DNA from: Haloarcula hispanica ATCC 33960
GTDB taxonomy: Archaea; Halobacteriota; Halobacteria; Halobacteriales; Haloarculaceae
Direction of reading: 5' to 3'
Length of the DNA stretch: 64,000 bases
Assembly (NCBI RefSeq): GCF_000223905.1
Contig: NC_015944.1
Location: 248,001 to 312,000, forward strand
Position numbers and translations under genes: made by a program. Every line of letters begins with the position of its first letter. The first letter of the stretch is position 1. Shown here in pieces: positions 1 through 64,000 of the stretch. Below the pieces are notes generated by a model that was not told the DNA's origin, did not search any database, and saw only the letters and a list, made by a program, of their open reading frames with translations.

Positions 1-764
1 ACGTGGTCGCCGACGGTGATAGCGCCCAGAACTTTCGTGCCCGCGCCGATGACGACATGGTCGCCGATGTCGGGGTGTCGTTTGTACCCCTTTTTCAGTC
101 TGTGTTCGTCGCTCTCGTCGGCCTCGAAGTGGAGCGCGCCGAGCGTTACGTCCTGATAGAGGCGTACCCACTCGCCGACGGTCGTGGTTTCACCGATGAC
201 GACACCGGTTCCGTGGTCGATGAAGAAGTAGTCGCCGATTTCAGCGCCGGGGTGGATGTCGATACCGGTCTCAGTCTTGGCGTATTCGGTGAGTTCGCGA
301 GCGTACTCGGATGCCCCGGCCTCGTAGAGTGTGTGTGCGACCCGCTGTACGAGTATCGCCATGAAGCCCGGATAGGACCGGATTATCTCCATGTACGTCT
401 TCGCCGCCGGATCGCCTTTGAACGCGGCCTCGACGTCTCTTTTGAGTCGCGTTCGAATTGCTGGGAGCCGATTGATGACGGCGTCGACCGTCTCAGCGGG
501 GTCAGATCCGGCGTACGGTCTGATACCGGCAAAGAAGAGGCCACCAAGGGTGTCGAGACGGTCCAGCACGGCGAGTTCGTCCCGGACCAGTTCAGCGGCG
601 TTCCAGCAGGTCGGGAAGAACAGTCGCTTGAGGATGTCGACTTCCGGCCGTCGGTGTTCCCGCCGCGGAAACTCCATCTGTGTCTGTGTGGGAAACGGCT
701 CTTCGTCGGCCTGGTATGCCTCGAACAGTTTCTCGTGTGTGTCGCCCGTGTAACAGTAGTCCAT
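1..764 (-). CDS. cysE: serine O-acetyltransferase (C-terminus cut by window edge)
   Basis: Transfers acetyl from acetyl-CoA to L-serine, giving O-acetylserine for cysteine synthesis in the cytoplasm. The first 254 codons are visible, starting at ATG 764 (MDYCYTGDTHEKL). The N-terminal half is the helical SAT domain. From about residue 170 there is left-handed beta-helix sequence with hexapeptide-repeat spacing (IDIHPGAEIGDYFFIDHG, then VVIGAGTKVLGAITVGDHV), containing the IDHGTG stretch typical of the active site. It resembles the long N-terminal EpsC/CysE type. No cysK or other cysteine gene lies beside it. The family call is safe; the C-terminus cannot be seen. Confidence 0.9.
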   Translation of the reverse strand, partial: MDYCYTGDTHEKLFEAYQADEEPFPTQTQMEFPRREHRRPEVDILKRLFFPTCWNAAELVRDELAVLDRLDTLGGLFFAGIRPYAGSDPAETVDAVINRLPAIRTRLKRDVEAAFKGDPAAKTYMEIIRSYPGFMAILVQRVAHTLYEAGASEYARELTEYAKTETGIDIHPGAEIGDYFFIDHGTGVVIGETTTVGEWVRLYQDVTLGALHFEADESDEHRLKKGYKRHPDIGDHVVIGAGTKVLGAITVGDH

Positions 765-915
765 ATCGGATGGTTGGGCTGAACCATCTTAGTTCTGAAA
801 CAACAGTTCTCTCTTTGGCTATATGTTGTGTTCTCGCTGGCGCAGTAGAACTGCAAACGAGCAGCATCCCACACTGAGAGGTAGCTATTTGAGACTGGCT
901 TGTCATCGAGTCTGT

Positions 916-1116
916 ATGAACGGCGAGTGCTACTTCTGTCACGGCATCGTCTCCCCACCGGAGGAGGGCCACATCTGGCTGCGTGAGCACGACAGCCACG
1001 AGGTGTATATGCACGAACAGTGTGCTAGCGGCCACAACGTCATCGAAGGGGGGCAGAACCCGGCCGGTGAACTCCTGATTACGTGCCCGGAATGTGGCGA
1101 AGTCGAAACCGTGTAG
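916..1116 (+). CDS. small zinc-ribbon protein, 66 aa
   Basis: A short protein starting at ATG 916 (MNGECYFC). It has a CYFC knuckle at residues 5-8, histidines and a Cys in the middle (DSHEVYMHEQC), and a second knuckle CPEC near residue 59, so one zinc site or a small two-site ribbon is likely. The acidic composition fits the host. It is convergent with folD and stands alone. Function unknown; such small zinc proteins are abundant in haloarchaea and may bind nucleic acid or protein partners. Confidence 0.7.
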   Translation: MNGECYFCHGIVSPPEEGHIWLREHDSHEVYMHEQCASGHNVIEGGQNPAGELLITCPECGEVETV

Positions 1117-1158
1117 CAATCCACGCAGGTAGCCCGGCGGACTGCCAGCGCGCCCATC

Positions 1159-2052
1159 CTACGGGAGTGAAATATCGACGCCGGACTGCAGGCTGGCGGC
1201 TTTCACGGTGTTGTACATCAGCATCGCGATGGTGAGCGGGCCGACGCCGCCCGGGACCGGCGTGATGGCGTCTGCCTTCGCTTTCGCGCTCTCGAAGTCC
1301 ACGTCCCCGACGAGTTCGTACCCCTTCTCCGTGTCAGCATCAACCCGGTTGATGCCCACATCAATAACTGTCGTACCCGCCGAGAGCATCGATCCGTCTA
1401 TCATTTCCGGAACCCCGGCGGCGGCGATCACGATGTCGGCGTTGCGAGTCTTTTCGGCCAGGTCGTCAGTTCGGGAGTGACACACAGTTGTCGTCGCGTT
1501 TCCGCCCGGGCCGTACTGAATGAGCAGGTTCGCCATCGGCTTGCCGACGATGTCCGAGCGACCGACGACAACGGCGTCTTTCCCCTCCGTCTCCACACCA
1601 GTTTCGGCCAGTATCTTCTGTATTCCGTGGGGCGTACAGGGCTTGTATCGAGCATTGCCGGCGACGAGCCGGCCGACGTTTTCGGGATGGAACCCGTCGA
1701 CGTCTTTCATTGGATCGATCCGCTCCAAGACGTCGCGCTTGGGAACGTGGTCGGGGACCGGCATCTGGACGAGAATTCCGTGGACGGCCGGGTCCGCGTT
1801 CAGCTCGTCGATGGTCGAAAACAGCGTCTCAGCCGGTTCGTCCGCGCTAATTTCGTAATGGAACCCCTCGATGCCGATCTCCTCACAGGCCTGTTGTTTC
1901 ATCGAGACGTACGTTTCACTCGCGCCGTCGTCGCTCATCAACACCGTCGCCAGCCCCGGTGTGACAGCCTCGCCGACGAGCGTGTCCGTGCACGCCGCGA
2001 CGCCCGCTGTGATCTGGTCGCCGATTTCGTTGCCGTCGATTATTGTAGTCAT
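1159..2052 (-). CDS. folD: bifunctional methylenetetrahydrofolate dehydrogenase/cyclohydrolase
   Basis: Interconverts 5,10-methylene-, 5,10-methenyl- and 10-formyl-tetrahydrofolate using NADP. The 297 aa are full length for FolD. The N-terminal catalytic domain carries the YVSMKQQACEEIGI segment with the catalytic Lys, followed by GILVQMPVPDHV and PMKDVDGFHPENVG. The Rossmann part has VVGRSDIVGKP, and the C-terminal signature is PVPGGVGPLTIAML. Start is ATG 2052 (MTTIIDGNEIG). It is divergent from trpEG and convergent with the small zinc protein. No other folate gene is adjacent. Confidence 0.96.
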   Translation of the reverse strand: MTTIIDGNEIGDQITAGVAACTDTLVGEAVTPGLATVLMSDDGASETYVSMKQQACEEIGIEGFHYEISADEPAETLFSTIDELNADPAVHGILVQMPVPDHVPKRDVLERIDPMKDVDGFHPENVGRLVAGNARYKPCTPHGIQKILAETGVETEGKDAVVVGRSDIVGKPMANLLIQYGPGGNATTTVCHSRTDDLAEKTRNADIVIAAAGVPEMIDGSMLSAGTTVIDVGINRVDADTEKGYELVGDVDFESAKAKADAITPVPGGVGPLTIAMLMYNTVKAASLQSGVDISLP

Positions 2053-2309
2053 TATTGCTGTGTTCGCTATCGGCCCGGGAGTCCCCGGTCAGGCGTCCGG
2101 AGTGGGAACCGCTGCTGGACGGTCGGCTGTCGGGGCTGGGCAAGCGTTCGATACTCGTCTCAACCCCCGCCGGAATAGTCGGCGATGGGGAATAATCCAG
2201 CCTTTGAAGTGACATCGGCTATTCGTCCAGCGTGCAACCACAAGCGGTCGACAATTCGACAGTATTTCGGGTAAAGGGGCGAGGTACCGAAGGTTTTTGT
2301 CCGAACCCG

Positions 2310-2328
2310 TGGTTGGTCTACACAACCA
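2310..2328. promoter_or_regulatory. inverted repeat upstream of trpE
   Basis: Perfect 6-bp arms TGGTTG and CAACCA separated by 7 nt, ending 41 nt before the trpE ATG at 2370. The position fits an operator or a short leader hairpin for the trpEG pair. No regulator gene is adjacent, so the role is inference. Confidence 0.35.
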
Positions 2329-2369
2329 TACCGGGAGGCATCGCCCTCTCATCCGGGAGCAACTGCACT

Positions 2370-3881
2370 ATGAGTGAGATTCGGTTCAGCACCGACAGAG
2401 AATCGTTCATCGAAACCGCGAGGACCGCAGCGGACGGCGCTCGCGTGCCGGTCGAAGCGCGCGTCACAGTCCCTGACCCGTTCGAGGCGTATCGCCGCGC
2501 CCGGGACGGGAACACAGACGGCTTCTACCTCGAGACGACCGGCGGGCAATCCGGCTGGGGGTACTTCGGCGTCGATCCGGTCGAGCAAATCGAAGTCTCT
2601 GCGAGCGCGACGCCCGCACAGGACGGCGGGAGTCCGAGTATCGAGACCATCGACGAGCTACTCGACCGCGAACACCTAGAGCGCGGCGACTGTACGGTTC
2701 CGTACCCGTGTGGCGCGTTCGGCTGGCTTTCCTACGACGTGGCACGGGAACTGGAAGATATCCCAGAGACTACCGTTTCGGACGGCCTCCCACGGCTTCA
2801 GTTTGGCGTGTTCGACTGCATCGCCGCGTGGGAGGAGCCACACGACGGCGACGTCGAGATACATGTAACGGCCTGTCCCACCGTCGACGGGTCGGCTGAA
2901 TCGGCATTCGAGCGTGGCCGGACGATGGCCCGAGAGCTAGCACAGGACGCCATCCACGGCGAGAAACACGTCCAGTCCCAGCCAACCGCTGCGAGTCAGG
3001 CCACGTTCGAGAGCGAGTGCGGCGAAGCAGCGTTCGCCGACCGCGTCCGGCAAATAAAACAGTACGTCAGGGACGGCGACACGTTCCAGACAAACGTCTC
3101 ACACCGGCTGACCGCCCCGGCGGCCGTCCACCCGGTCGACACCTTCGACGCCGTCCGTCGGGTGAATCCGGCTCCGTACTCAGCCCTGCTTGAGTTCCCC
3201 GGCGTCGACCTTGTCAGCGCCAGCCCGGAGCTGTTGCTGGACGTCGATGGCGACCAGTTGCTTACGGAGCCGATTGCCGGAACGCGGCCGCGAGGCGCGA
3301 CGCCGTCCGAAGACGAGGACCTTGAGGCAGACCTCTGTAGCGACGAGAAGGAGCGGGCTGAACACGCCATGCTGGTCGACCTCGAACGCAATGACCTCGG
3401 CAAGGTCAGCGAGTATGGGTCCGTCGACGTCGCCGAGTACCGCCGCGTCGACCGGTATTCCGAGGTGATGCACCTCGTGTCTCTCATCGAAGGGGAATTA
3501 CGCGACGACGTGAGCATTGCCGACGCGGTCGCAGCCGTGTTCCCCGGCGGAACCATCACCGGCGCGCCGAAGCCGCGGACGATGGAGATTATCGACGAGG
3601 TGGAGCGGACCCGACGAGGGCCCTACACCGGCAGTATCGGGATGTTTGGTTTCGACGATCGAGCGACGCTGAACATCACGATCAGGACGCTGGTTCACTA
3701 CGACGGCGAGTACCGCCTCCGCGTCGGGAGCGGCATCGTACACGACTCCGTTCCAGAGGCGGAGTACAGGGAGACACTGGACAAGGCCCGGGCGCTCGTT
3801 ACTGCCGTCGACGAGGCGCTCGGCGAACAGGGGTCGTTCGCCGTCGAATCCGAGACCGAACCGATGGAGGGGATGCGATGA
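2370..3881 (+). CDS. trpE: anthranilate synthase component I (chorismate-binding)
   Basis: Converts chorismate plus ammonia to anthranilate, first committed step to tryptophan. The length is 503 aa from ATG 2370 ([11 protein letters not shown]). The chorismate-binding domain is complete: [10 protein letters not shown] near residue 300, [39 protein letters not shown] and GSIGMFGFD. The Ala in PIAGT is the anthranilate-synthase form; bacterial PabB-type enzymes commonly carry Lys here. The N-terminal region reads FYLETTGG where tryptophan-sensitive enzymes usually show LLES, so feedback control may differ. It overlaps trpG by 4 nt (ATGA). No other trp gene is close, so a second copy used for another aromatic product is possible. 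Confidence 0.88.
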
Positions 3882-4450
3882 TACTCATTATCGACAACTA
3901 CGATTCCTTCGCCTACAATCTGGTCCAGTACGTCGGCGAGTTCGACGATGTCACGGTCCGCCGGAACGACGCTATCGATGTTGAGGGCATCCACGAACTC
4001 GACCCGGACGGCATCGTCGTCTCGCCGGGGCCCGGGACGCCCGCAGAGGCCGGCGTGTCCATCGACGTGTTCGCCGAGACAGAGTACCCGGCGCTTGGCG
4101 TCTGTCTGGGCCACCAGGCGCTCTGTGCGGCCCACGGGACTCCTGTCGGCCACGCGCCGAGCGTGGTCCACGGGAAGCCCTCGGAGGTCCGCCACGATGG
4201 AACGAGGCTATACGACGGGATCAACGACCCGTTCGAGGTCGGGCGGTATCACTCGCTGGCCGTTGAGGCGGCAGCGCTCCCGGACGAGCTGGAGGAGACG
4301 GCCTACACCAACGACGAGCAGGGCGTCGTGATGGGCGTCCAGCACGCCGAGAAACCACACATCGGCGTCCAGTTCCATCCGGAGAGCATCCTCACTGACG
4401 CCGGGAAACAGATCGTCGAGAACTTCTGTACCGGAATCGCCGAGGCCTGA
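3878..4450 (+). CDS. trpG: anthranilate synthase component II (glutamine amidotransferase)
   Basis: Class I glutamine amidotransferase of 190 aa that supplies ammonia to TrpE. The N-terminus [18 protein letters not shown] is diagnostic. The nucleophile Cys is in [10 protein letters not shown] (about residue 79), an oxyanion loop SPGPGTP lies upstream, and the His-Glu pair is in FHPESI near the C-terminus. It overlaps the end of trpE by 4 nt, so the two are translationally coupled. No aminodeoxychorismate lyase gene follows, which argues against a pabAB unit. Confidence 0.92.
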
Positions 4451-4480
4451 AACCGCAGCGCCCGCGGTTTATTTCTTTTC
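4450..4480 (+). terminator. hairpin plus T-rich tract between convergent genes
   Basis: Perfect 7-bp arms AAACCGC and GCGGTTT with a 7-nt loop start at the last base of the trpG stop codon and run into ATTTCTTTTC. It lies between convergent trpG and the BCCT gene, whose stop codon falls inside the tract. It reads as a terminator for trpG; archaeal termination depends mainly on the T-rich tract. Confidence 0.5.
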
Positions 4481-6325
4481 TGGTGGGTCCACATCGTGAT
4501 GCGTCTGAATGTCCGGCAGTTTCCTGACGGCGCGTCGGAAGAGGGAGGTGTGGCCCTGCTCGTCCCGGTACCAGGTCACGGTCAGCCCGCCGACCGCCAC
4601 AAGTGATATTACGGCGAACGGGCCGCCAGTCAGGACGGCCAGGGCCTGAAGCGTCTCAGCACCACCGAGAAGCAACACCGAAACGGCGACTGAACCCTGA
4701 AAAATACCCCAGAAGACGATATGCGTCGCCGACGGTGCCATCCCCCGTCGCGTTGCCAGAACAGAGACGACGAGCGTCGAGGTGTCCGCCGACGTGGCCA
4801 TGAACACGATGATGAGCGCGAGAAACAGGAACATCAGAAGCTGTCCAAGCGGTAATGACGCGAACAGCGGGAAGCCGGCGACCGCCTCCGAACCGCCACG
4901 TTGTGCGATCGCGGCGAGAATATCGGCCTGCCCCGTCTGCTGGATGAACAGCGACGTACCACCGAGCAGTAGGAACCAGACCATCGTCGCCGCCGAGGTC
5001 GCAACGACACTCGTGAACACGACAGTTCTGACCCGGCGACCGCGGGAGAGTGCGGCGATGAACAGCCCTGCGAAGGGTGCCCACGAAAACCACCACGACC
5101 AGTTCCAGACGGTCCACGCCGCGACCCACTGCCCGCCCGTGTGAAGACTCAACGGAACGAACTCCACCACGTAAGTCCCGAGTGCCTGCGTTCCTCGCTG
5201 GAGAATGAACAACCGTGGACCGACGGCGGCGATGAGAAGCGCGAACAGGCCAAACAAGACGATATTGAGGCCGGCGATGCGACGGATGCCACGGTGGATC
5301 CCAGTCGCGCTGGAGACAACAAATATCAGGGTCAAGCCGCCGACGAACAGGACCGGCCCGACCTCACCGGCTGCCACGTCCCACTGGTAATTGATCCCGG
5401 CGAGGAACTGCTCGCTCACGAGTGCGACCGAGGTGGCGATGCCCCCGATAGTGGCAAAAACGGCCAGCGTATCGACCAGTGTGGCCCAGGCCGAATCGAG
5501 CTCATCGACACCGAGCAAGGGGGCCAGCACTGTCGAGACCCGGAGCGGAGCGCCCCGCGTGAACGCGAAGTACGCTATCGGGACGCCGATGACAGCGTAT
5601 GCGCTCCAGGCCGAGACGCCCCAGTGAAAGAGGGTGTACACAAGCGCGCCGTTGACGGCGCCCGGCGACCCGGCTGCTGCCCCGATGTACGGCGGTGGCT
5701 GGTCGTAGTGAAACAAGGCCTCAGTGGGGCCCCAGAACACCAGTCCGGCCGCGATGCCGGCGGTGAAAACGAGCGTAAAGTATGTCGGATACGTGTAGCT
5801 TGGCTCCGTGTCCGGACCGCCGAGTTTGATTTCGCCCCAGGGCCCAAGCAACAGAAACAGACAGTAACAGACCGAGAGGAAGACCGCGGCGAGAAACAGC
5901 GGGCCGCCGCCGCGAAGGACTGTGGCAGCAGCGGCGTCGACGGCACCCGTCGTCCGGGCAGGGAATGCGATCTGGAGCCCGAAGAACGCGGCGAACACGA
6001 GCACCGGGAACGCGAGGATGGCTGGCTCGTGCTGTGTGAGGAACTCTTTGATGGCCCGTCTGACCTTTGTCCGCCGGACGCGGAGCAGGACATCGGCCGC
6101 GGCCGGTGCGGTGTTGTCTTCGGAGTACGGAAGCAGCGCGATGTAACACAGTCCCGAACTGAAAAACACGAGGGCGATAGTCAGCCACGCTGGACCAGTC
6201 ACGGCTTCGCCGACAAGCGTCGGAAAGAAGAACCCCGCAAGCACGAGCGCCCCGGATGCGGCACACAGTGTCACCAGTAGCCGGCCGACGATCTCCGAAA
6301 TGCCACTGGCGTCTGAGGTGGCCAT
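4469..6325 (-). CDS. BCCT-family betaine/choline/carnitine transporter
   Basis: Secondary transporter for trimethylammonium osmolytes such as glycine betaine. The 618-aa protein has about twelve hydrophobic segments and family landmarks: the ALFHYDQPPP region after FWGPTEALF, FHWGVSAWSAYAVIGVPIAYF, and the tryptophan-rich core WTVWNWSWWFSWAPFAGLFIA near residue 390, which forms the substrate aromatic box in this family. Start is ATG 6325 (MATSDASGISE). The N-terminus is extended by two extra hydrophobic segments compared with short bacterial members. Uptake of compatible solutes suits a halophile. It stands alone, with an inverted repeat in its promoter. Confidence 0.93.
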   Translation of the reverse strand: MATSDASGISEIVGRLLVTLCAASGALVLAGFFFPTLVGEAVTGPAWLTIALVFFSSGLCYIALLPYSEDNTAPAAADVLLRVRRTKVRRAIKEFLTQHEPAILAFPVLVFAAFFGLQIAFPARTTGAVDAAAATVLRGGGPLFLAAVFLSVCYCLFLLLGPWGEIKLGGPDTEPSYTYPTYFTLVFTAGIAAGLVFWGPTEALFHYDQPPPYIGAAAGSPGAVNGALVYTLFHWGVSAWSAYAVIGVPIAYFAFTRGAPLRVSTVLAPLLGVDELDSAWATLVDTLAVFATIGGIATSVALVSEQFLAGINYQWDVAAGEVGPVLFVGGLTLIFVVSSATGIHRGIRRIAGLNIVLFGLFALLIAAVGPRLFILQRGTQALGTYVVEFVPLSLHTGGQWVAAWTVWNWSWWFSWAPFAGLFIAALSRGRRVRTVVFTSVVATSAATMVWFLLLGGTSLFIQQTGQADILAAIAQRGGSEAVAGFPLFASLPLGQLLMFLFLALIIVFMATSADTSTLVVSVLATRRGMAPSATHIVFWGIFQGSVAVSVLLLGGAETLQALAVLTGGPFAVISLVAVGGLTVTWYRDEQGHTSLFRRAVRKLPDIQTHHDVDPPEKK

Positions 6326-6328
6326 GCG

Positions 6329-6345
6329 TCGATATTCAGTATCGA
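6329..6345. promoter_or_regulatory. inverted repeat between TATA element and BCCT start
   Basis: Perfect arms TCGATA and TATCGA with a 5-nt spacer lie 3 nt upstream of the BCCT ATG. A TATA-like stretch (TAATATATG, minus strand) follows at about 6350-6358. An operator placed between TATA and a leaderless start would block transcription when bound. The regulator is unknown. Confidence 0.4.
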
Positions 6346-6427
6346 ATACATATATTACTATCCCACAGCGCGCTTCAAACTGGAGTCAGGGCGTCTCGAT
6401 CCTGTCGGTGGCAGGCTGCAAGACAGT

Positions 6428-7684
6428 TTACTCGGGGGCGTCGGCTTCGGGTCCATCGCCGTCCGTCTCGATTCCGTCCAGCAGTGCTTCGCTCGACCCG
6501 CGGCCCAGCACCGACTGGCCCAGGAGCCGCCCGCCGATAGAGCGGGGATTGATAACTTCGTCCGCCCCGACAGCGCGGAACTTTTCGACGTGTTTCTCGG
6601 CGGTCGCCGCCGCGACTGTTCTGATGTCCGGATTGACGTTTTTCGTTGCGATGACCGCGAGCACGTCGCGTGCGTCGTCGTTACTCCCCACCACAACGCC
6701 ACTCGCAGTCCCGACGCGTGCATCCCGGAGAACGTCCTCGTCGGTTGGGTCGCCGGTGAGCAGGTTCACGTCCTCGCTCTGCAGCGACGCGACGGTTTCC
6801 TCGTCGGGCGTGACGACGACGACCTCCGTCTCGTCGCCCAGCTCCTCGAGCAGCGATGCCGTAACGTCTCCGTACCCCAGAACCACGATGTGGTCCTCGA
6901 GAAGTGTGAGTTCTGATGCTGTCATGACTCCGAACGCTGTCGCCATTCTGGATTCGATAGCGGGGCCAATGAGCGCGCCTACGGCGACGGTGAACGCGCC
7001 GGTTCCGAACAGGATGATAGAGAGCGAGAACCACCGTGCTTCCGCTGTCACAGGTGTGATATCGCCGTAACCAACCGTCGCGATTGTGACGACGACGTAG
7101 TACACGGCGTCGCCCCAACTGTCGAGTTCGAGGAACTGGCCTCGCAGCCCGTAGGCACCCACGGTCCCGTAGAGAACGACGCCAAAAATCGCCGACAGCG
7201 ATGCGATCTGAATCGGCGAGAGGTCAAGAGACTGGTCGAACCGGTGACGGTTGCGGACCAGCAGCGGGTACGTGACCAGCGTCAGCAACAACAACGGGAT
7301 ATCAGTTGGCTGAAACGTGGTAAGCGGCAGTACTACCAAACCGAGAAGCACGACGGCCGCCACGCGCCACGCGAGTTGTTTGCGCCGCTGGAGCCCGACC
7401 GTCACGATGCCGAGGACGAACGCGAACAACACCCCACCGAACCTGACGAACGGTAGCGGAAGGTCGACGACGGCGGTCAGCGGGCCATTAAGTGCAAGCG
7501 ACGCCTGACTCAGATTCGAAAGGCCGGTCACGAACGCCAGCAGCGCGACCGTCCCGGTCAGGACGACCGTCGGTTTTGCGCCGGATAGCTCGTCCCACTC
7601 GACGAACGGGACTCTGTCAGCCGGATAGAACACGTCCTCCAGCGTCCGGTCCGACGAGTCTTCTGGGACGTTAGCCATTAGCAT
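6428..7684 (-). CDS. potassium channel with RCK (TrkA-N) domain
   Basis: Membrane K+ channel with a cytoplasmic gating domain, 418 aa. Residues about 30-155 contain four hydrophobic segments; a pore module follows with selectivity filter TVGYGD near residue 201 between two further TMs. The C-terminal half is a Rossmann RCK domain beginning HIVVLGYGDVT (about residue 268) and running through DVNLLTGDPTDEDVL. The third glycine of the usual GxGxxG is Thr here. Start is taken as ATG 7684; an in-frame ATG two codons later is equally possible. A TATA-like TTTTTATATT sits about 22 nt upstream, so the mRNA is probably leaderless. Single gene. Confidence 0.9.
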   Translation of the reverse strand: MLMANVPEDSSDRTLEDVFYPADRVPFVEWDELSGAKPTVVLTGTVALLAFVTGLSNLSQASLALNGPLTAVVDLPLPFVRFGGVLFAFVLGIVTVGLQRRKQLAWRVAAVVLLGLVVLPLTTFQPTDIPLLLLTLVTYPLLVRNRHRFDQSLDLSPIQIASLSAIFGVVLYGTVGAYGLRGQFLELDSWGDAVYYVVVTIATVGYGDITPVTAEARWFSLSIILFGTGAFTVAVGALIGPAIESRMATAFGVMTASELTLLEDHIVVLGYGDVTASLLEELGDETEVVVVTPDEETVASLQSEDVNLLTGDPTDEDVLRDARVGTASGVVVGSNDDARDVLAVIATKNVNPDIRTVAAATAEKHVEKFRAVGADEVINPRSIGGRLLGQSVLGRGSSEALLDGIETDGDGPEADAPE

Positions 7685-7850
7685 ACTTTTGTCGGAGTCA
7701 ATATAAAAAACACGCGGCGAGCGGGCACCGAACTCAAGTCAGCGGGCCACATACGACCAAATCAATGCGTCGATTGCACGAGCATGGGTGTCGCCGTTCG
7801 CCAAGGACGCTTAGAGAGAGTTGGAGCCGACTCATCTGGAGGGCGGACAG

Positions 7851-8261
7851 ATGAACGCCGCCGTCCTGTTCGGACTGGGAACGATGATAGCCTGGGGGTT
7901 CTGGATAGCGTTTGGCAACGTCGCGTCAAGTACAATGGACCCGGAGACCGCGGCGTTCGTGTCCTACGCCGCTGCAACGGTCGTCACCGGGATATACGTC
8001 GTTGTCTCAGACGCATCGTCCGTCGTCACGAACCGGGGGATGATGTTTGCCGGCGCGGCGGGCGTCGCGGCGGCCGTCGGCGTGGTCTCGACGTTCGTCG
8101 GCGTGACTGTGGGGCCCACGTCGATCGTGTCCACCATCGGCGGGATGTACTTCATCACTGCCGCAGTCATCGGCGTTATCGCGTTCGGGGAGTCCATGAC
8201 GTTGACGAAAGCCGCCGGCATCGGTCTGGCGCTGATAGCGATTGTCGTCATCAATCAGTGA
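7851..8261 (+). CDS. half-size EamA/DMT-type membrane protein
   Basis: A 136-aa protein made almost entirely of hydrophobic segments, consistent with four to five TMs (starting MNAAVLFGLGTMIAWGFW and ending AAGIGLALIAIVVINQ). It matches one EamA repeat of the drug/metabolite transporter superfamily, so it would have to dimerise to form a ten-TM-like transporter. ATG 7851 is preferred over an in-frame TTG at 7821 because GGAGGGC precedes it at suitable spacing. Substrate unknown. Confidence 0.75.
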   Translation: MNAAVLFGLGTMIAWGFWIAFGNVASSTMDPETAAFVSYAAATVVTGIYVVVSDASSVVTNRGMMFAGAAGVAAAVGVVSTFVGVTVGPTSIVSTIGGMYFITAAVIGVIAFGESMTLTKAAGIGLALIAIVVINQ

Positions 8262-8351
8262 CTGGACACAACTGGTTGGCTTTCGAGAACGTTGTGTGAG
8301 TGTCCCCCGTCACAGCAGGGGTTTATGAGATGGGGGCAGGTACGGCCGGAT

Positions 8352-8732
8352 ATGAAGCGCGTAATCAGCACCGACGAGGCACCGGCCGCGGTCGGCGCGT
8401 ACAGTCAGGCAACGTCGAACGGCGACCTCCTCATCACCGCCGGACAGCTCCCGCTAACGACAGACGGCGAACTCCTCGACGGCGAGCCAGTCGCCGACCA
8501 GACGCGGCAGTGCCTTCACAATGTCGCGGCGATTCTGGAGTCAGAAGACCTCTCGCTGGACGACGTACTCAAGACAACCGTCTATCTCGACGACATCGAC
8601 GACTTCGACTCGTTCAACGAGGCCTACAGCGAGTTTTTCGAATCGGAGCCACCGGCGCGGAGCGCCGTCGGCGTTGGTGCGGTCCCGAAAGGTGCAGCGG
8701 TCGAAATCGAAGCTATCGCGACCACCGAGTAG
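8352..8732 (+). CDS. ridA: RidA family enamine/imine deaminase
   Basis: Hydrolyses reactive enamine/imine intermediates released by PLP enzymes, protecting metabolism from 2-aminoacrylate. The 126 aa from ATG 8352 show the full YjgF/YER057c/UK114 pattern: GAYSQATSNGDLLITAGQLPL at the N-terminus, CLHNVAAILES in the middle, and PPARSAVGVGAVPKGAAVEIEAIA with the conserved Arg at the C-terminus. The protein is normally a trimer. It is convergent with the small gene at 8754-9023. Confidence 0.95.
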   Translation: MKRVISTDEAPAAVGAYSQATSNGDLLITAGQLPLTTDGELLDGEPVADQTRQCLHNVAAILESEDLSLDDVLKTTVYLDDIDDFDSFNEAYSEFFESEPPARSAVGVGAVPKGAAVEIEAIATTE

Positions 8733-8753
8733 CGAGCGCGGCCGTTCCGTATC

Positions 8754-9023
8754 TTATCGCAACTCCATCTGTTCTGCTCGCTCTGCGGCGAGCGTCGTCA
8801 GTTCGTCGACGCTACTGTCCGAGCGGTCCGCAAGGACGCGAAGCAACATTCCGAGCTGTATGGCCGCTGCCTCGCGGAGTTCGGCCGCCTCCTCGGTGTC
8901 GTTACCGAAATAGTACTCGTGGCGGCCGTCCTCGTGGATAATGCCGGTGTACACCGAGCGCAGGTCGGCCTCGGTTATCGCGGCTGACGCCTCCGTCTTG
9001 ACTTCCTCGAACCGTGGGTTCAT
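8754..9023 (-). CDS. small acidic conserved haloarchaeal protein, 89 aa
   Basis: Soluble helical protein beginning MNPRFEEVKTEASAAITEADL, with a short beta segment GRHEYYFGND and a long C-terminal helix ending AAERAEQMELR. No catalytic motif, cysteine pair or DNA-binding motif is visible. The acidic composition and clean start suggest a real gene. It is divergent from the formate-dehydrogenase-like unit. Function unknown. Confidence 0.65.
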   Translation of the reverse strand: MNPRFEEVKTEASAAITEADLRSVYTGIIHEDGRHEYYFGNDTEEAAELREAAAIQLGMLLRVLADRSDSSVDELTTLAAERAEQMELR

Positions 9024-9201
9024 GATTTCGATTGGGGGTAACGTCCCGCTGCCTCATTGTTTCAGCGGAACGACTCGGCCAGCGCTGTCCCATTATTGTG
9101 TAAGCAAGTGATATGTTGTGTGGGTCGATGACGCCACTGCAACCAGTGGTCCCGGGACCGCTCGGCTGGGGTTTTTAATCGTTCAACACGAGGCACAGAG
9201 T

Positions 9202-10725
9202 ATGACACGGGAAACCACGGCCCTCGCTCATTCGACCGCCGTCCGGGTGTCGACGGACGGCCGATCACAGAACGGGGACCGGGTCCTCGCCGCGGCGCGG
9301 ACGACGGCGGACTCGACACCGGTCGTCAGGACAGGGCCAACGGGCATCACAGCAGCCACACCGCTAGTGATGGTTACACGTAGCGGACGGACAGCCTTCT
9401 ACAGCGACCCGTCACCGGCGACCGTCCGTGACCTCATCGACGAACTGGAAGCGGGGACAGTACCGACAGCCGATGCGGACGCTGTCGTCGAGCACGACCC
9501 CGAAACGGCGTCGCTCCCCGCCCCGGAGCGTGGCCCGCTCTCAGTCGGCCGCCGCAACGTACTGGGCCCCTGTGGCTGGGTCGCCCCGCTTTCGCCGGCC
9601 GACTGGTCGTTCGTCTCAACCCAACGGACCGCCGACGTTGCAGCGGGAGCCGGGCTGCTGGGCCGCGGTCGCGGGGACGCCGCCGCTGACGAACCGGTCG
9701 CCGATACGTGGGAAACAGCCAGCGAAACCGACGGTGACCCAGTGGTCGTCTGTAACGCCAACGACGCCAGCGACCTCCCGACGGGCGACGACACGCTCCT
9801 GTCCGGCACACCGATGGCAGTCCTCGACGGGATTGCGGCGGTCGCTGAGTACGTGGACGCTGGCGACGCTGTCGTCTATGTAAACGAGTCGGAGACCGAC
9901 TTGCAGGCGCACCTCCGCGAGGCAATCGACGCAGCCGCCGACACCCTCCCTGTCGTTCCACAGTTGGTAGCCGGCCCGGACGAATTCCGCGCCGGCGAGC
10001 CCACGGCGGCGCTCGAAGCACTGGAAGGGGCCGACCGCGTAGAACCGCGGCTCCAGCCGCCATCACCGGCCAAACGAGGCCTGTACGGCCGCCCAACAGT
10101 CGTCCACACACCGCGGACGTTCGCGCAGGTTCAGCGAGCCGTCGCCGAGCCCGATAGCGTCGACGCTGACGCCGCTGACCCCGGAACGCGAATCGTGACT
10201 GTCACCGGCGACGTTGCCAACCAGGCGACAGTCGAACTCAGGTCGAGCGCAAGCCTCGCGGCGGTTCGCGAGGCAGTCGAGATGGACGGTTCGTTCAAGA
10301 TGGCCTGTGTTGGCGGCGTTCTCGGCGGTGTCACTCGCGGCCTCGACATGGCACCGACCGCCCAGTCTCTCCGAACCGCTGGCCTCGGCACCAACGGCGT
10401 CGTCGAACTGTTCGACAGCGATCGATGTACCGTCGAGACGGTCGGAAAACGGGCACGGTTCGCGTCGATGGAGAACAGCGGTCGGTGCGTCCCCGGCCGC
10501 GAGGGGACGAAACAGCTCGCTGAACTCCTGCGCGACATATACGATGGCTCGTTCGAGAGCGACAAGATACGTGAACTCGGTCGCGTGATGCGTCAGTCGA
10601 GTAACTGCCAGACCGGCGCGCACGCGCCGCGGCCAGTGAGCACAGCCATCGACGAGTTCGAACCTGAGTTCCGCGCTCACACCGACGGCCACTGTCCCAG
10701 CGGCACCTGTACGGAGAAACTATGA
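9202..10725 (+). CDS. NuoE-NuoF-type fusion (FdhB-like) with Fe-S ligands lost
   Basis: A 507-aa partner of the downstream formate-dehydrogenase-like subunit. Residues about 10-95 align with the thioredoxin-fold [2Fe-2S] domain of NuoE/HoxF (VVRTGPTGITAATPLVMV), but the ligand cysteines are replaced (GPTG for GCxG, T for the next Cys). The remainder follows NuoF: GRGRG near 153, VVCNAND, FRAGEPTAALEALEGA, GRPTVVHTPRTF, and the N3-cluster region SGRCVPGREG near 426, which keeps one of three Cys, plus NCQTGAHAPRP near 468. FMN/NADH glycine and acidic residues are also degenerate. Start ATG 9202 is preceded by TTTTTAATC about 25 nt upstream. It overlaps the next gene by 4 nt. It may be a structural or rewired subunit. 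Confidence 0.8.
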   Translation: MTRETTALAHSTAVRVSTDGRSQNGDRVLAAARTTADSTPVVRTGPTGITAATPLVMVTRSGRTAFYSDPSPATVRDLIDELEAGTVPTADADAVVEHDPETASLPAPERGPLSVGRRNVLGPCGWVAPLSPADWSFVSTQRTADVAAGAGLLGRGRGDAAADEPVADTWETASETDGDPVVVCNANDASDLPTGDDTLLSGTPMAVLDGIAAVAEYVDAGDAVVYVNESETDLQAHLREAIDAAADTLPVVPQLVAGPDEFRAGEPTAALEALEGADRVEPRLQPPSPAKRGLYGRPTVVHTPRTFAQVQRAVAEPDSVDADAADPGTRIVTVTGDVANQATVELRSSASLAAVREAVEMDGSFKMACVGGVLGGVTRGLDMAPTAQSLRTAGLGTNGVVELFDSDRCTVETVGKRARFASMENSGRCVPGREGTKQLAELLRDIYDGSFESDKIRELGRVMRQSSNCQTGAHAPRPVSTAIDEFEPEFRAHTDGHCPSGTCTEKL

Positions 10726-13700
10726 GCACAGATAAATCGATTCCACGAGTTCCGGACCTACACGACCCACAGCCTGAGACGCCAGTCACTCACGAGTTCG
10801 AGACCGGCACCGCCAACGACCCCGACGTGGGAACCGACACAGACGACCCGACGACGCTTACCGTCGACGGCGAGCGGGTCACGGTCGCCCCGGGGTCGAC
10901 CATCATCGACGCGCTGCAGGACCTCGACGACGATATCGTCAGTGTCGACCCCGGTGCGGAGGGCGTCGAAGACGACGCCGATGTTCCGGCCCTGTGTTAC
11001 TACGACCGCGATGGGGACTGCAGCGACGAGATCGGCCCGCGCAGCGAGTGTCGCACCTGCATGGTCGAGACCGACGAACACGGCCTCGTCCCGTCGTGTT
11101 CGTTCCCCGCCGAGGACGGCCTCACCGTCTCGACAGACACCCCTGACGCCGAGGAGGCCCGTAGCGTCAATCTCGACCTCGTGCTGTCGAACCACAACCT
11201 CCGGTGTACCACCTGCAGCGGCAACGGCCGCTGTGAACTGCAGGACGCCGCCATCAGCGAGGACGTCGACCACCCCCGCTACGGCGTCTTCGACGAGCGC
11301 GACCAGTACGAACCCATCGACGACACCTCCTCGTTCATCCAGATCGACCGTAACAAGTGCATCCTCTGTAACCGCTGTGTCGACGCCTGCAACGACGTGC
11401 AGGTCGAGGGCGTCCTCCGTATCGAGGGCCACGGCGAGGACACCCGTATCGGCTTCCAGTCCGACGCCGAAACCATGCACGACTCGGAGTGTGTCTCATG
11501 TGGCCACTGCGCCACCGTCTGCCCCACTGGATCGCTGACAGAGAAGGGCATCGACGGCGCGGCGACGCTCCCGTTGCCCGGCTTTACCCAACGAAACTCC
11601 ATCGGGAAAGTCATCGAGCACGAGGACGTCGAGACAATCGACGACACCACAGCACCGAATCGCGGATTCGAACCCGACGACCCGAGAGCGGCGAAGGGGA
11701 AGCAAGGCCTCGCCAGATTCGCGTCTGCGGCGAAACGGCGGGCCGGCGACATCGCCAAGGACTACGGGAAGAAGGCGTTCCTCGCCGGCGAACACACCGC
11801 CGAGAGCATCGCGGCGAACACGATGCCCGAGGGCCGACTGTTCGACATCGCCAGCGCGGTCAGCGACTACCGCCTCTCGAAAATCGACAAGCAGGAAACG
11901 ACCTGCGGGTTCTGCGCCGTCGGCTGCCGGTTCGAGATGTGGGGCAAGGACGGCGACTCGCTCGGCGTCGTCCCGGTAGATGACCCTGACAACGCGCCCG
12001 CGAACAACTTCTCGACCTGCGTGAAAGGGAAGTTCGGCCACGAGTTCGCCAACAGCAAACAGCGGGTCACCGAGCCGCTGCTCCGCAACGACGACGGCGA
12101 ACTCGAACCGACGACCTGGGAGGAGGCGCTCGATTATGTGGCCGAGCGCTTCACCGAGATTCAGGACCAGCACGGCATCGACTCGCTGGGCTGTCTGGCC
12201 TCCTCGAAGGGCAGCAACGAGGAGGCGTACCTCGTCCAGAAGTTCGCCCGGCAGGTCCTTGGCACGAAGAACATCGACAACTGCGCCCGGCTGTGTCACT
12301 CCTCGACAGTCGCCGCGCTCCAGCAGACGCTCGGCTACGGCGCGATGACCAACCGCATCAACGAGGATATCGGCGAGGCCGACGCCTACCTCATCAGCGG
12401 CTCCAACACCACGGAGTCACACCCGGTGCTCGCCACGCGAATCAAGCAGAACGTCCGCGACGGGGCCGACCTCGTCGTGTTCGACCCGCGGAAAATCGGC
12501 ATCGCCGAGCACGCCGACCAGTACACCCGGACCAATCCCGGCTACGACGTGGCCTGGCTCAACGGCCTGATTCGGTACATCATCGAACACGACCTCCACG
12601 ACGCGGACTTCATCGAACGCAACACGAGGAACTTCGAGGAAGTCAGGGAGAAAGTCCAGGCGTTCACGCCCGAGAAAGTCGAAGACCTGGCGGGCGTGTC
12701 GCCGGAAGAACTCGCCTCGGCGGCCGAGACACTCGCCGAGGCCGACAGCGTCGTCTTCGGCTGGGCGATGGGGATGACCCAGCAGAGCCACGGCACGGAA
12801 AACCTCATCGCGATGGCCGACCTCGCGCTCGTCCTCGGGCAGGTCGGCAAGCCGGGAGCCGGCCTCTCGCCGTTCCGCGGCCAGAACAACGTGCAGGGCG
12901 GCGGTGGCGACATGGGGACGCTTCCGGGGAGCTTGCCGGGCTATCAGAACCCAGCCGACGACGAGGTCGGCGAGAAGTTCGCCGACGCGTGGGGCGAGCG
13001 CCCGCCCAAGGAGCCCGGACTCAAAGTACCAGAGATGCTCGCCGAGGCTCACGCGGGGAACCTTCGGGGAATGTACGTCGTCGGCGAGAACCCGGCGCTC
13101 TCGGAACCCGATATCCAGCACGCCGCCGAGGCTCTGGAAGACCTAGAGTTCCTCGTCGTGCAGGACATCTTCATGACCGAAACGGCGGAGTACGCCGACG
13201 TGGTGCTCCCTGCGGCCACGTCGCCGGAGAAACACGGCACGTTCACCAATACGGAGCGACGCATCCAGCGGGTTCGACCCACGTCTGAGCCGCCGGGCAA
13301 GGCCCGTCAGGACTGGGAAATCACGCAGGCGTTGGCCCGTCACCTCGGCTACGACTGGGATTACGACCACCCGCGGGAGGTCATGGACGAAATCAACTCG
13401 CTCGCGCCCATCTACGGCGGCGTCACGTACGACCGGCTCGAATCCGGCGAAGAACATGGCCTGCAGTGGCCTTGCTGGGACGAGGACCACGATGGCACGC
13501 CGTACCTCTATGACTACGACGAGGGGAACTTCAACTTCGAGGACGGGAAGGCCCGCTTCGTTCCCGCCGACGGCGGACACCCCGGCGAGATTCCCGACGA
13601 GGAGTTCCCGCTGACGCTTACCTCCGGGCGCGTGCTGTATCACTGGCACACAGGACAGATTACCCGCCGTGTCGAGGGGCTGATGAGCCACGTCGGCGAG

Positions 13701-14033
13701 AGCTTCGTCGAAGTACATCCCGAGACGGCCGAGAAGCTCGGCATCGCCGACGGCGAGTACGTCCGCGTCGAGTCCCGGCGGGGCGATATCGTCGTCAAGG
13801 CACAGGTCACCGACCGCGTCGGCCCGGGGACGCTGTTCATCCCGATGCACTTCGCAGCTGGCGCGGTCAACAAGCTTACCGGCGAGACGTTCGACCCGAC
13901 CGCCGGCATCCCCGAGTACAAAGTGTCGAGCGTCCGCGTGGAAGTCCTGGGACCGGAAACGGACGAAGCGGTGCTCCGGACGCCAGACGCCGGTGGGAAA
14001 CAGATCCGGAAGCGAGGGGCGGGCGACGACTGA
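10722..14033 (+). CDS. formate dehydrogenase catalytic subunit, Mo/W-bisMGD, FdhA/NuoG type
   Basis: A 1103-aa oxidoreductase subunit of the DMSO-reductase superfamily, most like NAD-linked formate dehydrogenase alpha. Domains in order: [2Fe-2S] ferredoxin (four Cys about 90-130, including SECRTC); NuoG-type His-Cys cluster NHNLRCTTCSGNGRC; two [4Fe-4S] sites CILCNRCVDAC and CVSCGHCATVC; a charged linker about 285-385; the [4Fe-4S] CGFCAVGC domain near 394; molybdopterin core with CARLCHSS, where Cys525-His526 take the metal-ligand and catalytic His positions; and the C-terminal dinucleotide-binding domain (SGRVLYHWHTGQITRR). All clusters are intact. Cys rather than selenocysteine is encoded. 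Formate as substrate is inferred; no fdhD or cofactor genes are adjacent. Confidence 0.88.
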   Translation: MSTDKSIPRVPDLHDPQPETPVTHEFETGTANDPDVGTDTDDPTTLTVDGERVTVAPGSTIIDALQDLDDDIVSVDPGAEGVEDDADVPALCYYDRDGDCSDEIGPRSECRTCMVETDEHGLVPSCSFPAEDGLTVSTDTPDAEEARSVNLDLVLSNHNLRCTTCSGNGRCELQDAAISEDVDHPRYGVFDERDQYEPIDDTSSFIQIDRNKCILCNRCVDACNDVQVEGVLRIEGHGEDTRIGFQSDAETMHDSECVSCGHCATVCPTGSLTEKGIDGAATLPLPGFTQRNSIGKVIEHEDVETIDDTTAPNRGFEPDDPRAAKGKQGLARFASAAKRRAGDIAKDYGKKAFLAGEHTAESIAANTMPEGRLFDIASAVSDYRLSKIDKQETTCGFCAVGCRFEMWGKDGDSLGVVPVDDPDNAPANNFSTCVKGKFGHEFANSKQRVTEPLLRNDDGELEPTTWEEALDYVAERFTEIQDQHGIDSLGCLASSKGSNEEAYLVQKFARQVLGTKNIDNCARLCHSSTVAALQQTLGYGAMTNRINEDIGEADAYLISGSNTTESHPVLATRIKQNVRDGADLVVFDPRKIGIAEHADQYTRTNPGYDVAWLNGLIRYIIEHDLHDADFIERNTRNFEEVREKVQAFTPEKVEDLAGVSPEELASAAETLAEADSVVFGWAMGMTQQSHGTENLIAMADLALVLGQVGKPGAGLSPFRGQNNVQGGGGDMGTLPGSLPGYQNPADDEVGEKFADAWGERPPKEPGLKVPEMLAEAHAGNLRGMYVVGENPALSEPDIQHAAEALEDLEFLVVQDIFMTETAEYADVVLPAATSPEKHGTFTNTERRIQRVRPTSEPPGKARQDWEITQALARHLGYDWDYDHPREVMDEINSLAPIYGGVTYDRLESGEEHGLQWPCWDEDHDGTPYLYDYDEGNFNFEDGKARFVPADGGHPGEIPDEEFPLTLTSGRVLYHWHTGQITRRVEGLMSHVGESFVEVHPETAEKLGIADGEYVRVESRRGDIVVKAQVTDRVGPGTLFIPMHFAAGAVNKLTGETFDPTAGIPEYKVSSVRVEVLGPETDEAVLRTPDAGGKQIRKRGAGDD

Positions 14034-14273
14034 ACCGGGGCGTCCGCTTCCAGCCAATACGTGGAATCATGAGCTGTCCCACAAGATACACCAACATATT
14101 TTGCATATACAACCATATCTGATTATGATCTAACTCTAAATACTAGATTTGGACATATATTTAGCCATACTAACGACATCATAGACTTTTGACTGAGAAA
14201 CGTGTGTGAACTCTGTTGAAGACTGACCAAATAGTGTAATTTTAATATAAGCTGTCTGCTCTTGGCTCAGCTC

Positions 14274-15005
14274 TCACTCGCGCGGTCCGGCCGGTCGGTC
14301 CGCGATCTCATCGAGGAGGTCGACGAGAGACTCGGTCGCCAGCTCCAGCAGCGTCTCCCCGCGTTCGGCGCTCCCCTCCCGCGGGTCACCGACGACACCG
14401 TTTTCGGTGAACTCGTCTGAATCGAACGCGAGGTTGACGCCGCTTTGCCACTCCCCCCAGCCGTCGCTGCCACCGTCCGCGGCCTCGTCCAGTCGGTCCT
14501 CGTGGACTGTTTCGGGATTCATATGCCGGAGCAGCGAGGTCTCCAGCGGCCCGCCGTGACCCATGTCGGCGCTGTGGTCACCGACCGCGTCGAACCACGT
14601 GAACGGGACGGCGAAGGCCTCGTCGTGGCGGGTTATCTTGCCGGACACTTCCCGCAAGGCGTCGATGTTGCCGCCGTGGCCGTTGACCAGCACCACATGG
14701 TCCCAGCCGTGGCTGGCGAGGCTCCGGACGATGTCACGGACGTAGGACCGAAACGTCGATTCGGAGGTCCACAGCGTGCCGGTGAACGCCCGGTGCTCCT
14801 CGGCGACGCCGACGGGGACTGCCGGTGCGACAACGACAGGGTCGTCGTACCGCTCGGCACCGCGTTCGGCGACCGCCTCGGCGTCGAGCGTGTCCGTCCC
14901 GAGCGGCGCGTGTGGTCCGTGTTGCTCCGTGCTCCCGACGGGAAGCAGCGCCAGGCTCGTCTCGACAGCCGCCATATCAGTCCAGGTTTCCGTCTGTAGA
15001 TCCAT
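14274..15005 (-). CDS. creatininase-family amidohydrolase
   Basis: Metal-dependent amide hydrolase of 243 aa (ATG 15005, MDLQTETWTDMA). The binuclear metal site motifs are clear: PVGSTEQHGPHAPLGTDT, EEHRAFTGTLW, VLVNGHGGNIDAL and DMGHGGPLETSLL with the Glu. The family includes creatininase, the archaeal FAPy deformylase ArfB of riboflavin/F420 biosynthesis, and MftE peptidase. In an archaeon ArfB is an attractive option, but nothing in the neighbourhood decides it. It is cytoplasmic. An AT-rich 240-bp spacer separates it from the convergent formate-dehydrogenase-like gene. Confidence 0.85.
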   Translation of the reverse strand: MDLQTETWTDMAAVETSLALLPVGSTEQHGPHAPLGTDTLDAEAVAERGAERYDDPVVVAPAVPVGVAEEHRAFTGTLWTSESTFRSYVRDIVRSLASHGWDHVVLVNGHGGNIDALREVSGKITRHDEAFAVPFTWFDAVGDHSADMGHGGPLETSLLRHMNPETVHEDRLDEAADGGSDGWGEWQSGVNLAFDSDEFTENGVVGDPREGSAERGETLLELATESLVDLLDEIADRPAGPRE

Positions 15006-15131
15006 GGTCACGTCTCTGTACGAAGCGGAAATAAAGCCCAGTCTCTCTCCGCCTGTTACGGTTGGTTGCCATCTACACAAAGTGGAACACGTACGGCCCG
15101 GACCACACCTCAACTGCGGAGCGACTGCTCA

Positions 15132-15209
15132 TACTGCCGGCTGTAACTATTTCAAGAGATTCGCCACCCCGAAGTGGCGAGATTCTTCACAGACGTACAG
15201 CCGGCAGTA
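15132..15209. mobile_element. 78-bp palindromic MITE-like element, copy 1
   Basis: The element has perfect 14-bp terminal inverted repeats (TACTGCCGGCTGTA and its reverse complement) around an internal hairpin TCGCCAC-N6-GTGGCGA. It is flanked by the direct repeat TCA at 15129-15131 and 15210-15212. A second copy at 45448-45525 has the same length and differs at only four positions, but is flanked by TGA/TGA. Flanks that match within a copy and differ between copies are the signature of a 3-bp target duplication. The right TCA is the stop codon of the minus-strand CPBP gene. No transposase is in the window. Confidence 0.75.
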
Positions 15210-16061
15210 TCAGTCCCCGGTCGAGGCAGGGTTGTTCCGCCGTGACCAGATCAGCGGTGTCCCGCCGGATTCGACCACCCGAACAGTCAGGTAGACAAGC
15301 GAGACGATGGCGGCATACTCGATCACACTCGCTACCAGATGTAGCTCGGTCGGGATATGCACCGATACGATTACCGGCGGCTGATTCATCGATGCATGGA
15401 ACAGGGCGACGAGCCAGAGGTTGCCCGTCAGTGCGTATACGCTCCCGTAAGCGAGTCCCATGAGCGTCAGTCCGAGGAGTCTGGCTGCCAGCGCGGAACC
15501 GACGCCGTGCCCCGATGCGAGAAACCACCGCGGGAGATGAAACAGAGCAAATAGGACTGCGACAAGGCCGATACCAGCCAGCACCGCACGCCGAGTCGCC
15601 CCGCCGGCCAGCCTCGTGAATTTCTCCTGCAGGTACGTGCGAAAGAGGAGTTCTTCCGGGATCGCAGTGAACAGAAGCGAACTGAAAAGCGCCGCGAGAT
15701 ACAGCAGCGGGTGGGCAGCGGTTCTCGACAGCGAGGCGTCGAACCCGGAGATCCCACCCACCGCGAGGGCGACCGCAACAAGGTTGTACAGTCCCCAGAA
15801 CGCGATGACCACCCCGATCACGGGTATCAGTGTGCGAACAGGCGGGAGCAGAGAGCGCGGTGAGACGGTCTCAATTCTGAGCGCACCAACGGTGAGTGCG
15901 ACGAGGAAGACACCCCAGAGCATTCCCAAGACGGGCGGCGGCGATGCGCCGGGGGAGATGATCACCAGTCCGGAGAGGACGACAATTACCAGGAGGTACG
16001 CTACAACGGGAACCAACGGCCCGCTGCTGAATCTCGGCAGGCCAATATCAGGGCACAACAT
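15210..16061 (-). CDS. CPBP-family intramembrane metalloprotease
   Basis: A multi-pass membrane protein of 283 aa from ATG 16061 (MLCPDIGLPRFSSG). It has the CPBP/Abi signature: EELLFRTYLQEKF (EExxxR, about residue 133 onward), FALFHLPRW (FxxxH) and LVALFHASMN near the end. Bacterial relatives act in prenyl-protein-like processing or bacteriocin immunity; the substrate here is unknown. An upstream TTG start (16160) would add 33 basic residues and looks less likely, although a TATA-like GGTTTTAAA sits just beyond it. The stop codon coincides with the target duplication of the MITE-like element. Confidence 0.85.
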   Translation of the reverse strand: MLCPDIGLPRFSSGPLVPVVAYLLVIVVLSGLVIISPGASPPPVLGMLWGVFLVALTVGALRIETVSPRSLLPPVRTLIPVIGVVIAFWGLYNLVAVALAVGGISGFDASLSRTAAHPLLYLAALFSSLLFTAIPEELLFRTYLQEKFTRLAGGATRRAVLAGIGLVAVLFALFHLPRWFLASGHGVGSALAARLLGLTLMGLAYGSVYALTGNLWLVALFHASMNQPPVIVSVHIPTELHLVASVIEYAAIVSLVYLTVRVVESGGTPLIWSRRNNPASTGD

Positions 16062-16622
16062 CCAGTCGGAATCCGATGGCCGACCCAAAATTATCTTCCA
16101 TCTCGCAGTCCGGTGCAAATCCGTCGACGACGAGTACCAAGGTGTGTGAATCGGCCACAACCCACAGCTCTCGACGTTTAAAACCAGTTTTTAGTCTCTG
16201 GTAGCTTTAGTATGCTCCCGACCGACGGGGCAAACGCCGGCGACCGCCTGAGACGGTTCCCGGCTGCCAGCGCCCTCCCCGTATGCCGCCGGTTTCCACG
16301 AATCGGAATCCATCCCAGTCCGGGTGTCCACACGGCAACGGGCACACCCCGCCCTCCCCGTTGTCGACTGCTCAATTAACAGTGCGTTGGTACTACAGTT
16401 GAGACCCACACCACAGACCGAAAGTAACCATGAAACGACGTGTATGCCGGTTATACTGTTGCTATGTGAATGTACGTGCGTCGGTTTTCACAGGCGACGT
16501 GTTCTGCGATATGTATCACCGAGCAGCCGGACATCTCGGTACGGCACTCGATTCCCGGGCAGTGTTCGCTGAGAGACTGGCTCCCCACAGACCGACGGGC
16601 GTATCGCGGCAGGTGGTCAGCA
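16062..16622. other. gene-free stretch between divergent CPBP and subtilase genes
   Basis: I see no convincing gene in these 561 bases; short frames have basic, unhaloarchaeal composition. At 16180-16191 there is an AAAAC-CA-GTTTT inverted repeat resembling the better palindrome at 17919-17938. The stretch probably holds the promoters of both flanking genes. Confidence 0.5.
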
Positions 16623-17924
16623 GTGCGTGATCGGACTGTGCTGCTACTGGCCGTCGTCGCAATCGTATCACTCACTGGTAGCATCGCAATGCTCGCAGTG
16701 ACAGGGCCAACAGACTCCCGCCCGGACAGGGCCGATGCCGCATCAGTATCGGTGTCGGACGGAGCAGCCGGCCGGTTCGCACGTCTCCACACGGCCGGGG
16801 TCACAGGTTCGAACGTCTCGGTCGGCATCGTCGATCCGACCGGATTCGATACGGAGTCAGAAACGATTGCCGGACAGGTCACCGAAACACGGAGCTTCGG
16901 CGGTGGGTCCGTAGACGACACACGGGAGGCACACGGAACCGCGACGGCCGCCGTCGTGTCGCGGACCGCACCGGACGCCGACCTCTATCTCGCCCGGGTC
17001 GATAGCGTCGACAGTTACCGACAGGCAGTCAACTGGCTCGTTCAAGCGGATGTCGACGTGATTGTCGCACCCGTTTCGTTCTACGGGCAGCCAGGCGATG
17101 GAACCGGACCGGTCGCCCGGAGTGCGACGCGAGCGACGGAGAGTGGGTCAGTGTTCATCGCCCCAGCCGGTAATCTCGCGCAATCCCACTGGTCGGGGCA
17201 GTACACGTCCGAGGACGTAAAGAATCGGACGGTCACGTTTACCAACGGGAGTCGGGAGAATTACGTTCGAGGCGGGACCGAAATCACGGTCTGGCTCTCG
17301 TGGGACCGGGGCCACGCAGACGAGGAGTACACAGTCGAACTGTACCGGACGAACGGAACCGACTCCCGTCTCGTCGCCCGCTCACAGCCCTACCGCGGTG
17401 ACGATGTACCAAACGAGCGTATCGTTGCCGACGTCAGACCCGGCGACTACTATCTCGTCGTTCGAGGGCCAGCATCGCCGACTGGCGCGCGGCTCCGGCT
17501 CGTGTCACCGACGCACGACCTCCAGCACACGACGACTCGGAACAGCATTGTGGCTCCGGGCACGGCCCGGAAAGCCATCACTGTCGGGGCGTACAACAGC
17601 CGTATCGACCAGCTCGAACCGTTCAGTTCACGAGGCCCGACAGTCGATAACCGGGTCGGCGTCGACGTCGTGGCCCCGGATAGACAGTTCGCCGCCGCAG
17701 CACCTGACGGCTTCGTCGGCTCTTCGGCCGCAGTCCCCTACGTCGGTGGCACCGCAGCCTTGCTGCTGGATGCAAACGAGTCGCTGTCCCCCCGCGAAAC
17801 CGAACACCTGCTGGAACGGACCACGAGAGACGTGGGACGACCGGGACTCGACAACGGAACCGGCCACGGGGCGGTCGAGCCAGTCCGCGCGGTCCGGGCT
17901 GCACAGAACCGTACTGATGGTTAA
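16623..17924 (+). CDS. membrane-anchored or secreted subtilisin-like serine protease
   Basis: Peptidase S8 homologue of 433 aa from GTG 16623 (VRDRTVLLLAVVAIV), giving an N-terminal hydrophobic segment that is an uncleaved anchor or signal. The catalytic triad can be placed: Asp in VGIVDPTGFD, His in EAHGTATAAVV, Ser in FVGSSAAVPYVGG. The substrate loop is IAPAGNLAQ, with Asn replaced in the usual SAGN context by PAGN. A beta-rich insert about residues 195-300 (NRTVTFTNGSRENYV to YYLVVRGPASP) interrupts the domain, like pre-peptidase modules. An in-frame start at 16470 is possible but would add a Cys-rich basic tail. The stop codon lies in a palindrome ahead of the regulator gene. Confidence 0.82.
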   Translation: MRDRTVLLLAVVAIVSLTGSIAMLAVTGPTDSRPDRADAASVSVSDGAAGRFARLHTAGVTGSNVSVGIVDPTGFDTESETIAGQVTETRSFGGGSVDDTREAHGTATAAVVSRTAPDADLYLARVDSVDSYRQAVNWLVQADVDVIVAPVSFYGQPGDGTGPVARSATRATESGSVFIAPAGNLAQSHWSGQYTSEDVKNRTVTFTNGSRENYVRGGTEITVWLSWDRGHADEEYTVELYRTNGTDSRLVARSQPYRGDDVPNERIVADVRPGDYYLVVRGPASPTGARLRLVSPTHDLQHTTTRNSIVAPGTARKAITVGAYNSRIDQLEPFSSRGPTVDNRVGVDVVAPDRQFAAAAPDGFVGSSAAVPYVGGTAALLLDANESLSPRETEHLLERTTRDVGRPGLDNGTGHGAVEPVRAVRAAQNRTDG

Positions 17925-17938
17925 AACTCGTTTTAACC
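17919..17938. promoter_or_regulatory. perfect 9-bp-arm palindrome before the wHTH gene
   Basis: GGTTAAAAC and GTTTTAACC with a 2-bp centre overlap the subtilase stop codon and end 49 nt before the regulator's ATG at 17988. This is either an operator for the regulator or a subtilase terminator. A weaker related repeat occurs at 16180-16191. Regulatory role is inference. Confidence 0.45.
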
Positions 17939-17987
17939 CAGCCACAGACCTTTGAAGAGTGCCGTATCATATATCCGACAGTGACCC

Positions 17988-18605
17988 ATGTCGAGCCCTA
18001 TCGAAACGTTACAGGAGCGGACCGGGACAGCAGACGAATCACCGCGGGTACTCGGTGTTGCGGAGAACGAAACCGACGACGTTCTCGACGCTCTCGCATC
18101 GGACACCAGCCGGTCGCTGTTCCGCACGCTGTACGACGAGCCTGGAACGCCGTCCGAGATAGCGGACCGGTGTGACACGTCGGTCCAGAACGTCCACTAC
18201 CACGTCTCGAATCTCGAAGACGCAGAGCTCATCGAACCGGTCGAGACGGTCTACTCCTCGAAGGGTAACGAGATGACCGTGTACGGTCCCGCAAGCGATC
18301 CGATTGTGCTCGTCGGCGACCGAGACCTGGAGCCGCGTCTCCAGCAGTCGATGGCTGATGTCGTCACTGGGCTGGGACTCATCGGCTTCGCGAGCCTCTT
18401 CGTCCAATGGGGCGCGGAGAAACTGGCGACCGCGACCGCAGGCGACGGGGTTTTGGCTCCGGCGAGTCCGAACGCAGGGCCGGTCAGTGGGACGAACGCT
18501 GTCGCTAGATTCGTTTTCGAGGTCATCGAACCGGGCCTGCTGTTTTTCTGCCTCTGTCTCACGGTGCTTGGTATAGCCGCCCTACTGGTTGACGGGCAAG
18601 CCTGA
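17988..18605 (+). CDS. membrane-anchored winged-helix regulator, ArsR-like
   Basis: A 205-aa one-component regulator. Residues about 28-105 form a winged HTH: VLDALASDTSRSLFRTLYDEPG, then recognition helix region PSEIADRCDTSVQNVHYHVSNLEDAELI and a wing YSSKGNEMTVYGP. Two hydrophobic segments follow (VTGLGLIGFASLFVQW and LLFFCLCLTVLGIAALL), so the DNA-binding domain would be tethered to the inner face of the membrane. It lies 63 nt after the subtilase in the same direction, which invites a link between protease and membrane regulator, but no target is known. Confidence 0.8.
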   Translation: MSSPIETLQERTGTADESPRVLGVAENETDDVLDALASDTSRSLFRTLYDEPGTPSEIADRCDTSVQNVHYHVSNLEDAELIEPVETVYSSKGNEMTVYGPASDPIVLVGDRDLEPRLQQSMADVVTGLGLIGFASLFVQWGAEKLATATAGDGVLAPASPNAGPVSGTNAVARFVFEVIEPGLLFFCLCLTVLGIAALLVDGQA

Positions 18606-18792
18606 GCGAGTTCCGTAGCCGAGCCGACACTTCCGCTGCGGCGATCTGCGGGCAGGAAAGCATCGCTCACTGATCTAGCCCCAACGATAACGGTATAGTT
18701 TGGTCAATAGGGACGATCACCCTGATAGAAAAGCCGACTTGCTGTGCCCCGATACTGCTTCGAAAAGCGGCCTGCGGACGTCAGGCGAAGCG

Positions 18793-20487
18793 TCAGTTCA
18801 TAAGAGACCGCAGGCAGATCCCCACACCAGCGATGGCGAGGATGCCACCGACGGCGAGAGCGCCGGTACCGATTCCGAAATCACCGTCCTGTGACTGCCC
18901 TGGGGCCGGCGTTTCGCCGGTAACTGAATCGACGCCGTCGGAGGACGCATCCGCAGACGAGTTGGTGCCATCAGTGATCAGTAGCGTGCCGACCGCATCG
19001 GGTTCGTCGGCCGCCTCGGTCCCGCGAAACAGCGACAATTCATAGCTCGCCGCGGCGAGTTGCGAATCGAGGGCGACCTCCGAACCGGACTCGACTGCGA
19101 CGGCGTCGGCGTCCGCCGCGGTTTCGAGGGTGGGTTCGTCGTGGCCGGCCGCCGTGGTGTCGAACAGGAGGACGACACGATCATCGCCGTTCCCGTCGCG
19201 GACGGTCGCATTGATCTCGTAGTTGGTGGCCGGGCTCCCGATAGAGACAGTGGCCGCGTCAGCGGTTGCGAGGACGATTGGAATCCGACCGGTGTCCCCC
19301 TGTTGAACTCGGGACACCGATTCCTCGAAACCGAATTCGGCTGTCTCCTCGACCTCGAACTCCTCGTTTGCCGTCTCGTTTCCTTCGATAATGAGCGTCC
19401 CGACGGTCGGCGAATCGTCGGTCGTGCCGTCGAACACGCGGTAGGTGTACGCGGCGGGGGCAAGCGTCGACGGGAGTTCCGGCTCTGTCGCAGTCACGGT
19501 GAGCGAGTCGCCGTCGTCCGCGACACTGAGGGTCTCCGCGTCGGTGCCGGCAGCCGCGGTGTCGAAGAGGACCAGCACCTCACCGTCCTCGTCGTCGTCG
19601 CTGACAGTCGCGTTGATCTGATAATTGACTGCCTCGCTGCCGACGGAGAGCGTTTTGTTCCCGCCATCAGTCATCGAGACCGGAATTTCAGCGGTTTCTC
19701 CCTGAGAGACCGTGACGACGTTTTCGTCCTCGTCAGTCTCTGTCGGAGTCTGGATATCCGGTACCGGGTCAGTACAGTTGCTGTCGCACTCAGCGACGGT
19801 TCCAGTCCGTTCAAACAGCGTGTCACCGTCGACGTGCGCGGACAGTTCGTAGGACGTGTTCGCCGGCACCCCAGACATGTCGAACTGGGCGACGAACGTC
19901 CCATTGGGCTGCACTCTGACCTCTCTTTGTTTGAGAAACGGGGACGACGCATCTTCCGACACAAGTCTGACAGTCATCTCCGTCCCGGATTCCAGCGTGG
20001 TCTCCCCGGTGATAACCTGTTGGGGATATGGATACAGCGGGAAGCTGTCCTCTGAGACCGTAGCCTGTTGTTTAGCAGCTACCCCCGGCTCTGCCGCCGC
20101 TGTGGCGTCAGTACAGTTGCTTTCGCACTCTTCGACGGTTCCATTACGTTCATACAGCTTGTCAGCGTCAGCATAAGCGGACAGTTTGTAGGATGTGTTC
20201 GCCGACACCCTAGACATGTCGAACTGGGCGGCGAACGTTCCGTTGGACTGCACTTTGGCATCTCTTTTGTAGACAAACGGGGACGACGACTCTCTTGACA
20301 CTATTTCGACAGCAATCTCCGTTCCGGGGTCCAGCGTTGTCTCCCCGGTGACCACCTGCTGTTCGTCTGAGTGCAGCGGGAAACTGTCCTCTGAGACCGT
20401 GGCCTGCTGCTCCGCAGCGGCCAGCCCCGGAGCCGTCGCCGTTGCGGCGATAAGCACCGCGGCCAGCGCCACCGACCGAACCCTCAC
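18793..20487 (-). CDS. modular surface protein, two duplicated module pairs
   Basis: A 564-aa exported protein starting at GTG 20487, preceded by GGAGGTGG six bases upstream. A signal peptide (VRVRSVALAAVLIAATATAPGL...AAA) leads to two tandem copies of a BGTF-like module (QQATVSEDSFPL...VTGETTL, about 110 aa each), each ending in a Cys pair. Two tandem copies of a second beta module follow, each beginning with VQQGDT- or VSQGETAEIPV-type sequence and ending VGTLLI. A low-complexity linker and a C-terminal TM (GTGALAVGGILAIAGVGI) anchor it. Many N-x-S/T sequons suit glycosylation. No PGF sorting motif is seen. It is likely an envelope component; its function is unknown. Confidence 0.8.
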   Translation of the reverse strand: MRVRSVALAAVLIAATATAPGLAAAEQQATVSEDSFPLHSDEQQVVTGETTLDPGTEIAVEIVSRESSSPFVYKRDAKVQSNGTFAAQFDMSRVSANTSYKLSAYADADKLYERNGTVEECESNCTDATAAAEPGVAAKQQATVSEDSFPLYPYPQQVITGETTLESGTEMTVRLVSEDASSPFLKQREVRVQPNGTFVAQFDMSGVPANTSYELSAHVDGDTLFERTGTVAECDSNCTDPVPDIQTPTETDEDENVVTVSQGETAEIPVSMTDGGNKTLSVGSEAVNYQINATVSDDDEDGEVLVLFDTAAAGTDAETLSVADDGDSLTVTATEPELPSTLAPAAYTYRVFDGTTDDSPTVGTLIIEGNETANEEFEVEETAEFGFEESVSRVQQGDTGRIPIVLATADAATVSIGSPATNYEINATVRDGNGDDRVVLLFDTTAAGHDEPTLETAADADAVAVESGSEVALDSQLAAASYELSLFRGTEAADEPDAVGTLLITDGTNSSADASSDGVDSVTGETPAPGQSQDGDFGIGTGALAVGGILAIAGVGICLRSLMN

Positions 20488-20835
20488 AGAACCACCTCCC
20501 GCAGAGCGGGCAACTGTGCATGTATTCGAGGGCGATACTGCAGACAGTACTGGACTGCAGATGGAGGGCAATTCACTGGCATACGATTAGCAGTTACGGT
20601 GGGACTGAAAAACCGTCTGCGATAGCTTAAAACCACGTTGAACTCGGCAGTACTAATCAGCTTGGAGGGCCGGCGAGGCCGCTCTGCTGCAAACGGTCAT
20701 CTCTGTTTTGCCATTTCAGCGTCGGCGATGTTCATGCCATCAACATATGCAGTCGTTTTGCAATAAGAGACGACAGGGCGTGGGAAGTTGGGAGAGATCA
20801 GTATTTTTATGGTAATTTCGGGATGAGTGACTAAT
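20488..20835. other. 348-base intergenic stretch
   Basis: This holds the divergent promoters of the surface protein and the PRC-barrel gene. A TATA-like TATTTTTATGG lies about 20-30 nt before ATG 20836. A TTAAAAC half-site at 20627-20633 weakly resembles the palindrome at 17919-17938. No gene seen. Confidence 0.5.
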
Positions 20836-21114
20836 ATGCGAACGGTCCTCGCAAACCAGCTCTCCAACGTCCGGGTCGTGAGTACCGATGGCCGCGAAGT
20901 CGGCACACTGCAAAACATTACGCTCGATACAGCTACGGGAGAACTTCAGACGATTGTCATCAACAGCGAGGTTCAAGAGATATTCGGCGTTGAGCGGGAT
21001 TCCGACGGCGACATTCGATTGCCGGCGTCCCTCATCGAATCGAAGCGGGACCACCTGACCATTCAGCCGCCGACAGAACAAAGTGTCGCCGGCGGCGATA
21101 CTGTGGACTCGTAG
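20836..21114 (+). CDS. PRC-barrel domain protein, 92 aa
   Basis: A single PRC-barrel beta domain: MRTVLANQLSNVRVVSTDGREVGTL, a strand series TGELQTIVINSEV, and the closing ASLIESKRDHLTIQPP. In haloarchaea such small PRC-barrel proteins include CdpB-type partners of the FtsZ division machinery; RNA processing and other roles are also known for the fold. ATG 20836 is chosen over GTG 20827 because the TATA element is well spaced for it. Monocistronic. Confidence 0.85.
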   Translation: MRTVLANQLSNVRVVSTDGREVGTLQNITLDTATGELQTIVINSEVQEIFGVERDSDGDIRLPASLIESKRDHLTIQPPTEQSVAGGDTVDS

Positions 21115-21471
21115 GCGACCCGTCGGCTGTTCAAACGGGCCGAAACGAATGCGGTTGGTAGTTGAATGTATTCGATTGTCGCTGGCTGATGGGGACGAGC
21201 GGCGACGAGATTACAAGGTGAGTTTTGCGAGTTTAGAACGCCCGTTCTGTAGTTCAAAAGCGTGCTTCCGTCGGCGTCAGTCGATAATACGAGGGCTCCG
21301 CCCCAGTCGGTGGGACCCGAATCACCGTCAAGAGGGTATCCCCGACCAGCCACAGCTATAGTAGCCGTTGGAAATCGTTTCAATTGTTACTATAATTCGG
21401 TAGCGGTCTGTCAATGCAGACACGAACAGGTTCGGACAAATGCTCTTTTTTACAAATAGCTGAAAGGGTCT
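21115..21471. other. 357-base intergenic stretch
   Basis: No convincing gene. Around 21400-21471 there is a relatively AT-rich run (CTCTTTTTTACAAATAG) that could be the promoter of the 59-aa ORF at 21472. Nothing else stands out. Confidence 0.45.
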
Positions 21472-21651
21472 ATGGAAGTACTATCGCCTGCACAGAACTA
21501 TCCCGGCGTTGTCCTCGGTGTCCTCTGTGCTGGTGTCGGAGCCGTGTTGCAGGGCGTCGAAAGTAGCGTTCTATGGGGTCTTATCGGGTACTTTGTGGGC
21601 AAATCGATACAGAGTACGCTGTGGACGATTACCGGCGAACGGACCTCGTGA
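21472..21651 (+). CDS. very small membrane protein, 59 aa
   Basis: ATG 21472 opens a 59-codon frame, MEVLSPAQNYPGVVLG onward, with two glycine/valine-rich hydrophobic stretches (VVLGVLCAGVGAVLQGV and VLWGLIGYFVGKSI) that look like a helical hairpin, ending TITGERTS. Codon choice is GC-rich at third positions as in neighbours, and an AT-rich tract precedes it. It is convergent with the next gene. Function unknown; small size limits certainty. Confidence 0.55.
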   Translation: MEVLSPAQNYPGVVLGVLCAGVGAVLQGVESSVLWGLIGYFVGKSIQSTLWTITGERTS

Positions 21652-21709
21652 CCCGAAGACAGTCGGCGCGAGATGCCGACTCGGCCGTGGTGGCGGTCCG
21701 TAAAGCCGA

Positions 21710-22204
21710 CTACCCGTTTCGCTTGAAGCTGGCGGCAACCATTGCGGTCAAGACGGCGAGGACGAGCAGTTTGACAGCGACAAGGTGCCCAATCGGTGAA
21801 GCGAGCAGCGCTAGAGCGGACAACCCGATGAGGCCGGCAGTCTGGTAGACGCCGGTCACGAATACGACCGAGATAACGACGGGGAGGTGGCGGCGGAACG
21901 CGTGTGCCTGTGGTTTCAGCGCCTCACCGGCGTCGGGTCGGGACCGTACTGTCGGCAAGACGACGAAGTTGTGCCACATCGCGCCGCCGAACCACAGCGA
22001 GAACGCGCCGACGTGAGCGAGCCGGACCCCCCAGTCCACGAGTGTCGTCCCCGTTTCCACCCAAGCGAATCCAGCAAGCGAAACGAGGCTGGCGAGGAGC
22101 AGCGTGGACCGAACCGACACCGCCCGGCGAGTCGGCGAGCCGTCAGCAATACGTCTGATACCGAGCAACGAGATCGCCCCGTTTTCACCTTCTCCCGTAC
22201 CCAT
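21710..22204 (-). CDS. CopD-like multi-pass membrane protein
   Basis: A 164-aa protein (ATG 22204) with four hydrophobic segments. The second carries LAHVGAFSLWFGGAMWHNFVVLP, and a His-rich loop QAHAFRRHLP precedes the third. His residues near membrane faces and the WxGG pattern resemble CopD/cytochrome-b-like metal or haem proteins, but the match is weak. An in-frame GTG at 22225 is an alternative start. A TTAGG-N4-CCTAA box lies directly upstream, so expression is probably metal-regulated and shared with the divergent DtxR-type gene. Confidence 0.6.
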   Translation of the reverse strand: MGTGEGENGAISLLGIRRIADGSPTRRAVSVRSTLLLASLVSLAGFAWVETGTTLVDWGVRLAHVGAFSLWFGGAMWHNFVVLPTVRSRPDAGEALKPQAHAFRRHLPVVISVVFVTGVYQTAGLIGLSALALLASPIGHLVAVKLLVLAVLTAMVAASFKRNG

Positions 22205-22217
22205 GAGCAACCCAGTT

Positions 22218-22231
22218 TTAGGCACACCTAA
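22218..22231. promoter_or_regulatory. DtxR/metal box 1 (TTAGG-N4-CCTAA)
   Basis: Inverted repeat TTAGGCACACCTAA lies 13 nt before the ATG of the CopD-like gene and about 100 nt before the DtxR-type regulator gene. Two more copies of the same design occur at 25053 and 61703. TTAGG...CCTAA-type sites are known for DtxR-family repressors; that the adjacent regulator binds them is inference. Confidence 0.7.
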
Positions 22232-22332
22232 TCAAAACCCTGGGGCCGGAGATGTTCGGTCGATTTCGTACCCGAGACAGAGCGAAGGGGTTCGGGACTA
22301 CACTTTCCGCAATAGCTGAGAGACCAAGAGAT

Positions 22333-22800
22333 ATGTCCTCAGAATCGCAAACAGGGTCCGCTTCGTCGCTCACGCCGTCGGTTTCCGATATCGAGCGGAG
22401 CGCAGGCCGATATCTCTTCGCCGTCTCTGTCCTCTCGGAATCTCCCACAGAGCGGGTTTCGACCGGGGAACTGCAGGAGTTCTTGAACGTGACCCCGGCC
22501 AGCGTCACGGAGATGGTGTCGAAACTCGACGAGCGGGGACTGGTGGACTACGAAAAATATCAGGGAGTGACGCTCACGGATCGCGGGGACGCTCTCGTGA
22601 CGGAGGTTGGGTGGCGTTTCTGCGTCGTTTCCACCTTCTTCGAATCGGTGTTAGATACGACCCTCGACGAACAGACGGCGTTCGATATCGGCTTCCTCCT
22701 CCCGAAAAACGGTGTGTTTCGTCTCCGAAGTCATGTGGGTGGAGCCTGTCTGGGCCACTGTCCAGAGGCAGGCGGCGACGGCGAGCAGTGCGTTCCATAG
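22333..22800 (+). CDS. DtxR-family metal-dependent transcriptional regulator
   Basis: A 155-aa regulator from ATG 22333 (MSSESQTGSAS). The N-terminal winged helix includes SAGRYLFAVSVLSE, STGELQEFLNVTPASVTEMVSKLDERGLV and a wing VDYEKYQGVTLTDRG. The metal-binding/dimerisation half follows (VGWRFCVVSTFFESVL, with Cys and Glu ligand candidates, then SHVGGACLGHCPEAG). There is no SH3-like third domain, as in the short MntR/TroR type. The likely metal is Fe or Mn. The box at 22218-22231 lies in its upstream region and may mediate autoregulation. Confidence 0.88.
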   Translation: MSSESQTGSASSLTPSVSDIERSAGRYLFAVSVLSESPTERVSTGELQEFLNVTPASVTEMVSKLDERGLVDYEKYQGVTLTDRGDALVTEVGWRFCVVSTFFESVLDTTLDEQTAFDIGFLLPKNGVFRLRSHVGGACLGHCPEAGGDGEQCVP

Positions 22801-23063
22801 ACGGGGAGTGGTGTCAGCACCCGCTATCGAATCCCTCGCCGATTCGGAACCGCCCGTTCCACGTCGTCAAACAAGTCAGCGGAAGACCGTGACGGCGAAC
22901 GTATTAGCGAGCGGATCCGCGGCCCGTTCTCAGTCTCGAAATGGGTACGACAGTGACGGGATACCCTGACTGGGCACCGTGCAATCGGTGGAGCGATCGG
23001 GATGCTGCCGAACCCCTTCGGGACAGGTGACATCAGTCCACTTGTGTACCATCCAGTATAGAG

Positions 23064-24128
23064 ATGCCAAGAGAGATTCAGTTGCGAGACCAGTCGGAAA
23101 GACAACGCCGTGAACAGCTCTTCGACGTACTGTCGGGAGCCGAGGTCGGTGATACCATCGAAGTCGTGGCCGACAGGGATATCGACCCCCAACTGGTGCG
23201 CTACCAGCTGGAACAGGACCGGTCGCTGGAGTGGGAATACGCACATCCCGACGTAGAGCCGCGAGAGCTGCAGGTGACCGTCGGCGAACCGCTCGGGGAC
23301 GAGTCGCACCCCACAATCGACGTCCGTGACCTGAAGCCACAACGACGACACGAGGCGCTTCTGGATATCTTCGACGGTCTGGCGGCGGGTGACGGGTTCG
23401 TCCTCGTCAACGACCACAACCCCAAGCCGCTGTATCACGAGCTCAAATCGATGCATGGGGACGTAATCGAGTGGGACTACACGAGTCAGGGCGGCGGCGA
23501 ATGGCAGGTCGAGATCGTCAAGACCGGCGATTCCGAGGCCACCGGTGAAGACATCGTTACGCGGTACGACGTCCGCGAAATCCCCAAACAGGAGCGGCAT
23601 CCGACGATCCATCACCGATACGGAATGATACCCGAGGGCGGGACGATGGAACTCATCGCCCCACACGAGCCGCGGCCCCTGCAACGGGAGTTCAGACAGC
23701 GGTACGGCGACGCGTTCGCCTGGGAGGTCGTCGAATCTGAGCCCGGCCGCTGCCGCGTCCAGATCACGAAAACTGAGAGGACAGGAGAGTCCGGTGAATC
23801 GGATACCGCTGCAGATGACGGGTCGGAAGCCCCATCTGACGACGAGTCAGTCGAGATTACCGACGAACTCGATGTCAGAGATCTCCCGCCGGCACAGCGA
23901 CACGAGCAGATCTTCGAGGCGTACGCCGAACTGGACACCGGGAGCGGATTCGTGCTGGTGAACGACCACGACCCCAAGCCGCTGTACCACCAGTTCGAGG
24001 CCGAGGCGGGCCCGGAGTTCCGCTGGACCTACCGCCAGCAGGACCCCGGTGAGTTCAGAGTCCTGATCGGAAAGGCCGAGACGACCGTCGACGAGTCAGC
24101 CGACGAAGAGACGGAGGTCCCGTTCTGA
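23064..24128 (+). CDS. four-domain DUF2249 protein
   Basis: A 354-aa soluble protein built of four DUF2249 units (about 5-75, 82-155, 165-240 and 272-345). The second and fourth both contain FVLVNDHNPKPLYH or its D variant, followed by a W-x-Y strand; the first and third are more divergent (VVADRDIDPQLVRYQL and LIAPHEPRPLQREF). An acidic linker separates units three and four. DUF2249 is commonly found with hemerythrin/Ric proteins and denitrification genes; the conserved His may bind metal or haem. It is 76 nt upstream of the Ric gene in the same direction, so a nitrosative or anaerobic stress role is likely. Confidence 0.8.
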   Translation: MPREIQLRDQSERQRREQLFDVLSGAEVGDTIEVVADRDIDPQLVRYQLEQDRSLEWEYAHPDVEPRELQVTVGEPLGDESHPTIDVRDLKPQRRHEALLDIFDGLAAGDGFVLVNDHNPKPLYHELKSMHGDVIEWDYTSQGGGEWQVEIVKTGDSEATGEDIVTRYDVREIPKQERHPTIHHRYGMIPEGGTMELIAPHEPRPLQREFRQRYGDAFAWEVVESEPGRCRVQITKTERTGESGESDTAADDGSEAPSDDESVEITDELDVRDLPPAQRHEQIFEAYAELDTGSGFVLVNDHDPKPLYHQFEAEAGPEFRWTYRQQDPGEFRVLIGKAETTVDESADEETEVPF

Positions 24129-24204
24129 CCATGGACTACGGGCCCAAACGCCGAGAACAGGGGAACAGAGCGCTCCCTACAACGAACGCAAGTAACAGCT
24201 ACCA

Positions 24205-24915
24205 ATGACTGAACCAATCGATCCGGACCGACCGCTCGGCGCACTCGTCAGAGAGAACCCGGCGTTCGCTCGCGTCTTCGAAGCAGTCGGGCTCGATTTC
24301 TGCTGTGGCGGTGACCAGATGCTCCGGACAGCCTGTACCGAAGCGGACCTCGATCTCGATGCCGTCCGGGAGCAACTGGACGAGGCGCGTCGAAAAAGGG
24401 AGGAGCGCGGGGACGAATGGGAATCGATGACTGCCCTCATCGAACACGTCGTCGACAGCCACCATCAGTACCTCCGCGAGGAGCTGCCAGCCCTGGAACA
24501 ACTCGCTGAGAAAGTTCGGAGCGTCCACGCGGAAGAGCATCCAGAGCTGGCGGACATCGAGCGGGAAGTCCTCGAACTGGCCGAGGAGATGCGTCAGCAC
24601 ACGACAGAGGAGGAACAGGACGTGTTCCCCGTCATCGAGAAGCTCGACAGCGGAGACGAACTCACAGGCAAGGAAAGAGCGCGTCTGGACGAGGCGCTCG
24701 CGGACCTCGAATCGGACCACGAAGCGACGGCCGAGCACCTCGAACGGATCGCAGAGCTGAGCGACGGGTACGCGGTTCCGGACGACGCCTGTCCGAGCTA
24801 TCAGAGCCTGCTCGAACGACTCGAAACACTGGAACAGGACACACATATGCACGTCCACAAGGAGAACAACGTCCTGTTCCCGCAGGTCGAATCACGGCTT
24901 GCGGGCCAAGTCTGA
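24205..24915 (+). CDS. di-iron Fe-S cluster repair protein (Ric/ScdA/YtfE)
   Basis: A 236-aa protein that repairs Fe-S clusters damaged by nitric oxide or oxidants. The N-terminal ScdA_N domain has the signature LDFCCGGD near residue 31. The C-terminal hemerythrin-like four-helix domain carries its iron ligands in VVDSHHQYLREELP, VRSVHAEEHPEL, MRQHTTEEEQDVFP, ESDHEATAEHL and DTHMHVHKENNVLFP. All expected His and Glu positions are present. It follows the DUF2249 gene, forming a probable operon. Confidence 0.93.
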   Translation: MTEPIDPDRPLGALVRENPAFARVFEAVGLDFCCGGDQMLRTACTEADLDLDAVREQLDEARRKREERGDEWESMTALIEHVVDSHHQYLREELPALEQLAEKVRSVHAEEHPELADIEREVLELAEEMRQHTTEEEQDVFPVIEKLDSGDELTGKERARLDEALADLESDHEATAEHLERIAELSDGYAVPDDACPSYQSLLERLETLEQDTHMHVHKENNVLFPQVESRLAGQV

Positions 24916-25052
24916 CGGTCAAAAGGCCGATTGGCAGCCTTTAGAGTCCTGCTCATCTCCACCCAGGATTTGTCAACTAATCATTCCGAGGTGTCGAACA
25001 CGTTCGTGCAAAGCATTTTCGTGTACCTGGTCGCAGTCGGGCCTGAATGTGT

Positions 25053-25066
25053 TTAGGTAAGCCTAA
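25053..25066. promoter_or_regulatory. DtxR/metal box 2 (TTAGG-N4-CCTAA)
   Basis: Inverted repeat TTAGGTAAGCCTAA ends 2 nt before ATG 25069. A site over the start of a leaderless transcript would block initiation. Same design as boxes at 22218 and 61703. Confidence 0.75.
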
Positions 25067-25068
25067 AA

Positions 25069-25383
25069 ATGGAGGACAGACACAGCCCAGAACCCGCCCT
25101 CAGCCGTCACAGAGGAGGTGCAGTGTTCGTGATACGTGACCATATTCGGCATCTCCGTCACGTCATCGACGAACAGTCGCTGTCCATACGAGGCGTGATA
25201 ACACTCGGAGCGTTGCTCTCGCTCCCGATATTCGGAACTGGTGTCCGCACCCTGGGCAGTTCCCTCGGCCTCGGTCGACTCGTCGTTCCGTTGCTAGTCC
25301 TCGCGCATGTGCCGGCCGTTATCGCGCTAATCGCCCTCTGGTCGATAGGCTGTGACGTCTGTGGAACCGAGGCTTCAAGGTAA
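25069..25383 (+). CDS. small metal-regulated membrane protein, 104 aa
   Basis: Starts at ATG 25069 directly behind a TTAGG-N4-CCTAA box. The N-terminal 40 residues are hydrophilic and His/Arg-rich (RDHIRHLRHVIDEQ); two hydrophobic helices follow (VITLGALLSLPIFGTGV and VVPLLVLAHVPAVIALIALW), and the C-terminus ends in a CDVC pair. No family recognised. The operator position suggests a role in iron or manganese limitation. An internal GTG start after residue 15 is possible. Confidence 0.65.
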   Translation: MEDRHSPEPALSRHRGGAVFVIRDHIRHLRHVIDEQSLSIRGVITLGALLSLPIFGTGVRTLGSSLGLGRLVVPLLVLAHVPAVIALIALWSIGCDVCGTEASR

Positions 25384-25456
25384 CGATAGCCGGTGTCGTC
25401 AGGACTCTGTGATGCAGACACACGGTGGCTGAGCGGTGGCGGTACAAGGTGGCTGG

Positions 25457-26047
25457 TTACCGTAACATCGCGTCGGCGTACTCACTCGCCGTCTGTCGGG
25501 CTGTTTCGAGTTCCTCGGTGTCATCCAGCATCACGGCGCGGGTCCGGGCACCGTCGATGATCGTCAGCAGCGAACGGGTAACGTGATCCGCGTCGACGTC
25601 GCTGAACACACCCTCGTCGATCCCGTGATTGATGACCGCCTTGAGCATGTACCGAATGTACTCGTCGTTCTGTCGGAACCGGTCGCTGAACGCCTCCTTG
25701 TACGGTGCTTGACTCCGCATCTCTAACAGGGCGACCGAGAGATCGGGGTTTTCCTGGGGTTTGACGAGCAGTTCATCGAGCAAGATTTCCAGTCTGGCTT
25801 CGGGGTCCGTCGTCTCGACGTCGTGAATCGAATCGACGAACCGCTCCAGCAGATAATCGAGAAAGGCCGCAAGAAGGTCGTCTTTCGTGTCGTAGTAGTA
25901 ATGCACTGCAGCCGTCGATTTGCCGTACTCGTCCGCGATCCGTTTTATCGTGAGATCGGCGTACCCGTGCTCGCGCAGCGCCCGGTAGGTCGCCTGCATT
26001 ATCTCCTCGGTCTGGTCCGAGAAGGTGCGGTCCGATGGTCCAGCCAT
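25457..26047 (-). CDS. TetR-family transcriptional regulator
   Basis: A 196-aa repressor. The N-terminal HTH is typical: IMQATYRALREHGYADLTIKRIADEYGKSTAAVHYYYDTKDDLLAAFL. The C-terminal ligand domain shows the KPQENPDLSVALLEMRSQAPY helix shared with the divergent TetR at 26226, so the two are paralogues. Start ATG 26047. A probable operator (ACGGTT-GGAT-AACCGT) lies 19 nt upstream. The ligand is unknown. Its own target may include the divergent TetR/MATE pair. Confidence 0.9.
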   Translation of the reverse strand: MAGPSDRTFSDQTEEIMQATYRALREHGYADLTIKRIADEYGKSTAAVHYYYDTKDDLLAAFLDYLLERFVDSIHDVETTDPEARLEILLDELLVKPQENPDLSVALLEMRSQAPYKEAFSDRFRQNDEYIRYMLKAVINHGIDEGVFSDVDADHVTRSLLTIIDGARTRAVMLDDTEELETARQTASEYADAMLR

Positions 26048-26065
26048 TGAGTAACGGTTTCACCT

Positions 26066-26081
26066 ACGGTTGGATAACCGT
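26066..26081. promoter_or_regulatory. inverted repeat in front of the minus-strand tetR
   Basis: Perfect 6-bp arms ACGGTT and AACCGT with a GGAT centre, plus an additional ACGGTT half-site at 26054-26059. The position immediately upstream of ATG 26047 fits autoregulation. Confidence 0.5.
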
Positions 26082-26192
26082 TGTGACCCGCATAACATTG
26101 AGTACATAAATTATTAGTTAGTAAGTTTTTATCCGCCAGAATAGACGTAATCAATGCCAATCGATCACTTTGTGGATTTCAAAGCGTTTTTG

Positions 26193-26206
26193 ACTAACTA
26201 GTTAGT
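26193..26206. promoter_or_regulatory. palindromic operator for tetR-MATE pair
   Basis: Perfect 14-bp palindrome ACTAACTAGTTAGT ends 19 nt before ATG 26226. Its right half continues as TAGTTAGTAAGTT, and the same sequence with one leading base change recurs at 26114-26127 (TTAGTTAGTAAGTT), giving two related sites about 85 bp apart in the divergent promoter region. They are likely TetR binding sites. Confidence 0.6.
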
Positions 26207-26225
26207 AAGTTCCGTCACAGCCGCC

Positions 26226-26825
26226 ATGGATGACGATACAGCTACCGAAATTCTCGACGCGACGTACCGCGCCCTCTGCCAGCACGGGTACGCCGCGCTC
26301 ACGGTCAAAGACATCGCTGCCGAGGCAGACCGGAGCAAAGCGTCTATTCACTACTACTACGACAGCAAAGAGAACCTCTTTACCGAGTTTCTGGACTTCT
26401 TGTACGAACGATACACTGCAAAAATAACGGGCGTCGACGGGAGTACACCGCGGGAAGAACTCGATTCGCTGTTGGACACCGTTCTCACTGATGGGCGACA
26501 GACGCCCGGTCAGGAGTTCAGAACGGCAATACTCGAAATAAAGGCACAGGCCCCGTACAACGACGCCTTCCGGACACAGCTGGCCAGGTTCGATGCCGTG
26601 CTCTTCGACCGGCTGCGGGAAATCATCGCGGCCGGCGTCGAAACCGGGGAGTTCGATAGCAGGGTCGAGCCGGCCGTCGCAGCGGAGTTTCTCGTGACGG
26701 CGATTACAGGTGCCCATACCCGACACGTCGCCACAGACCGTTCGATAGACAGATTCAAAGAGACGATTACGCGATACGCTGAGACCCATCTCCTGACGGA
26801 CACGCCAGCGGAGGCGACCCGCTGA
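26226..26825 (+). CDS. TetR-family regulator of adjacent MATE pump
   Basis: A 199-aa repressor with HTH LDATYRALCQHGYAALTVKDIAAEADRSKASIHYYYDSKENL. The ligand-binding half includes RTAILEIKAQAPYNDAF, closely parallel to the divergent TetR, so a duplication is likely. Its stop codon overlaps the ATG of the MATE gene by one base (TGATG), giving a translationally coupled operon. It probably represses the pump and itself through the palindrome at 26193-26206 until a substrate binds. Confidence 0.92.
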   Translation: MDDDTATEILDATYRALCQHGYAALTVKDIAAEADRSKASIHYYYDSKENLFTEFLDFLYERYTAKITGVDGSTPREELDSLLDTVLTDGRQTPGQEFRTAILEIKAQAPYNDAFRTQLARFDAVLFDRLREIIAAGVETGEFDSRVEPAVAAEFLVTAITGAHTRHVATDRSIDRFKETITRYAETHLLTDTPAEATR

Positions 26826-28294
26826 TGGGGATTCGAAGTCGCGTTAGTGCGCTGTTCAAGGGGCCCGAGGAGTTCGACCTCACGTCGGGTGGCATCGGGA
26901 AGCCGCTGTTTTTCCTCTCGATGCCGATCGTCATCACGAATCTCTTCCAGACCGCGTACAACCTCGCGGACACGTTCTGGCTCGGCCAGTACAGCACGGA
27001 CGCGCTGGCTGCAATCAGCTTCGCGTTCCCGATGGTGTTCCTCCTCATCTCGCTCGGGATGGGGATATCCGTCGCCGGCAGCGTCCTCGTCGCGCAGTTT
27101 ACCGGCGCAGGCGAGGAGCGCGACGCCGAGTACGCCGCCTCACAGACGGTCACGTTCGCCGTCATCGTCTCGTTCGTTCTCGGCATCGCGGGCTATCTCG
27201 GCGTCGATACGTTTCTGAGCCTGATGGGCGCGTCCGAAGACGTCCTCCCCATGGCGACTAGTTACATGGAGGTCATCTCACTCGGCCTGCTGTTCATGTT
27301 CGGCTTCTTCGTCTTCGTCGCGCTCATGCGGGGCTACGGCGACACGATAACGCCGATGCTCGTCATGTTCGGCTCAGTTGTGCTCAACATCATCATCGAC
27401 CCGTTCCTGATATTTGGCTGGACAGTCGTCGAGAACGCGCCGCTCGTGGGAACTGTCTCGTTCCCCGAACTCGGCATCGAAGGGGCCGCCATCGCGACCG
27501 TCTTTTCCCGGGCGCTGGCGCTGGTCGTCGGGCTGGCGATCATGTTCCGGGGGAACCGCGGCGTCCAGATTCACCTCCGCGATATGGCACCGGACCTCTC
27601 GTATCTCCGCCGTCTCGTTCGCATTGGCCTACCCGCCTCCGTCGAGGGGACGGGGCGTGCGCTGTCGATGAACCTGCTGTTGGTCATCGTCGCGATGTTC
27701 CCGGACACGGTCGTCGCCGCCTACGGCATCGGAACGCGCGTGTTCTCGGTCGTCTTCCTGCCGGCTATCGCGGTCGCTCGCGGCGTCGAGACGATGACCG
27801 GCCAGAACATGGGGGCCGACAAACCGGATCGGGCAGCGAAAGCGGCCGGCCTCGCGGCGACGGTGCTTTTCGGCGTGCTCACCCTTGCTGGGGTCCTCGT
27901 CTGGTTCACCGCCGCACCGATAGCCGACCTGTTCACGACGGACCCCGAAGTCGTCGAAATCACGACGCAGTTCCTCCGTTACGTTGCGTTGTCCTTCGGC
28001 TTCATCGGTATCATGCGGGCCTACACCGGGAGCTTCCGCGGTGCCGGGAAGACGCTCACCGCCGCGGCCATCTCCGTGCTGATGCTCGGAATCATCCGCT
28101 TCCCGATTGCGTGGTTCGCCGCTGTGCCGCTCGGCGAGACCGGCATCTGGCTGTCGTTCGCCGTCTCGAACGTCGCAGGGGCGCTCATCGCCTACGGCTG
28201 GTATCGACGCGGGACGTGGCGAGACAGCAACCTCACCGAAGCCAAGGTCGATATCGACGAAGCGGGCGTCGAGATGTCGGCTGACGGAGACTGA
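26825..28294 (+). CDS. MATE-family multidrug efflux transporter
   Basis: A 489-aa inner-membrane antiporter, twelve predicted TMs in two pseudo-symmetric halves. Family landmarks include IGKPLFFLSMPIVITNLFQ, YSTDALAAISFAFP, GMGISVAGSVLVAQFTGAG in the first half and ARGVETMTGQNMGADKPDRA in the second. It is of DinF/NorM type and expels cationic or other organic compounds with H+ or Na+. It is coupled to the upstream tetR, which probably controls it. Substrate unknown. Confidence 0.93.
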   Translation: MGIRSRVSALFKGPEEFDLTSGGIGKPLFFLSMPIVITNLFQTAYNLADTFWLGQYSTDALAAISFAFPMVFLLISLGMGISVAGSVLVAQFTGAGEERDAEYAASQTVTFAVIVSFVLGIAGYLGVDTFLSLMGASEDVLPMATSYMEVISLGLLFMFGFFVFVALMRGYGDTITPMLVMFGSVVLNIIIDPFLIFGWTVVENAPLVGTVSFPELGIEGAAIATVFSRALALVVGLAIMFRGNRGVQIHLRDMAPDLSYLRRLVRIGLPASVEGTGRALSMNLLLVIVAMFPDTVVAAYGIGTRVFSVVFLPAIAVARGVETMTGQNMGADKPDRAAKAAGLAATVLFGVLTLAGVLVWFTAAPIADLFTTDPEVVEITTQFLRYVALSFGFIGIMRAYTGSFRGAGKTLTAAAISVLMLGIIRFPIAWFAAVPLGETGIWLSFAVSNVAGALIAYGWYRRGTWRDSNLTEAKVDIDEAGVEMSADGD

Positions 28295-28367
28295 CAGCAG
28301 GGTGCGAGCGCGTGTGACACCCTTCGAGTGAACCAATGCTTTCAGGGGAGCCGCCGTTACTGCTGCT

Positions 28368-29036
28368 ATGCCCGCAGAACCGAACGCCAGTCAGAAGCCC
28401 GCGTCGCCGCTGTTTGCAGCTATCTACGATCCGGCTACGGCACTCGTTGAGCGGACGCTCTTACGGCCACATCGTGAGTACCTGGTGGCGAATCTGGATG
28501 GCACAGTGCTGGACCTCGGCGCTGGAACCGGCGCGATGTTTCCGTATTTCAACAGCGTTGCGAACGCGTCGACGGAGGTTCACGCTATCGAGCCAGACCC
28601 GCATATGCGGCGTCAGGCAGAGGAGAAGGCAAACGCGCAGGCCACGCCGATTCATATCGAGTCGGCACCGGCGGAAGCTCTCCCGTACGACGAGGACACG
28701 TTCGACGTCGTCATCGCCTCCATGGTTTTCTGTACGATTCCAGAGGTCGAGTCCGCGATAAGTGAAATCGTCCGCGTACTCAAACCCGGCGGCGAACTGC
28801 GTTTCTTCGAGCACGTCATCGACGACGGGTGGCGCGCCCGGGTACAGTCAGCTCTCGCACCGCTCTGGAGGCGTCTCGCCGGCGGTTGCCACCTCACCCA
28901 ACAGACGGGGACGCAGCTCGTCGCTGAACAGTCGTTCGACGTCGTCGAAATCGAGCGACTCAATCTGGGCATAACGCCAATCCGGCCGTTCGTTCGGGGA
29001 CGGCTCCGCAAGCGCTCGGTGTCTTCGACGCGGTAA
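28368..29036 (+). CDS. class I SAM-dependent methyltransferase
   Basis: A 222-aa enzyme. Motif I is VLDLGAGTGAMFPYF, motif II/acidic loop HAIEPDPHM, and post-I APAEALPYDEDTFDVVIASMVFC, then VLKPGGELRFFEHV. The C-terminal part LAGGCHLTQQT and SFDVVEIERLNLG is like UbiE/Methyltransf_11 members of the METTL7 kind. Substrate unknown. Single gene convergent with the AIM24 protein. Confidence 0.88.
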   Translation: MPAEPNASQKPASPLFAAIYDPATALVERTLLRPHREYLVANLDGTVLDLGAGTGAMFPYFNSVANASTEVHAIEPDPHMRRQAEEKANAQATPIHIESAPAEALPYDEDTFDVVIASMVFCTIPEVESAISEIVRVLKPGGELRFFEHVIDDGWRARVQSALAPLWRRLAGGCHLTQQTGTQLVAEQSFDVVEIERLNLGITPIRPFVRGRLRKRSVSSTR

Positions 29037-29047
29037 CTCGGCGGCGA

Positions 29048-29719
29048 TTAGCTCTGACTCTGCGTGACAGACTCCTCCTCGTTTGGCTGGATGACGACAA
29101 AGCCGTCGTCACCGGTAAACTCCATCTGGATCGATTCCCCAGAGGTCTGGCCGATTTCGAAGGTCTTGTTCATCTCGATAGACGGCGAGAGATTCGAGCT
29201 CCACGCAACGGTCGCGTCCGGGTCGGTGAACACCGGCGGCGTCATCACCAGCGGGTCGCCGTGTGTCGTCAGCGCGACTTCGCCGGGGCCGGTGAGGTAG
29301 ACGTTCGTCAGGCCGCCAGCAGCCATGCCAGAGAGACTGCCGACAGTGTTGATTTCGTAGTCGATAGTTGATTCGAACGCGAGCACGTCAGTGCCGTTGA
29401 CCGATATCGATTCTCCGTCATCGAGGGCCAGCACCTGTACCTTCTTGCCGTTCTCGGCCACGTAGAGGTGGCCGCTTCCTTCGGCTTCCATGACCGGCGT
29501 CCCTTCGCCGCTCACGGCCTCCTTGACGAAGCCCGTGATACCGCCTTCCGCCGAGGACTTGCCAGTGAACGTGACCTCGCCGGTGTACGCGACCATCGAC
29601 CCGGCTTTGACCATCACAGTCCCATCGAGTGGGATGTCAAGTAGCCTGTTGTTCTCTTTCTGGAACCCATCGCCACCGTCTGCGGGGGCGTTGGAGCGGA
29701 CGAATTCCTGTAAGTCCAT
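29048..29719 (-). CDS. AIM24/TIGR00266-family protein
   Basis: A 223-aa all-beta protein. The N-terminus MDLQEFVRSNAPADGGDGFQ leads into glycine-rich strands LDGTVMVKAGSMVAYTGEVTF, then VQVLALDDGESISVNG and GGLTNVYLTGPGEVALTTHGDP. Members occur in bacteria, archaea and mitochondria; the bacterial function is unclear and the mitochondrial one concerns membrane organisation. No signal peptide or TM. Monocistronic. Confidence 0.85.
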   Translation of the reverse strand: MDLQEFVRSNAPADGGDGFQKENNRLLDIPLDGTVMVKAGSMVAYTGEVTFTGKSSAEGGITGFVKEAVSGEGTPVMEAEGSGHLYVAENGKKVQVLALDDGESISVNGTDVLAFESTIDYEINTVGSLSGMAAGGLTNVYLTGPGEVALTTHGDPLVMTPPVFTDPDATVAWSSNLSPSIEMNKTFEIGQTSGESIQMEFTGDDGFVVIQPNEEESVTQSQS

Positions 29720-29859
29720 AGTTATATCGGGACACTCGATAGGCCATGCTCATAGGCCTCGTGAAGGATTAAAACGCATTTTGTGTGAAGCGGTCCCATA
29801 TTGATGGGCAACGCAGTTACTGAGCCGAAAAGAAACTGAGAAATAGTATAGCCGAATAG

Positions 29860-32373
29860 CTATTCCGTATCGCTATACAGTCGTTCGAGGAGATCAGTGA
29901 CGCCAGCTTTGGTTTTGAGGTAGCGCCGCTCTCCATCGGGTGTTCGAACAGCGTAGTTGTACACGACGCTGTCCGGGACGTACCACCGGTCGCTGTATGT
30001 GGCCAGAACTTCGTCAGGGTTTCCACCGTCCGTGACTTCAAAAGGTTCGTCAGTTGTATCGGCATCAGAAACCGTACACTCACCCTCGGATTCAGTCAGT
30101 GGTTTCGACTCGGCACCTGTCTCAGTTGGCTGTTCAGTGCCATCACCTGTGATACAGAGGTCACCGGCTATCGGATAGTCACCGGGGATACCTGTAATGA
30201 GGTTCTCAGAGCGACCGGCTTTTAGCGCTTCTCGCATCAGGATGTCCTGTGCGCTGATCACGCGCTCGCCGTCGTCCGGATACCGCTGGTGGTACTCGCC
30301 GTCGCTGTCCATCTCCCAGAGCTTGCGGTTGTCCGAGAGGAGGAGGTCGAGGGTGAAACGGAGTTGGCGCTGGATTTTGGGGCTTGTCACGGGTGTGACT
30401 GCTTCGACCCGGTAATCGAGGTTGCGGGTCATCCAGTCGGCGCTACCGATGTAGTACTCGGGGTCGCCCCAGTCGTCTTCGGTAGCGGGGTCGCCCCGTG
30501 CGCCGTTCTCGAAGTAGAAGATACGGGAATGCTCTAGAAAGCGGCCGACGAGCGAGTACACCGAGATGTTTTCGCTGATGTCTTCCAGTCCGGGTCGGAG
30601 GCGACAGATATCGCGGACGATGAGGTCGATGTCGACGCCTGCCATCGATGCGCGGTACAGTTCGGCGACGATACCGGGGTCTTCGAGTCCGTTGATTTTT
30701 GCGACAATACGGGCAGGCCGACCGGCCTGTGCGTGCTGTGCTTCCCGACGGATGCACCGGGTGAACTCCTTGCGCATGGTCACCGGTGCGATGAGGAGTT
30801 CGCGGAACTCCTCGTCCAGCGACGGCCCGGTGAAGAAATTGAACTCCTTGGTCAGGTCGCGGCCGATGTCACGGTCGGCGGTCAACAGTCCGAGGTCGAC
30901 GTATCCCTTCGCCGTCTCGGAGTGATAGTTCCCCGTGCCGATGTGGGAGTACAGTTCGACGCCGTCGTCTTCCTCCCGAACGACTAGCGCCGTCTTCGTA
31001 TGGGTCTTCAGCCCCACCGTTCCGTAGGCGACGTGGATACCGTTTTCCTCCAGTTTGCGAACCCATTCGAGGTTGTTCTGCTCGTCGAAGCGGGCCTTCA
31101 GTTCGACCATCACCGCCACCTGTTTCCCGTTTTCAGCGGCCGTTATCAGCGACTGGATGATCTGTGAGTCGCTTGCGGTCCGGTAGATAGCTGCTTTCAC
31201 CGCCAGAACGTCCGGGTCTTCGGCTGCTGCTGAGAGAAACCGCTGGACGGTGTCCGTGAAGTCGTGGTACGGGTGATGCAGCAAGATGTCTCCGTCCTGA
31301 ATGCGCCGGAAGACACTCGGGTCCGTCGTATCCGGCCTCCCGAACGACTGCTGTCGGTGACCGTTGAGACGGGGGTGTGGCTGTGGCGTCCACTCGTCCA
31401 GCGAGAGGTCCGGTCGGTCAAGGTCGGTCAACTCCGCAAAATCCCGGTAATCCAGCGGACCCGAGAGGTCGTATATCTCGCGCTCGTCGAGACCGAGCTG
31501 TGTCGCGAGCGTCGAGCGAATACGGGAGTCGGCGTCGGGAGAGAGTTCCATTCTGACGACCGACGCGAATCGCCGCTGTTCGAGGACGTCTTCGACCATG
31601 TCAATGAGGTCCTCGGCAATCTCCTGATTACGTCGGACCTCCGCGTTGCGGGTCAGTCGGAACAGGGCCGTGTCGACGATTTCGACGTTCGGCAGCAGCA
31701 GATCGAGGTTCGCACGGATGACCTCCTCAAGCAGTACGTATCGAGTATCGTCCCCGAGTTGGACCAACCGCGGCCTGTTCGGCGGAATCTTGATTCGGGT
31801 GAACGTCGGGTCCTCGGCGTTCGGATGCCGGGTGAGAACAGCGAGCGAGAGCGACCGATTAGAAATAAACGGGAACGGATGTGCCGGGTCGAACGAAAGC
31901 GGTGTCAGGGTCGGCAACACAGACTCCTCAAAGTAGGTTCGCAGTTCAGACTGTTCCGCGGCAGCAGCGTCGTCGTAGTCGAGAATCTCGATACCTTCCG
32001 CAGCAAGCGCGGGACGAATCGCGTCGCGGTAACAGCGGGCCTGCGTCGCTAGCATCGGCCGCAGGGTCTCGTGGACCGCCGCCAACTGCTCCTCGGGCGT
32101 TCGACCGTCTGGGGCCGTCTCGGTCACGTCGGCTTCTATCTGCTGTTTGAGGCCGCCGATGCGTTTCATCGTGAATTCGTCGAGATTGCGAGTGACGATA
32201 GCGAGGAACCGGACCCGTTCCAACAGCGGATTCCGTTGGTCCAGCGCCTCGTGGAGCACGCGCCGCTGGAACGCGAGCGCACTCAATTCACGGTTGAGAT
32301 ACAGCGACGAGTCGGTCAGGTCGACATCCGCTGGCTCGTACGCGGGGATGGCGGGTTCTGAATCGTGGTCCAT
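29860..32373 (-). CDS. ppk: polyphosphate kinase 1
   Basis: Reversibly polymerises the gamma-phosphate of ATP into polyphosphate. The 837 aa from ATG 32373 include the N-terminal helical domain (LNRELSALAFQRRVLHEALD), head domain, and two phospholipase-D-like catalytic domains. The autophosphorylated His is in GLKTHTKTALVVREE with the neighbouring HIGTGNYHSETAKGYVDLGLLT, and a second conserved stretch is NLDYRVEAVTPV. A C-terminal extension of about 120 aa (acidic linker, then YSDRWYVPDSVVYNYAVRTP) exceeds the usual 690-residue length. It begins 4 nt after the phosphatase gene stop, so the two form an operon. Confidence 0.95.
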   Translation of the reverse strand: MDHDSEPAIPAYEPADVDLTDSSLYLNRELSALAFQRRVLHEALDQRNPLLERVRFLAIVTRNLDEFTMKRIGGLKQQIEADVTETAPDGRTPEEQLAAVHETLRPMLATQARCYRDAIRPALAAEGIEILDYDDAAAAEQSELRTYFEESVLPTLTPLSFDPAHPFPFISNRSLSLAVLTRHPNAEDPTFTRIKIPPNRPRLVQLGDDTRYVLLEEVIRANLDLLLPNVEIVDTALFRLTRNAEVRRNQEIAEDLIDMVEDVLEQRRFASVVRMELSPDADSRIRSTLATQLGLDEREIYDLSGPLDYRDFAELTDLDRPDLSLDEWTPQPHPRLNGHRQQSFGRPDTTDPSVFRRIQDGDILLHHPYHDFTDTVQRFLSAAAEDPDVLAVKAAIYRTASDSQIIQSLITAAENGKQVAVMVELKARFDEQNNLEWVRKLEENGIHVAYGTVGLKTHTKTALVVREEDDGVELYSHIGTGNYHSETAKGYVDLGLLTADRDIGRDLTKEFNFFTGPSLDEEFRELLIAPVTMRKEFTRCIRREAQHAQAGRPARIVAKINGLEDPGIVAELYRASMAGVDIDLIVRDICRLRPGLEDISENISVYSLVGRFLEHSRIFYFENGARGDPATEDDWGDPEYYIGSADWMTRNLDYRVEAVTPVTSPKIQRQLRFTLDLLLSDNRKLWEMDSDGEYHQRYPDDGERVISAQDILMREALKAGRSENLITGIPGDYPIAGDLCITGDGTEQPTETGAESKPLTESEGECTVSDADTTDEPFEVTDGGNPDEVLATYSDRWYVPDSVVYNYAVRTPDGERRYLKTKAGVTDLLERLYSDTE

Positions 32374-32377
32374 CGGG

Positions 32378-33088
32378 TTACGTTGATGTCGGCGGGGCAC
32401 GCTCCGGGTCGACGATGCTATCGGACGACCGGGCTTCGTGGGTCGTCTCCGGGTCGACCGTGACGAACTCCTGCGTCGAGCACTGGTACGCCGTCAACTG
32501 CCCGCCGTAGACGCACCCGGTGTCTAGACCAACCGCAGTAGGTGTCTCGAATGGCTCGGAAAGCACCGTGTGACCGAAGAAGATGCGAGGGTCAGCACGG
32601 CGCGTTTCGAACCAGTACGGGCGGTCGTAGCTTCCGTCCGGAACAAGTGAGCGCATGTTCAGCAGTTCAGTCAGTTCGTGCTCCGCGATTGACTTGCGGT
32701 GGTCGACGCCACCGTGGACGACCAGCGAATCGTCCCACGAGATTGCCACCGGAAGCGACGCCATCCACGAGAGGTCGTCGTCGGTCAACGACGGAATCGA
32801 TTTGCGGCCGTCGATGAGTTTCTGCTCGTTGTTGCCACGGACGGTGAGGAAGTTCGGCGTATGCCGGACCATGTCGACGACACCAGCGCTGTCCGGACCT
32901 TTTCGGACGAGGTCACCAACGAAGACCACGAGTTCGTCCGGGGTGGGGTCTAACCGGTTCAGGAGGCGTTCGAGGGTCGGACGACACCCGTGGACGTCGC
33001 CGACAACGTAGATTTCCTCCCATCTGTGACCGCGGATTCGCTGGTGTGGTGCGCCGAGGTCCGGATGAAACGTCGGTGGTGAAGCCAT
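32378..33088 (-). CDS. PPP-type metallophosphoesterase, diadenosine/protein phosphatase-like
   Basis: A 236-aa calcineurin-like phosphoesterase. The metal and catalytic motifs are complete: GDVHG near residue 31, GDLVRKGPDS, RGNNE, VVHGG and FFGHT. This spacing is that of the PrpA/ApaH-type PPP family, acting on phosphoproteins or dinucleoside polyphosphates. It is the first gene of an operon with ppk, suggesting a role in phosphate or nucleotide homeostasis. AT-rich sequence with TATA-like TATATAGAAC lies upstream. Confidence 0.88.
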   Translation of the reverse strand: MASPPTFHPDLGAPHQRIRGHRWEEIYVVGDVHGCRPTLERLLNRLDPTPDELVVFVGDLVRKGPDSAGVVDMVRHTPNFLTVRGNNEQKLIDGRKSIPSLTDDDLSWMASLPVAISWDDSLVVHGGVDHRKSIAEHELTELLNMRSLVPDGSYDRPYWFETRRADPRIFFGHTVLSEPFETPTAVGLDTGCVYGGQLTAYQCSTQEFVTVDPETTHEARSSDSIVDPERAPPTST

Positions 33089-33280
33089 CTATGTAAGGTC
33101 GTTTGTGAAACATCGGTGAATCTGGTATAGGTGCTTTATATGAGTTCTATATAGCTGTATGAGAGCGAATATATGCTCGCCGCCTGCTGTCGAACCAACC
33201 GGCAGTGACTGGTTGCTTCTCAGTTACAACAGGGCGGAAGTGACATCCTGATTTTTCAGTCCTCCGGCTGAATCACGGGT

Positions 33281-33599
33281 ATGCCGACAAGCGATTACAC
33301 TCCCGCCGACACGTTGCGCCCTGCAACGCCGGCGGGCTATCAGTCACCCCAGCCGTTTCGATACCCGCCGCTCGTGATACTCGGTCTCGTGAGTGTGCTG
33401 GTACCGGTCGCTGCGGTGGTGTTCGGCGGCATACTCTGGTACGCCCAGGGAACCGCGCTCGACGCCGTTTTTTTCGGTCGACGAAACCGCCACAGGCATC
33501 ACGTTCACGCTCGCGTCTGGACTGGTCAGCGGGAGCGGCCGGCGACCTTTACTCAGTTGCAACGCTACTCAGAACGCCCGCGGGGTCACTCACGTATGA
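33281..33599 (+). pseudogene. small membrane protein interrupted by a poly-T frameshift
   Basis: ATG 33281 opens MPTSDYTPADTLRPATPAGYQ, then a TM (PLVILGLVSVLVPVAAVVFGGILWY) and TALDAVFF. At the run of seven T (33468-33474) the reading appears to shift: with six T the sequence continues DAVFSVDETATGITFTLASGLVSG, which looks like native protein, and ends at 33599. As written, the original frame becomes Arg/His-rich and unhaloarchaeal. It is either a real decay, a sequencing slip, or a slippery frameshift. Family not recognised. Confidence 0.45.
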
Positions 33600-33756
33600 C
33601 AGCGATATCCGCCATTCGTATATTTTCTGTCCTGAAGCGTAACCACGGTTTATCTGGACCAGCAACACTGTGACAGCGCACTCAAGCGCTCGTCATTGAT
33701 GGACACTTCCCCCGAAACGCCAGTCCAACAGGCTCAGCGAGTTCGAGGATTGTGAG

Positions 33757-34002
33757 TCACCCCTCGACAGCATCTCTGGTGTGTTCGGCGTCCAGCCCGA
33801 ACAGCAATCCGGCGAAAAACAGCAGTTCGTTGCCGTGATAGTACTGTTCCATTACAAAATTGATGAGGCCGATATCCGGAGTGGTCGCGCCCAACAGCAC
33901 TAAGACGAGCGCGAGAGCGGCAGCGAGTCCAGCGACCCATCGGATGACAATACCGGAGAGCAGTCCCACCACAAAGACGACAACAGCAGTGAAGAGACTC
34001 AT
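33757..34002 (-). CDS. small membrane protein, 81 aa
   Basis: Two strong hydrophobic helices (LFTAVVVFVVGLLSGIVIRWV and AAALALVLVLLGATTP), followed by INFVMEQYYHGNELLFFAGLLFGLDAEHTRDAVEG, which could form a third. Start ATG 34002. No family recognised and no coupled neighbour. The composition is plausible for a real gene. Confidence 0.6.
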   Translation of the reverse strand: MSLFTAVVVFVVGLLSGIVIRWVAGLAAALALVLVLLGATTPDIGLINFVMEQYYHGNELLFFAGLLFGLDAEHTRDAVEG

Positions 34003-34108
34003 GTCTCGCTCCAGCGTGTAACAGCCGTTGGTCTGACAGTGGCTTCCATAGGATGAACAACACTTCCGCCATATTTAGTTCTACTAGCAGCAGGAAAATA
34101 GAGCTACG

Positions 34109-34954
34109 TCACTCGATCCCGGCAACGACACGCGGCAGACACCCCTCGCCCGGTTCGAAGTACGAGTAGTGGTCGGCAACGAGGTCAGTGACGTTCACCT
34201 CCTGGTAGCCGTCGGGAAGCGGCCCCGCGTCACGAGTGCCAGCGTGGCCTACGGCGTGGGTCCGATCCGATGCCCGGTACACCCACGAAAGGACCTTATC
34301 GTTGTGGCTGTAGAAGTTCGACACCGGTGCGTCAACGGCCGCTATGGCGTCGCCGTATCGGCCACCCTGCACCACGCTATCGTAGGGGATGGCACCACCG
34401 AGCAGTGACACCGAGGCAAGCGCGTCTGTCGCCCCTCGCTCGGCAAGCACCCGGAGGGTCTCACCGGTCACACGCCCACCAAGTGAGTGCGCGAGCAAAT
34501 GGACCGGCCGGCCGTCGGTTTCGGCCCACTCGACCAGCCACTGAGCGAGGTGGGTACTGTTCGCCTCGGCGTTGTCCTTCGCCTGCTCCCACTCGACATC
34601 GGAATCCCAACTGTACGCGATAACCGGTGTGGGCCGTGTTCCGTCGAGTGCTACCTGCGCCGTATAGGCATTGTCGCGCGCCCTCTCGGCGTCGGTACTG
34701 AATCCGTGGACGAACAGGAACACCTCCGACGCGTCGTCGAACGACCACATGCCACCAGTCTCGAAGGCTGGCCCCTCCGCCGCGTCGAGGAGCCCGCGCG
34801 TAGTGACGACCGGCTGTGAGTCCGGCGCAGTGTACCCGCCCGAGTCGCCTTGTAGCGACCAGTACACGTAGGCACCGCCGCCCCCGAGCAGACCGAGTCC
34901 GCTTCCGAGAGCGATGAGCAGCCGCCGTCTGGTCACACCCGTTTGACTGTCCAT
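34109..34954 (-). CDS. Tat-exported alpha/beta hydrolase
   Basis: A 281-aa enzyme. The N-terminus MDSQTGVTRRRLLIALGSG is a twin-arginine signal with a glycine-rich hydrophobic core. The hydrolase core begins VFLFVHGFSTDAERARDN, with the nucleophile elbow HLLAHSLGGRV (Ser about residue 154). A later Asp/His pair can be placed in NDKVLSW and DHYSYF. The pattern resembles DUF900/lipase-like hydrolases. It probably acts outside the cell or stays anchored by the signal; the substrate is unknown. Confidence 0.85.
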   Translation of the reverse strand: MDSQTGVTRRRLLIALGSGLGLLGGGGAYVYWSLQGDSGGYTAPDSQPVVTTRGLLDAAEGPAFETGGMWSFDDASEVFLFVHGFSTDAERARDNAYTAQVALDGTRPTPVIAYSWDSDVEWEQAKDNAEANSTHLAQWLVEWAETDGRPVHLLAHSLGGRVTGETLRVLAERGATDALASVSLLGGAIPYDSVVQGGRYGDAIAAVDAPVSNFYSHNDKVLSWVYRASDRTHAVGHAGTRDAGPLPDGYQEVNVTDLVADHYSYFEPGEGCLPRVVAGIE

Positions 34955-35088
34955 GGCTAGTAGCTTGTGGATAGGTCACAGGTGTACCGATAAGTCAGTT
35001 GAGATTGTCGCGTCCGGAAACGGGAAGCAACGCAAGAGCTGTGTCACAGCCCGCAGGCTTCATGTTTCGGCGGGCGGTTGACGGAGCC

Positions 35089-35691
35089 ATGACGACCTGG
35101 GACGAGCGATACCGAGCGGGCACGTACCCACAGCGCCCGGACCCACATCCGGTGTTAGAACGATACCTGCCGACCTTTCCACCGGGTCGGGCGCTTGACG
35201 TCGCAACCGGGACCGGACGGAACGCGCTCCCGGTCGCAGCGGCCGGGTACCGCGTCGATGCGGTCGACCAATCGCGAGCGGGGCTGCACATTGCCCGCGA
35301 GAACGCACGCGAAGTGGGCGTCGAAGACGATATCGAGTGGATACAGGCGGACCTCGACTCGTTCGGATACCCGGCGTCGACGTACGACGTCATTACGGTT
35401 AGCTTCTATCGCCCCGTCGACCGCCTCCCCGACATTATCGAGGCGCTGGCCGACGGCGGCTGTCTGTTCATCCAGCACCACCTCCGGACGACCGACGACG
35501 TGGACGGCGGCCCCTCCGGGGAGCGGTACCGGTTCGCCTCGAACGAACTGCTCAGGGCCGGACTCGGCCTGACGGTGTTGCACTACGACGAGCGCACTGC
35601 AACAAGGGACGGGACGACCGCAGCCACCGCCCAACTGGTCGCCAGGAAGTCACAGGGCGGTCGGCAGTCGTATCCGGACATCTCGGAGTAG
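35089..35691 (+). CDS. class I SAM-dependent methyltransferase, TehB-like
   Basis: A 200-aa enzyme from ATG 35089 (MTTWDERYRAGTYP). Motif I ALDVATGTGRNALPVAAAGY, acidic loop VDAVDQSRAGL, then WIQADLDSFGYPASTYDVITVSFY. The WDERYRAG opening and ALDVATGxGRN motif are typical of the tellurite-resistance/TehB-like group, often thiopurine- or metalloid-methyltransferase-like. An upstream in-frame start at 34999 would add a basic tail and is not favoured. Substrate unknown. Confidence 0.87.
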   Translation: MTTWDERYRAGTYPQRPDPHPVLERYLPTFPPGRALDVATGTGRNALPVAAAGYRVDAVDQSRAGLHIARENAREVGVEDDIEWIQADLDSFGYPASTYDVITVSFYRPVDRLPDIIEALADGGCLFIQHHLRTTDDVDGGPSGERYRFASNELLRAGLGLTVLHYDERTATRDGTTAATAQLVARKSQGGRQSYPDISE

Positions 35692-35794
35692 GGTAGCAGA
35701 CGGAGACAGGGTGTCAGACAACTCGTCACAGGCTATTGATTTCAGGCAGTGTAGACTGAACAAGCTGCACAGTCGGTCTGCGTATCTACCATCT

Positions 35795-36196
35795 TCACTC
35801 AGAGGGCGCAGGTTCCAACGATGTGCGGTCGAGGCCGACAGTGTCGTAGTCCTGCTCGGTCGAAAGGACTCGCTCTTCGCCGGTTGTGACGAGTCCAGCG
35901 TGGAGTGCATCGAATGGGGTGAGATCGTACTCGTCGAGGAACGCTGCGGCGGCTAGAACCGCGTCCTCGTGCTCTTCCGGCACGATTGGAACCAGTTCGA
36001 GCAGGTTGGTAATTGCCCGCGGCGCATCGATCTCGTACTCGGCCGCCTCACGGTCGTAGAACAGCACCAGAACCTCGGCGTACGCGAGTATCGAGGTATG
36101 TATGTCATCGTGCTCTTCGAGGGCGCGGACTGCGGCGTCCTGAAGCCAGTCGTCGTCCTTCAACAGTGCGGTGAGAAAGTCAGTTTCAACGTACAC
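35795..36196 (-). CDS. vapC: VapC-type PIN-domain toxin
   Basis: A 133-aa PIN-fold ribonuclease. Acidic catalytic residues can be placed: Asp in MYVETDFLTALL, Glu in LAYAEVLVLFY, Asp in LTPFDALHAGLVT and a C-terminal acidic pair in STEQDYDTVGL. It lies 3 nt after the antitoxin gene, in the usual antitoxin-first order. It likely cleaves tRNA or rRNA when freed from the antitoxin. Haloarchaeal chromosomes carry many such pairs. Confidence 0.88.
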   Translation of the reverse strand: MYVETDFLTALLKDDDWLQDAAVRALEEHDDIHTSILAYAEVLVLFYDREAAEYEIDAPRAITNLLELVPIVPEEHEDAVLAAAAFLDEYDLTPFDALHAGLVTTGEERVLSTEQDYDTVGLDRTSLEPAPSE

Positions 36197-36199
36197 GAC

Positions 36200-36466
36200 T
36201 TACGCCTCGCCATCCTGTGTCCGATCTTTCGCTTCCTCTTGAACCTCTCGTGATATCGCCTTCCGCGATTCAGTTTTCAGCTTGTCGGCCTCTGTCTCTG
36301 CAAAAGCATCGCCAACGGCCGCTCGGAGGCCCTCTAGCGGGTCCTCGTCAACTGGGAAGAGTGCGACGTGGCTCGGGAGTTCAACGATACGATACTGGTC
36401 ACCGAACCGGTCGCGGACATCCTTCGGGAGGTAGATCCGTCCTCGTTCGTCTGTCGTCTTCGACAT
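36200..36466 (-). CDS. vapB: AbrB/SpoVT-type antitoxin of VapBC pair
   Basis: An 88-aa protein. The N-terminal swapped-hairpin DNA-binding domain reads TTDERGRIYLPKDVRDRFGDQYRIVELPSHV. The helical C-terminal tail (EADKLKTESRKAISREVQEE) would wrap the PIN toxin. Start ATG 36466. It neutralises VapC and probably represses the pair with it. The dimeric AbrB fold binds palindromic promoter DNA. Confidence 0.88.
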   Translation of the reverse strand: MSKTTDERGRIYLPKDVRDRFGDQYRIVELPSHVALFPVDEDPLEGLRAAVGDAFAETEADKLKTESRKAISREVQEEAKDRTQDGEA

Positions 36467-36693
36467 GACGTATTCAGCCTTAGTGTGGGAAAGAATAAAA
36501 ATATTCCCGTAAATATAGTAGATTTCCCGCCCATATTGAGTCGTCCAGTCCGACCAATTTTCAAGCTCATTTACTGCTTGAGTTGTATTGACCGTCTCAA
36601 AGTGGGTGTGATAACGGTTCTATACTACTCTAGAGGTGACCGTAGAACAACCAAGAAGGGTACCGCGAACGGGAAACCAGAAGAACTCGGAGA

Positions 36694-38436
36694 TCAATCC
36701 CCGGTCGGTTCTTCGCCGCCGTCGGCCAGCGCCGGGAGCCGCTCACGCTCGAACCACGCGAACTCCCGCGGGAACTGGTCCGTCGCCGCCAGGTCCCAGG
36801 GGTCGCCGTCCGTGACCAGTGGGCCCTCCAGCCACGAGGTTACGAGGTTCCAGACGAAGATGAGCTGGCCGATGACCAGCAGGACGACACCCAGCGTCGC
36901 CAGCTGGTGCAGGAGCGTAAACAGGTCCACCGGGCCAGCGGTCAGAGCGTACGTGGCGTACCGGCGGGGCATTCCGGCGTAGCCGAGCAGGACCATCGGG
37001 AAGAAGGTGACGTTGGTCCCGACAAGCGTCAGCCAGAAGTGCCACTTCGCCAGCGAGCGCTGGTACCACCGACCTGTGTAGAGCGGGAACCAGTAGTAAA
37101 TGCCCGCAAAAACAGCGAAGGCGATCCCGCCCATGATGACGTAGTGGAAGTGAGCGACGACGTGGTATGTGTCGTGTAAGATGAGGTCGACGGGGATGGC
37201 GGCCTCGAACACGCCGGTGACGCCGCCGATGATGAAGTTCCCGACGAATCCGACACAGAAGAGGAACGGCGCGGTCGTCCGCAACGCGCCGTTCCACATG
37301 GTCGCCATCCAGTTGAAGGTCTTCACCGCGCTCGGGATGGCGATGGCGATAGAGACCGCCATGAACGAGGCCCGTAGTCGAGGGTCCATACCCGTCGCGA
37401 ACATGTGATGCGCCCAGACGCCAAAGGAGAGAACTCCGAGCGCCAGCGTCGAGTAGACGACGAACTTGAATCCGAACAGCTTCCGCCCACAGAACTTGGG
37501 TAGGATGTAGCTCACGAGTCCCATCGGCGGCAGGACGAGGATGTACACCTCGGGGTGGCCGAAGAACCAGAACAGGTGCTGCCACAGCAGCGGGCCGCCG
37601 CCGTCGAGCGTGAAGAACGTCGTCCCGAGATTGCGGTCGAGCAGGAGCATGACAAGCGCGCTGCCCAGCAAGGGGAAGGCAAACAGGATCTGTGCGGACT
37701 GCACCAGGACAGTCCAGGAGAAGATATCGAGGGTGGCCCATGTCACGTCCTCGCTCCGCTCGGTGAAGATAGTCGCGATGAAGTTGATCGCCCCCATCGT
37801 CGCCGCGACGCCCGAGAGGTGGAGGCCGAGCAGCATCAGGTCCACGCCGGGGTTCTGCTGTTCGATCGACAGCGGCGTGTACATCGTCCAGGCGGTCTGT
37901 GCCGGTTCGATGTTTTCGAGGAACGGCCCGCCGAGGACGCCACCCCAGATGAGCAGCGCCGCCGGCGGCAACAACCAGAACGCGATGGCGTTGATTCGCG
38001 GAAACGCCATGTCGTCGGCCCCGATGAGCAGCGGGATCAGGTAGTTCGAGAACGCCGCCAGCATTGGCGTCCCAAACAGGAACAGCATCGTGATGCCGTG
38101 GGTCGTCAGGAGGCCGTTGTAGGCACTGGCACTGAGGAAGTCCTCAGCGGGGTACATCAGTTCGAACCGCATCAGAACCACGGCGATACCGCCCCACGCG
38201 AACGCGACGACGGCGAACACGCCGTAGAGAATCCCGATATCCTTGTGGTCGACCGTCGTCAGCCACCGGAGAATCCCGCTCGGCTTCTCCGCGTGGGTGC
38301 GTTCGTGCGCCCCGTGGCCGCCACCGATCGCAATCGTATACGACCGCCAGTCTTCGATCCGTGCGAGTATCCCAGCGATACCGACGAGCAGTATCGCCAT
38401 CAGTACTGTCGTCGCCAATGCGCCTACAGACACCAT
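36694..38436 (-). CDS. coxA: haem-copper oxidase subunit I, A-type
   Basis: A 580-aa terminal oxidase catalytic subunit that reduces O2 to water while pumping protons. Signature elements: TTHGITMLFLFGTPM (haem a His), IGADDMAFPRINA (D-channel Asp), WFFGHPEVYILVLP with the CuB His, Glu and cross-linked Tyr, the YSTLALGVLSFGVWAHHMF His pair, SIAIAIPSAVKTFNW with the K-channel Lys, and FHYVIMGG with haem-ligand His. It is therefore A1-type. It has an N-terminal extra segment before DHKDIGILYGVF. No subunit II or III gene lies on either side, which is unusual. Confidence 0.95.
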   Translation of the reverse strand: MVSVGALATTVLMAILLVGIAGILARIEDWRSYTIAIGGGHGAHERTHAEKPSGILRWLTTVDHKDIGILYGVFAVVAFAWGGIAVVLMRFELMYPAEDFLSASAYNGLLTTHGITMLFLFGTPMLAAFSNYLIPLLIGADDMAFPRINAIAFWLLPPAALLIWGGVLGGPFLENIEPAQTAWTMYTPLSIEQQNPGVDLMLLGLHLSGVAATMGAINFIATIFTERSEDVTWATLDIFSWTVLVQSAQILFAFPLLGSALVMLLLDRNLGTTFFTLDGGGPLLWQHLFWFFGHPEVYILVLPPMGLVSYILPKFCGRKLFGFKFVVYSTLALGVLSFGVWAHHMFATGMDPRLRASFMAVSIAIAIPSAVKTFNWMATMWNGALRTTAPFLFCVGFVGNFIIGGVTGVFEAAIPVDLILHDTYHVVAHFHYVIMGGIAFAVFAGIYYWFPLYTGRWYQRSLAKWHFWLTLVGTNVTFFPMVLLGYAGMPRRYATYALTAGPVDLFTLLHQLATLGVVLLVIGQLIFVWNLVTSWLEGPLVTDGDPWDLAATDQFPREFAWFERERLPALADGGEEPTGD

Positions 38437-38715
38437 TTGGAGGGTCTTTATACGGACTGCCCGTGGTTCTTATCGGGAAGATGTTCGGAGACAGTTTATA
38501 TGCATCCAGAGTACGAAGCGGCGCGTCTACAGACGAAGCGGTTCGGGACCGAGGTTTTCCGTCGTGCGGTCGGAACTCCTCGCGATGCACCCACAGCACC
38601 GAAACCGACAGCGAGCGAGTGTGCGCACTGGCCGGCGTTCGAGCCAGTCCGCATCGACCAGCCGCGACTTCGGCCCTGTAGTTCTTCGAGACCGCAGTGA
38701 CGAGGAGGACGCGCG

Positions 38716-39087
38716 ATGACAGCGACCGATTTCGACGCCGTCCGGGAATACGACGACGACCAGTTCTCGGCTGTCGAAGTGTTCCGCAGCGACCGGATGA
38801 AAGTCGTCTGTGGCTACTTCGAACCCGGCCAGTTTATTCCGGTGCACGCGCCCGCGAGCGACGTCGCGATACACGTCCAGTCCGGGAGCGGTATCGTCCG
38901 TGATGGAGACACGGAGCGGGCGGTCGAGCCGGGCGACGTAGTTGTCGTCGAGGCCGACACCGACCGCGGTGTCAAAGCGGACGAGGATGGTCGGCTGGAG
39001 GCGTTACTGGTGACGGCACCGCCGCCGACCGACGCCGAACACGAACCGGTCCGGAAAGGGCTCAAGCAGAACGAGTTCGATCCGTAA
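38716..39087 (+). CDS. cupin-domain protein
   Basis: A 123-aa single cupin. The barrel motifs are GQFIPVHAPASDVAIHVQSGSGIV (first motif, with one His retained at each usual site) and AVEPGDVVVVEADTDRGVKA (second motif, where the last metal His is absent). The metal site is therefore incomplete, so it may be a sensor or small-molecule binder rather than an oxygenase. Start ATG 38716. Divergent from coxA. Confidence 0.8.
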   Translation: MTATDFDAVREYDDDQFSAVEVFRSDRMKVVCGYFEPGQFIPVHAPASDVAIHVQSGSGIVRDGDTERAVEPGDVVVVEADTDRGVKADEDGRLEALLVTAPPPTDAEHEPVRKGLKQNEFDP

Positions 39088-39204
39088 GCCCAGCTCAGAG
39101 GGCTGTTGCTGGGAAGTCCAAACCGGAATACGGCAGGCAGTCGATTGGATCGACGGAAGCGTCATCCGCCGCGAGTTTCGCAGGAACGGTATCGACAGCT
39201 GGAG

Positions 39205-40128
39205 TCACAGTTCGTCGATGATTTCGCTTGCGAAGGTCGTCATCGCCGCCTCTGGCTCCGCCGCTCGAAGCCCGACGATAACGTGGTCGAGGCCGTGCTC
39301 TTCGAGCCGTCGGAAGTACTCTCTGAACCACTCGACGCCGGCACGATAGCCCAGGTGGAGCGGTTCGGGCTCCGCCGTCGGATCAGCAGCGAACTCGACC
39401 TGAACGGCAATCGTGAACGGCTTCTCTGACGCGTGGCTCCGCCATGTGTCGAGATACGACTCCAGGGTCGACTCGGGAAGGTGGTAAAATATCCAGCCGT
39501 CGCCGTTCTCGGCGATCCACTCCGTGGACTGTCTGGCGTTGCCGGTCGGGAAGAGCGGGAGCGTGTCCGTTGTCGGTTTCGGGAGGACATCGAGTTCTCC
39601 GTCGAGGTAGCCCCAGGAGCCATCGAGCGTCGGGTATTCCTCGCGCCAGAGCACGCGAAGCGCCTCGACGCTTTCGCGGACGAGTTGGCCCCGGTTCTCG
39701 GGGTCGACGCCGAACGCCGGATACTCCGGGTCGCGGTCGCCCGAGGCGACGCCCAGCACGAGACGGCCGTCGGAAAGCCGGTCGACGGTCGCAGCCGATT
39801 TCGCCATGTGGAGGGGATGGCGCAGCGGGAGAACGATACTCGCGGTGCCAAGCGCCACCGACTCGGTGTGGGCGGCGACGTGGGACAGCAGGGACCACGG
39901 GTCGAAGGCCCCGCCGGCGTCCCCGAAACGCGGCCAGTACGTCGGCACGTCTCGCGCCCAGAGCGCGTCGAAGCCGACTGTTTCGGCGTGGCTTGCGAGC
40001 CGGAGTTCCGCGTCGATATCCGGCGTCGACTCCGTTTCGCCCGTGAGCGGGAACCCGAGGCCGAACGAGAGGCCGTCCCCCCCGAACAGCCGCCGATAGC
40101 CAGCGTTCGCGTGGTCCACGTCAGTCAT
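39205..40128 (-). CDS. LLM-class flavin-dependent oxidoreductase
   Basis: A 307-aa bacterial-luciferase-like TIM-barrel enzyme from ATG 40128 (MTDVDHANAGYRR). Typical stretches: FDALWARDVPTYWPRFGDAGG, VALGTASIVLPLRHPLHMAKSAATVDRLSDGR, LGVASGDRDPEYPAFGV and RGQLVRESVEALRVLW. It uses FMN or F420; haloarchaea make F420, so that is plausible. Substrate unknown. It is followed in the other direction by the NmrA-like gene, 50 nt away. Confidence 0.9.
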   Translation of the reverse strand: MTDVDHANAGYRRLFGGDGLSFGLGFPLTGETESTPDIDAELRLASHAETVGFDALWARDVPTYWPRFGDAGGAFDPWSLLSHVAAHTESVALGTASIVLPLRHPLHMAKSAATVDRLSDGRLVLGVASGDRDPEYPAFGVDPENRGQLVRESVEALRVLWREEYPTLDGSWGYLDGELDVLPKPTTDTLPLFPTGNARQSTEWIAENGDGWIFYHLPESTLESYLDTWRSHASEKPFTIAVQVEFAADPTAEPEPLHLGYRAGVEWFREYFRRLEEHGLDHVIVGLRAAEPEAAMTTFASEIIDEL

Positions 40129-40177
40129 CAGCCGCCTTTCACGCTGGAGGCGTATTTGCACACGGGTGGATTGCCCA

Positions 40178-40924
40178 CTACGGGTCGTCGTCCGGCGTAT
40201 CAACTGCCACGGTCTCCGACGCCCCACTCCGGGGGAGTTGCCACTCGACATCTAGCGCACGGTCCGGGAACGACGGCTTGGCAACGACTTCCAGCGTCCG
40301 GTCTTCGGCTGCCGGTGTGACGGGCGATGCGATCATCAGTCGGGCCACGTCAGCCCGCGAAACGCTGCCCCAGAGCTTCGCTCCGGGCTCGGCGACGGAG
40401 ACGGTGTCAGTTCGCGGCCCGTTCGTGAGCACGCCCGGGCGGAGGATCGTGTGTCGGACCGGGGCGTCGCGAATCGCGGCCTCGGCCTCCGCTTTCGCAC
40501 GTTGTATCGGCTGGATGACGACGTCGAAGGCCGTCGCGAGCGGACTGGCCGGCTCGTCACCCACGCCGATAGCGGATTCCATGACGAACGCCTCGACGCC
40601 AGCGTCGACGGCCGTATCAAGGAGATTGATGGTTCCCGCACCGTCGACGTACTCGTCCCGGGACCAGACGTCCGTGATGTTCGAGCCGACGGCGCTCAGG
40701 ACGACATCAACGTCCGACAGCGCCTCGGCCAACGCAGTCGGGTTCAGCAAGTCGTCGACGACGACCTCGTCAGCGCCGGCCGCCTGCAGGTCGTCTGTTT
40801 TCGACGGTGTGCTGGTCAGTGCTCGGACCGTCGGCACGCGCGAACTGAGCAGTCGGAGCGTCGCGCGCCCGGTCCCGCCGCTGGCTCCGGCGACAAACAC
40901 CGTCTCCACGTCAGAAGGGTCCAT
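40178..40924 (-). CDS. NAD(P)-binding SDR/NmrA-like protein
   Basis: A 248-aa Rossmann protein with the extended-SDR dinucleotide motif VFVAGASGGTGRATLRLL at the N-terminus, followed by VVDDLLNPTALAEALSDVDVVLSAVGS. The usual catalytic YxxxK is not evident at its standard place (the region reads PIQRAKAEAEAAIRDAPV), as in atypical NAD(P)-binding/NmrA proteins. ILRPGVLTNGP closes the substrate side. Same direction as the LLM oxidoreductase. Likely a redox or epimerase-type enzyme or sensor. Confidence 0.85.
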   Translation of the reverse strand: MDPSDVETVFVAGASGGTGRATLRLLSSRVPTVRALTSTPSKTDDLQAAGADEVVVDDLLNPTALAEALSDVDVVLSAVGSNITDVWSRDEYVDGAGTINLLDTAVDAGVEAFVMESAIGVGDEPASPLATAFDVVIQPIQRAKAEAEAAIRDAPVRHTILRPGVLTNGPRTDTVSVAEPGAKLWGSVSRADVARLMIASPVTPAAEDRTLEVVAKPSFPDRALDVEWQLPRSGASETVAVDTPDDDP

Positions 40925-41010
40925 ATCGTGGCTTGGGGCTGCCGGTACATGATTGGCTGGGCCTGTTTCGTCAAATCCAGATCGTGATCGCTCTACTGCA
41001 ACCGCAGACG

Positions 41011-42009
41011 TCAGTCGTCACACGGCGGTGTCTGCTGGGACGAGGATGTCTCCTCGAAGCGGTGATAGAGCCGGCGCAGTTCCATGCGGATGGTCACACG
41101 CTCGATGAGAGCGAAGCCCGCAACGACGACCAGGAAGCCGACGAACGTCCACAGTGACACCGACGAGCCCAGCAGTACCCAGCCCATGAGCGCGGCGAAA
41201 ATCGGCACGACGTACGCGACCAGATTCGCACGGACCGGGCCGATACGCTTGATGAGGCCGAAGTAGATGGCGTACGCGACTGCCGTCGAGGGGATGCCCA
41301 CGGCCACGATGCTCGCAATCGTTTCGGGGCCGATGCCGATGACGGCCGTAGGTGGCTCCCCGGCCAGCAGGCTCGCGATGTGGAGCAACACCGCGCCGAC
41401 AGCCATCGCCCACGCAGTCAGCGGTGTACTGTCCATCTGGGGGCCGACACGCTGGAGGAACACGCTACCGAGTGCAACGGCCGCTGCCGCGCCGAGGACC
41501 AGAAGTTGCCCGATGGCGCTCGCATCGGTGAACGTCGACGGCGACGGCTGCACGATGAGGATAACGCCGCTCAGCGCGATACCGATACCGAGCGCACCGA
41601 GCCACGATAGTCGGTCACCCAGCAGCCACCAGGCGAACACGGGGGCGAGTATCGGGTTCAGGCCGTACATCACGGACGCCGCTGCGGGCGTGGTCGCGCC
41701 CTGACCGAGGAACAACAGCCCGTTGTTGAGTGCGATCAGGAACAGCGCCGCCATCCCGATTCCAACGAAGTCCGCGCGCGTCCGTGGCAGCCACGTCGAC
41801 CGGGGCCGGGTAAGGACGATGTAGCCAAGCAGCGTCACCGCTGCCAGGTCGAACCGGAGACCGGCAAACAGCACCGGTGGCAGCTCACGGAGCCCGGTTT
41901 TGATCGCGACGAACGAGCCACCGAACAATACCGCGAGCAGGACGAACAGCGCGGTGTCACGGTAGCGGGCCGGGATCGACGGGCGATCCGTAGACGTGGA
42001 CCGCAGCAT
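41011..42009 (-). CDS. EamA/DMT-family transporter
   Basis: A 332-aa membrane protein with ten predicted TMs in two EamA repeats. The first runs from ALFVLLAVLFGGSFVAIKTGL to GALGIGIALSGVILIV, the second from GQLLVLGAAAAVALGSVFLQR to FVGFLVVVAGFALIE. The start is ATG 42009 (MLRSTSTDRPS). It is probably a metabolite or drug exporter of the RhaT/YdcZ-like kind. Substrate unknown. It is the full-size counterpart of the half-size protein at 7851. Confidence 0.88.
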   Translation of the reverse strand: MLRSTSTDRPSIPARYRDTALFVLLAVLFGGSFVAIKTGLRELPPVLFAGLRFDLAAVTLLGYIVLTRPRSTWLPRTRADFVGIGMAALFLIALNNGLLFLGQGATTPAAASVMYGLNPILAPVFAWWLLGDRLSWLGALGIGIALSGVILIVQPSPSTFTDASAIGQLLVLGAAAAVALGSVFLQRVGPQMDSTPLTAWAMAVGAVLLHIASLLAGEPPTAVIGIGPETIASIVAVGIPSTAVAYAIYFGLIKRIGPVRANLVAYVVPIFAALMGWVLLGSSVSLWTFVGFLVVVAGFALIERVTIRMELRRLYHRFEETSSSQQTPPCDD

Positions 42010-42155
42010 GGGCCAGGTCAGTCGGACCACCCCCTAAAGCGAAGATGTCTCATTGTGCGTACAAGGGGCCGAGATGTGAAGAGGGCTGTGGGAGACGTGG
42101 TGTCACGGGCCGACAGTCGTATCGGCAAAAACGACTGGGAAAGCCCGAATCCGGC

Positions 42156-42995
42156 TCAGTCCCAGGCGGCGGGCGACCAGTCCGGATCGACGCGTCGGTC
42201 GACCGTGTCAATGCTGTCGATACGGTCGATTTCGGCGTCGGAGAGCGACAGGTCGAGGCTCGCCAGGTTATCGGTGATGTGGGCTTCGCTCGTGGCTTTC
42301 GGGATCGCCGTCACGCCCTTCTCGCGGAGCCACGCGAGGCTGACCTGCGCTTCGCTCGCGTCGTGGTCGTCGGCGATGGCTTCGATGACGTCGTGACCGA
42401 ACACTTCACCGCGTGCCAGCGGGGAGTACGCCACCAGTTCGTAGTCCTGTTCCGCCGCGTGCTCGCGGAGTTCCGACTGCTGGAGGAACGGGTGCGTCTC
42501 GACCTGGTTTGCAAACACCGGAGCATCGAGCACGTCCATCGCCGTCTCGACGTGGTGCGGTTCGAAGTTCGAGACGCCGACGTTGTCGATCAAGCCGCGG
42601 TCGACGAGTTCGTCGAACGCCGGAAGCGTCTCCTCGGGTTCGTACTCGCCCGCCGCCCAGTGGACGTACAGCAGATCCACCGAATCGACGCCGAGTTTGT
42701 CGAGGCTCTCCTCGGTCGTCTCGATCACGTCGTCGTGCGAGAGGTTCGAGATCCAGACCTTCGTCGCCAGGAAGATATCGTCGCGGTCCACGTCAGCCGC
42801 AGCGAGACCGTCGCCGACGGCGCTTTCGTTGTCGTAGGCCTGTGCGGTGTCGATATGGCGGTAGCCGGCCTCAAGCGCCGTCCGGACGCTTTCCGCACAC
42901 TGTTCTGCGTCGTCGTTCTGCCACGTTCCGAGACCGAGCATCGGCATGCCGCTCGCTCGTGGACCGCCGTCTGTCGAGGACTGTTGCTGAGTCAT
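42156..42995 (-). CDS. aldo/keto reductase
   Basis: A 279-aa TIM-barrel NAD(P)H-dependent reductase. The catalytic tetrad can be assigned: Asp and Tyr in HIDTAQAYDNE, Lys in FLATKVWISN, and His in LLYVHWAAGEY. Cofactor and family signatures GVSNFEPHH and IPKATSEAHITDNL are present, close to 2,5-diketo-gluconate reductase/YeaE-type members. Start ATG 42995. Substrate is probably an aldehyde or sugar ketone; unknown. Confidence 0.92.
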   Translation of the reverse strand: MTQQQSSTDGGPRASGMPMLGLGTWQNDDAEQCAESVRTALEAGYRHIDTAQAYDNESAVGDGLAAADVDRDDIFLATKVWISNLSHDDVIETTEESLDKLGVDSVDLLYVHWAAGEYEPEETLPAFDELVDRGLIDNVGVSNFEPHHVETAMDVLDAPVFANQVETHPFLQQSELREHAAEQDYELVAYSPLARGEVFGHDVIEAIADDHDASEAQVSLAWLREKGVTAIPKATSEAHITDNLASLDLSLSDAEIDRIDSIDTVDRRVDPDWSPAAWD

Positions 42996-43103
42996 TATCG
43001 GATACCGGAGCTTGCGACTTTAAGCCGTTTGGAAGCCGGCGGGTAGCGCCGACTATCGGACGGACAGCAGATTGACTGGCTACTACAGGTAGTGTACGGT
43101 CGT

Positions 43104-43724
43104 TCAGAAGCCATAGGACCCGAAAATCCAGAGCGCGACGACGGGCGATGCGGCGAGGAACGTGCCAAGAACGACCGTCCCGAGAACCGTCTCCCACCCC
43201 AGGCCCCGCACCGACCTCTCGTACCGCCACAGTTGGAGCGCAACGTAGACACCGGCGATGACCACCCCACCGAGCATCAAAAACGGCGGAAACCCGAGTG
43301 CCGGAAACGGTGGGAAACCGACCGCCGGAAACGGGTCCGAACCACTGGAGGCCGCGAAATCGAGGCCGATGCCGACAGCGCCGACGGCGGTGGCCGCGAC
43401 GACGTACGAGATGCCAGCGATGACGTGCCGGAGTGCTGCAGCCAGCCCGAACGGCTCTGCATCGGTCGGCAACACCTCTGGGGCCGCGTAACTACCGATT
43501 CCAGTGTAGAGGAACGGGACGGTCAGCACACCGACGGCGACGGCATACGGAAGGACCGACGAGATCGCGACGATGAGAACTGCCATGGTCAGGGCGTACG
43601 TGCGGCCGGTCGCGCCCCCGAGAACCAGAGGCGGGACGAACAGCACAGCGATAGCCACCAGGGCAAACAGACAGAGCGGGACGGAGTAAGGCCGGAACCG
43701 CCCGACAAAACGGGAGAGAGACAT
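43104..43724 (-). CDS. six-TM-like membrane protein of unknown function
   Basis: A 206-aa protein of alternating hydrophobic helices (PLCLFALVAIAVLFVPPLVLGG, YALTMAVLIVAISSVLPYAVAV, VIAGISYVVAATAVGAVGIGL and others). A short proline/phenylalanine repeat occurs in a loop (FPAVGFPPFPALGFPPF, about residues 133-149). The overall pattern recalls Yip1-like small membrane proteins, but no motif supports a specific assignment. Monocistronic. Confidence 0.65.
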   Translation of the reverse strand: MSLSRFVGRFRPYSVPLCLFALVAIAVLFVPPLVLGGATGRTYALTMAVLIVAISSVLPYAVAVGVLTVPFLYTGIGSYAAPEVLPTDAEPFGLAAALRHVIAGISYVVAATAVGAVGIGLDFAASSGSDPFPAVGFPPFPALGFPPFLMLGGVVIAGVYVALQLWRYERSVRGLGWETVLGTVVLGTFLAASPVVALWIFGSYGF

Positions 43725-43839
43725 GCCAGGGTCGTTTCGAACCCAAGCGCATAGGTTTTCGGCTCTCCAGTGAGAGTCGGAGTCAGCATGCTTTTACGCT
43801 CCGTTGCGGTATCGTGACACCAGAACGTCACTATCGCGG

Positions 43840-44492
43840 GTGAACCGCGCTATCACTGAGTCCTGTCCGGACCGCCGCTACCCGCTGGGCGCCGGACTTT
43901 GCCAGACCGTGTTCCCACCCGACACGTCCGAGGGAGCCGCAGCAGCGACCATCCTGAACCGAGAGGAAGCTGTCCCGGAGTCGCTCCCGGCGGCAGAGCT
44001 TGAAAACGTGCAACTCCTCCCCCACCGTACGGACCTCCTCGAATACATGCCGACCAGCGCGACCGCCGCCGAGTTCGGGACCGGAGACGGTTCGCCGAAT
44101 CAATCGTCCGGGTCACGCGGCCGGAGACGCTCTCTCTGATCGATGAGTGGGAAAGCGACGAGGAGCGCCAGGCTGTCGAGCGGCGCTGTAGCGAGCACGG
44201 GGGTGCTGTCCGTCTGCGGGACGCTGGGCCCATCTCCGTGCTCCGTGATGCCGACACCGACTCGCTCGACTGGGTGTATATCAACAGCTCCCACGAGTAT
44301 GAGGCGACGCTGGCCGAACTCAGAGAGCCAGCGGGCCGTCACAGCGGACGGCTAATCGCGGGCGACGACTACAAAATCGTGAACGGCGTCATCCCTGCCG
44401 TCCACCAGTTCTGTGCGGAGACCGACTGGCGGCTGGCGTCTCTCACGCTCGAAACGCACGGCCGTCGGAGTTACGCACTCCGCAAAGCATAA
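43840..44492 (+). pseudogene. decayed SAM-dependent methyltransferase with frameshift
   Basis: The first part, read from about GTG 43840, ends in LENVQLLPHRTDLLEYMPTS and TAAEFGTGDG, a class I motif I. At 44089-44093 the frame breaks; the next frame continues FAESIVRVTRPETLSLIDEW, ERQAVERRC, then DWVYINSSHEYEATLAELRE, LIAGDDYKIVNG, and VHQFCAETDWRLASLTLETHG to the stop at 44492. A loss of about four bases (a CGGT-type unit) at GACGGT would explain the shift. Later residues also look worn. The true 5' start is uncertain. Function lost unless frameshifting occurs. Confidence 0.75.
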
Positions 44493-44622
44493 TGACCGAC
44501 CGCTGTGTGGACTGAATCGACGAATTTCCCCGGAATCGTCACCGTACCTGTGGCTAAAACCCAGTGACACGAGCGGCATCGTCGGCCAGACGGTTTATAC
44601 GGCCGGACGGACTTGACCCTGT

Positions 44623-45447
44623 ATGGCAGACTTCGGATTACAGGTGCGGATGCTCGTCGTCGGTGCGATTCTGTTCGCGTTCTACGTTTTCGCCGGCACG
44701 GCACTGTCGGTGCTGTTGGGCCTGCCGCTCGTCCCGGTGCTCCTCGTCGGAATCCTCGTGGTGCCGGCGATCCAGTACAAACTCGGGAAGTGGCTGGCAC
44801 TCCGTGGCGCGGAGGATATGCCGGACGACCAGCGGTTCGGCTACGTCCACCAGATGGTCCGGCGGCTCTGCAGAGATATGAATATCGAGGAGCCCCGGCT
44901 GATGGTGATGGACATGGGCGTGCCCAACGCCTTCGCGGTCGGACGGAAAGGTGCGGGTGTCGTCGTCGTGTCGAGCGAACTGATGCAACTCCTCGACGAC
45001 GACGAACTGGAGGGCGTGATCGCACACGAACTGGCCCACATCAAGAACCGGGACGTCATCACGATGGTCGTCGGCCAGTCTATCGGGATGCTCGTCGGCT
45101 ACGTCGCCTACTTCGCGGTACTGTTCGGCGGCGAGCGAAACGTTGGCTCCTGGATCATGGCGATGATCGCCTCCTCGCTCGCGAACGCGCTGGTCATGGT
45201 GTTCGTGCTGGCTATCTCACGGTATCGGGAGTACGTCGCCGACGCGGACGCGCGCCGCGCCATCGGCACCGGCGAGCCGCTGGCCCGTGCGCTCGAAAAA
45301 ATCTCACGCGGTGCTGAAGGACGCGAATCGAAAGTCGAGGACAGCATGAACGCCCTCTGTATCTTCAACGCCGACAAGGGGCTGTTCGAGAAACTGTTCT
45401 CGACCCATCCCCCGACTGAGAAGCGCATTCAGCGGCTCCGGTCCTGA
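44623..45447 (+). CDS. htpX: membrane metalloprotease HtpX, M48 family
   Basis: A 274-aa membrane protease for quality control of membrane proteins. Two N-terminal TMs (VGAILFAFYVFAGTALSVLLG region), the zinc motif HELAHIKNRD near residue 136, two more TMs, and the third ligand Glu in SRYREYVADADA. The C-terminus STHPPTEKRIQRLRS is the normal family end. TATA-like GTTTATACGG lies about 22-30 nt upstream, so the mRNA is leaderless. Its stop TGA is duplicated by the MITE-like element directly behind it. Confidence 0.95.
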   Translation: MADFGLQVRMLVVGAILFAFYVFAGTALSVLLGLPLVPVLLVGILVVPAIQYKLGKWLALRGAEDMPDDQRFGYVHQMVRRLCRDMNIEEPRLMVMDMGVPNAFAVGRKGAGVVVVSSELMQLLDDDELEGVIAHELAHIKNRDVITMVVGQSIGMLVGYVAYFAVLFGGERNVGSWIMAMIASSLANALVMVFVLAISRYREYVADADARRAIGTGEPLARALEKISRGAEGRESKVEDSMNALCIFNADKGLFEKLFSTHPPTEKRIQRLRS

Positions 45448-45525
45448 TACTGCCGGCTGTAACTATTTCAAGGTATTTGCCACCCCGAGGTGGCGAGATT
45501 CTTCACAGACGTACAGCCGGCAGTA
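45448..45525. mobile_element. 78-bp palindromic MITE-like element, copy 2
   Basis: Same length and same 14-bp terminal inverted repeats as the copy at 15132-15209, with four base differences. The internal hairpin here is GCCACC-CCGA-GGTGGC. The flanks are TGA at 45445-45447 (the htpX stop codon) and TGA at 45526-45528, a 3-bp target duplication. The element directly follows the htpX reading frame, so it may also act as a 3'-end hairpin for that mRNA. Confidence 0.75.
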
Positions 45526-45634
45526 TGAATCGGGAGGCGGACTGAACCGATTGGCACGGCTGTATCGCAGCCGACGCTCTCGTACAACTCTCTGGTAACT
45601 GGCCGCTTATCCGCGTCGAGCCGGAAGTATCGCT

Positions 45635-46651
45635 ATGTCAGACACAATGCGAGCGGCGGTCGTGCCTGAGGCAGGGGCAGACTTCGAGGTCGTCGAACGG
45701 GACGTGCCCGAACCCGACCCGGGCGAGGTACGGGTCTCGGTCGACGCCTGTGGCATCTGTCACAGCGACGTGTTCACGAAAGAGGGGACCAACCCGGTCG
45801 TCTCCTATCCGCGGGTTCCCGGCCACGAGGTGGCTGGACACGTCGATGCCGTCGGCGACGCTGTCGACGCCTGGGACGTGGGCGACAGGGTCGGCGTCGG
45901 CTGGCACGGCGGCCACTGTTCGACGTGTGAGCAGTGTCGACAGGGGAACTTCCTCCAGTGTGAGAACGGCGAAATCACTGGGCTGAGCTACGATGGTGGC
46001 TACGCCGAGTACATGACCGCACCGTCGGAAGCGCTCGCCAAGATTCCGGAGGCGCTGGACGCGACGGCCGCAGCGCCGTTACTCTGTGCGGGCGTGACGA
46101 CGTTCAACGCGCTGCGGAACAGCGATGCGAACGTCGGAGATCTGGTCGCGGTGCAGGGCGTCGGCGGGCTCGGTCACCTCGGGGTCCAGTATGCTCACGC
46201 GGCCGGCTTCGAGACGGCCGCCATTTCCCGAACGCCGGAGAAGGAATCGCTGGCGAAAGAGCTGGGAGCCGACCACTTCATCAACGCGGCGGACGTGGAT
46301 GCCGGCCAGCGGCTACAGGAACTCGGTGGGGCCGACGTCGTGCTGGCGACGGCACCGTCGAGTGACGCCATCAGTTCTATCGTCAGCGGAATCGGCGTCG
46401 ATGGCTCAGTCGTAGTCGTCGGCGTTCCCGGCGAGCCAGTGGAAGTGAGCGCACAGCAGCTCGTCCAGAGCCGGGGCGGTGTCGAAGGCTGGGCCTCCGG
46501 ACACGCACGCGACTCACAGGACACGCTGGAGTTCAGTTCGCTCCGTGACATCGCGCCGGAGATAGAGACCTACCCGCTCGAAGACGTCAACGAAGCATAC
46601 GGGCGGATGATCGACAACGAAGCGCGGTTCCGGGCCGTGCTGGAACTGTAA
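45635..46651 (+). CDS. zinc-dependent alcohol dehydrogenase, class AdhP-like
   Basis: A 338-aa MDR-family dehydrogenase. The catalytic zinc ligands are in ACGICHSDVF and PRVPGHEVAGHV; the structural zinc Cys cluster is GHCSTCEQCRQGNFLQC. The Rossmann motif is AVQGVGGLGHLGVQYAHAAG. It resembles AdhP/cinnamyl-alcohol-type enzymes using NAD(P). Start is MSDTMRAAVVPEAG; an internal Met four residues on is possible. Substrate is probably a primary alcohol/aldehyde. Single gene. Confidence 0.92.
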   Translation: MSDTMRAAVVPEAGADFEVVERDVPEPDPGEVRVSVDACGICHSDVFTKEGTNPVVSYPRVPGHEVAGHVDAVGDAVDAWDVGDRVGVGWHGGHCSTCEQCRQGNFLQCENGEITGLSYDGGYAEYMTAPSEALAKIPEALDATAAAPLLCAGVTTFNALRNSDANVGDLVAVQGVGGLGHLGVQYAHAAGFETAAISRTPEKESLAKELGADHFINAADVDAGQRLQELGGADVVLATAPSSDAISSIVSGIGVDGSVVVVGVPGEPVEVSAQQLVQSRGGVEGWASGHARDSQDTLEFSSLRDIAPEIETYPLEDVNEAYGRMIDNEARFRAVLEL

Positions 46652-46775
46652 TCGAGCAGGTCTCGATATCGGTTGAAGCGCGTCTATACGCCACAGTCCC
46701 GGCTGAGACCACAATTTCCCGTCGTGATTTCCCGGAGAGCAACGCCTTTGTCTGTGGATCAAGAACCCGTATTCA

Positions 46776-48110
46776 ATGGACTGCACCGCCGACGACCGCG
46801 TCTACTACGTCATCAGCGACCTCCACATCGGCGGCGACGAGCAGCTAGAGGACGTGGAATTTCTCGACGAACTACTCGATTTTCTGGGGCGGTTAGAGAC
46901 CACCGACGAGCACGCCGAACTACTCATCAACGGCGACGCGTTCGGGCTGTGGGAGTTCACCGGCATGTCGGGACTGGAGAAGTTCGACGCCCTCGAAGAG
47001 ACCTATCCGTCGCTGTTCGAGCAGTTGCGAAAGACCGGCGAGAACATCCAGATCACGCTGATACCGGGCAACCACGACCACGAACTCGCGGCCTACGACG
47101 AGTACGTGGAGCGGTTCGCGGCGTACAACGTAGACCTTGTCCAGTCGAAGTCGATTACCCGTCCGGTGGGGGACCAAGCCATCCACCTCGAACACGGCAA
47201 TCAGCAGGACCCCAACAACCGCATCGAAGACTGGGGGGACACCAACGTGACGCCGCTTGGCTACTACTACAACACGCTCGTGACAAGTCGGGCCGGCCAG
47301 CTGTCGGACCGGGGTCGGTACAACTGGCTCAAGGACGTCCAGGCCGTAACGCCGACCGAGCGGGTCCCGGTGTGGATGCTCTCGAAGTACTTCTACCGGG
47401 AGATGAACCCGCTGCTGCGGTACGCGCTGGTCCCGTTCCTGTTACTGTTCAACATCAGCGCCATCCTGGCGATTCTGGCGGCGCTGAACCTGCTGGGCGT
47501 CTGGTCCGCGCCGGTCGAAACGACGACGTCGTTTCTTGGCCAGTTCGGCACGGTCGGCACCGCCATCTGGATGCTGCTTGTCGTGAACGCGTCGCTGGCC
47601 GGGCTGCTGTTGCTCGTGGGCATCCCGTTGTACCTTCTGCGACAGGACATCAAGAAGACCATCAACCGGTTCGGAGTCTTTGAGACCGACCTCACGGTCG
47701 ATACCCAGACACCGTACAAGGAAGCCGCCCGGGAAGTGTTCGACGAAAAGGAAGACGTGGTCGTCTTCTGTTACGGTCACACGCACCGGCCGAGCGTGCA
47801 GTCGGTAGACGACGGGCTGGTCGTCAACAGCGGGACCTGGCTCAAACGCCTCCACCGTCGGGACGGCATCATCGGGCTCCTTCCGCCGGTGTTTTACCCC
47901 TCCTACCAGCTCTGTGCGGTGCGCATTACGGCCGAAGACGGGCAGGTGGTCGTCGACTACGAGGAAGTCCAGAAACCGAGCCCCAGTCCGGAGGAGCTGA
48001 CACTCACCGAACGCCTGCTGACGGTCGGTCGGACACCCAACCCCGAACTCCCCGACCGTGCGGTCGTGGAAACCGAGCAGTCGGTGCCGCCGCGGGAACC
48101 GGCCGAGTAA
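46776..48110 (+). CDS. membrane-inserted metallophosphoesterase
   Basis: A 444-aa calcineurin-like phosphoesterase. Metal motifs: DLHIGGDEQ near residue 15, INGDAFGLWEF, IPGNHDHEL and, late in the chain, CYGHTHRPS. Between the two halves of the catalytic core lies an insertion with two TMs (YALVPFLLLFNISAILAILAA and IWMLLVVNASLAGLLLLVG, about residues 215-295). The enzyme is therefore probably membrane-tethered, with the active site rebuilt around the hairpin. It resembles LpxH-type families, but archaea lack lipid A; the substrate is unknown. Confidence 0.82.
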   Translation: MDCTADDRVYYVISDLHIGGDEQLEDVEFLDELLDFLGRLETTDEHAELLINGDAFGLWEFTGMSGLEKFDALEETYPSLFEQLRKTGENIQITLIPGNHDHELAAYDEYVERFAAYNVDLVQSKSITRPVGDQAIHLEHGNQQDPNNRIEDWGDTNVTPLGYYYNTLVTSRAGQLSDRGRYNWLKDVQAVTPTERVPVWMLSKYFYREMNPLLRYALVPFLLLFNISAILAILAALNLLGVWSAPVETTTSFLGQFGTVGTAIWMLLVVNASLAGLLLLVGIPLYLLRQDIKKTINRFGVFETDLTVDTQTPYKEAAREVFDEKEDVVVFCYGHTHRPSVQSVDDGLVVNSGTWLKRLHRRDGIIGLLPPVFYPSYQLCAVRITAEDGQVVVDYEEVQKPSPSPEELTLTERLLTVGRTPNPELPDRAVVETEQSVPPREPAE

Positions 48111-48300
48111 GGGGTGGACCGGTCCGACGGCAACGTGGTTGCTGTCGGAAGTGGACCGGATTTGGGATATCTGCAACAGCCGTTGTCGGTGCGTCGACCG
48201 GGAAGTGATTTCCTACCTTCGTGTGAAATTGAGACCCATCGAGCGTCAGACGGAAGGAGGTCGTTTGCTCCCGGATCGGAGTTCTCTGCAGAAAAGTCTA

Positions 48301-48316
48301 TTACATACGACTGTAA
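48301..48316. promoter_or_regulatory. inverted repeat TTACA-N6-TGTAA before HTH gene
   Basis: TTACA and TGTAA arms ending 9 nt before ATG 48326, preceded by a TATA-like CTATTAC region. The overlap with the expected start site of a leaderless mRNA fits autoregulation by the HTH protein. Confidence 0.5.
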
Positions 48317-48325
48317 TGGCTACGT

Positions 48326-48895
48326 ATGAGCAATACCGCGGACGATGGTCGGGCTGACGGGTCGCCACCGTCCACGGCAGAGTTCACACCGGAGCGAGTG
48401 CTCTCGGTGTTTCGAGACCGAACGGACCAGGCGAAGCCGTTGACGGCAACCGATGTGATGGACGCACTCGGTTGTTCCCGGAAAACGGCACACAACAAGC
48501 TCGAAGTACTCGTCGAGCGGGGTGAGCTGGAAACGCGGAAGGTCGGCGCACGGAGCCGGGTCTGGTGGATCCCGTTCTCCCAGCTCGTCGGCTCGGACGC
48601 GCAACAGCAGCAACGAGAGCCGCCGGTCGAACACAGTATCGCCGACGCGGACCTGCCGGGGACGGGGGACGTACTCGACGACCGGCGTGCAGCGCTGAGG
48701 GCCGCGTACGACTACCTCCGTGAAAACCCCAACACGGATGCCGGGAAGCTCATTACCGAGGTGTTTCAGGAGCATCCGGCGGGCTACAAGACCGCTGACG
48801 AGTGGTGGGACGCTATCGGACCCGCGCTCGAAGACCTCCCACAGGTCGACCTGGCCGCCGACCACGAGCACGTCTGGCACTACGTCGGTGGGTGA
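48326..48895 (+). CDS. helix-turn-helix regulator, first gene of transporter operon
   Basis: A 189-aa protein. Residues about 20-85 form a winged helix: RVLSVFRDRTDQAKPLTATDVMDAL, CSRKTAHNKLEVLVERGELETRKVGARSRVWWIP. A Gln-rich linker leads to a C-terminal domain (DYLRENPNTDAGKLITEVFQEHPAGYKTADEWWDAIGPAL) that looks like a second nucleic-acid-binding or protein-interaction unit. It ends 8 nt before the Nramp-like gene, so it probably controls that transporter and itself through the repeat at 48301-48316. Confidence 0.8.
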   Translation: MSNTADDGRADGSPPSTAEFTPERVLSVFRDRTDQAKPLTATDVMDALGCSRKTAHNKLEVLVERGELETRKVGARSRVWWIPFSQLVGSDAQQQQREPPVEHSIADADLPGTGDVLDDRRAALRAAYDYLRENPNTDAGKLITEVFQEHPAGYKTADEWWDAIGPALEDLPQVDLAADHEHVWHYVGG

Positions 48896-48903
48896 GTTCA
48901 CCG

Positions 48904-50658
48904 ATGCCAGAGGAAAAGCCGACGGAACAGTCGGACGTAACGGAAGACGCGGAGTCAGAGACATCGGAAGTGTACGCCTCTCGCAAAGAGCAGCGGTATC
49001 CCATCTCATCGTACACGCCGGTCGCGTACGACAACCTCGAGGTGGCACCGGAGAGCGATGCCCATCCGGACACGGGGACGGGTGGGCGGTTCAGAGAACT
49101 CTCCTTGCCGAAAGTGCCGAAGCTCCGCCACGTCGTCGGTCCCAGCGCGATCATGCTGGGGGCGTCGCTCGGCAGCGGCGAGACGCTGTTCTGGCCGCAT
49201 CTGGTCGCCAGTTACGGCTGGGGACTGTACTGGCTGTTCCTCGTGGCGGTCTGTCTCCACTTTGTCATCAATACGGAGATACAGCGGTGGACACTGGCGA
49301 CCGGTGAGAGCGTGTTTCGGGCGTTCGAACGGGTCCATCCGGTTCTCCCGCTGGCCATGCTGGTCGGCGGGTTCATCAGTCTCGGCTGGCCGGGGTGGGC
49401 CGCGAGCGCCGCGCAGATCGGCGCACAGGGCCTTGGACTCGGCACGTACGACGTCGCCGGCGTCGACATCGTCGGCTGGCGACTGTTCGGCATCGCGCTC
49501 ATGGTGTTCATCTGGATTACCTACCAGGTGACGCCGCTGATGTACAACGTCGTCGAGAGCCTCCAGCTTGTTCTGGTGGCGCTGTCTATTGCGTTCACCC
49601 TGCTGCTGTTCGTTCTCATCGGGTCAGTGGACGTGCTGGTCGGCGTTCCGGGGAGCCTGACGGAGGTCGGCGACTACTCGCCGGTCGGGACCATCGCCGT
49701 GCTGGTCGGGGCGCTGGCCTACGCTGGCGCGGGCGGCTACCTCAACCTCTCACAGAGCCTCTGGATACGCGAGAAGGGCTACGGGATGGGGCGGTATCAG
49801 GGCCGGATCAAGAACCCCTTCGCCGGCGACGACCCCGAGACGGTCCACGAGGACGGGTTCACGTTCACCCCGGACACGCAAAACCTCAAACGGTGGCGCG
49901 GCTGGTGGCGCGTGACACAGCTCGAACACCTGTTGACCTTCCTGCTGGGCCTCCTCCTCGTCACGACGATGCTGGTCGTCATCGCGGTGTCACAGGCACC
50001 GGGAGCGACGAGCGACGCGGTCGATATGTGGCTCATCGAGATCGCGCCGTCGGTCGGCGGGTTCACGACGAGCGTCATCTACGTCACGCTGTTTCTCGCC
50101 CTGTTCACGACCGAATACGCGATCATCGAGTCGTTCGTCCGGAACAGCTCCGACATCATCTACGAGCTGTACGGTCGGGACGCGGGCTGGAGCCTGCCCC
50201 GGCTGTTCTGGGGACTGCTGACCGTCTTCTGTGGCTGGGGCATCTTCATCCTCACCCTCCCGATATCGATATCTGATCCCTTCGGGCTCCTGGTCGTCGG
50301 CGCGGCGATGTCCGGGCTGTTGATGTGGCCGTACATCGTCATCGTCCAGCTCGTCAACACGGTCCGGCTGCCGGAGCACACGATGCCGGGCTGGGGTCGC
50401 ATTGTCGCAATGTGGGTCGCCGCGGCGTTTTTCGGCTACTTCAGCGTCCTCCTGATCGGGACCGGGCTAGCGACACAGCTGGGGTTGCAGGCGTTTGCCG
50501 TCCAGACGACGGTGCTCGGCAGCGCACTGGGAGGGTACGCCCTCTGGGCGATCTGCCTGCTCGTCCAGGCGTATACGATGTATCGAGTGGGACGCGCGAA
50601 AGTCACGGCAAACGGGACAGTCACTGACGCCGCCACCGCGCAAGGGTGGTTCTCGTGA
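48904..50658 (+). CDS. Nramp-like transporter lacking the DPGN motif
   Basis: A 584-aa polytopic protein with about eleven hydrophobic segments, from ATG 48904 (MPEEKPTEQSDVTE). The N-terminal 55 residues are acidic and soluble. TM1 reads VVGPSAIMLGASLGSGETLFWPHL, similar to Nramp topology, but the metal-binding Asp-Pro-Gly-Asn of classic members is replaced by GSGE. TM6 equivalent GALAYAGAGGYLNLSQS also lacks the usual Met/Pro-His. It is therefore a divergent member whose substrate may not be Mn or Fe. It lies in an operon with the HTH gene before and the small gene after, which overlaps by 4 nt. Confidence 0.75.
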   Translation: MPEEKPTEQSDVTEDAESETSEVYASRKEQRYPISSYTPVAYDNLEVAPESDAHPDTGTGGRFRELSLPKVPKLRHVVGPSAIMLGASLGSGETLFWPHLVASYGWGLYWLFLVAVCLHFVINTEIQRWTLATGESVFRAFERVHPVLPLAMLVGGFISLGWPGWAASAAQIGAQGLGLGTYDVAGVDIVGWRLFGIALMVFIWITYQVTPLMYNVVESLQLVLVALSIAFTLLLFVLIGSVDVLVGVPGSLTEVGDYSPVGTIAVLVGALAYAGAGGYLNLSQSLWIREKGYGMGRYQGRIKNPFAGDDPETVHEDGFTFTPDTQNLKRWRGWWRVTQLEHLLTFLLGLLLVTTMLVVIAVSQAPGATSDAVDMWLIEIAPSVGGFTTSVIYVTLFLALFTTEYAIIESFVRNSSDIIYELYGRDAGWSLPRLFWGLLTVFCGWGIFILTLPISISDPFGLLVVGAAMSGLLMWPYIVIVQLVNTVRLPEHTMPGWGRIVAMWVAAAFFGYFSVLLIGTGLATQLGLQAFAVQTTVLGSALGGYALWAICLLVQAYTMYRVGRAKVTANGTVTDAATAQGWFS

Positions 50659-51092
50659 CCGACGAACTCCGCGTCCACTTGCATTACACGATGCGGGGGT
50701 CGTACCCGCTCCGGATGGTCGACGTGTTGTTCTGTACGGAGCGGGCCTACTTCGTCGAGTACGACTATTTGACACCCGTCGACCTGCTGTTCGGGTCGCC
50801 GGACCAGCGGGCCGCGGCGTTCGCATCACGGGTGGTCGAAGAGGGCGTCCACGCGGCTCTCGAAACCGCCGAAACGGTCGAGACACAGTCGTACGACACA
50901 CTCGACAAAATCGAGGTCCACTCTGGCGGCCGTGTTGGTCGGCCGAAAATCACAGCCCACTCCCACGCTGGCTCCGCCACAACAGTCAGAGTCCACGGTC
51001 AGTTCGACGCTGAGCCCTTCACGCAGGCGCTTCGGTCGACAGTCGACGGACACGACGTGACAGTCCGACAGCGAGACGGTATCGGGTTCTGA
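50655..51092 (+). CDS. conserved small protein coupled to Nramp-like transporter
   Basis: A 145-aa soluble protein beginning at GTG 50655, overlapping the transporter stop (GTGA). The sequence has LRVHLHYTMRGSYPLRMVDVLFC, then VEYDYLTPVDLLFGSPDQR and a beta-rich C-terminus with KITAHSHAGSATTVRVHGQF. No family or active site recognised. Translational coupling suggests it works with the transporter, perhaps as a cytoplasmic partner or sensor. Confidence 0.7.
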   Translation: MTDELRVHLHYTMRGSYPLRMVDVLFCTERAYFVEYDYLTPVDLLFGSPDQRAAAFASRVVEEGVHAALETAETVETQSYDTLDKIEVHSGGRVGRPKITAHSHAGSATTVRVHGQFDAEPFTQALRSTVDGHDVTVRQRDGIGF

Positions 51093-51127
51093 CCTCGTAG
51101 CTCGTGGAGCCAGCGATGCGGGCCGTG

Positions 51128-54100
51128 CTACTGGAGCGCGGCCGCGACCATCTCGATGGGATGTGGCGGCTCCGCGTCACCGTCGCCGAAGTCGTCGATC
51201 TGGGACCGGCAGGACGCGCCGGGCGCGACGACTCGCTCGGCAGGCGAATCGTCAATCTGGCCCAGGAGGAGGTCCGCGATGCCCTCGCTCATCGAGTAGT
51301 GTTCGGCCTCGTAGCCGAAGCTCCCTGCCATCCCGCAACAGCCCGAATCAAGCGGGTCGACAGCATATCCGGCCCGGCGCAGAACGCCGACGGCGTGGTG
51401 GTCTTTCTTCGTCGCCTTCTGGTGGCAGTGGCCGTGGTACGCCAGCGAGCCGCCCGGTTCGTCGAAGGAGATAGCCTCTCCCAGCCGGTACGTGTCGAGA
51501 TACTCGCAGACGCCGTACGTGTTCGCCGCGACGGTGTCGACGTCGTCGCCCGAGAGGAGGTCCCGGTAGTCGACCTGATACATCACCGCGTCGGACGGTT
51601 CGATGGTGACCACGTCCCAGCCGTCGCGGATTCGCGGTGCGAGCACGTCGACGTTCGCTCGTGCCGTCTCGCGAGCGTGATCCAGCATACTCTTGGAGAA
51701 TGCGGGACGGCCGCTATCGGTCACACCGTCAGGCACAACTACGTGGACGCCCGCCGCCTCCAACACTTCTACGGCCGCTTTCCCGACATCGGGATGGCTG
51801 TAGTTCGTGTACGGGTCGGCGATCACGAGCGCCTTCCGCTCGGCTTTGTTCGCAGCAATCAGTGCCCCGCCGCGGTCAGCCCACCAGTCCCGGAACGTAG
51901 TCCGGTGGAAGGCGGGCAGCGTCCGTTCCTCGGTGATACCGACCGTTTTCTCCATGAGGAGTCCCGAGCCCGGCAAATCCAGCAGCCAGTTCGACATCGG
52001 GGCGAACGCGCTCCCAAGCGAGAGCACCGTCTCGACGTTGGCGAACAGCCGGTCCCGCAGCGAGATACCTTCACGCTGGTGGTGTTCGTGGACCACCTCG
52101 GCTTTGAGCTTCGCCATGTCGACGCCGCTCGGGCAGTCCTTTTTGCAGCCTTTACAGCCGATACAGAGGTCGAGGACTTCCGTGACGAACTCCTCGTCGG
52201 TGGGGTCCTCGGGGAGGTCACCGTCCATCGCCGACCGGAGCATGTTGGCCCGACCACGAGTGCTGGTGATTTCCTCCTCGGCGGCGCGGTAGGTCGGACA
52301 CATGACGCCGCCGGTGGTTTCCTGATGGACGGTACAGCCCGCACAGCCGTGACAGAGTTCGACCATCCCCTGAAACCCGTTCTCGTTGTCCCAGTCGAGC
52401 GTGGGTTCGAAGCCCGCGTCGAACTCGTAGTCCGGGTCGTACCGGAGGTTCTCGGCCGGGTCGTGGTCGCCGCAGATGTTGCCCGGATTCAGCCGCCAGT
52501 CCGGGTCGAAGGCCGTCTTCAGGTCCCGAAACGTCTCCCAGAGGTCGTCGCCGTACAGTTTGCGGTTCCACTGGGTCCGGGCGCGGCCGTCGCCGTGTTC
52601 ACCCGACACCGACCCGTCGTACTGGACGACGAGGTCCGTGATAGCGTCGGAGATGGCCTCCATCGTCTCGATGCCGTCCCCGGATTTCAGGTTCAACAGC
52701 GGCCGGATGTGCAACACGCCGGGGCCGGCGTGGGCGTAGTAGGAGGCGAACGTGTCGTGTTCGTCGAACAGCTCCCGGATATCGGCGACGTACTCCGGGA
52801 GGTTCTCGGCCGGGACCGCCGTGTCCTCGACGAACGGCCAGTGTTTGTCGTCGCCCGTCCGCGACAGGAGAATCGGGAGGCCGGCCTTGCGCATCTTCCA
52901 GAACTTCGCCTGCCGGTCCGCGTCGTATGCCTCCAGTGCATCGACAGCGTTGACGGGGGCGTCAGTGACCGCGGCCGCTCCCTCACTCGGCGATTCCCGG
53001 GCGTCGTAGTCAGGCAGTCGGTCGGCGAGCAGGTCGGCGACCTTCTGTGCGCCGTCGTCTGCCGAGTCGGCGTAGAACTCGACGAGCAGCGTCGAATCCG
53101 TCTCCTCGGGGAGCATACCGACAACGTCAGCGAACTCCGGCGTCTCCGCGGCGAGGTCGAGGAGCACGTCGTCCATCACCTCGACGGCCGAGGGGTCGTG
53201 ATCGAGAATCGGGGCGACGTCCCGCATCGCCGACAGGATATCGTCGTAGGTCAGCATGGCGACGGCCGTTGCCTGGGGGACGGGCTCGAGCGAAACCGTC
53301 GCTTCGGTCACGACGGCGAGCGTCCCCTCGCTCCCGGCGAGCAGTCGGGCGAGGTTGACTTCGCCGCGCTCCCTGGCGCTGTCGACCAGTTCGTCCAGGT
53401 TGTACCCGGAGACGTTGCGCTTGAGGTCCGGATATTTATCATCAATTTCCGCCGCGTCTTCTGCAAGAATCTTCGCGACTTCGGCGTAGATTCGCGTTTC
53501 GAGGTCGGCGTCCGGGCCGGCCTCGGCTGCTCGCGCTTTGAGATCATCGACGCCGACCCAGCCAAACGTCGTCTGGGTGCCGTCAGCGAGGACGACCTCA
53601 CACTCCTCGATGTAGGCGTCTGTCTTGCCGTATTTCAGCGAGTGTGCACCGGTCGTGTTGTTCCCGATTGCACCGCCGAGGACGCTCTTGTCGCCCCAGG
53701 CGGGGTCCGGCGCGAACTTCAGGCCGTGGGGTTCGAGCCGGTCGTTGAGGCGGGCGATTGTGATGCCGGCCTGTGCCCGGGCCCGCCCGGCCTCCGGGTC
53801 GACCGACAGCGTCTCGTCCATGTGCCGTTTGAAATCGAGGACGACGGCCTCGTTGACGGCCTGCCCGGCGAGACTGGTCCCGCCACCCCGTGGGAGTACC
53901 GGAATCCCCTGCTCGGCGCAGTACTCCATCACCGTAACCACATCGTCGGTCGAAACCGGTGAGACAACGCCGATTGGGCGCTGTTCGTACGCGCTCGCAT
54001 CAGTCGCAAATAGCTCACGGGTGTACGTATCGAAGCGTACGTCGCCATCCACGCGGCGCTCCAGGACCGCTACGAGGTCCGGTCGATGGACGCTCTCGCC

Positions 54101-54172
54101 TTGGTAATCGTAGTTCGCACTCGGGTCTGTCGCCGGGTCACGCTCCTCGGGGGGTCGGGAGTCGTATGCCAT
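51128..54172 (-). CDS. FAD/Fe-S D-lactate dehydrogenase, GlcD-GlpC-type fusion
   Basis: A 1014-aa oxidase. The N-terminal FAD-binding (PCMH) domain includes VLPRGGGTSLAGQAV and NNTTGAHSLKYGKT, then the FAD-linked-oxidase C domain (GLPILLSRTGDDKHWPF). The C-terminal third carries two ferredoxin clusters, CHGCAGC...CP near residue 603 and CIGCKGCKKDC near 666, and a CCG domain (YHGHCHQKA, LDSGCCGMAG). It probably oxidises D-lactate or glycolate-type acids and passes electrons to the respiratory chain. It follows the lactate permease by 27 nt, which supports lactate as substrate. Confidence 0.9.
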   Translation of the reverse strand: MAYDSRPPEERDPATDPSANYDYQGESVHRPDLVAVLERRVDGDVRFDTYTRELFATDASAYEQRPIGVVSPVSTDDVVTVMEYCAEQGIPVLPRGGGTSLAGQAVNEAVVLDFKRHMDETLSVDPEAGRARAQAGITIARLNDRLEPHGLKFAPDPAWGDKSVLGGAIGNNTTGAHSLKYGKTDAYIEECEVVLADGTQTTFGWVGVDDLKARAAEAGPDADLETRIYAEVAKILAEDAAEIDDKYPDLKRNVSGYNLDELVDSARERGEVNLARLLAGSEGTLAVVTEATVSLEPVPQATAVAMLTYDDILSAMRDVAPILDHDPSAVEVMDDVLLDLAAETPEFADVVGMLPEETDSTLLVEFYADSADDGAQKVADLLADRLPDYDARESPSEGAAAVTDAPVNAVDALEAYDADRQAKFWKMRKAGLPILLSRTGDDKHWPFVEDTAVPAENLPEYVADIRELFDEHDTFASYYAHAGPGVLHIRPLLNLKSGDGIETMEAISDAITDLVVQYDGSVSGEHGDGRARTQWNRKLYGDDLWETFRDLKTAFDPDWRLNPGNICGDHDPAENLRYDPDYEFDAGFEPTLDWDNENGFQGMVELCHGCAGCTVHQETTGGVMCPTYRAAEEEITSTRGRANMLRSAMDGDLPEDPTDEEFVTEVLDLCIGCKGCKKDCPSGVDMAKLKAEVVHEHHQREGISLRDRLFANVETVLSLGSAFAPMSNWLLDLPGSGLLMEKTVGITEERTLPAFHRTTFRDWWADRGGALIAANKAERKALVIADPYTNYSHPDVGKAAVEVLEAAGVHVVVPDGVTDSGRPAFSKSMLDHARETARANVDVLAPRIRDGWDVVTIEPSDAVMYQVDYRDLLSGDDVDTVAANTYGVCEYLDTYRLGEAISFDEPGGSLAYHGHCHQKATKKDHHAVGVLRRAGYAVDPLDSGCCGMAGSFGYEAEHYSMSEGIADLLLGQIDDSPAERVVAPGASCRSQIDDFGDGDAEPPHPIEMVAAALQ

Positions 54173-54199
54173 AAGTAGGAAGTGAGAGAGTGGGAGGAG

Positions 54200-55978
54200 T
54201 TAGAACGCGGCCGGTGCCACGACGTATGCCAGGATGAGCGTCAATATGCCCGTGAACACGCCGTAGTACAGCACCGGTATCAGTTCGAGGCGGATGACAC
54301 GTCCCTCCTCGCCGATGAGGCCGACCACGGTGAGGGCGGCGACCACGTTGTGAATCGCGATGAGGTTGCCGATTGCGCCGCCGACCGCCTGCGCGGCGAC
54401 CACGATCTGGGTCGGCGCACCGATCTGCTGTGCGGCCTGGAACTGGAACAGTCCGAACAGGATGTCGCTGACCGTGTTCGAACCGGCGATGAACGCGCCG
54501 AACGCACCGATGAAGCCCGAGAAGAACGGGAACATCTGGCCGGTCCCGTTCGCCGTGATTTCCGACAGCAGGCCGAGCATTCCGGAGTTGATCGGCGCGG
54601 CCTCCAGCACGACGGCGCTGCCGGTCCGCTGCATGATCATGACCGTGGCGACCGCGAACCACAGTGCGACGACGGCCGGAGCGATGTTCCGAAGCGCCTC
54701 GCTCCACGAGGCCTTGATTCCATCAGTGTCCATTCCGTGGAGCGCGTACGTGATCACGGCGACGAGGACGAAGAGGCTCCCGGGGAGGTAGAACAGCTCG
54801 ACGCCCTCCGAGAACGGCGTACCGAGGATGTTACTCCACAGGAGAACGCCGTTCGTCGACAGGAACTCCTGAATCGGACTGACGACGCGGGTCACGACCA
54901 GCAGTGCGGCGACGAGGAGGTACGGCAGCCAGGCCATGCCCAGCGACATGTCCTGCGAGTGGGATTCTTCAAACGTTGCCGTGCCGCCGTCGGCCGCGAC
55001 GGTTCCCTCTCGGCTGTCACCCGTCGTGGTGCCGACGCCCTCGCCGGGCTCGATACTGCCGATCCAGTGGTCCGGCCACTGCTCCTGCGGGCCGAAGTCC
55101 CATTCGTCGTCTGGGAGGAAGTAGCCGGCCCGTAGCGTGGTCGTGACCACGAGCAGGCCAACCATCGCACCGAGCAGGGCCGGGAACGTCGGACCGAGGA
55201 AGTACGCGGTCGCGACGTAGGGTATTGCAAAGGAAGCCCACGCGAAGAGGCACAGCGGCAGGACTTCGAGCGCCGGTTTGATCGACCGCTCTTCTCCGAA
55301 GAAACGCGTCATCATCGCCACGCCGATGAACGGGATAGCGATGCCGACGATAGCGTGGATGACCGCTGCCCATACACCGATCTGAGCGACGTACGCGCCG
55401 ACGCTCTCGAAGCCGCCCTGCTGGAGCACCTGCTGTGATGCGCCCGTACCCTCTGCGAACACCACGTCACGCAGTCCGATTATCAGCGGCGTTCCGACTG
55501 CACCGAACGTGATCGCGAGGATGTTCCCCGTGAGCGCAACGACCACCGCAGCCAGCGGCGGGAAGCCCAGGCCGACCAGCAGCGGGCCGACGATGGCCGC
55601 GGGCGTCCCGAAGCCGGCCGCGCCCTCGATGAACGAGCCCATGAGGAAAACGAGCAGGATGACCTGCACGCGCCGGTCGTCGCTGATCGAGGAGAACCCC
55701 GCGTTGATGACTTCGAACGCGCCGGACTGTTTCAGCGTGTACAGCAGGAGTATGGCCCCGAAGACAATGACCAAGATTCTGGTCGCTGTCAGCGCGCCGC
55801 GTATCGACGCGGCAGCGATCAGCGTGGGCGACATCTGCCAGCCGACAAAGGCAGCGATAGCCGCAACCGCCCATGCGATGGGCATTGTCCGTGTCGCAGG
55901 CTGGTACAGCCCGACCATCAACACCGCAATCGTCGCCAGCGGCAGCAGTGCCAGGAGCACCAGCGTGTGCTCAGACAT
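54200..55978 (-). CDS. lctP: L-lactate permease family transporter
   Basis: A 592-aa LctP-type symporter for lactate and glycolate with about thirteen hydrophobic segments. Family marks: VLIVFGAILLLYTLKQSGAF-type region after TRIL, VFLMGSFIEGAAGFGTPAAI near residue 115, VTGNILAITFGAVGTP-like stretch, and SEITANGTGQMFPFFSGFIGAFGAFIAGSNT followed by FGLFQFQAAQ near the C-terminus. It is the first gene of the lactate unit, with the dehydrogenase directly downstream. A TATA-like GGTATAAATA lies at 56161-56170. Confidence 0.94.
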   Translation of the reverse strand: MSEHTLVLLALLPLATIAVLMVGLYQPATRTMPIAWAVAAIAAFVGWQMSPTLIAAASIRGALTATRILVIVFGAILLLYTLKQSGAFEVINAGFSSISDDRRVQVILLVFLMGSFIEGAAGFGTPAAIVGPLLVGLGFPPLAAVVVALTGNILAITFGAVGTPLIIGLRDVVFAEGTGASQQVLQQGGFESVGAYVAQIGVWAAVIHAIVGIAIPFIGVAMMTRFFGEERSIKPALEVLPLCLFAWASFAIPYVATAYFLGPTFPALLGAMVGLLVVTTTLRAGYFLPDDEWDFGPQEQWPDHWIGSIEPGEGVGTTTGDSREGTVAADGGTATFEESHSQDMSLGMAWLPYLLVAALLVVTRVVSPIQEFLSTNGVLLWSNILGTPFSEGVELFYLPGSLFVLVAVITYALHGMDTDGIKASWSEALRNIAPAVVALWFAVATVMIMQRTGSAVVLEAAPINSGMLGLLSEITANGTGQMFPFFSGFIGAFGAFIAGSNTVSDILFGLFQFQAAQQIGAPTQIVVAAQAVGGAIGNLIAIHNVVAALTVVGLIGEEGRVIRLELIPVLYYGVFTGILTLILAYVVAPAAF

Positions 55979-56655
55979 GGGTTCTCACCACCGGAATCCG
56001 TTCGTCCGGAGACGTGCCGCCACTGTCACCAGCTACGTGCCCTGGGAAACAGTATCGCGCTCTCATTTCTGAACCACCTCGGTACGGGCCTCTATCGCTC
56101 GAAACCTTCCGATACAGCGGTTTCTGGTAGGGTGCATCAGTCACGTCGTCTGGCAGGGAGTATTTATACCTATCTACTGTTTACATTATCGTCTACCCAG
56201 AATAGCGCCGGAACAGAAGCGAGAAGCGCTGATAGCCGAAAAAACAGGCCGTATTCTGTACGAACGTCCGGAGTGCAGTACAGTCGTGTGTATCCGGTAT
56301 AACAGTGCTTTACGCCCCGATTTCACTCGACTGTACTCTCACGCGAGCCCCTTACAGTCGTCTGTATCTGGTGGTTTCAGGGCGTTATTCACAGTCCTGT
56401 GGACGCAGTTGGAAAACGGGCCGTACCGGGGTTCAAGATCGAGGCTGTCGTCCCCTCGCTGGAACGGCGCTGGCGCGCGATAGAACGTGAACCGGACACT
56501 CGGCGCTGAGCGACACAAGACGGTCTCTGAGGCAGATGGATGTGTTGGAGGGTCTCCCGGCGAATACCCAGCGGAGACGAAAACGTATCGCGTCCGCCTG
56601 TCGTACGGATTGCCGCTTGGCCAACGCCGTTACGGCGGAGGTGGAAACCACGAGT
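55979..56655. promoter_or_regulatory. 677-base divergent promoter region with repeated TACAGTCG motif
   Basis: No gene is supported here. A strong TATA element for the lactate unit (GGTATAAATA, minus strand) is at 56161-56170, about 180 nt before the permease start. Two related 20-mers beginning TACAGTCGT lie at 56279-56298 and 56353-56372 (18 of 20 identical), with an inverted CGACTGTAC between them (about 56329-56337). They could be regulator sites for the lactate genes. Confidence 0.45.
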
Positions 56656-57396
56656 ATGACACGCGTTACAGTCTGGAACGAATACGTCCACGAGCAGGAA
56701 CACGAAGCGGTCGCGGACCTGTACCCCGACGGGATTCACGGCACTATCGCCTCGGCACTGGAAGAGCGCGGATTCGACACGGAGACCGCGACGCTGCAGG
56801 AGCCCGAACACGGGCTTACCGAGGACGTACTGGCAGAAACGGACGTTCTGACCTGGTGGGGCCACGCCGCGCACGACCAGGTCGACGACGAGGTGGTTTC
56901 CCGAGTGAAAGAGCGGGTCCTCGACGGCATGGGGCTCATCGTCCTCCACTCGGGCCATTACTCGAAGATCTTCCGCGAACTGATGGGGACGACCTGCAGT
57001 CTGAAATGGCGCGAAGCCGCCGAAACCGAGCGATTGTGGGTCGTCGAGCCGGGCCATCCCATCGCCGACGGCGTCGACGAGTACATCGAACTCCCGGAGA
57101 CCGAGATGTACGGGGAACGGTTCGACATTCCGGCACCGGATACGCTCGTGTTCAACTCCTGGTTCGAGGGCGGTGAGGTGTTCCGTTCAGGGTGTTGCTA
57201 CCGCCGCGGGGCGGGCCGAATCTTCTATTTCCGGCCGGGCCACGAGACCTATCCGATTTACCACAACGAAGCGATCCAACAAGTCCTCGCCAATGCTTGC
57301 GAGTGGGCCGCGGCCGGGGACGGTCCGGAGCCATCGTTTGGCAACGCCGATCCGATTGAAGCCATCGACGAAAGCGACGAGCGGTCGGTCCACTGA
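56656..57396 (+). CDS. ThuA-domain protein
   Basis: A 246-aa protein from ATG 56656 ([15 protein letters not shown]). It has the flavodoxin/amidotransferase-like ThuA fold: [51 protein letters not shown], and a C-terminal [20 protein letters not shown]. His and Glu residues could bind a metal or sugar. ThuA is linked to trehalose utilisation in rhizobia, but in archaea the role is unproven. No sugar transporter is adjacent. Confidence 0.85.
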
Positions 57397-57486
57397 TTTC
57401 GGCGTCAGGTTTAGTGGCGTCGTATTCAATCGAGTCGTGTTTACACCCTATTACAACGAATACGCACAGCCGTGGACCTTGTACAG

Positions 57487-58056
57487 TCACTGTGGGAACA
57501 CGGGCTGTGTCTTGTCTCGCCATGGTTCAGCGCCTCCTAGGTGGTCGACATCGAGCTGTACCCCAGTTCGGAGTGTTGATTCGAGATGATCAAACAGCGG
57601 ATCGAGCGACGTCTCGACCGGCGACAACACCCGCCACCGATACGTACTGCCAGTGCGTTCCGATTCGAAGACGACACCATCCCCGATGTGGTCGGTGACG
57701 ATAGTGGGTACTGCACGACACCGGTCAGTGTCTGCGTGGTACGTATATACCGTTCTGGCAGTCGGTCGGCGGTCGAGAACCTGGTACTCCCGCGTCCCGG
57801 AACAGCGGTGCTCGTCGAGACACTCGTTACAGCCGTCGTCGTCGAGAAACACCTCATCGAACGTGGAGATGGCGTCAGCGGGACCGTCTACGTGGTCGAT
57901 ACGCCACATGGCGTTTTCGGTCACGGTACATGTGGCGTTCCGGAGTCGTAGCGTCGGGTACTCGTGAAACAGGTCCATTACCGGGTCGGCACCGGCAGTG
58001 AACCTGATGTTGAACTCGAACTCCTTCACAGAGAACACATGGCTCTGTGATGCCAT
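57487..58056 (-). CDS. BAT-type regulator domain without its HTH
   Basis: A 189-aa protein resembling the N-terminal sensor half of haloarchaeal bacterio-opsin-activator-like (HTH_10) regulators: FEFNIRFTAGADPVMDLFHEYP, AMWRIDHVDGP, TVYTYHADTDRCRAVPTIV and the second half YRWRVLSPVETSLDPLFDHLES. A Cys cluster (CNECLDEHRC) is in the middle. The chain stops at WRDKTQPVFPQ, just where the usual C-terminal helix-turn-helix should begin, and none is found in the following 90 bases in any frame. It may be truncated, or a sensor/decoy. Confidence 0.6.
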   Translation of the reverse strand: MASQSHVFSVKEFEFNIRFTAGADPVMDLFHEYPTLRLRNATCTVTENAMWRIDHVDGPADAISTFDEVFLDDDGCNECLDEHRCSGTREYQVLDRRPTARTVYTYHADTDRCRAVPTIVTDHIGDGVVFESERTGSTYRWRVLSPVETSLDPLFDHLESTLRTGVQLDVDHLGGAEPWRDKTQPVFPQ

Positions 58057-58275
58057 AGTGAATCAGTCGATAATGCTGTCGGTCGGTTTCAGAACCCCAA
58101 ACCGACTGCAGTGACGTAGTAAAGGCGGCAGTGCCACAAATTACGCACTTGCTTAGCCTCATCCAGTCCGAGTTTGCTTACCGCCGAATGCAGTCCGTAC
58201 TCGCTGGCCAGTGATCAGTAACACGGTATTCAGCGGTTAGCAATGAGATAGACACGTCCGGAGCCGTTTCGGAAT

Positions 58276-58854
58276 CTACTCCTCGGGACCAAACAGCGCG
58301 TCCGCGTCGGCGGGCGTATCGAAGTCGTGGAAGTGTTCCCCTTTCTCCTTCGTGAGAATATTCAGGGCCGCCGCCGCGCCGTCGCCGGCGGAGATGACTG
58401 CCTGCCACTCCTCGACTCGGACCATACCACCTGTCGCGTAGGCGTCGTCGACACTCGTCTCCATCGTCACGTCCACGTCGACGACGTCTTCAGCAGTCAT
58501 GTCACAGCCCAGCGTCTCAGCGAGGTCGCGGTTAGCCCCGGTCGCGAGGATGAGATAGGATGCTTCGTACGTGTCATCCTCGGTTGCGACCTCGAATCCG
58601 GCGTCGGTTTGGCCCACATCGGTCACCTCTGTTCCCTGCTTTCGGTCGACGCCGAAGCTGTCGACTTGTGTACGAGCAGTCTCCATGAACGCGGACCCGT
58701 CCTGAGAGCCTACTCCGAGATAGTTGAACAGGTGTGCTTTGTGCATCCAGGTCCCGTCAGTGTCGAAGACTGTCGTTTCTAGGCCGTTTTTCTGTGTGAA
58801 CAGTGCCGCACTCAGGCCGGCGGGGCCGCCGCCGACGACGAGAACGTCCGTCAT
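58276..58854 (-). CDS. single-domain FAD oxidoreductase, thioredoxin-reductase-like
   Basis: A 192-aa protein from ATG 58854 (MTDVLVVGGGPAGLSAALF); an in-frame ATG at 58893 is possible. FAD-binding GGGPAG, YLILATGANRD and the C-terminal WQAVISAGDGAAAALNIL are clear. The inserted NADPH domain and the redox CxxC of thioredoxin reductase are absent, so it is a one-domain relative (family members are about 310 aa). Electron donor and acceptor unknown. Divergent from the alcohol dehydrogenase at 58968. Confidence 0.82.
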   Translation of the reverse strand: MTDVLVVGGGPAGLSAALFTQKNGLETTVFDTDGTWMHKAHLFNYLGVGSQDGSAFMETARTQVDSFGVDRKQGTEVTDVGQTDAGFEVATEDDTYEASYLILATGANRDLAETLGCDMTAEDVVDVDVTMETSVDDAYATGGMVRVEEWQAVISAGDGAAAALNILTKEKGEHFHDFDTPADADALFGPEE

Positions 58855-58967
58855 GCCGCCTAGTTCTGTCTCACCACTGGTAATTGTTGTCATCCAATAC
58901 GAGCAGCGAAGGTGACGTACCGAAGTGGCATGAGAACGGTTTTCCACAGCCACCCCGAAGCGATCAC

Positions 58968-60008
58968 ATGCGCGCAGCCATCTACCGTGGCCCCGGTGAG
59001 ATTGCCGTCGAAGAGGTCCCGCGGCCGGAGATCGAATCGCCCACCGACGCGATTGTCCGTGTGACCCACACCGCTGTCTGTGGTTCCGACCTGTGGTTCT
59101 ATCGCGGTCAGAGCGACCGAGAGGAAGGGTCTCGCGTCGGCCACGAACCGATGGGTATCGTCGAGGAAGTCGGCGACGACGTGCGCTCAGTCGAGCCCGG
59201 CGACCGGGTGTTCGCCCCGTTCGTCATCAGCTGTGGGCGGTGTGAGTTCTGCCGGAAGGGACTGCACACGTCCTGTGTCAACGGCGACTCCTGGGGCGGC
59301 GACAACGGCGGCGGCCAGGGCGAGTACGTCAGAGCGACGGAAGCCGACGGGACGCTCGTCCGCGTTCCCGACCGCCACGCCGACGACGAGGACACGCTGG
59401 AAGCGATTCTCCCGCTGACAGACGTGATGGGGACCGGTCACCACGCGGCAGTCAGCGCCGGCGTCAGCGAGGGAGACTCCTGTATCGTGGTCGGCGACGG
59501 CGCTGTCGGACTGTGTGGCGTACTCGCGGCCCGCCGTCTCGGAGCGGAGCGGATTATCGCGATGGGCCACCACGAGGACCGGCTCGAACTCGCGGAGTCG
59601 TTCGGCGCGACCGAGACCATCGCCGCCCGTGGTCAGGACGCCGTGGACGCGGCAGACGATCTGACCAACGGCGGTGCGAACCACGTCCTGGAATGTGTCG
59701 GTGCGGCCTCAGCGATGGAGACCGCCATCGACGTCTGTCGGCCGGGCGGGACCGTCGGCTACGTCGGTGTCCCGCATGGGGTCGACGACTCCGGACTGGA
59801 CGTGTTCTCACTGTTCGGCGACAACATCGCGCTCAACGGCGGCGTGGCACCGGTTCGTGCCTACGCCGACGAACTGCTGGCCGATGTGCTGCAGGGCACA
59901 CTCGACCCGTCACCGATCTTCACGAAAACCGTCGACCTCGACGGCGTTCCCGAGGGGTATCGGGCGATGGACGAGCGCGAAGCGATCAAAGTTCTCGTCA
60001 AGCTGTAG
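58968..60008 (+). CDS. zinc-dependent alcohol dehydrogenase (threonine/sorbitol-dehydrogenase-like)
   Basis: A 346-aa MDR dehydrogenase from ATG 58968 (MRAAIYRGPGEIAVEE). Catalytic zinc region HTAVCGSDLWFYRG and RVGHEPMGIVEEV; structural zinc Cys in CGRCEFCRKGLHTSC; Rossmann CIVVGDGAVGLCGVLAARRLG and VGYVGVPHGV. The extended ILPLTDVMGTGHHAAVSAG resembles glutathione-independent formaldehyde or threonine-type dehydrogenases. The substrate is not determined. Single gene. Confidence 0.9.
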   Translation: MRAAIYRGPGEIAVEEVPRPEIESPTDAIVRVTHTAVCGSDLWFYRGQSDREEGSRVGHEPMGIVEEVGDDVRSVEPGDRVFAPFVISCGRCEFCRKGLHTSCVNGDSWGGDNGGGQGEYVRATEADGTLVRVPDRHADDEDTLEAILPLTDVMGTGHHAAVSAGVSEGDSCIVVGDGAVGLCGVLAARRLGAERIIAMGHHEDRLELAESFGATETIAARGQDAVDAADDLTNGGANHVLECVGAASAMETAIDVCRPGGTVGYVGVPHGVDDSGLDVFSLFGDNIALNGGVAPVRAYADELLADVLQGTLDPSPIFTKTVDLDGVPEGYRAMDEREAIKVLVKL

Positions 60009-60155
60009 TCGGTCTGCACTGGCAGTCAGCCAGGCAACCCACCCGGTAGCTCGTTACGCGTTCCGCGACTAGTTTCGGAGAATTCCCACGGACCAGGCTT
60101 CGGATCGGCCGATACTGGCGGTCAGCGGCGGTTCAGCTAAAGGCTAGAGACGCTG

Positions 60156-60293
60156 CTACACTAGCTTTCCGCACGACCGACAGCGAGGGCGGTCAGCCGA
60201 CGGGTCGTAGGCTAACGCAACGTCGTTGCAGTGACGGCAGTATCGGTCGGAGCCGGTGGTGTAAGAGTGCGTGTTTCCTTCGTGAACTAACAT
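60156..60293 (-). CDS. tiny zinc-ribbon protein, 45 aa
   Basis: Starts at ATG 60293 (MLVHEGNTHSYTT). The two knuckles YCRHC and PRCRSCG give one four-Cys zinc site, typical of the very small CPxCG-related zinc proteins abundant in haloarchaea. A TATA-like TTTATACC is about 20-27 nt upstream (60312-60320). Function unknown. Confidence 0.75.
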   Translation of the reverse strand: MLVHEGNTHSYTTGSDRYCRHCNDVALAYDPSADRPRCRSCGKLV

Positions 60294-60486
60294 ATGTGAG
60301 GTGATGACAGGGAGGTATAAATTCTTTCTGGACAAACAGGCCACTATACCCTTATATTCAATATATACTGCCAATAGTTACTACGATAGTAGACTATTCA
60401 TCCATATCTGGGATGTCTCTGTCACAATGGGCCTATTCGATAGTATGCTCCGAGTGTCCGTGCGTCGGCTGCCGTATCGTTGTCGC

Positions 60487-61698
60487 TCAGGCCTCGAACC
60501 CACCGTTGATGATATCCGCGACCCGCTTGCGGTCGAATAACTGTTCCTCGGCCGGGATTTCGGGATACGGCCCCTCAGTGTACGTCGGCCATTCGCCGAA
60601 CTGCTCGGGATACAGTTGCTTTGCGGTCATCTCCAGTTGGAAGAGATGCAGTATCGGACCCTGATATCTCGCTCCCTGGGGGTAGATCCGGTCGTTCTGT
60701 ACGGCCGTGATTTCCGATCCGACCGGGTCGGATTTAAACGCCTCCCGTCGCTCCGGAAGGCTCGTGTTCGGCTCGAACCCGCCGAGGTGCAGGATGACGT
60801 CCGGGTCCGCCGCAAGCAGCGTCTCGAAGTCGACCACGGAGTTCGTCTCGACCGAGCCCTCGAAGGCATCCCGCGCTCCGAACGGGCGGGTGTGTGCGGT
60901 CAGGAATCCGGGGTTGTCAAGGGTATAGGCGTAGATCTCGTCGAGATCAGCCGCGGCGAGCAGTACCGCCGACGGGCGCTCCGACTCGGGCGGCAGGTTC
61001 GCGTCGATGGTCGAGCGCATCTCGTCGTGAACCGCCGCAAGCGCCTCGTATCGGGCCTGTTCTTGGAACGCCTCAGCCACGAGTTCGAACTGCTCCCAGA
61101 GAGTGTAGTACTCGTAGTCCCCCCATCCGGACGGGGGTTCGGCGTGTCGGTCACTCAGCGAGTTGCCGAACCACGGCGAGACGTTGGTGGCGATCTCTTC
61201 GAAGTCCTCACGGTCCCAGTTGTCCTGTTTGGCGATCCAGGCCGGGTCTGCCAGGTGGATATCGCTGTCCAGTTCGTACAGTTTCTCTTTGCTCGGTTTC
61301 CACGAAGAGTACAGCCCGGTCCAGTCCAGCGACACGCCCGGCAATCGTTCGACGAACTGGTTCCACAGCCCACTGTAATAGTCCGGCGCGTGCATTGCCG
61401 TGACAGTGTCCCCGCGACCCAGGGCGAGCGCCATGTCTGCGTGGTGCGTGAGCCGCGTGAAGACGGTCTCCGGTGGCGAGTCGAAGGTCACCGCTCCCAT
61501 CGGGGACATCGACACGGAGTACGACCCGTCTGCAGTTGTCGTGTCCGTCTCCGTCACGGCCTCCGTCGGCGCGGAGCCGGTTCCCCGCTCGGCATCACCG
61601 GTGCATCCCGCAAGCAGCCCGGCACTGAGAACCGTGCCCCCATACTTGACGTACTCTCTTCGCGTCGGTGACTCGATGTCAGTGGTGTCGTCAGCCAT
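60487..61698 (-). CDS. Fe(III)/siderophore ABC transporter substrate-binding lipoprotein
   Basis: A 403-aa extracellular binding protein. The N-terminus has TRREYVKYGG followed by a lipobox LLAGC, so it is exported (probably Tat) and lipid-anchored. The binding-protein fold shows DSPPETVFTRLTHHADMALALG, DIHLADPAWIAK, LLAADPDVILHLGGFEP and a C-terminal LFDRKRVADIING. It delivers an iron chelate to the FecCD/ATPase pair encoded upstream on the same strand. A TTAGG-N4-CCTAA box lies between its TATA element and the ATG, indicating metal-dependent repression. Confidence 0.9.
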   Translation of the reverse strand: MADDTTDIESPTRREYVKYGGTVLSAGLLAGCTGDAERGTGSAPTEAVTETDTTTADGSYSVSMSPMGAVTFDSPPETVFTRLTHHADMALALGRGDTVTAMHAPDYYSGLWNQFVERLPGVSLDWTGLYSSWKPSKEKLYELDSDIHLADPAWIAKQDNWDREDFEEIATNVSPWFGNSLSDRHAEPPSGWGDYEYYTLWEQFELVAEAFQEQARYEALAAVHDEMRSTIDANLPPESERPSAVLLAAADLDEIYAYTLDNPGFLTAHTRPFGARDAFEGSVETNSVVDFETLLAADPDVILHLGGFEPNTSLPERREAFKSDPVGSEITAVQNDRIYPQGARYQGPILHLFQLEMTAKQLYPEQFGEWPTYTEGPYPEIPAEEQLFDRKRVADIINGGFEA

Positions 61699-61702
61699 TG
61701 TT

Positions 61703-61716
61703 TTAGGCTAGCCTAA
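61703..61716. promoter_or_regulatory. DtxR/metal box 3 (TTAGG-N4-CCTAA)
   Basis: Inverted repeat TTAGGCTAGCCTAA, itself a perfect 14-bp palindrome, lies 4 nt before the binding-protein ATG at 61698. An AT-rich TATATATTTTTT element (minus strand) adjoins it. Same design as the boxes at 22218 and 25053. Confidence 0.8.
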
Positions 61717-61754
61717 AAAATATATAGATGTTCCGGTTCACCAACCCGGAACAA

Positions 61755-61832
61755 TCCAGTATCAAGCGCCGAGTCCGGCGTCCGTGGGAAGAGTCCAGTA
61801 TCAAGCGCAGAGCCCGACGTCCGTGAGAAAAA
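61755..61832. repeat. two tandem copies of a 39-bp repeat
   Basis: Copy 1 (61755-61793) and copy 2 (61794-61832) both begin TCCAGTATCAAGCGC and continue through CGTCCGTG, with a few substitutions. The pair lies between the ATPase gene stop and the metal box. It may be a local duplication with no function, or part of the binding-protein leader. Confidence 0.65.
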
Positions 61833-61873
61833 TCCGTGGGCCAGAGTGCGATTTCGTGGTGGTCTTACTGGCC

Positions 61874-62806
61874 CTATTCGGCCACGACCTCCTCGGCGCG
61901 ATCCGGTTCGGCACTATCGTCACCAGCAGTGCGTTCGTCGCCGTCGTGGCGGGCACGGATTGGATTCACGCGCGGCCCGTGTGGCGTAGCCGAGACCTCT
62001 GCCTCGATTTCGAAAACGTCCGCGAGGAGTTGTTCCGTGACGACAGCCTCGGGTCGTCCCCGGGCCTGTATCTCGCCGTCTTTGAGTGCGACCATCCGGT
62101 CGGCGAGACGGGCCGCCTGCTCGATGTCGTGCAGGACGACCACGATGGTAATGTCGCTCTCGTCCCGGAGTGTTTCGATGATCTCCATCACCTCAAGCTG
62201 GTGGTGGAGATCGAGGAACGTCGTCGGTTCATCGAGCAACAGCACGTCGGTGTCCTGTGCGAGGACCATCGCGATCCAGGCGAGCTGTTTCTGGCCACCA
62301 CTGAGGCTACCGACTTCACGTTCACAGAGATGGCCGCAGCCGGCCAGGTCAATCGCCCGCTCGACGGCGGCCTCGTCTTCCTCGGTGACACTGTCGAAGA
62401 ACCCCCGGTGTGGGTACCGACCGTGGTACACCAGATCCTCGACCGAGATGCTGTTTGGCGACGTACTCTCCTGAGAGAGCAGGCCGAGCTTCCGAGCGAT
62501 CGCTTTGGTCTCCAGTGTCTGGATGTCTTGCCCGTCCAGCAGTACCGATCCGGCTTCCGGTTCGAGCTGGTTGGCGAGGCCTTTCAGCAGCGTGCTCTTG
62601 CCCGACCCGTTCGGGCCGACGAGCGCAGTCACGGCCCCGGGTTCGGCGGTGATCGATTCACCGTCGATGACCGGTTCATCCGTCCCGGAGTACGAAAGCA
62701 CCACATCGTCGCCGACCAGCGGCCGGTCCCGGTGACTGGACTGGGACCCAGCAGCGGTGTCATTGACCGTAGCGATACCGTCCGAGTTGGAGTTGTCCTG
62801 TGACAT
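61874..62806 (-). CDS. iron-chelate ABC transporter ATPase (FecE/HmuV type)
   Basis: A 310-aa ATPase. Walker A VGPNGSGKSTLLKGL near residue 64, Q-loop LLSQESTSPNSIS, signature SLSGGQKQLAWIAMVLAQ, Walker B DVLLLDEPTTFLDLHHQ, and switch His VVLHDIEQAARLADR. The HmuV-like DPLHHQ variant DLHHQ is present. It overlaps the permease stop by one base (TAATG), so the two are translationally coupled. Confidence 0.95.
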   Translation of the reverse strand: MSQDNSNSDGIATVNDTAAGSQSSHRDRPLVGDDVVLSYSGTDEPVIDGESITAEPGAVTALVGPNGSGKSTLLKGLANQLEPEAGSVLLDGQDIQTLETKAIARKLGLLSQESTSPNSISVEDLVYHGRYPHRGFFDSVTEEDEAAVERAIDLAGCGHLCEREVGSLSGGQKQLAWIAMVLAQDTDVLLLDEPTTFLDLHHQLEVMEIIETLRDESDITIVVVLHDIEQAARLADRMVALKDGEIQARGRPEAVVTEQLLADVFEIEAEVSATPHGPRVNPIRARHDGDERTAGDDSAEPDRAEEVVAE

Positions 62807-63921
62807 TAGATCTCACCCATCTGTTCCTGTCGCCGCATCAGGTAGAGGAAGTACGGCCCGCCGACGACGCCAGTGACGACGCCGACTGGAACCTGTGCGG
62901 GGCTCAGGGCCAGCCGTGCACCAACGTCCGCAACGACCATCAACGCCGGCCCGACGAACACGCAGCCGATGAGGAGCCGGCGGTAGTCGCTCCCGACGAT
63001 GAGTCTGACGATGTGGGGGACCACGAGGCCGAAGAACCCGATGATCCCCGCAACGGAGATTGCCGTACTGGCCGCCAGAATGGCAACCGCGGACAGCATG
63101 AACCGGACCCGCTCGACACTCATCCCGAGCGAACTCGCGGTCTCTTCTCCGAGCAGGAGGAGGTTCAGCTGTCGTGCGCCCGCCAGCGCGAGGAGCGTCG
63201 CGGCCAGCGTCGGGATGACAGCGATGCGAAACTCCTCCCAGCCGACGCCCGTTAGCGACCCGGTAATCCAGGCCAGCGCCGACTGGACAACGCCCAGGTC
63301 GTCGGCGAAGAAGAACAGCCCCCGCTGGAGGGAGGTAAACACCATGTTGACGATGACACCAGCAAGGACCAGTCTGACCGGGCTCGTTCCGCCCTGCCAC
63401 GCGATCATGTACACGAGCAGGAACGCGATGGAGCCACCGACCGCGGCAAACAGCGGGAGGAACGGAGCGAGACTGCTGAACAGAACGAGGGTCAGCAGTA
63501 CGGTGAGCCCCGCCCCGGAACTCACGCCCAGTATGAACGGGCTCGCCAGTTCGTTTCTCGTGACGGCCTGGAATATCGCCCCGGAAACGGCGAGACACAT
63601 CCCCGCAAGCACGGCGACGATTACCCGCGGCATCCGAATGTTCCACACGATGAGCGTCCGTTTCGGCAGTTCGGGAAGCTCGGCCCCGAAGAAAAACGAC
63701 TGCCACGCCTGAACACTGAACCACACCTTCGGGTCGAACACGGCCTGCCACGCCTCGAGGATGGTCATCGAATACGCCCCGAAGCTCACCTGAAGGAGAC
63801 CGGCCCCGAAGGCGACGGCAACGCTCGCGACACATAGCCCGAACAGGGACCCATCGAGAGTGTCGAGCCAGGTCCTGGCCCGTGACAACACGTCGGTGGC
63901 CCCCCGTGTCTCGCTGACCAT
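62806..63921 (-). CDS. iron-chelate ABC transporter permease (FecCD/BtuC type)
   Basis: A 371-aa permease with about ten TMs. Typical stretches are WNIRMPRVIVAVLAGMCLAVSG, ASPFILGVSSGAG, and the coupling-helix region GMSVERVRFMLSAVAILAASTAISVAGIIGFFGLVVPHIVRLIVG. Start ATG 63921 overlaps the stop of the preceding gene (TAATG). It forms the membrane channel used with the ATPase and the binding protein downstream. Confidence 0.95.
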   Translation of the reverse strand: MVSETRGATDVLSRARTWLDTLDGSLFGLCVASVAVAFGAGLLQVSFGAYSMTILEAWQAVFDPKVWFSVQAWQSFFFGAELPELPKRTLIVWNIRMPRVIVAVLAGMCLAVSGAIFQAVTRNELASPFILGVSSGAGLTVLLTLVLFSSLAPFLPLFAAVGGSIAFLLVYMIAWQGGTSPVRLVLAGVIVNMVFTSLQRGLFFFADDLGVVQSALAWITGSLTGVGWEEFRIAVIPTLAATLLALAGARQLNLLLLGEETASSLGMSVERVRFMLSAVAILAASTAISVAGIIGFFGLVVPHIVRLIVGSDYRRLLIGCVFVGPALMVVADVGARLALSPAQVPVGVVTGVVGGPYFLYLMRRQEQMGEI

Positions 63922-64000
63922 TACTCGCCCACCTCCGCGAGTCCGTCGCTCGCGCCGAGGTAGTCCCGGATCGTTTCGTCATCTATTGCATCGAGAACGG
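63921..64000 (-). CDS. C-terminal end of an upstream operon gene (cut by window edge)
   Basis: Only the last 25 codons are visible (ending in GASDGLAEVGE before TAA). The stop overlaps the permease ATG, so this gene is in the same operon as the iron ABC importer. It could be another binding protein or a siderophore-related gene; too little is seen to say. Confidence 0.6.
   Translation of the reverse strand, partial: VLDAIDDETIRDYLGASDGLAEVGE

Follow-up and report, generated by a model that had tools for sequence, protein, structure and literature searches.

A probable non-autonomous mobile element family of haloarchaea with TNA target duplications, represented by two 78-bp copies in Haloarcula hispanica

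Two 78-bp palindromes at the ends of protease genes

The window, by which we mean an entire 64,000-bp stretch of DNA, is part of the 405,816-bp replicon in the Haloarcula hispanica genome G000 (2,995,271 + 488,918 + 405,816 bp) and carries two closely similar palindromes. The original prediction described them as MITE-like elements with a 3-bp TNA duplication, mobilised in trans by an IS5-type transposase of the IS1031 group. Copy 1 occupies positions 15132..15209 and copy 2 positions 45448..45525; the element proper is 78 bp in each, the coordinates first given having included one TNA per side. In copy 1, the repeat search located the left 14-bp terminal inverted repeat TACTGCCGGCTGTA at 15132..15145 (plus strand) and the right one, TACAGCCGGCAGTA, at 15196..15209 (minus strand), and folding placed an inner imperfect hairpin with a GCCACC..GGTGGC core at 15154..15187. 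The corresponding repeats of copy 2 were found by the same search at 45448..45461 (plus strand) and 45512..45525 (minus strand). The inner pairs 33/46 and 34/45 showed compensatory changes family-wide, with covariation beyond that of shuffled sequences, which can reflect either selection on the palindrome or palindrome correction.

Each copy stands between identical trinucleotides, TCA at 15129..15131 and 15210..15212 for copy 1 and TGA at 45445..45447 and 45526..45528 for copy 2. Read on the minus strand, the right TCA of copy 1 is the TGA stop codon of a gene for a CPBP/Rce1-like membrane protease (15210..16160, minus strand; PF02517, E 5e-16), and the left TGA of copy 2 is the stop codon, on the plus strand, of an M48 (HtpX-type) protease gene (44623..45447, plus strand; PF01435, E 3e-37, residues 70-273 of 274). 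The equal lengths, the perfect inverted ends and both pairs of flanks had been predicted and are all present in the sequence; the four predicted substitutions between the copies were also found, at element positions 26, 27, 31 and 42, and the identity is 74/78 rather than the 76 of 78 given originally. The 14-mer end with up to three mismatches was matched 19 times in the window, compared with 3.5 matches expected and a maximum of 11 in 100 shuffles, thus excluding chance. The palindromes folded far better than shuffled sequences (z about -6 to -10), and no Rfam match was obtained in the window. In Har. hispanica N601, the plasmid record (405,815 bp) contained the same copy at 100% identity.

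Empty sites, host range and recent bursts

At the copy 1 site, the 78-bp element was missing from six related genomes, in which the flanks were joined directly with a single TNA remaining; in the empty sites of the Haloarcula genomes G027, G019 and G031, the matches to the left and right flanks overlapped by exactly 3 bp, TCA. At the copy 2 site, nine related genomes lacked the element but had the same TGA stop codon in the protease gene, and the left and right matches in G003 likewise overlapped by exactly 3 bp. Both sites were occupied in the nearest relative, G001. Insertion at further sites was repeated: genome G000 holds about 20 copies with 74-100% identity, most of them with matching TNA flanks, TAA and TTA included, and matches were present in 28/32 Haloarcula genomes. 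Flanks were identical in 63 of 83 elements of a class sample, 62 of these being TNA (28 TGA, 27 TCA, 4 TTA and 3 TAA), and the middle base was the same in 62 of the 64 pairs with TNA on both sides. In a second set, which partly overlaps the class sample and in which mismatched ends were permitted, identical TNA flanks were found in 123/157 elements. About one-quarter of copies had no identical flanks, which we attribute to decay or recombination. The flank repeats are direct and not inverted, ruling out an extended palindrome.

The family thus combines terminal inverted repeats, target duplication, insertion polymorphism and non-coding, multicopy sequences, all of them features of MITEs. The search for empty sites yielded exact single-TNA alleles for both window copies, and that for the 14-bp ends with TNA flanks yielded many copies in the same genome and in its relatives; along with the lack of coding capacity, these results support the part of the prediction that the palindromes are MITEs which duplicate a 3-bp TNA and are mobilised in trans. 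We therefore consider the element to be a non-autonomous MITE family of haloarchaea, with a probability of roughly 0.88. Archaeal MITEs are on record from Sulfolobus, Halobacterium and Haloquadratum (review PMC10969869). Like MITEs, the 78-bp family is short, non-coding and multicopy, with inverted ends, a target duplication and no transposase of its own. Unlike them, it has no parent element among our findings, occurs almost only at 78 and 108 bp over highly divergent interiors, is concentrated at stop codons and is confined, among the matches listed, to haloarchaea and archaeal MAGs. No description of the family was found in the literature searched, outside which lay most subscription papers and ISfinder, so an earlier description is possible; a literature search with the end sequence returned no haloarchaeal paper.

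When the two ends were required at a spacing of 69-129 bp, the pattern matched 45/391 Halobacteria genomes and 17/86 genera, and the reversed control pattern gave 0 matches in all 391. The same pattern matched at least 120 stretches in a scan of 84,980 genomes, and among the 80 matches listed, every title was that of a haloarchaeon or an archaeal MAG. These results define a mobile element family across many haloarchaeal genera. Recent bursts were evident in two genomes. Natribaculum breve (Natrialbaceae) carries 13 copies of 78 bp on one 637-kb plasmid, near-identical within two subtypes, with variant ends TACT[GA][CT]CGGACGTA and TNA duplications in 13/13; the one-contig genome G032 carries 41 exact-ended copies. 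Both offer a concrete route to the missing transposase. Phage records gave no match to the element, and the 44 single matches in viral contigs were taken as chance. The highest load counted, 254 end matches, was in G061, a genome with a match to the Halomicrobium sp. LC1Hm plasmid NZ_CP044130; this load suggests a long burst history in the genus.

Insertions at stop codons and the search for a transposase

The target neighbourhood shows a preference for C before and G after the TNA (C-TSA-G). With flanking genes called by a simple home-made gene finder, the duplicated TNA coincided precisely with a flanking gene's stop codon in 27/62 elements of the class sample and 54/123 of the second set, the stop-codon share of copies being 40-44%, both window copies included. 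For the class sample, 7.4% would be expected from all non-coding TNA and 16.6% with target-motif weighting (p = 6e-7). Strict stop-codon targeting was rejected, there being no excess over motif-weighted TNA located 30 bp or less from gene ends. When identity to the closest sampled copy was used as a proxy for age, with loci from the same genome not fully independent of one another, the stop-codon share from the youngest to the oldest copies was 25, 31, 46 and 54%, and it differed (Fisher p = 9e-4) between copies whose closest sampled copy was at least 97% identical and those for which this identity lay below 97%. Because the share rises with copy age and 0/13 of the fresh Natribaculum copies are at a stop codon, the enrichment looks like mainly a matter of survival after insertion rather than of strict targeting. 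Insertion at the TNA of a TGA or TAA stop would recreate the stop codon through the duplication and leave the gene intact, so the copy would be kept; the persistence of such harmless insertions would explain both the share and its rise. The age gradient at stop codons provides a clean natural example of selection filtering insertions in compact genomes.

The position of the copies directly 3' of stop codons, the growth of this share with age, the strong hairpin and the covarying inner pairs are also what a structured RNA, terminator or 3'-UTR hairpin family under selection would display without any mobility. We regard such a family as highly improbable, however, given the empty sites, the direct TNA repeats and the near-identical copies at unrelated sites; in addition, the stem has no T-run after it and no Rfam match, and the hairpins of stop-codon copies were neither better paired nor more stable than those of intergenic copies. 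It is possible that some copies have been co-opted as an RNA hairpin; co-option as a 3' RNA hairpin is unsupported, since the stop-codon hairpins are no better than the intergenic ones.

The transposase was sought through the ends and through protein profiles. A full-length element with these ends was not found with the end pattern after MITE interiors were excluded, even beside fresh copies, and the long-pattern matches that were fetched turned out to be either further short variants or solitary decayed ends, with no transposase nearby. The entire 637-kb Natribaculum plasmid likewise yielded no long partner, and the end matches in G032 consisted of short copies, ends that had decayed and isolated matches with one mismatch. 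One candidate partner in G032, L366:1558-3048 (1,491 bp, perfect ends, TCA/TCA), was rejected as a nested IS: an IS4/ISH8-type element that encodes a 437-aa DDE transposase (PF01609) and has ends of its own had inserted inside a 78-bp copy, with a duplication of 10 bp, CTTTACGAAC. The profiles PF13340 and PF13586, which we take to model IS1031-group transposases, detected proteins in 0/18 and 0/8 carrier genomes, respectively, and in the control genomes both were positive. None of the PF01609 loci examined in eight genomes had ends matching the 78-bp element; where two copies could be compared, the repeated PF01609 elements were ISH1-like, with GAGGGTGTCATAGAA-type ends and duplications of 8-9 bp.

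The original prediction was right that TNA is the form of duplication reported for the IS1031 group of the IS5 family (PMC12016507), and this shared 3-bp habit is the point in favour of a MITE derived from an IS1031-group IS5-type element. The predicted mover does not agree with the other results: the end TACTGYCGGCTGTA is unlike the IS1031-group end GAACCTGTCTAGTATCT in the one example compared (PMC12016507), both profiles are missing from the carriers searched, the comparable PF01609 elements have other ends and longer duplications, and the full-length IS with the same ends that was expected did not appear. Derivation from the IS1031 group is thus unlikely. The mover may belong to another transposase family, have few end bases in common with the element, be encoded on the Natribaculum chromosome or have been lost in the meantime. 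The Small Mobile Repeats (SMRs) of Haloquadratum walsbyi are, by description, similar in size and form: SMR-A measures about 110 bp and HqIRS41 80 bp, both have terminal inverted repeats and occur in many copies, and no related transposon is reported (PMC3119063), just as the present elements measure 108 and 78 bp and have no partner. MITEs of Haloquadratum have also been reported to move although the genome lacks a functional transposase (PMC3119063). However, no target duplication is reported for SMRs and SMR-A is reported to target IS605/PATE palindromes (PMC3119063), whereas the element duplicates TNA and lies at gene ends, and the Haloquadratum plasmid PL47 had no match to it; that the two are of the same kind, with a common moving process, may be entertained but is doubtful.

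The fresh bursts without a full-length partner, in G032 and on the full Natribaculum plasmid, could also be produced by a stand-alone transposase kept by the host without a surrounding copy of these ends, as RAYT is for REP. The element and REPs are alike in being intergenic palindromes possibly dependent on a separate enzyme; they differ in that REPs span 20-40 bp and carry a GTAG/CGTC tag (PMC2817692, PMC3733652), whereas the element is 78/108 bp with a TNA duplication. Such an enzyme would be rather unlikely, since a partner with fewer common end bases, located on the Natribaculum chromosome or lost, would appear identical and the transposase profile searches spanned three Pfam models. For the non-autonomous MITE family that we prefer, the following course of events can be proposed. 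A putative transposase, probably of the DDE type to judge from the short staggered duplication, would recognise both ends of about 26 bp, make cuts staggered by 3 bp at TNA, C-TSA-G being preferred, and insert the element there, and subsequent repair would duplicate the TNA. The enzyme would act in trans, its own ends being different or elsewhere.

Lengths and internal anatomy

Among the 83 sampled elements, 60 were 70-79 bp long (exactly 78 bp in 46), 21 were 102-109 bp and two were 128 bp, and no element was found at 80-101 or 110-127 bp, lengths that the pattern permitted. The second set, with mismatched ends permitted, added single elements at 81, 93, 113 and 162 bp. The 108-bp class fell into eight interior clusters with a between-cluster identity of 35%, compared with 29% for shuffled sequence, and its ends and subterminal bases were those of the 78-bp class, TACTGYCGGCTGTAAnTnngTgAAga, the family-wide conserved end reaching about 26 bp. 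At position 6, the switch between C and T was concerted at both ends, for which the two explanations given for the inner pairs are equally available. An ordinary MITE model gives no reason to expect the near-fixed lengths of 78 and 108 bp. Their conservation may reflect a constraint imposed by the transposition complex, or just two old lineages in which indels are infrequent. Because the lengths are fixed while the interiors diverge, a length rule imposed by the complex can be tested. Combined with a stand-alone transposase without these ends, such a rule would let only 78/108-bp elements be moved, a fixed end spacing or helical phase being needed; we consider this combination improbable.

Several variants depart from the two main classes. 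The 128-bp form resembles a 78-bp element whose loop is extended by 50 bp, and in L190, L181 and L198 (G096), which represent this variant, the apparent 50-bp insert has a hairpin of its own (ACCGGTAGCC..GGCTACC). A 162-bp variant in L153, L158 and L163 (G028) has the same ends and another long inner palindrome (GGGTCGACAGAA). L194:1809-1886 and one L422 element represent subfamilies in which the ends, TACTGGTGGCTRTA, are altered concordantly on both sides, and their lengths are again 78 and 108 bp. A 42-bp minimal derivative, L211:2081-2122 (G119), has its ends nearly back to back and no matching flanks.
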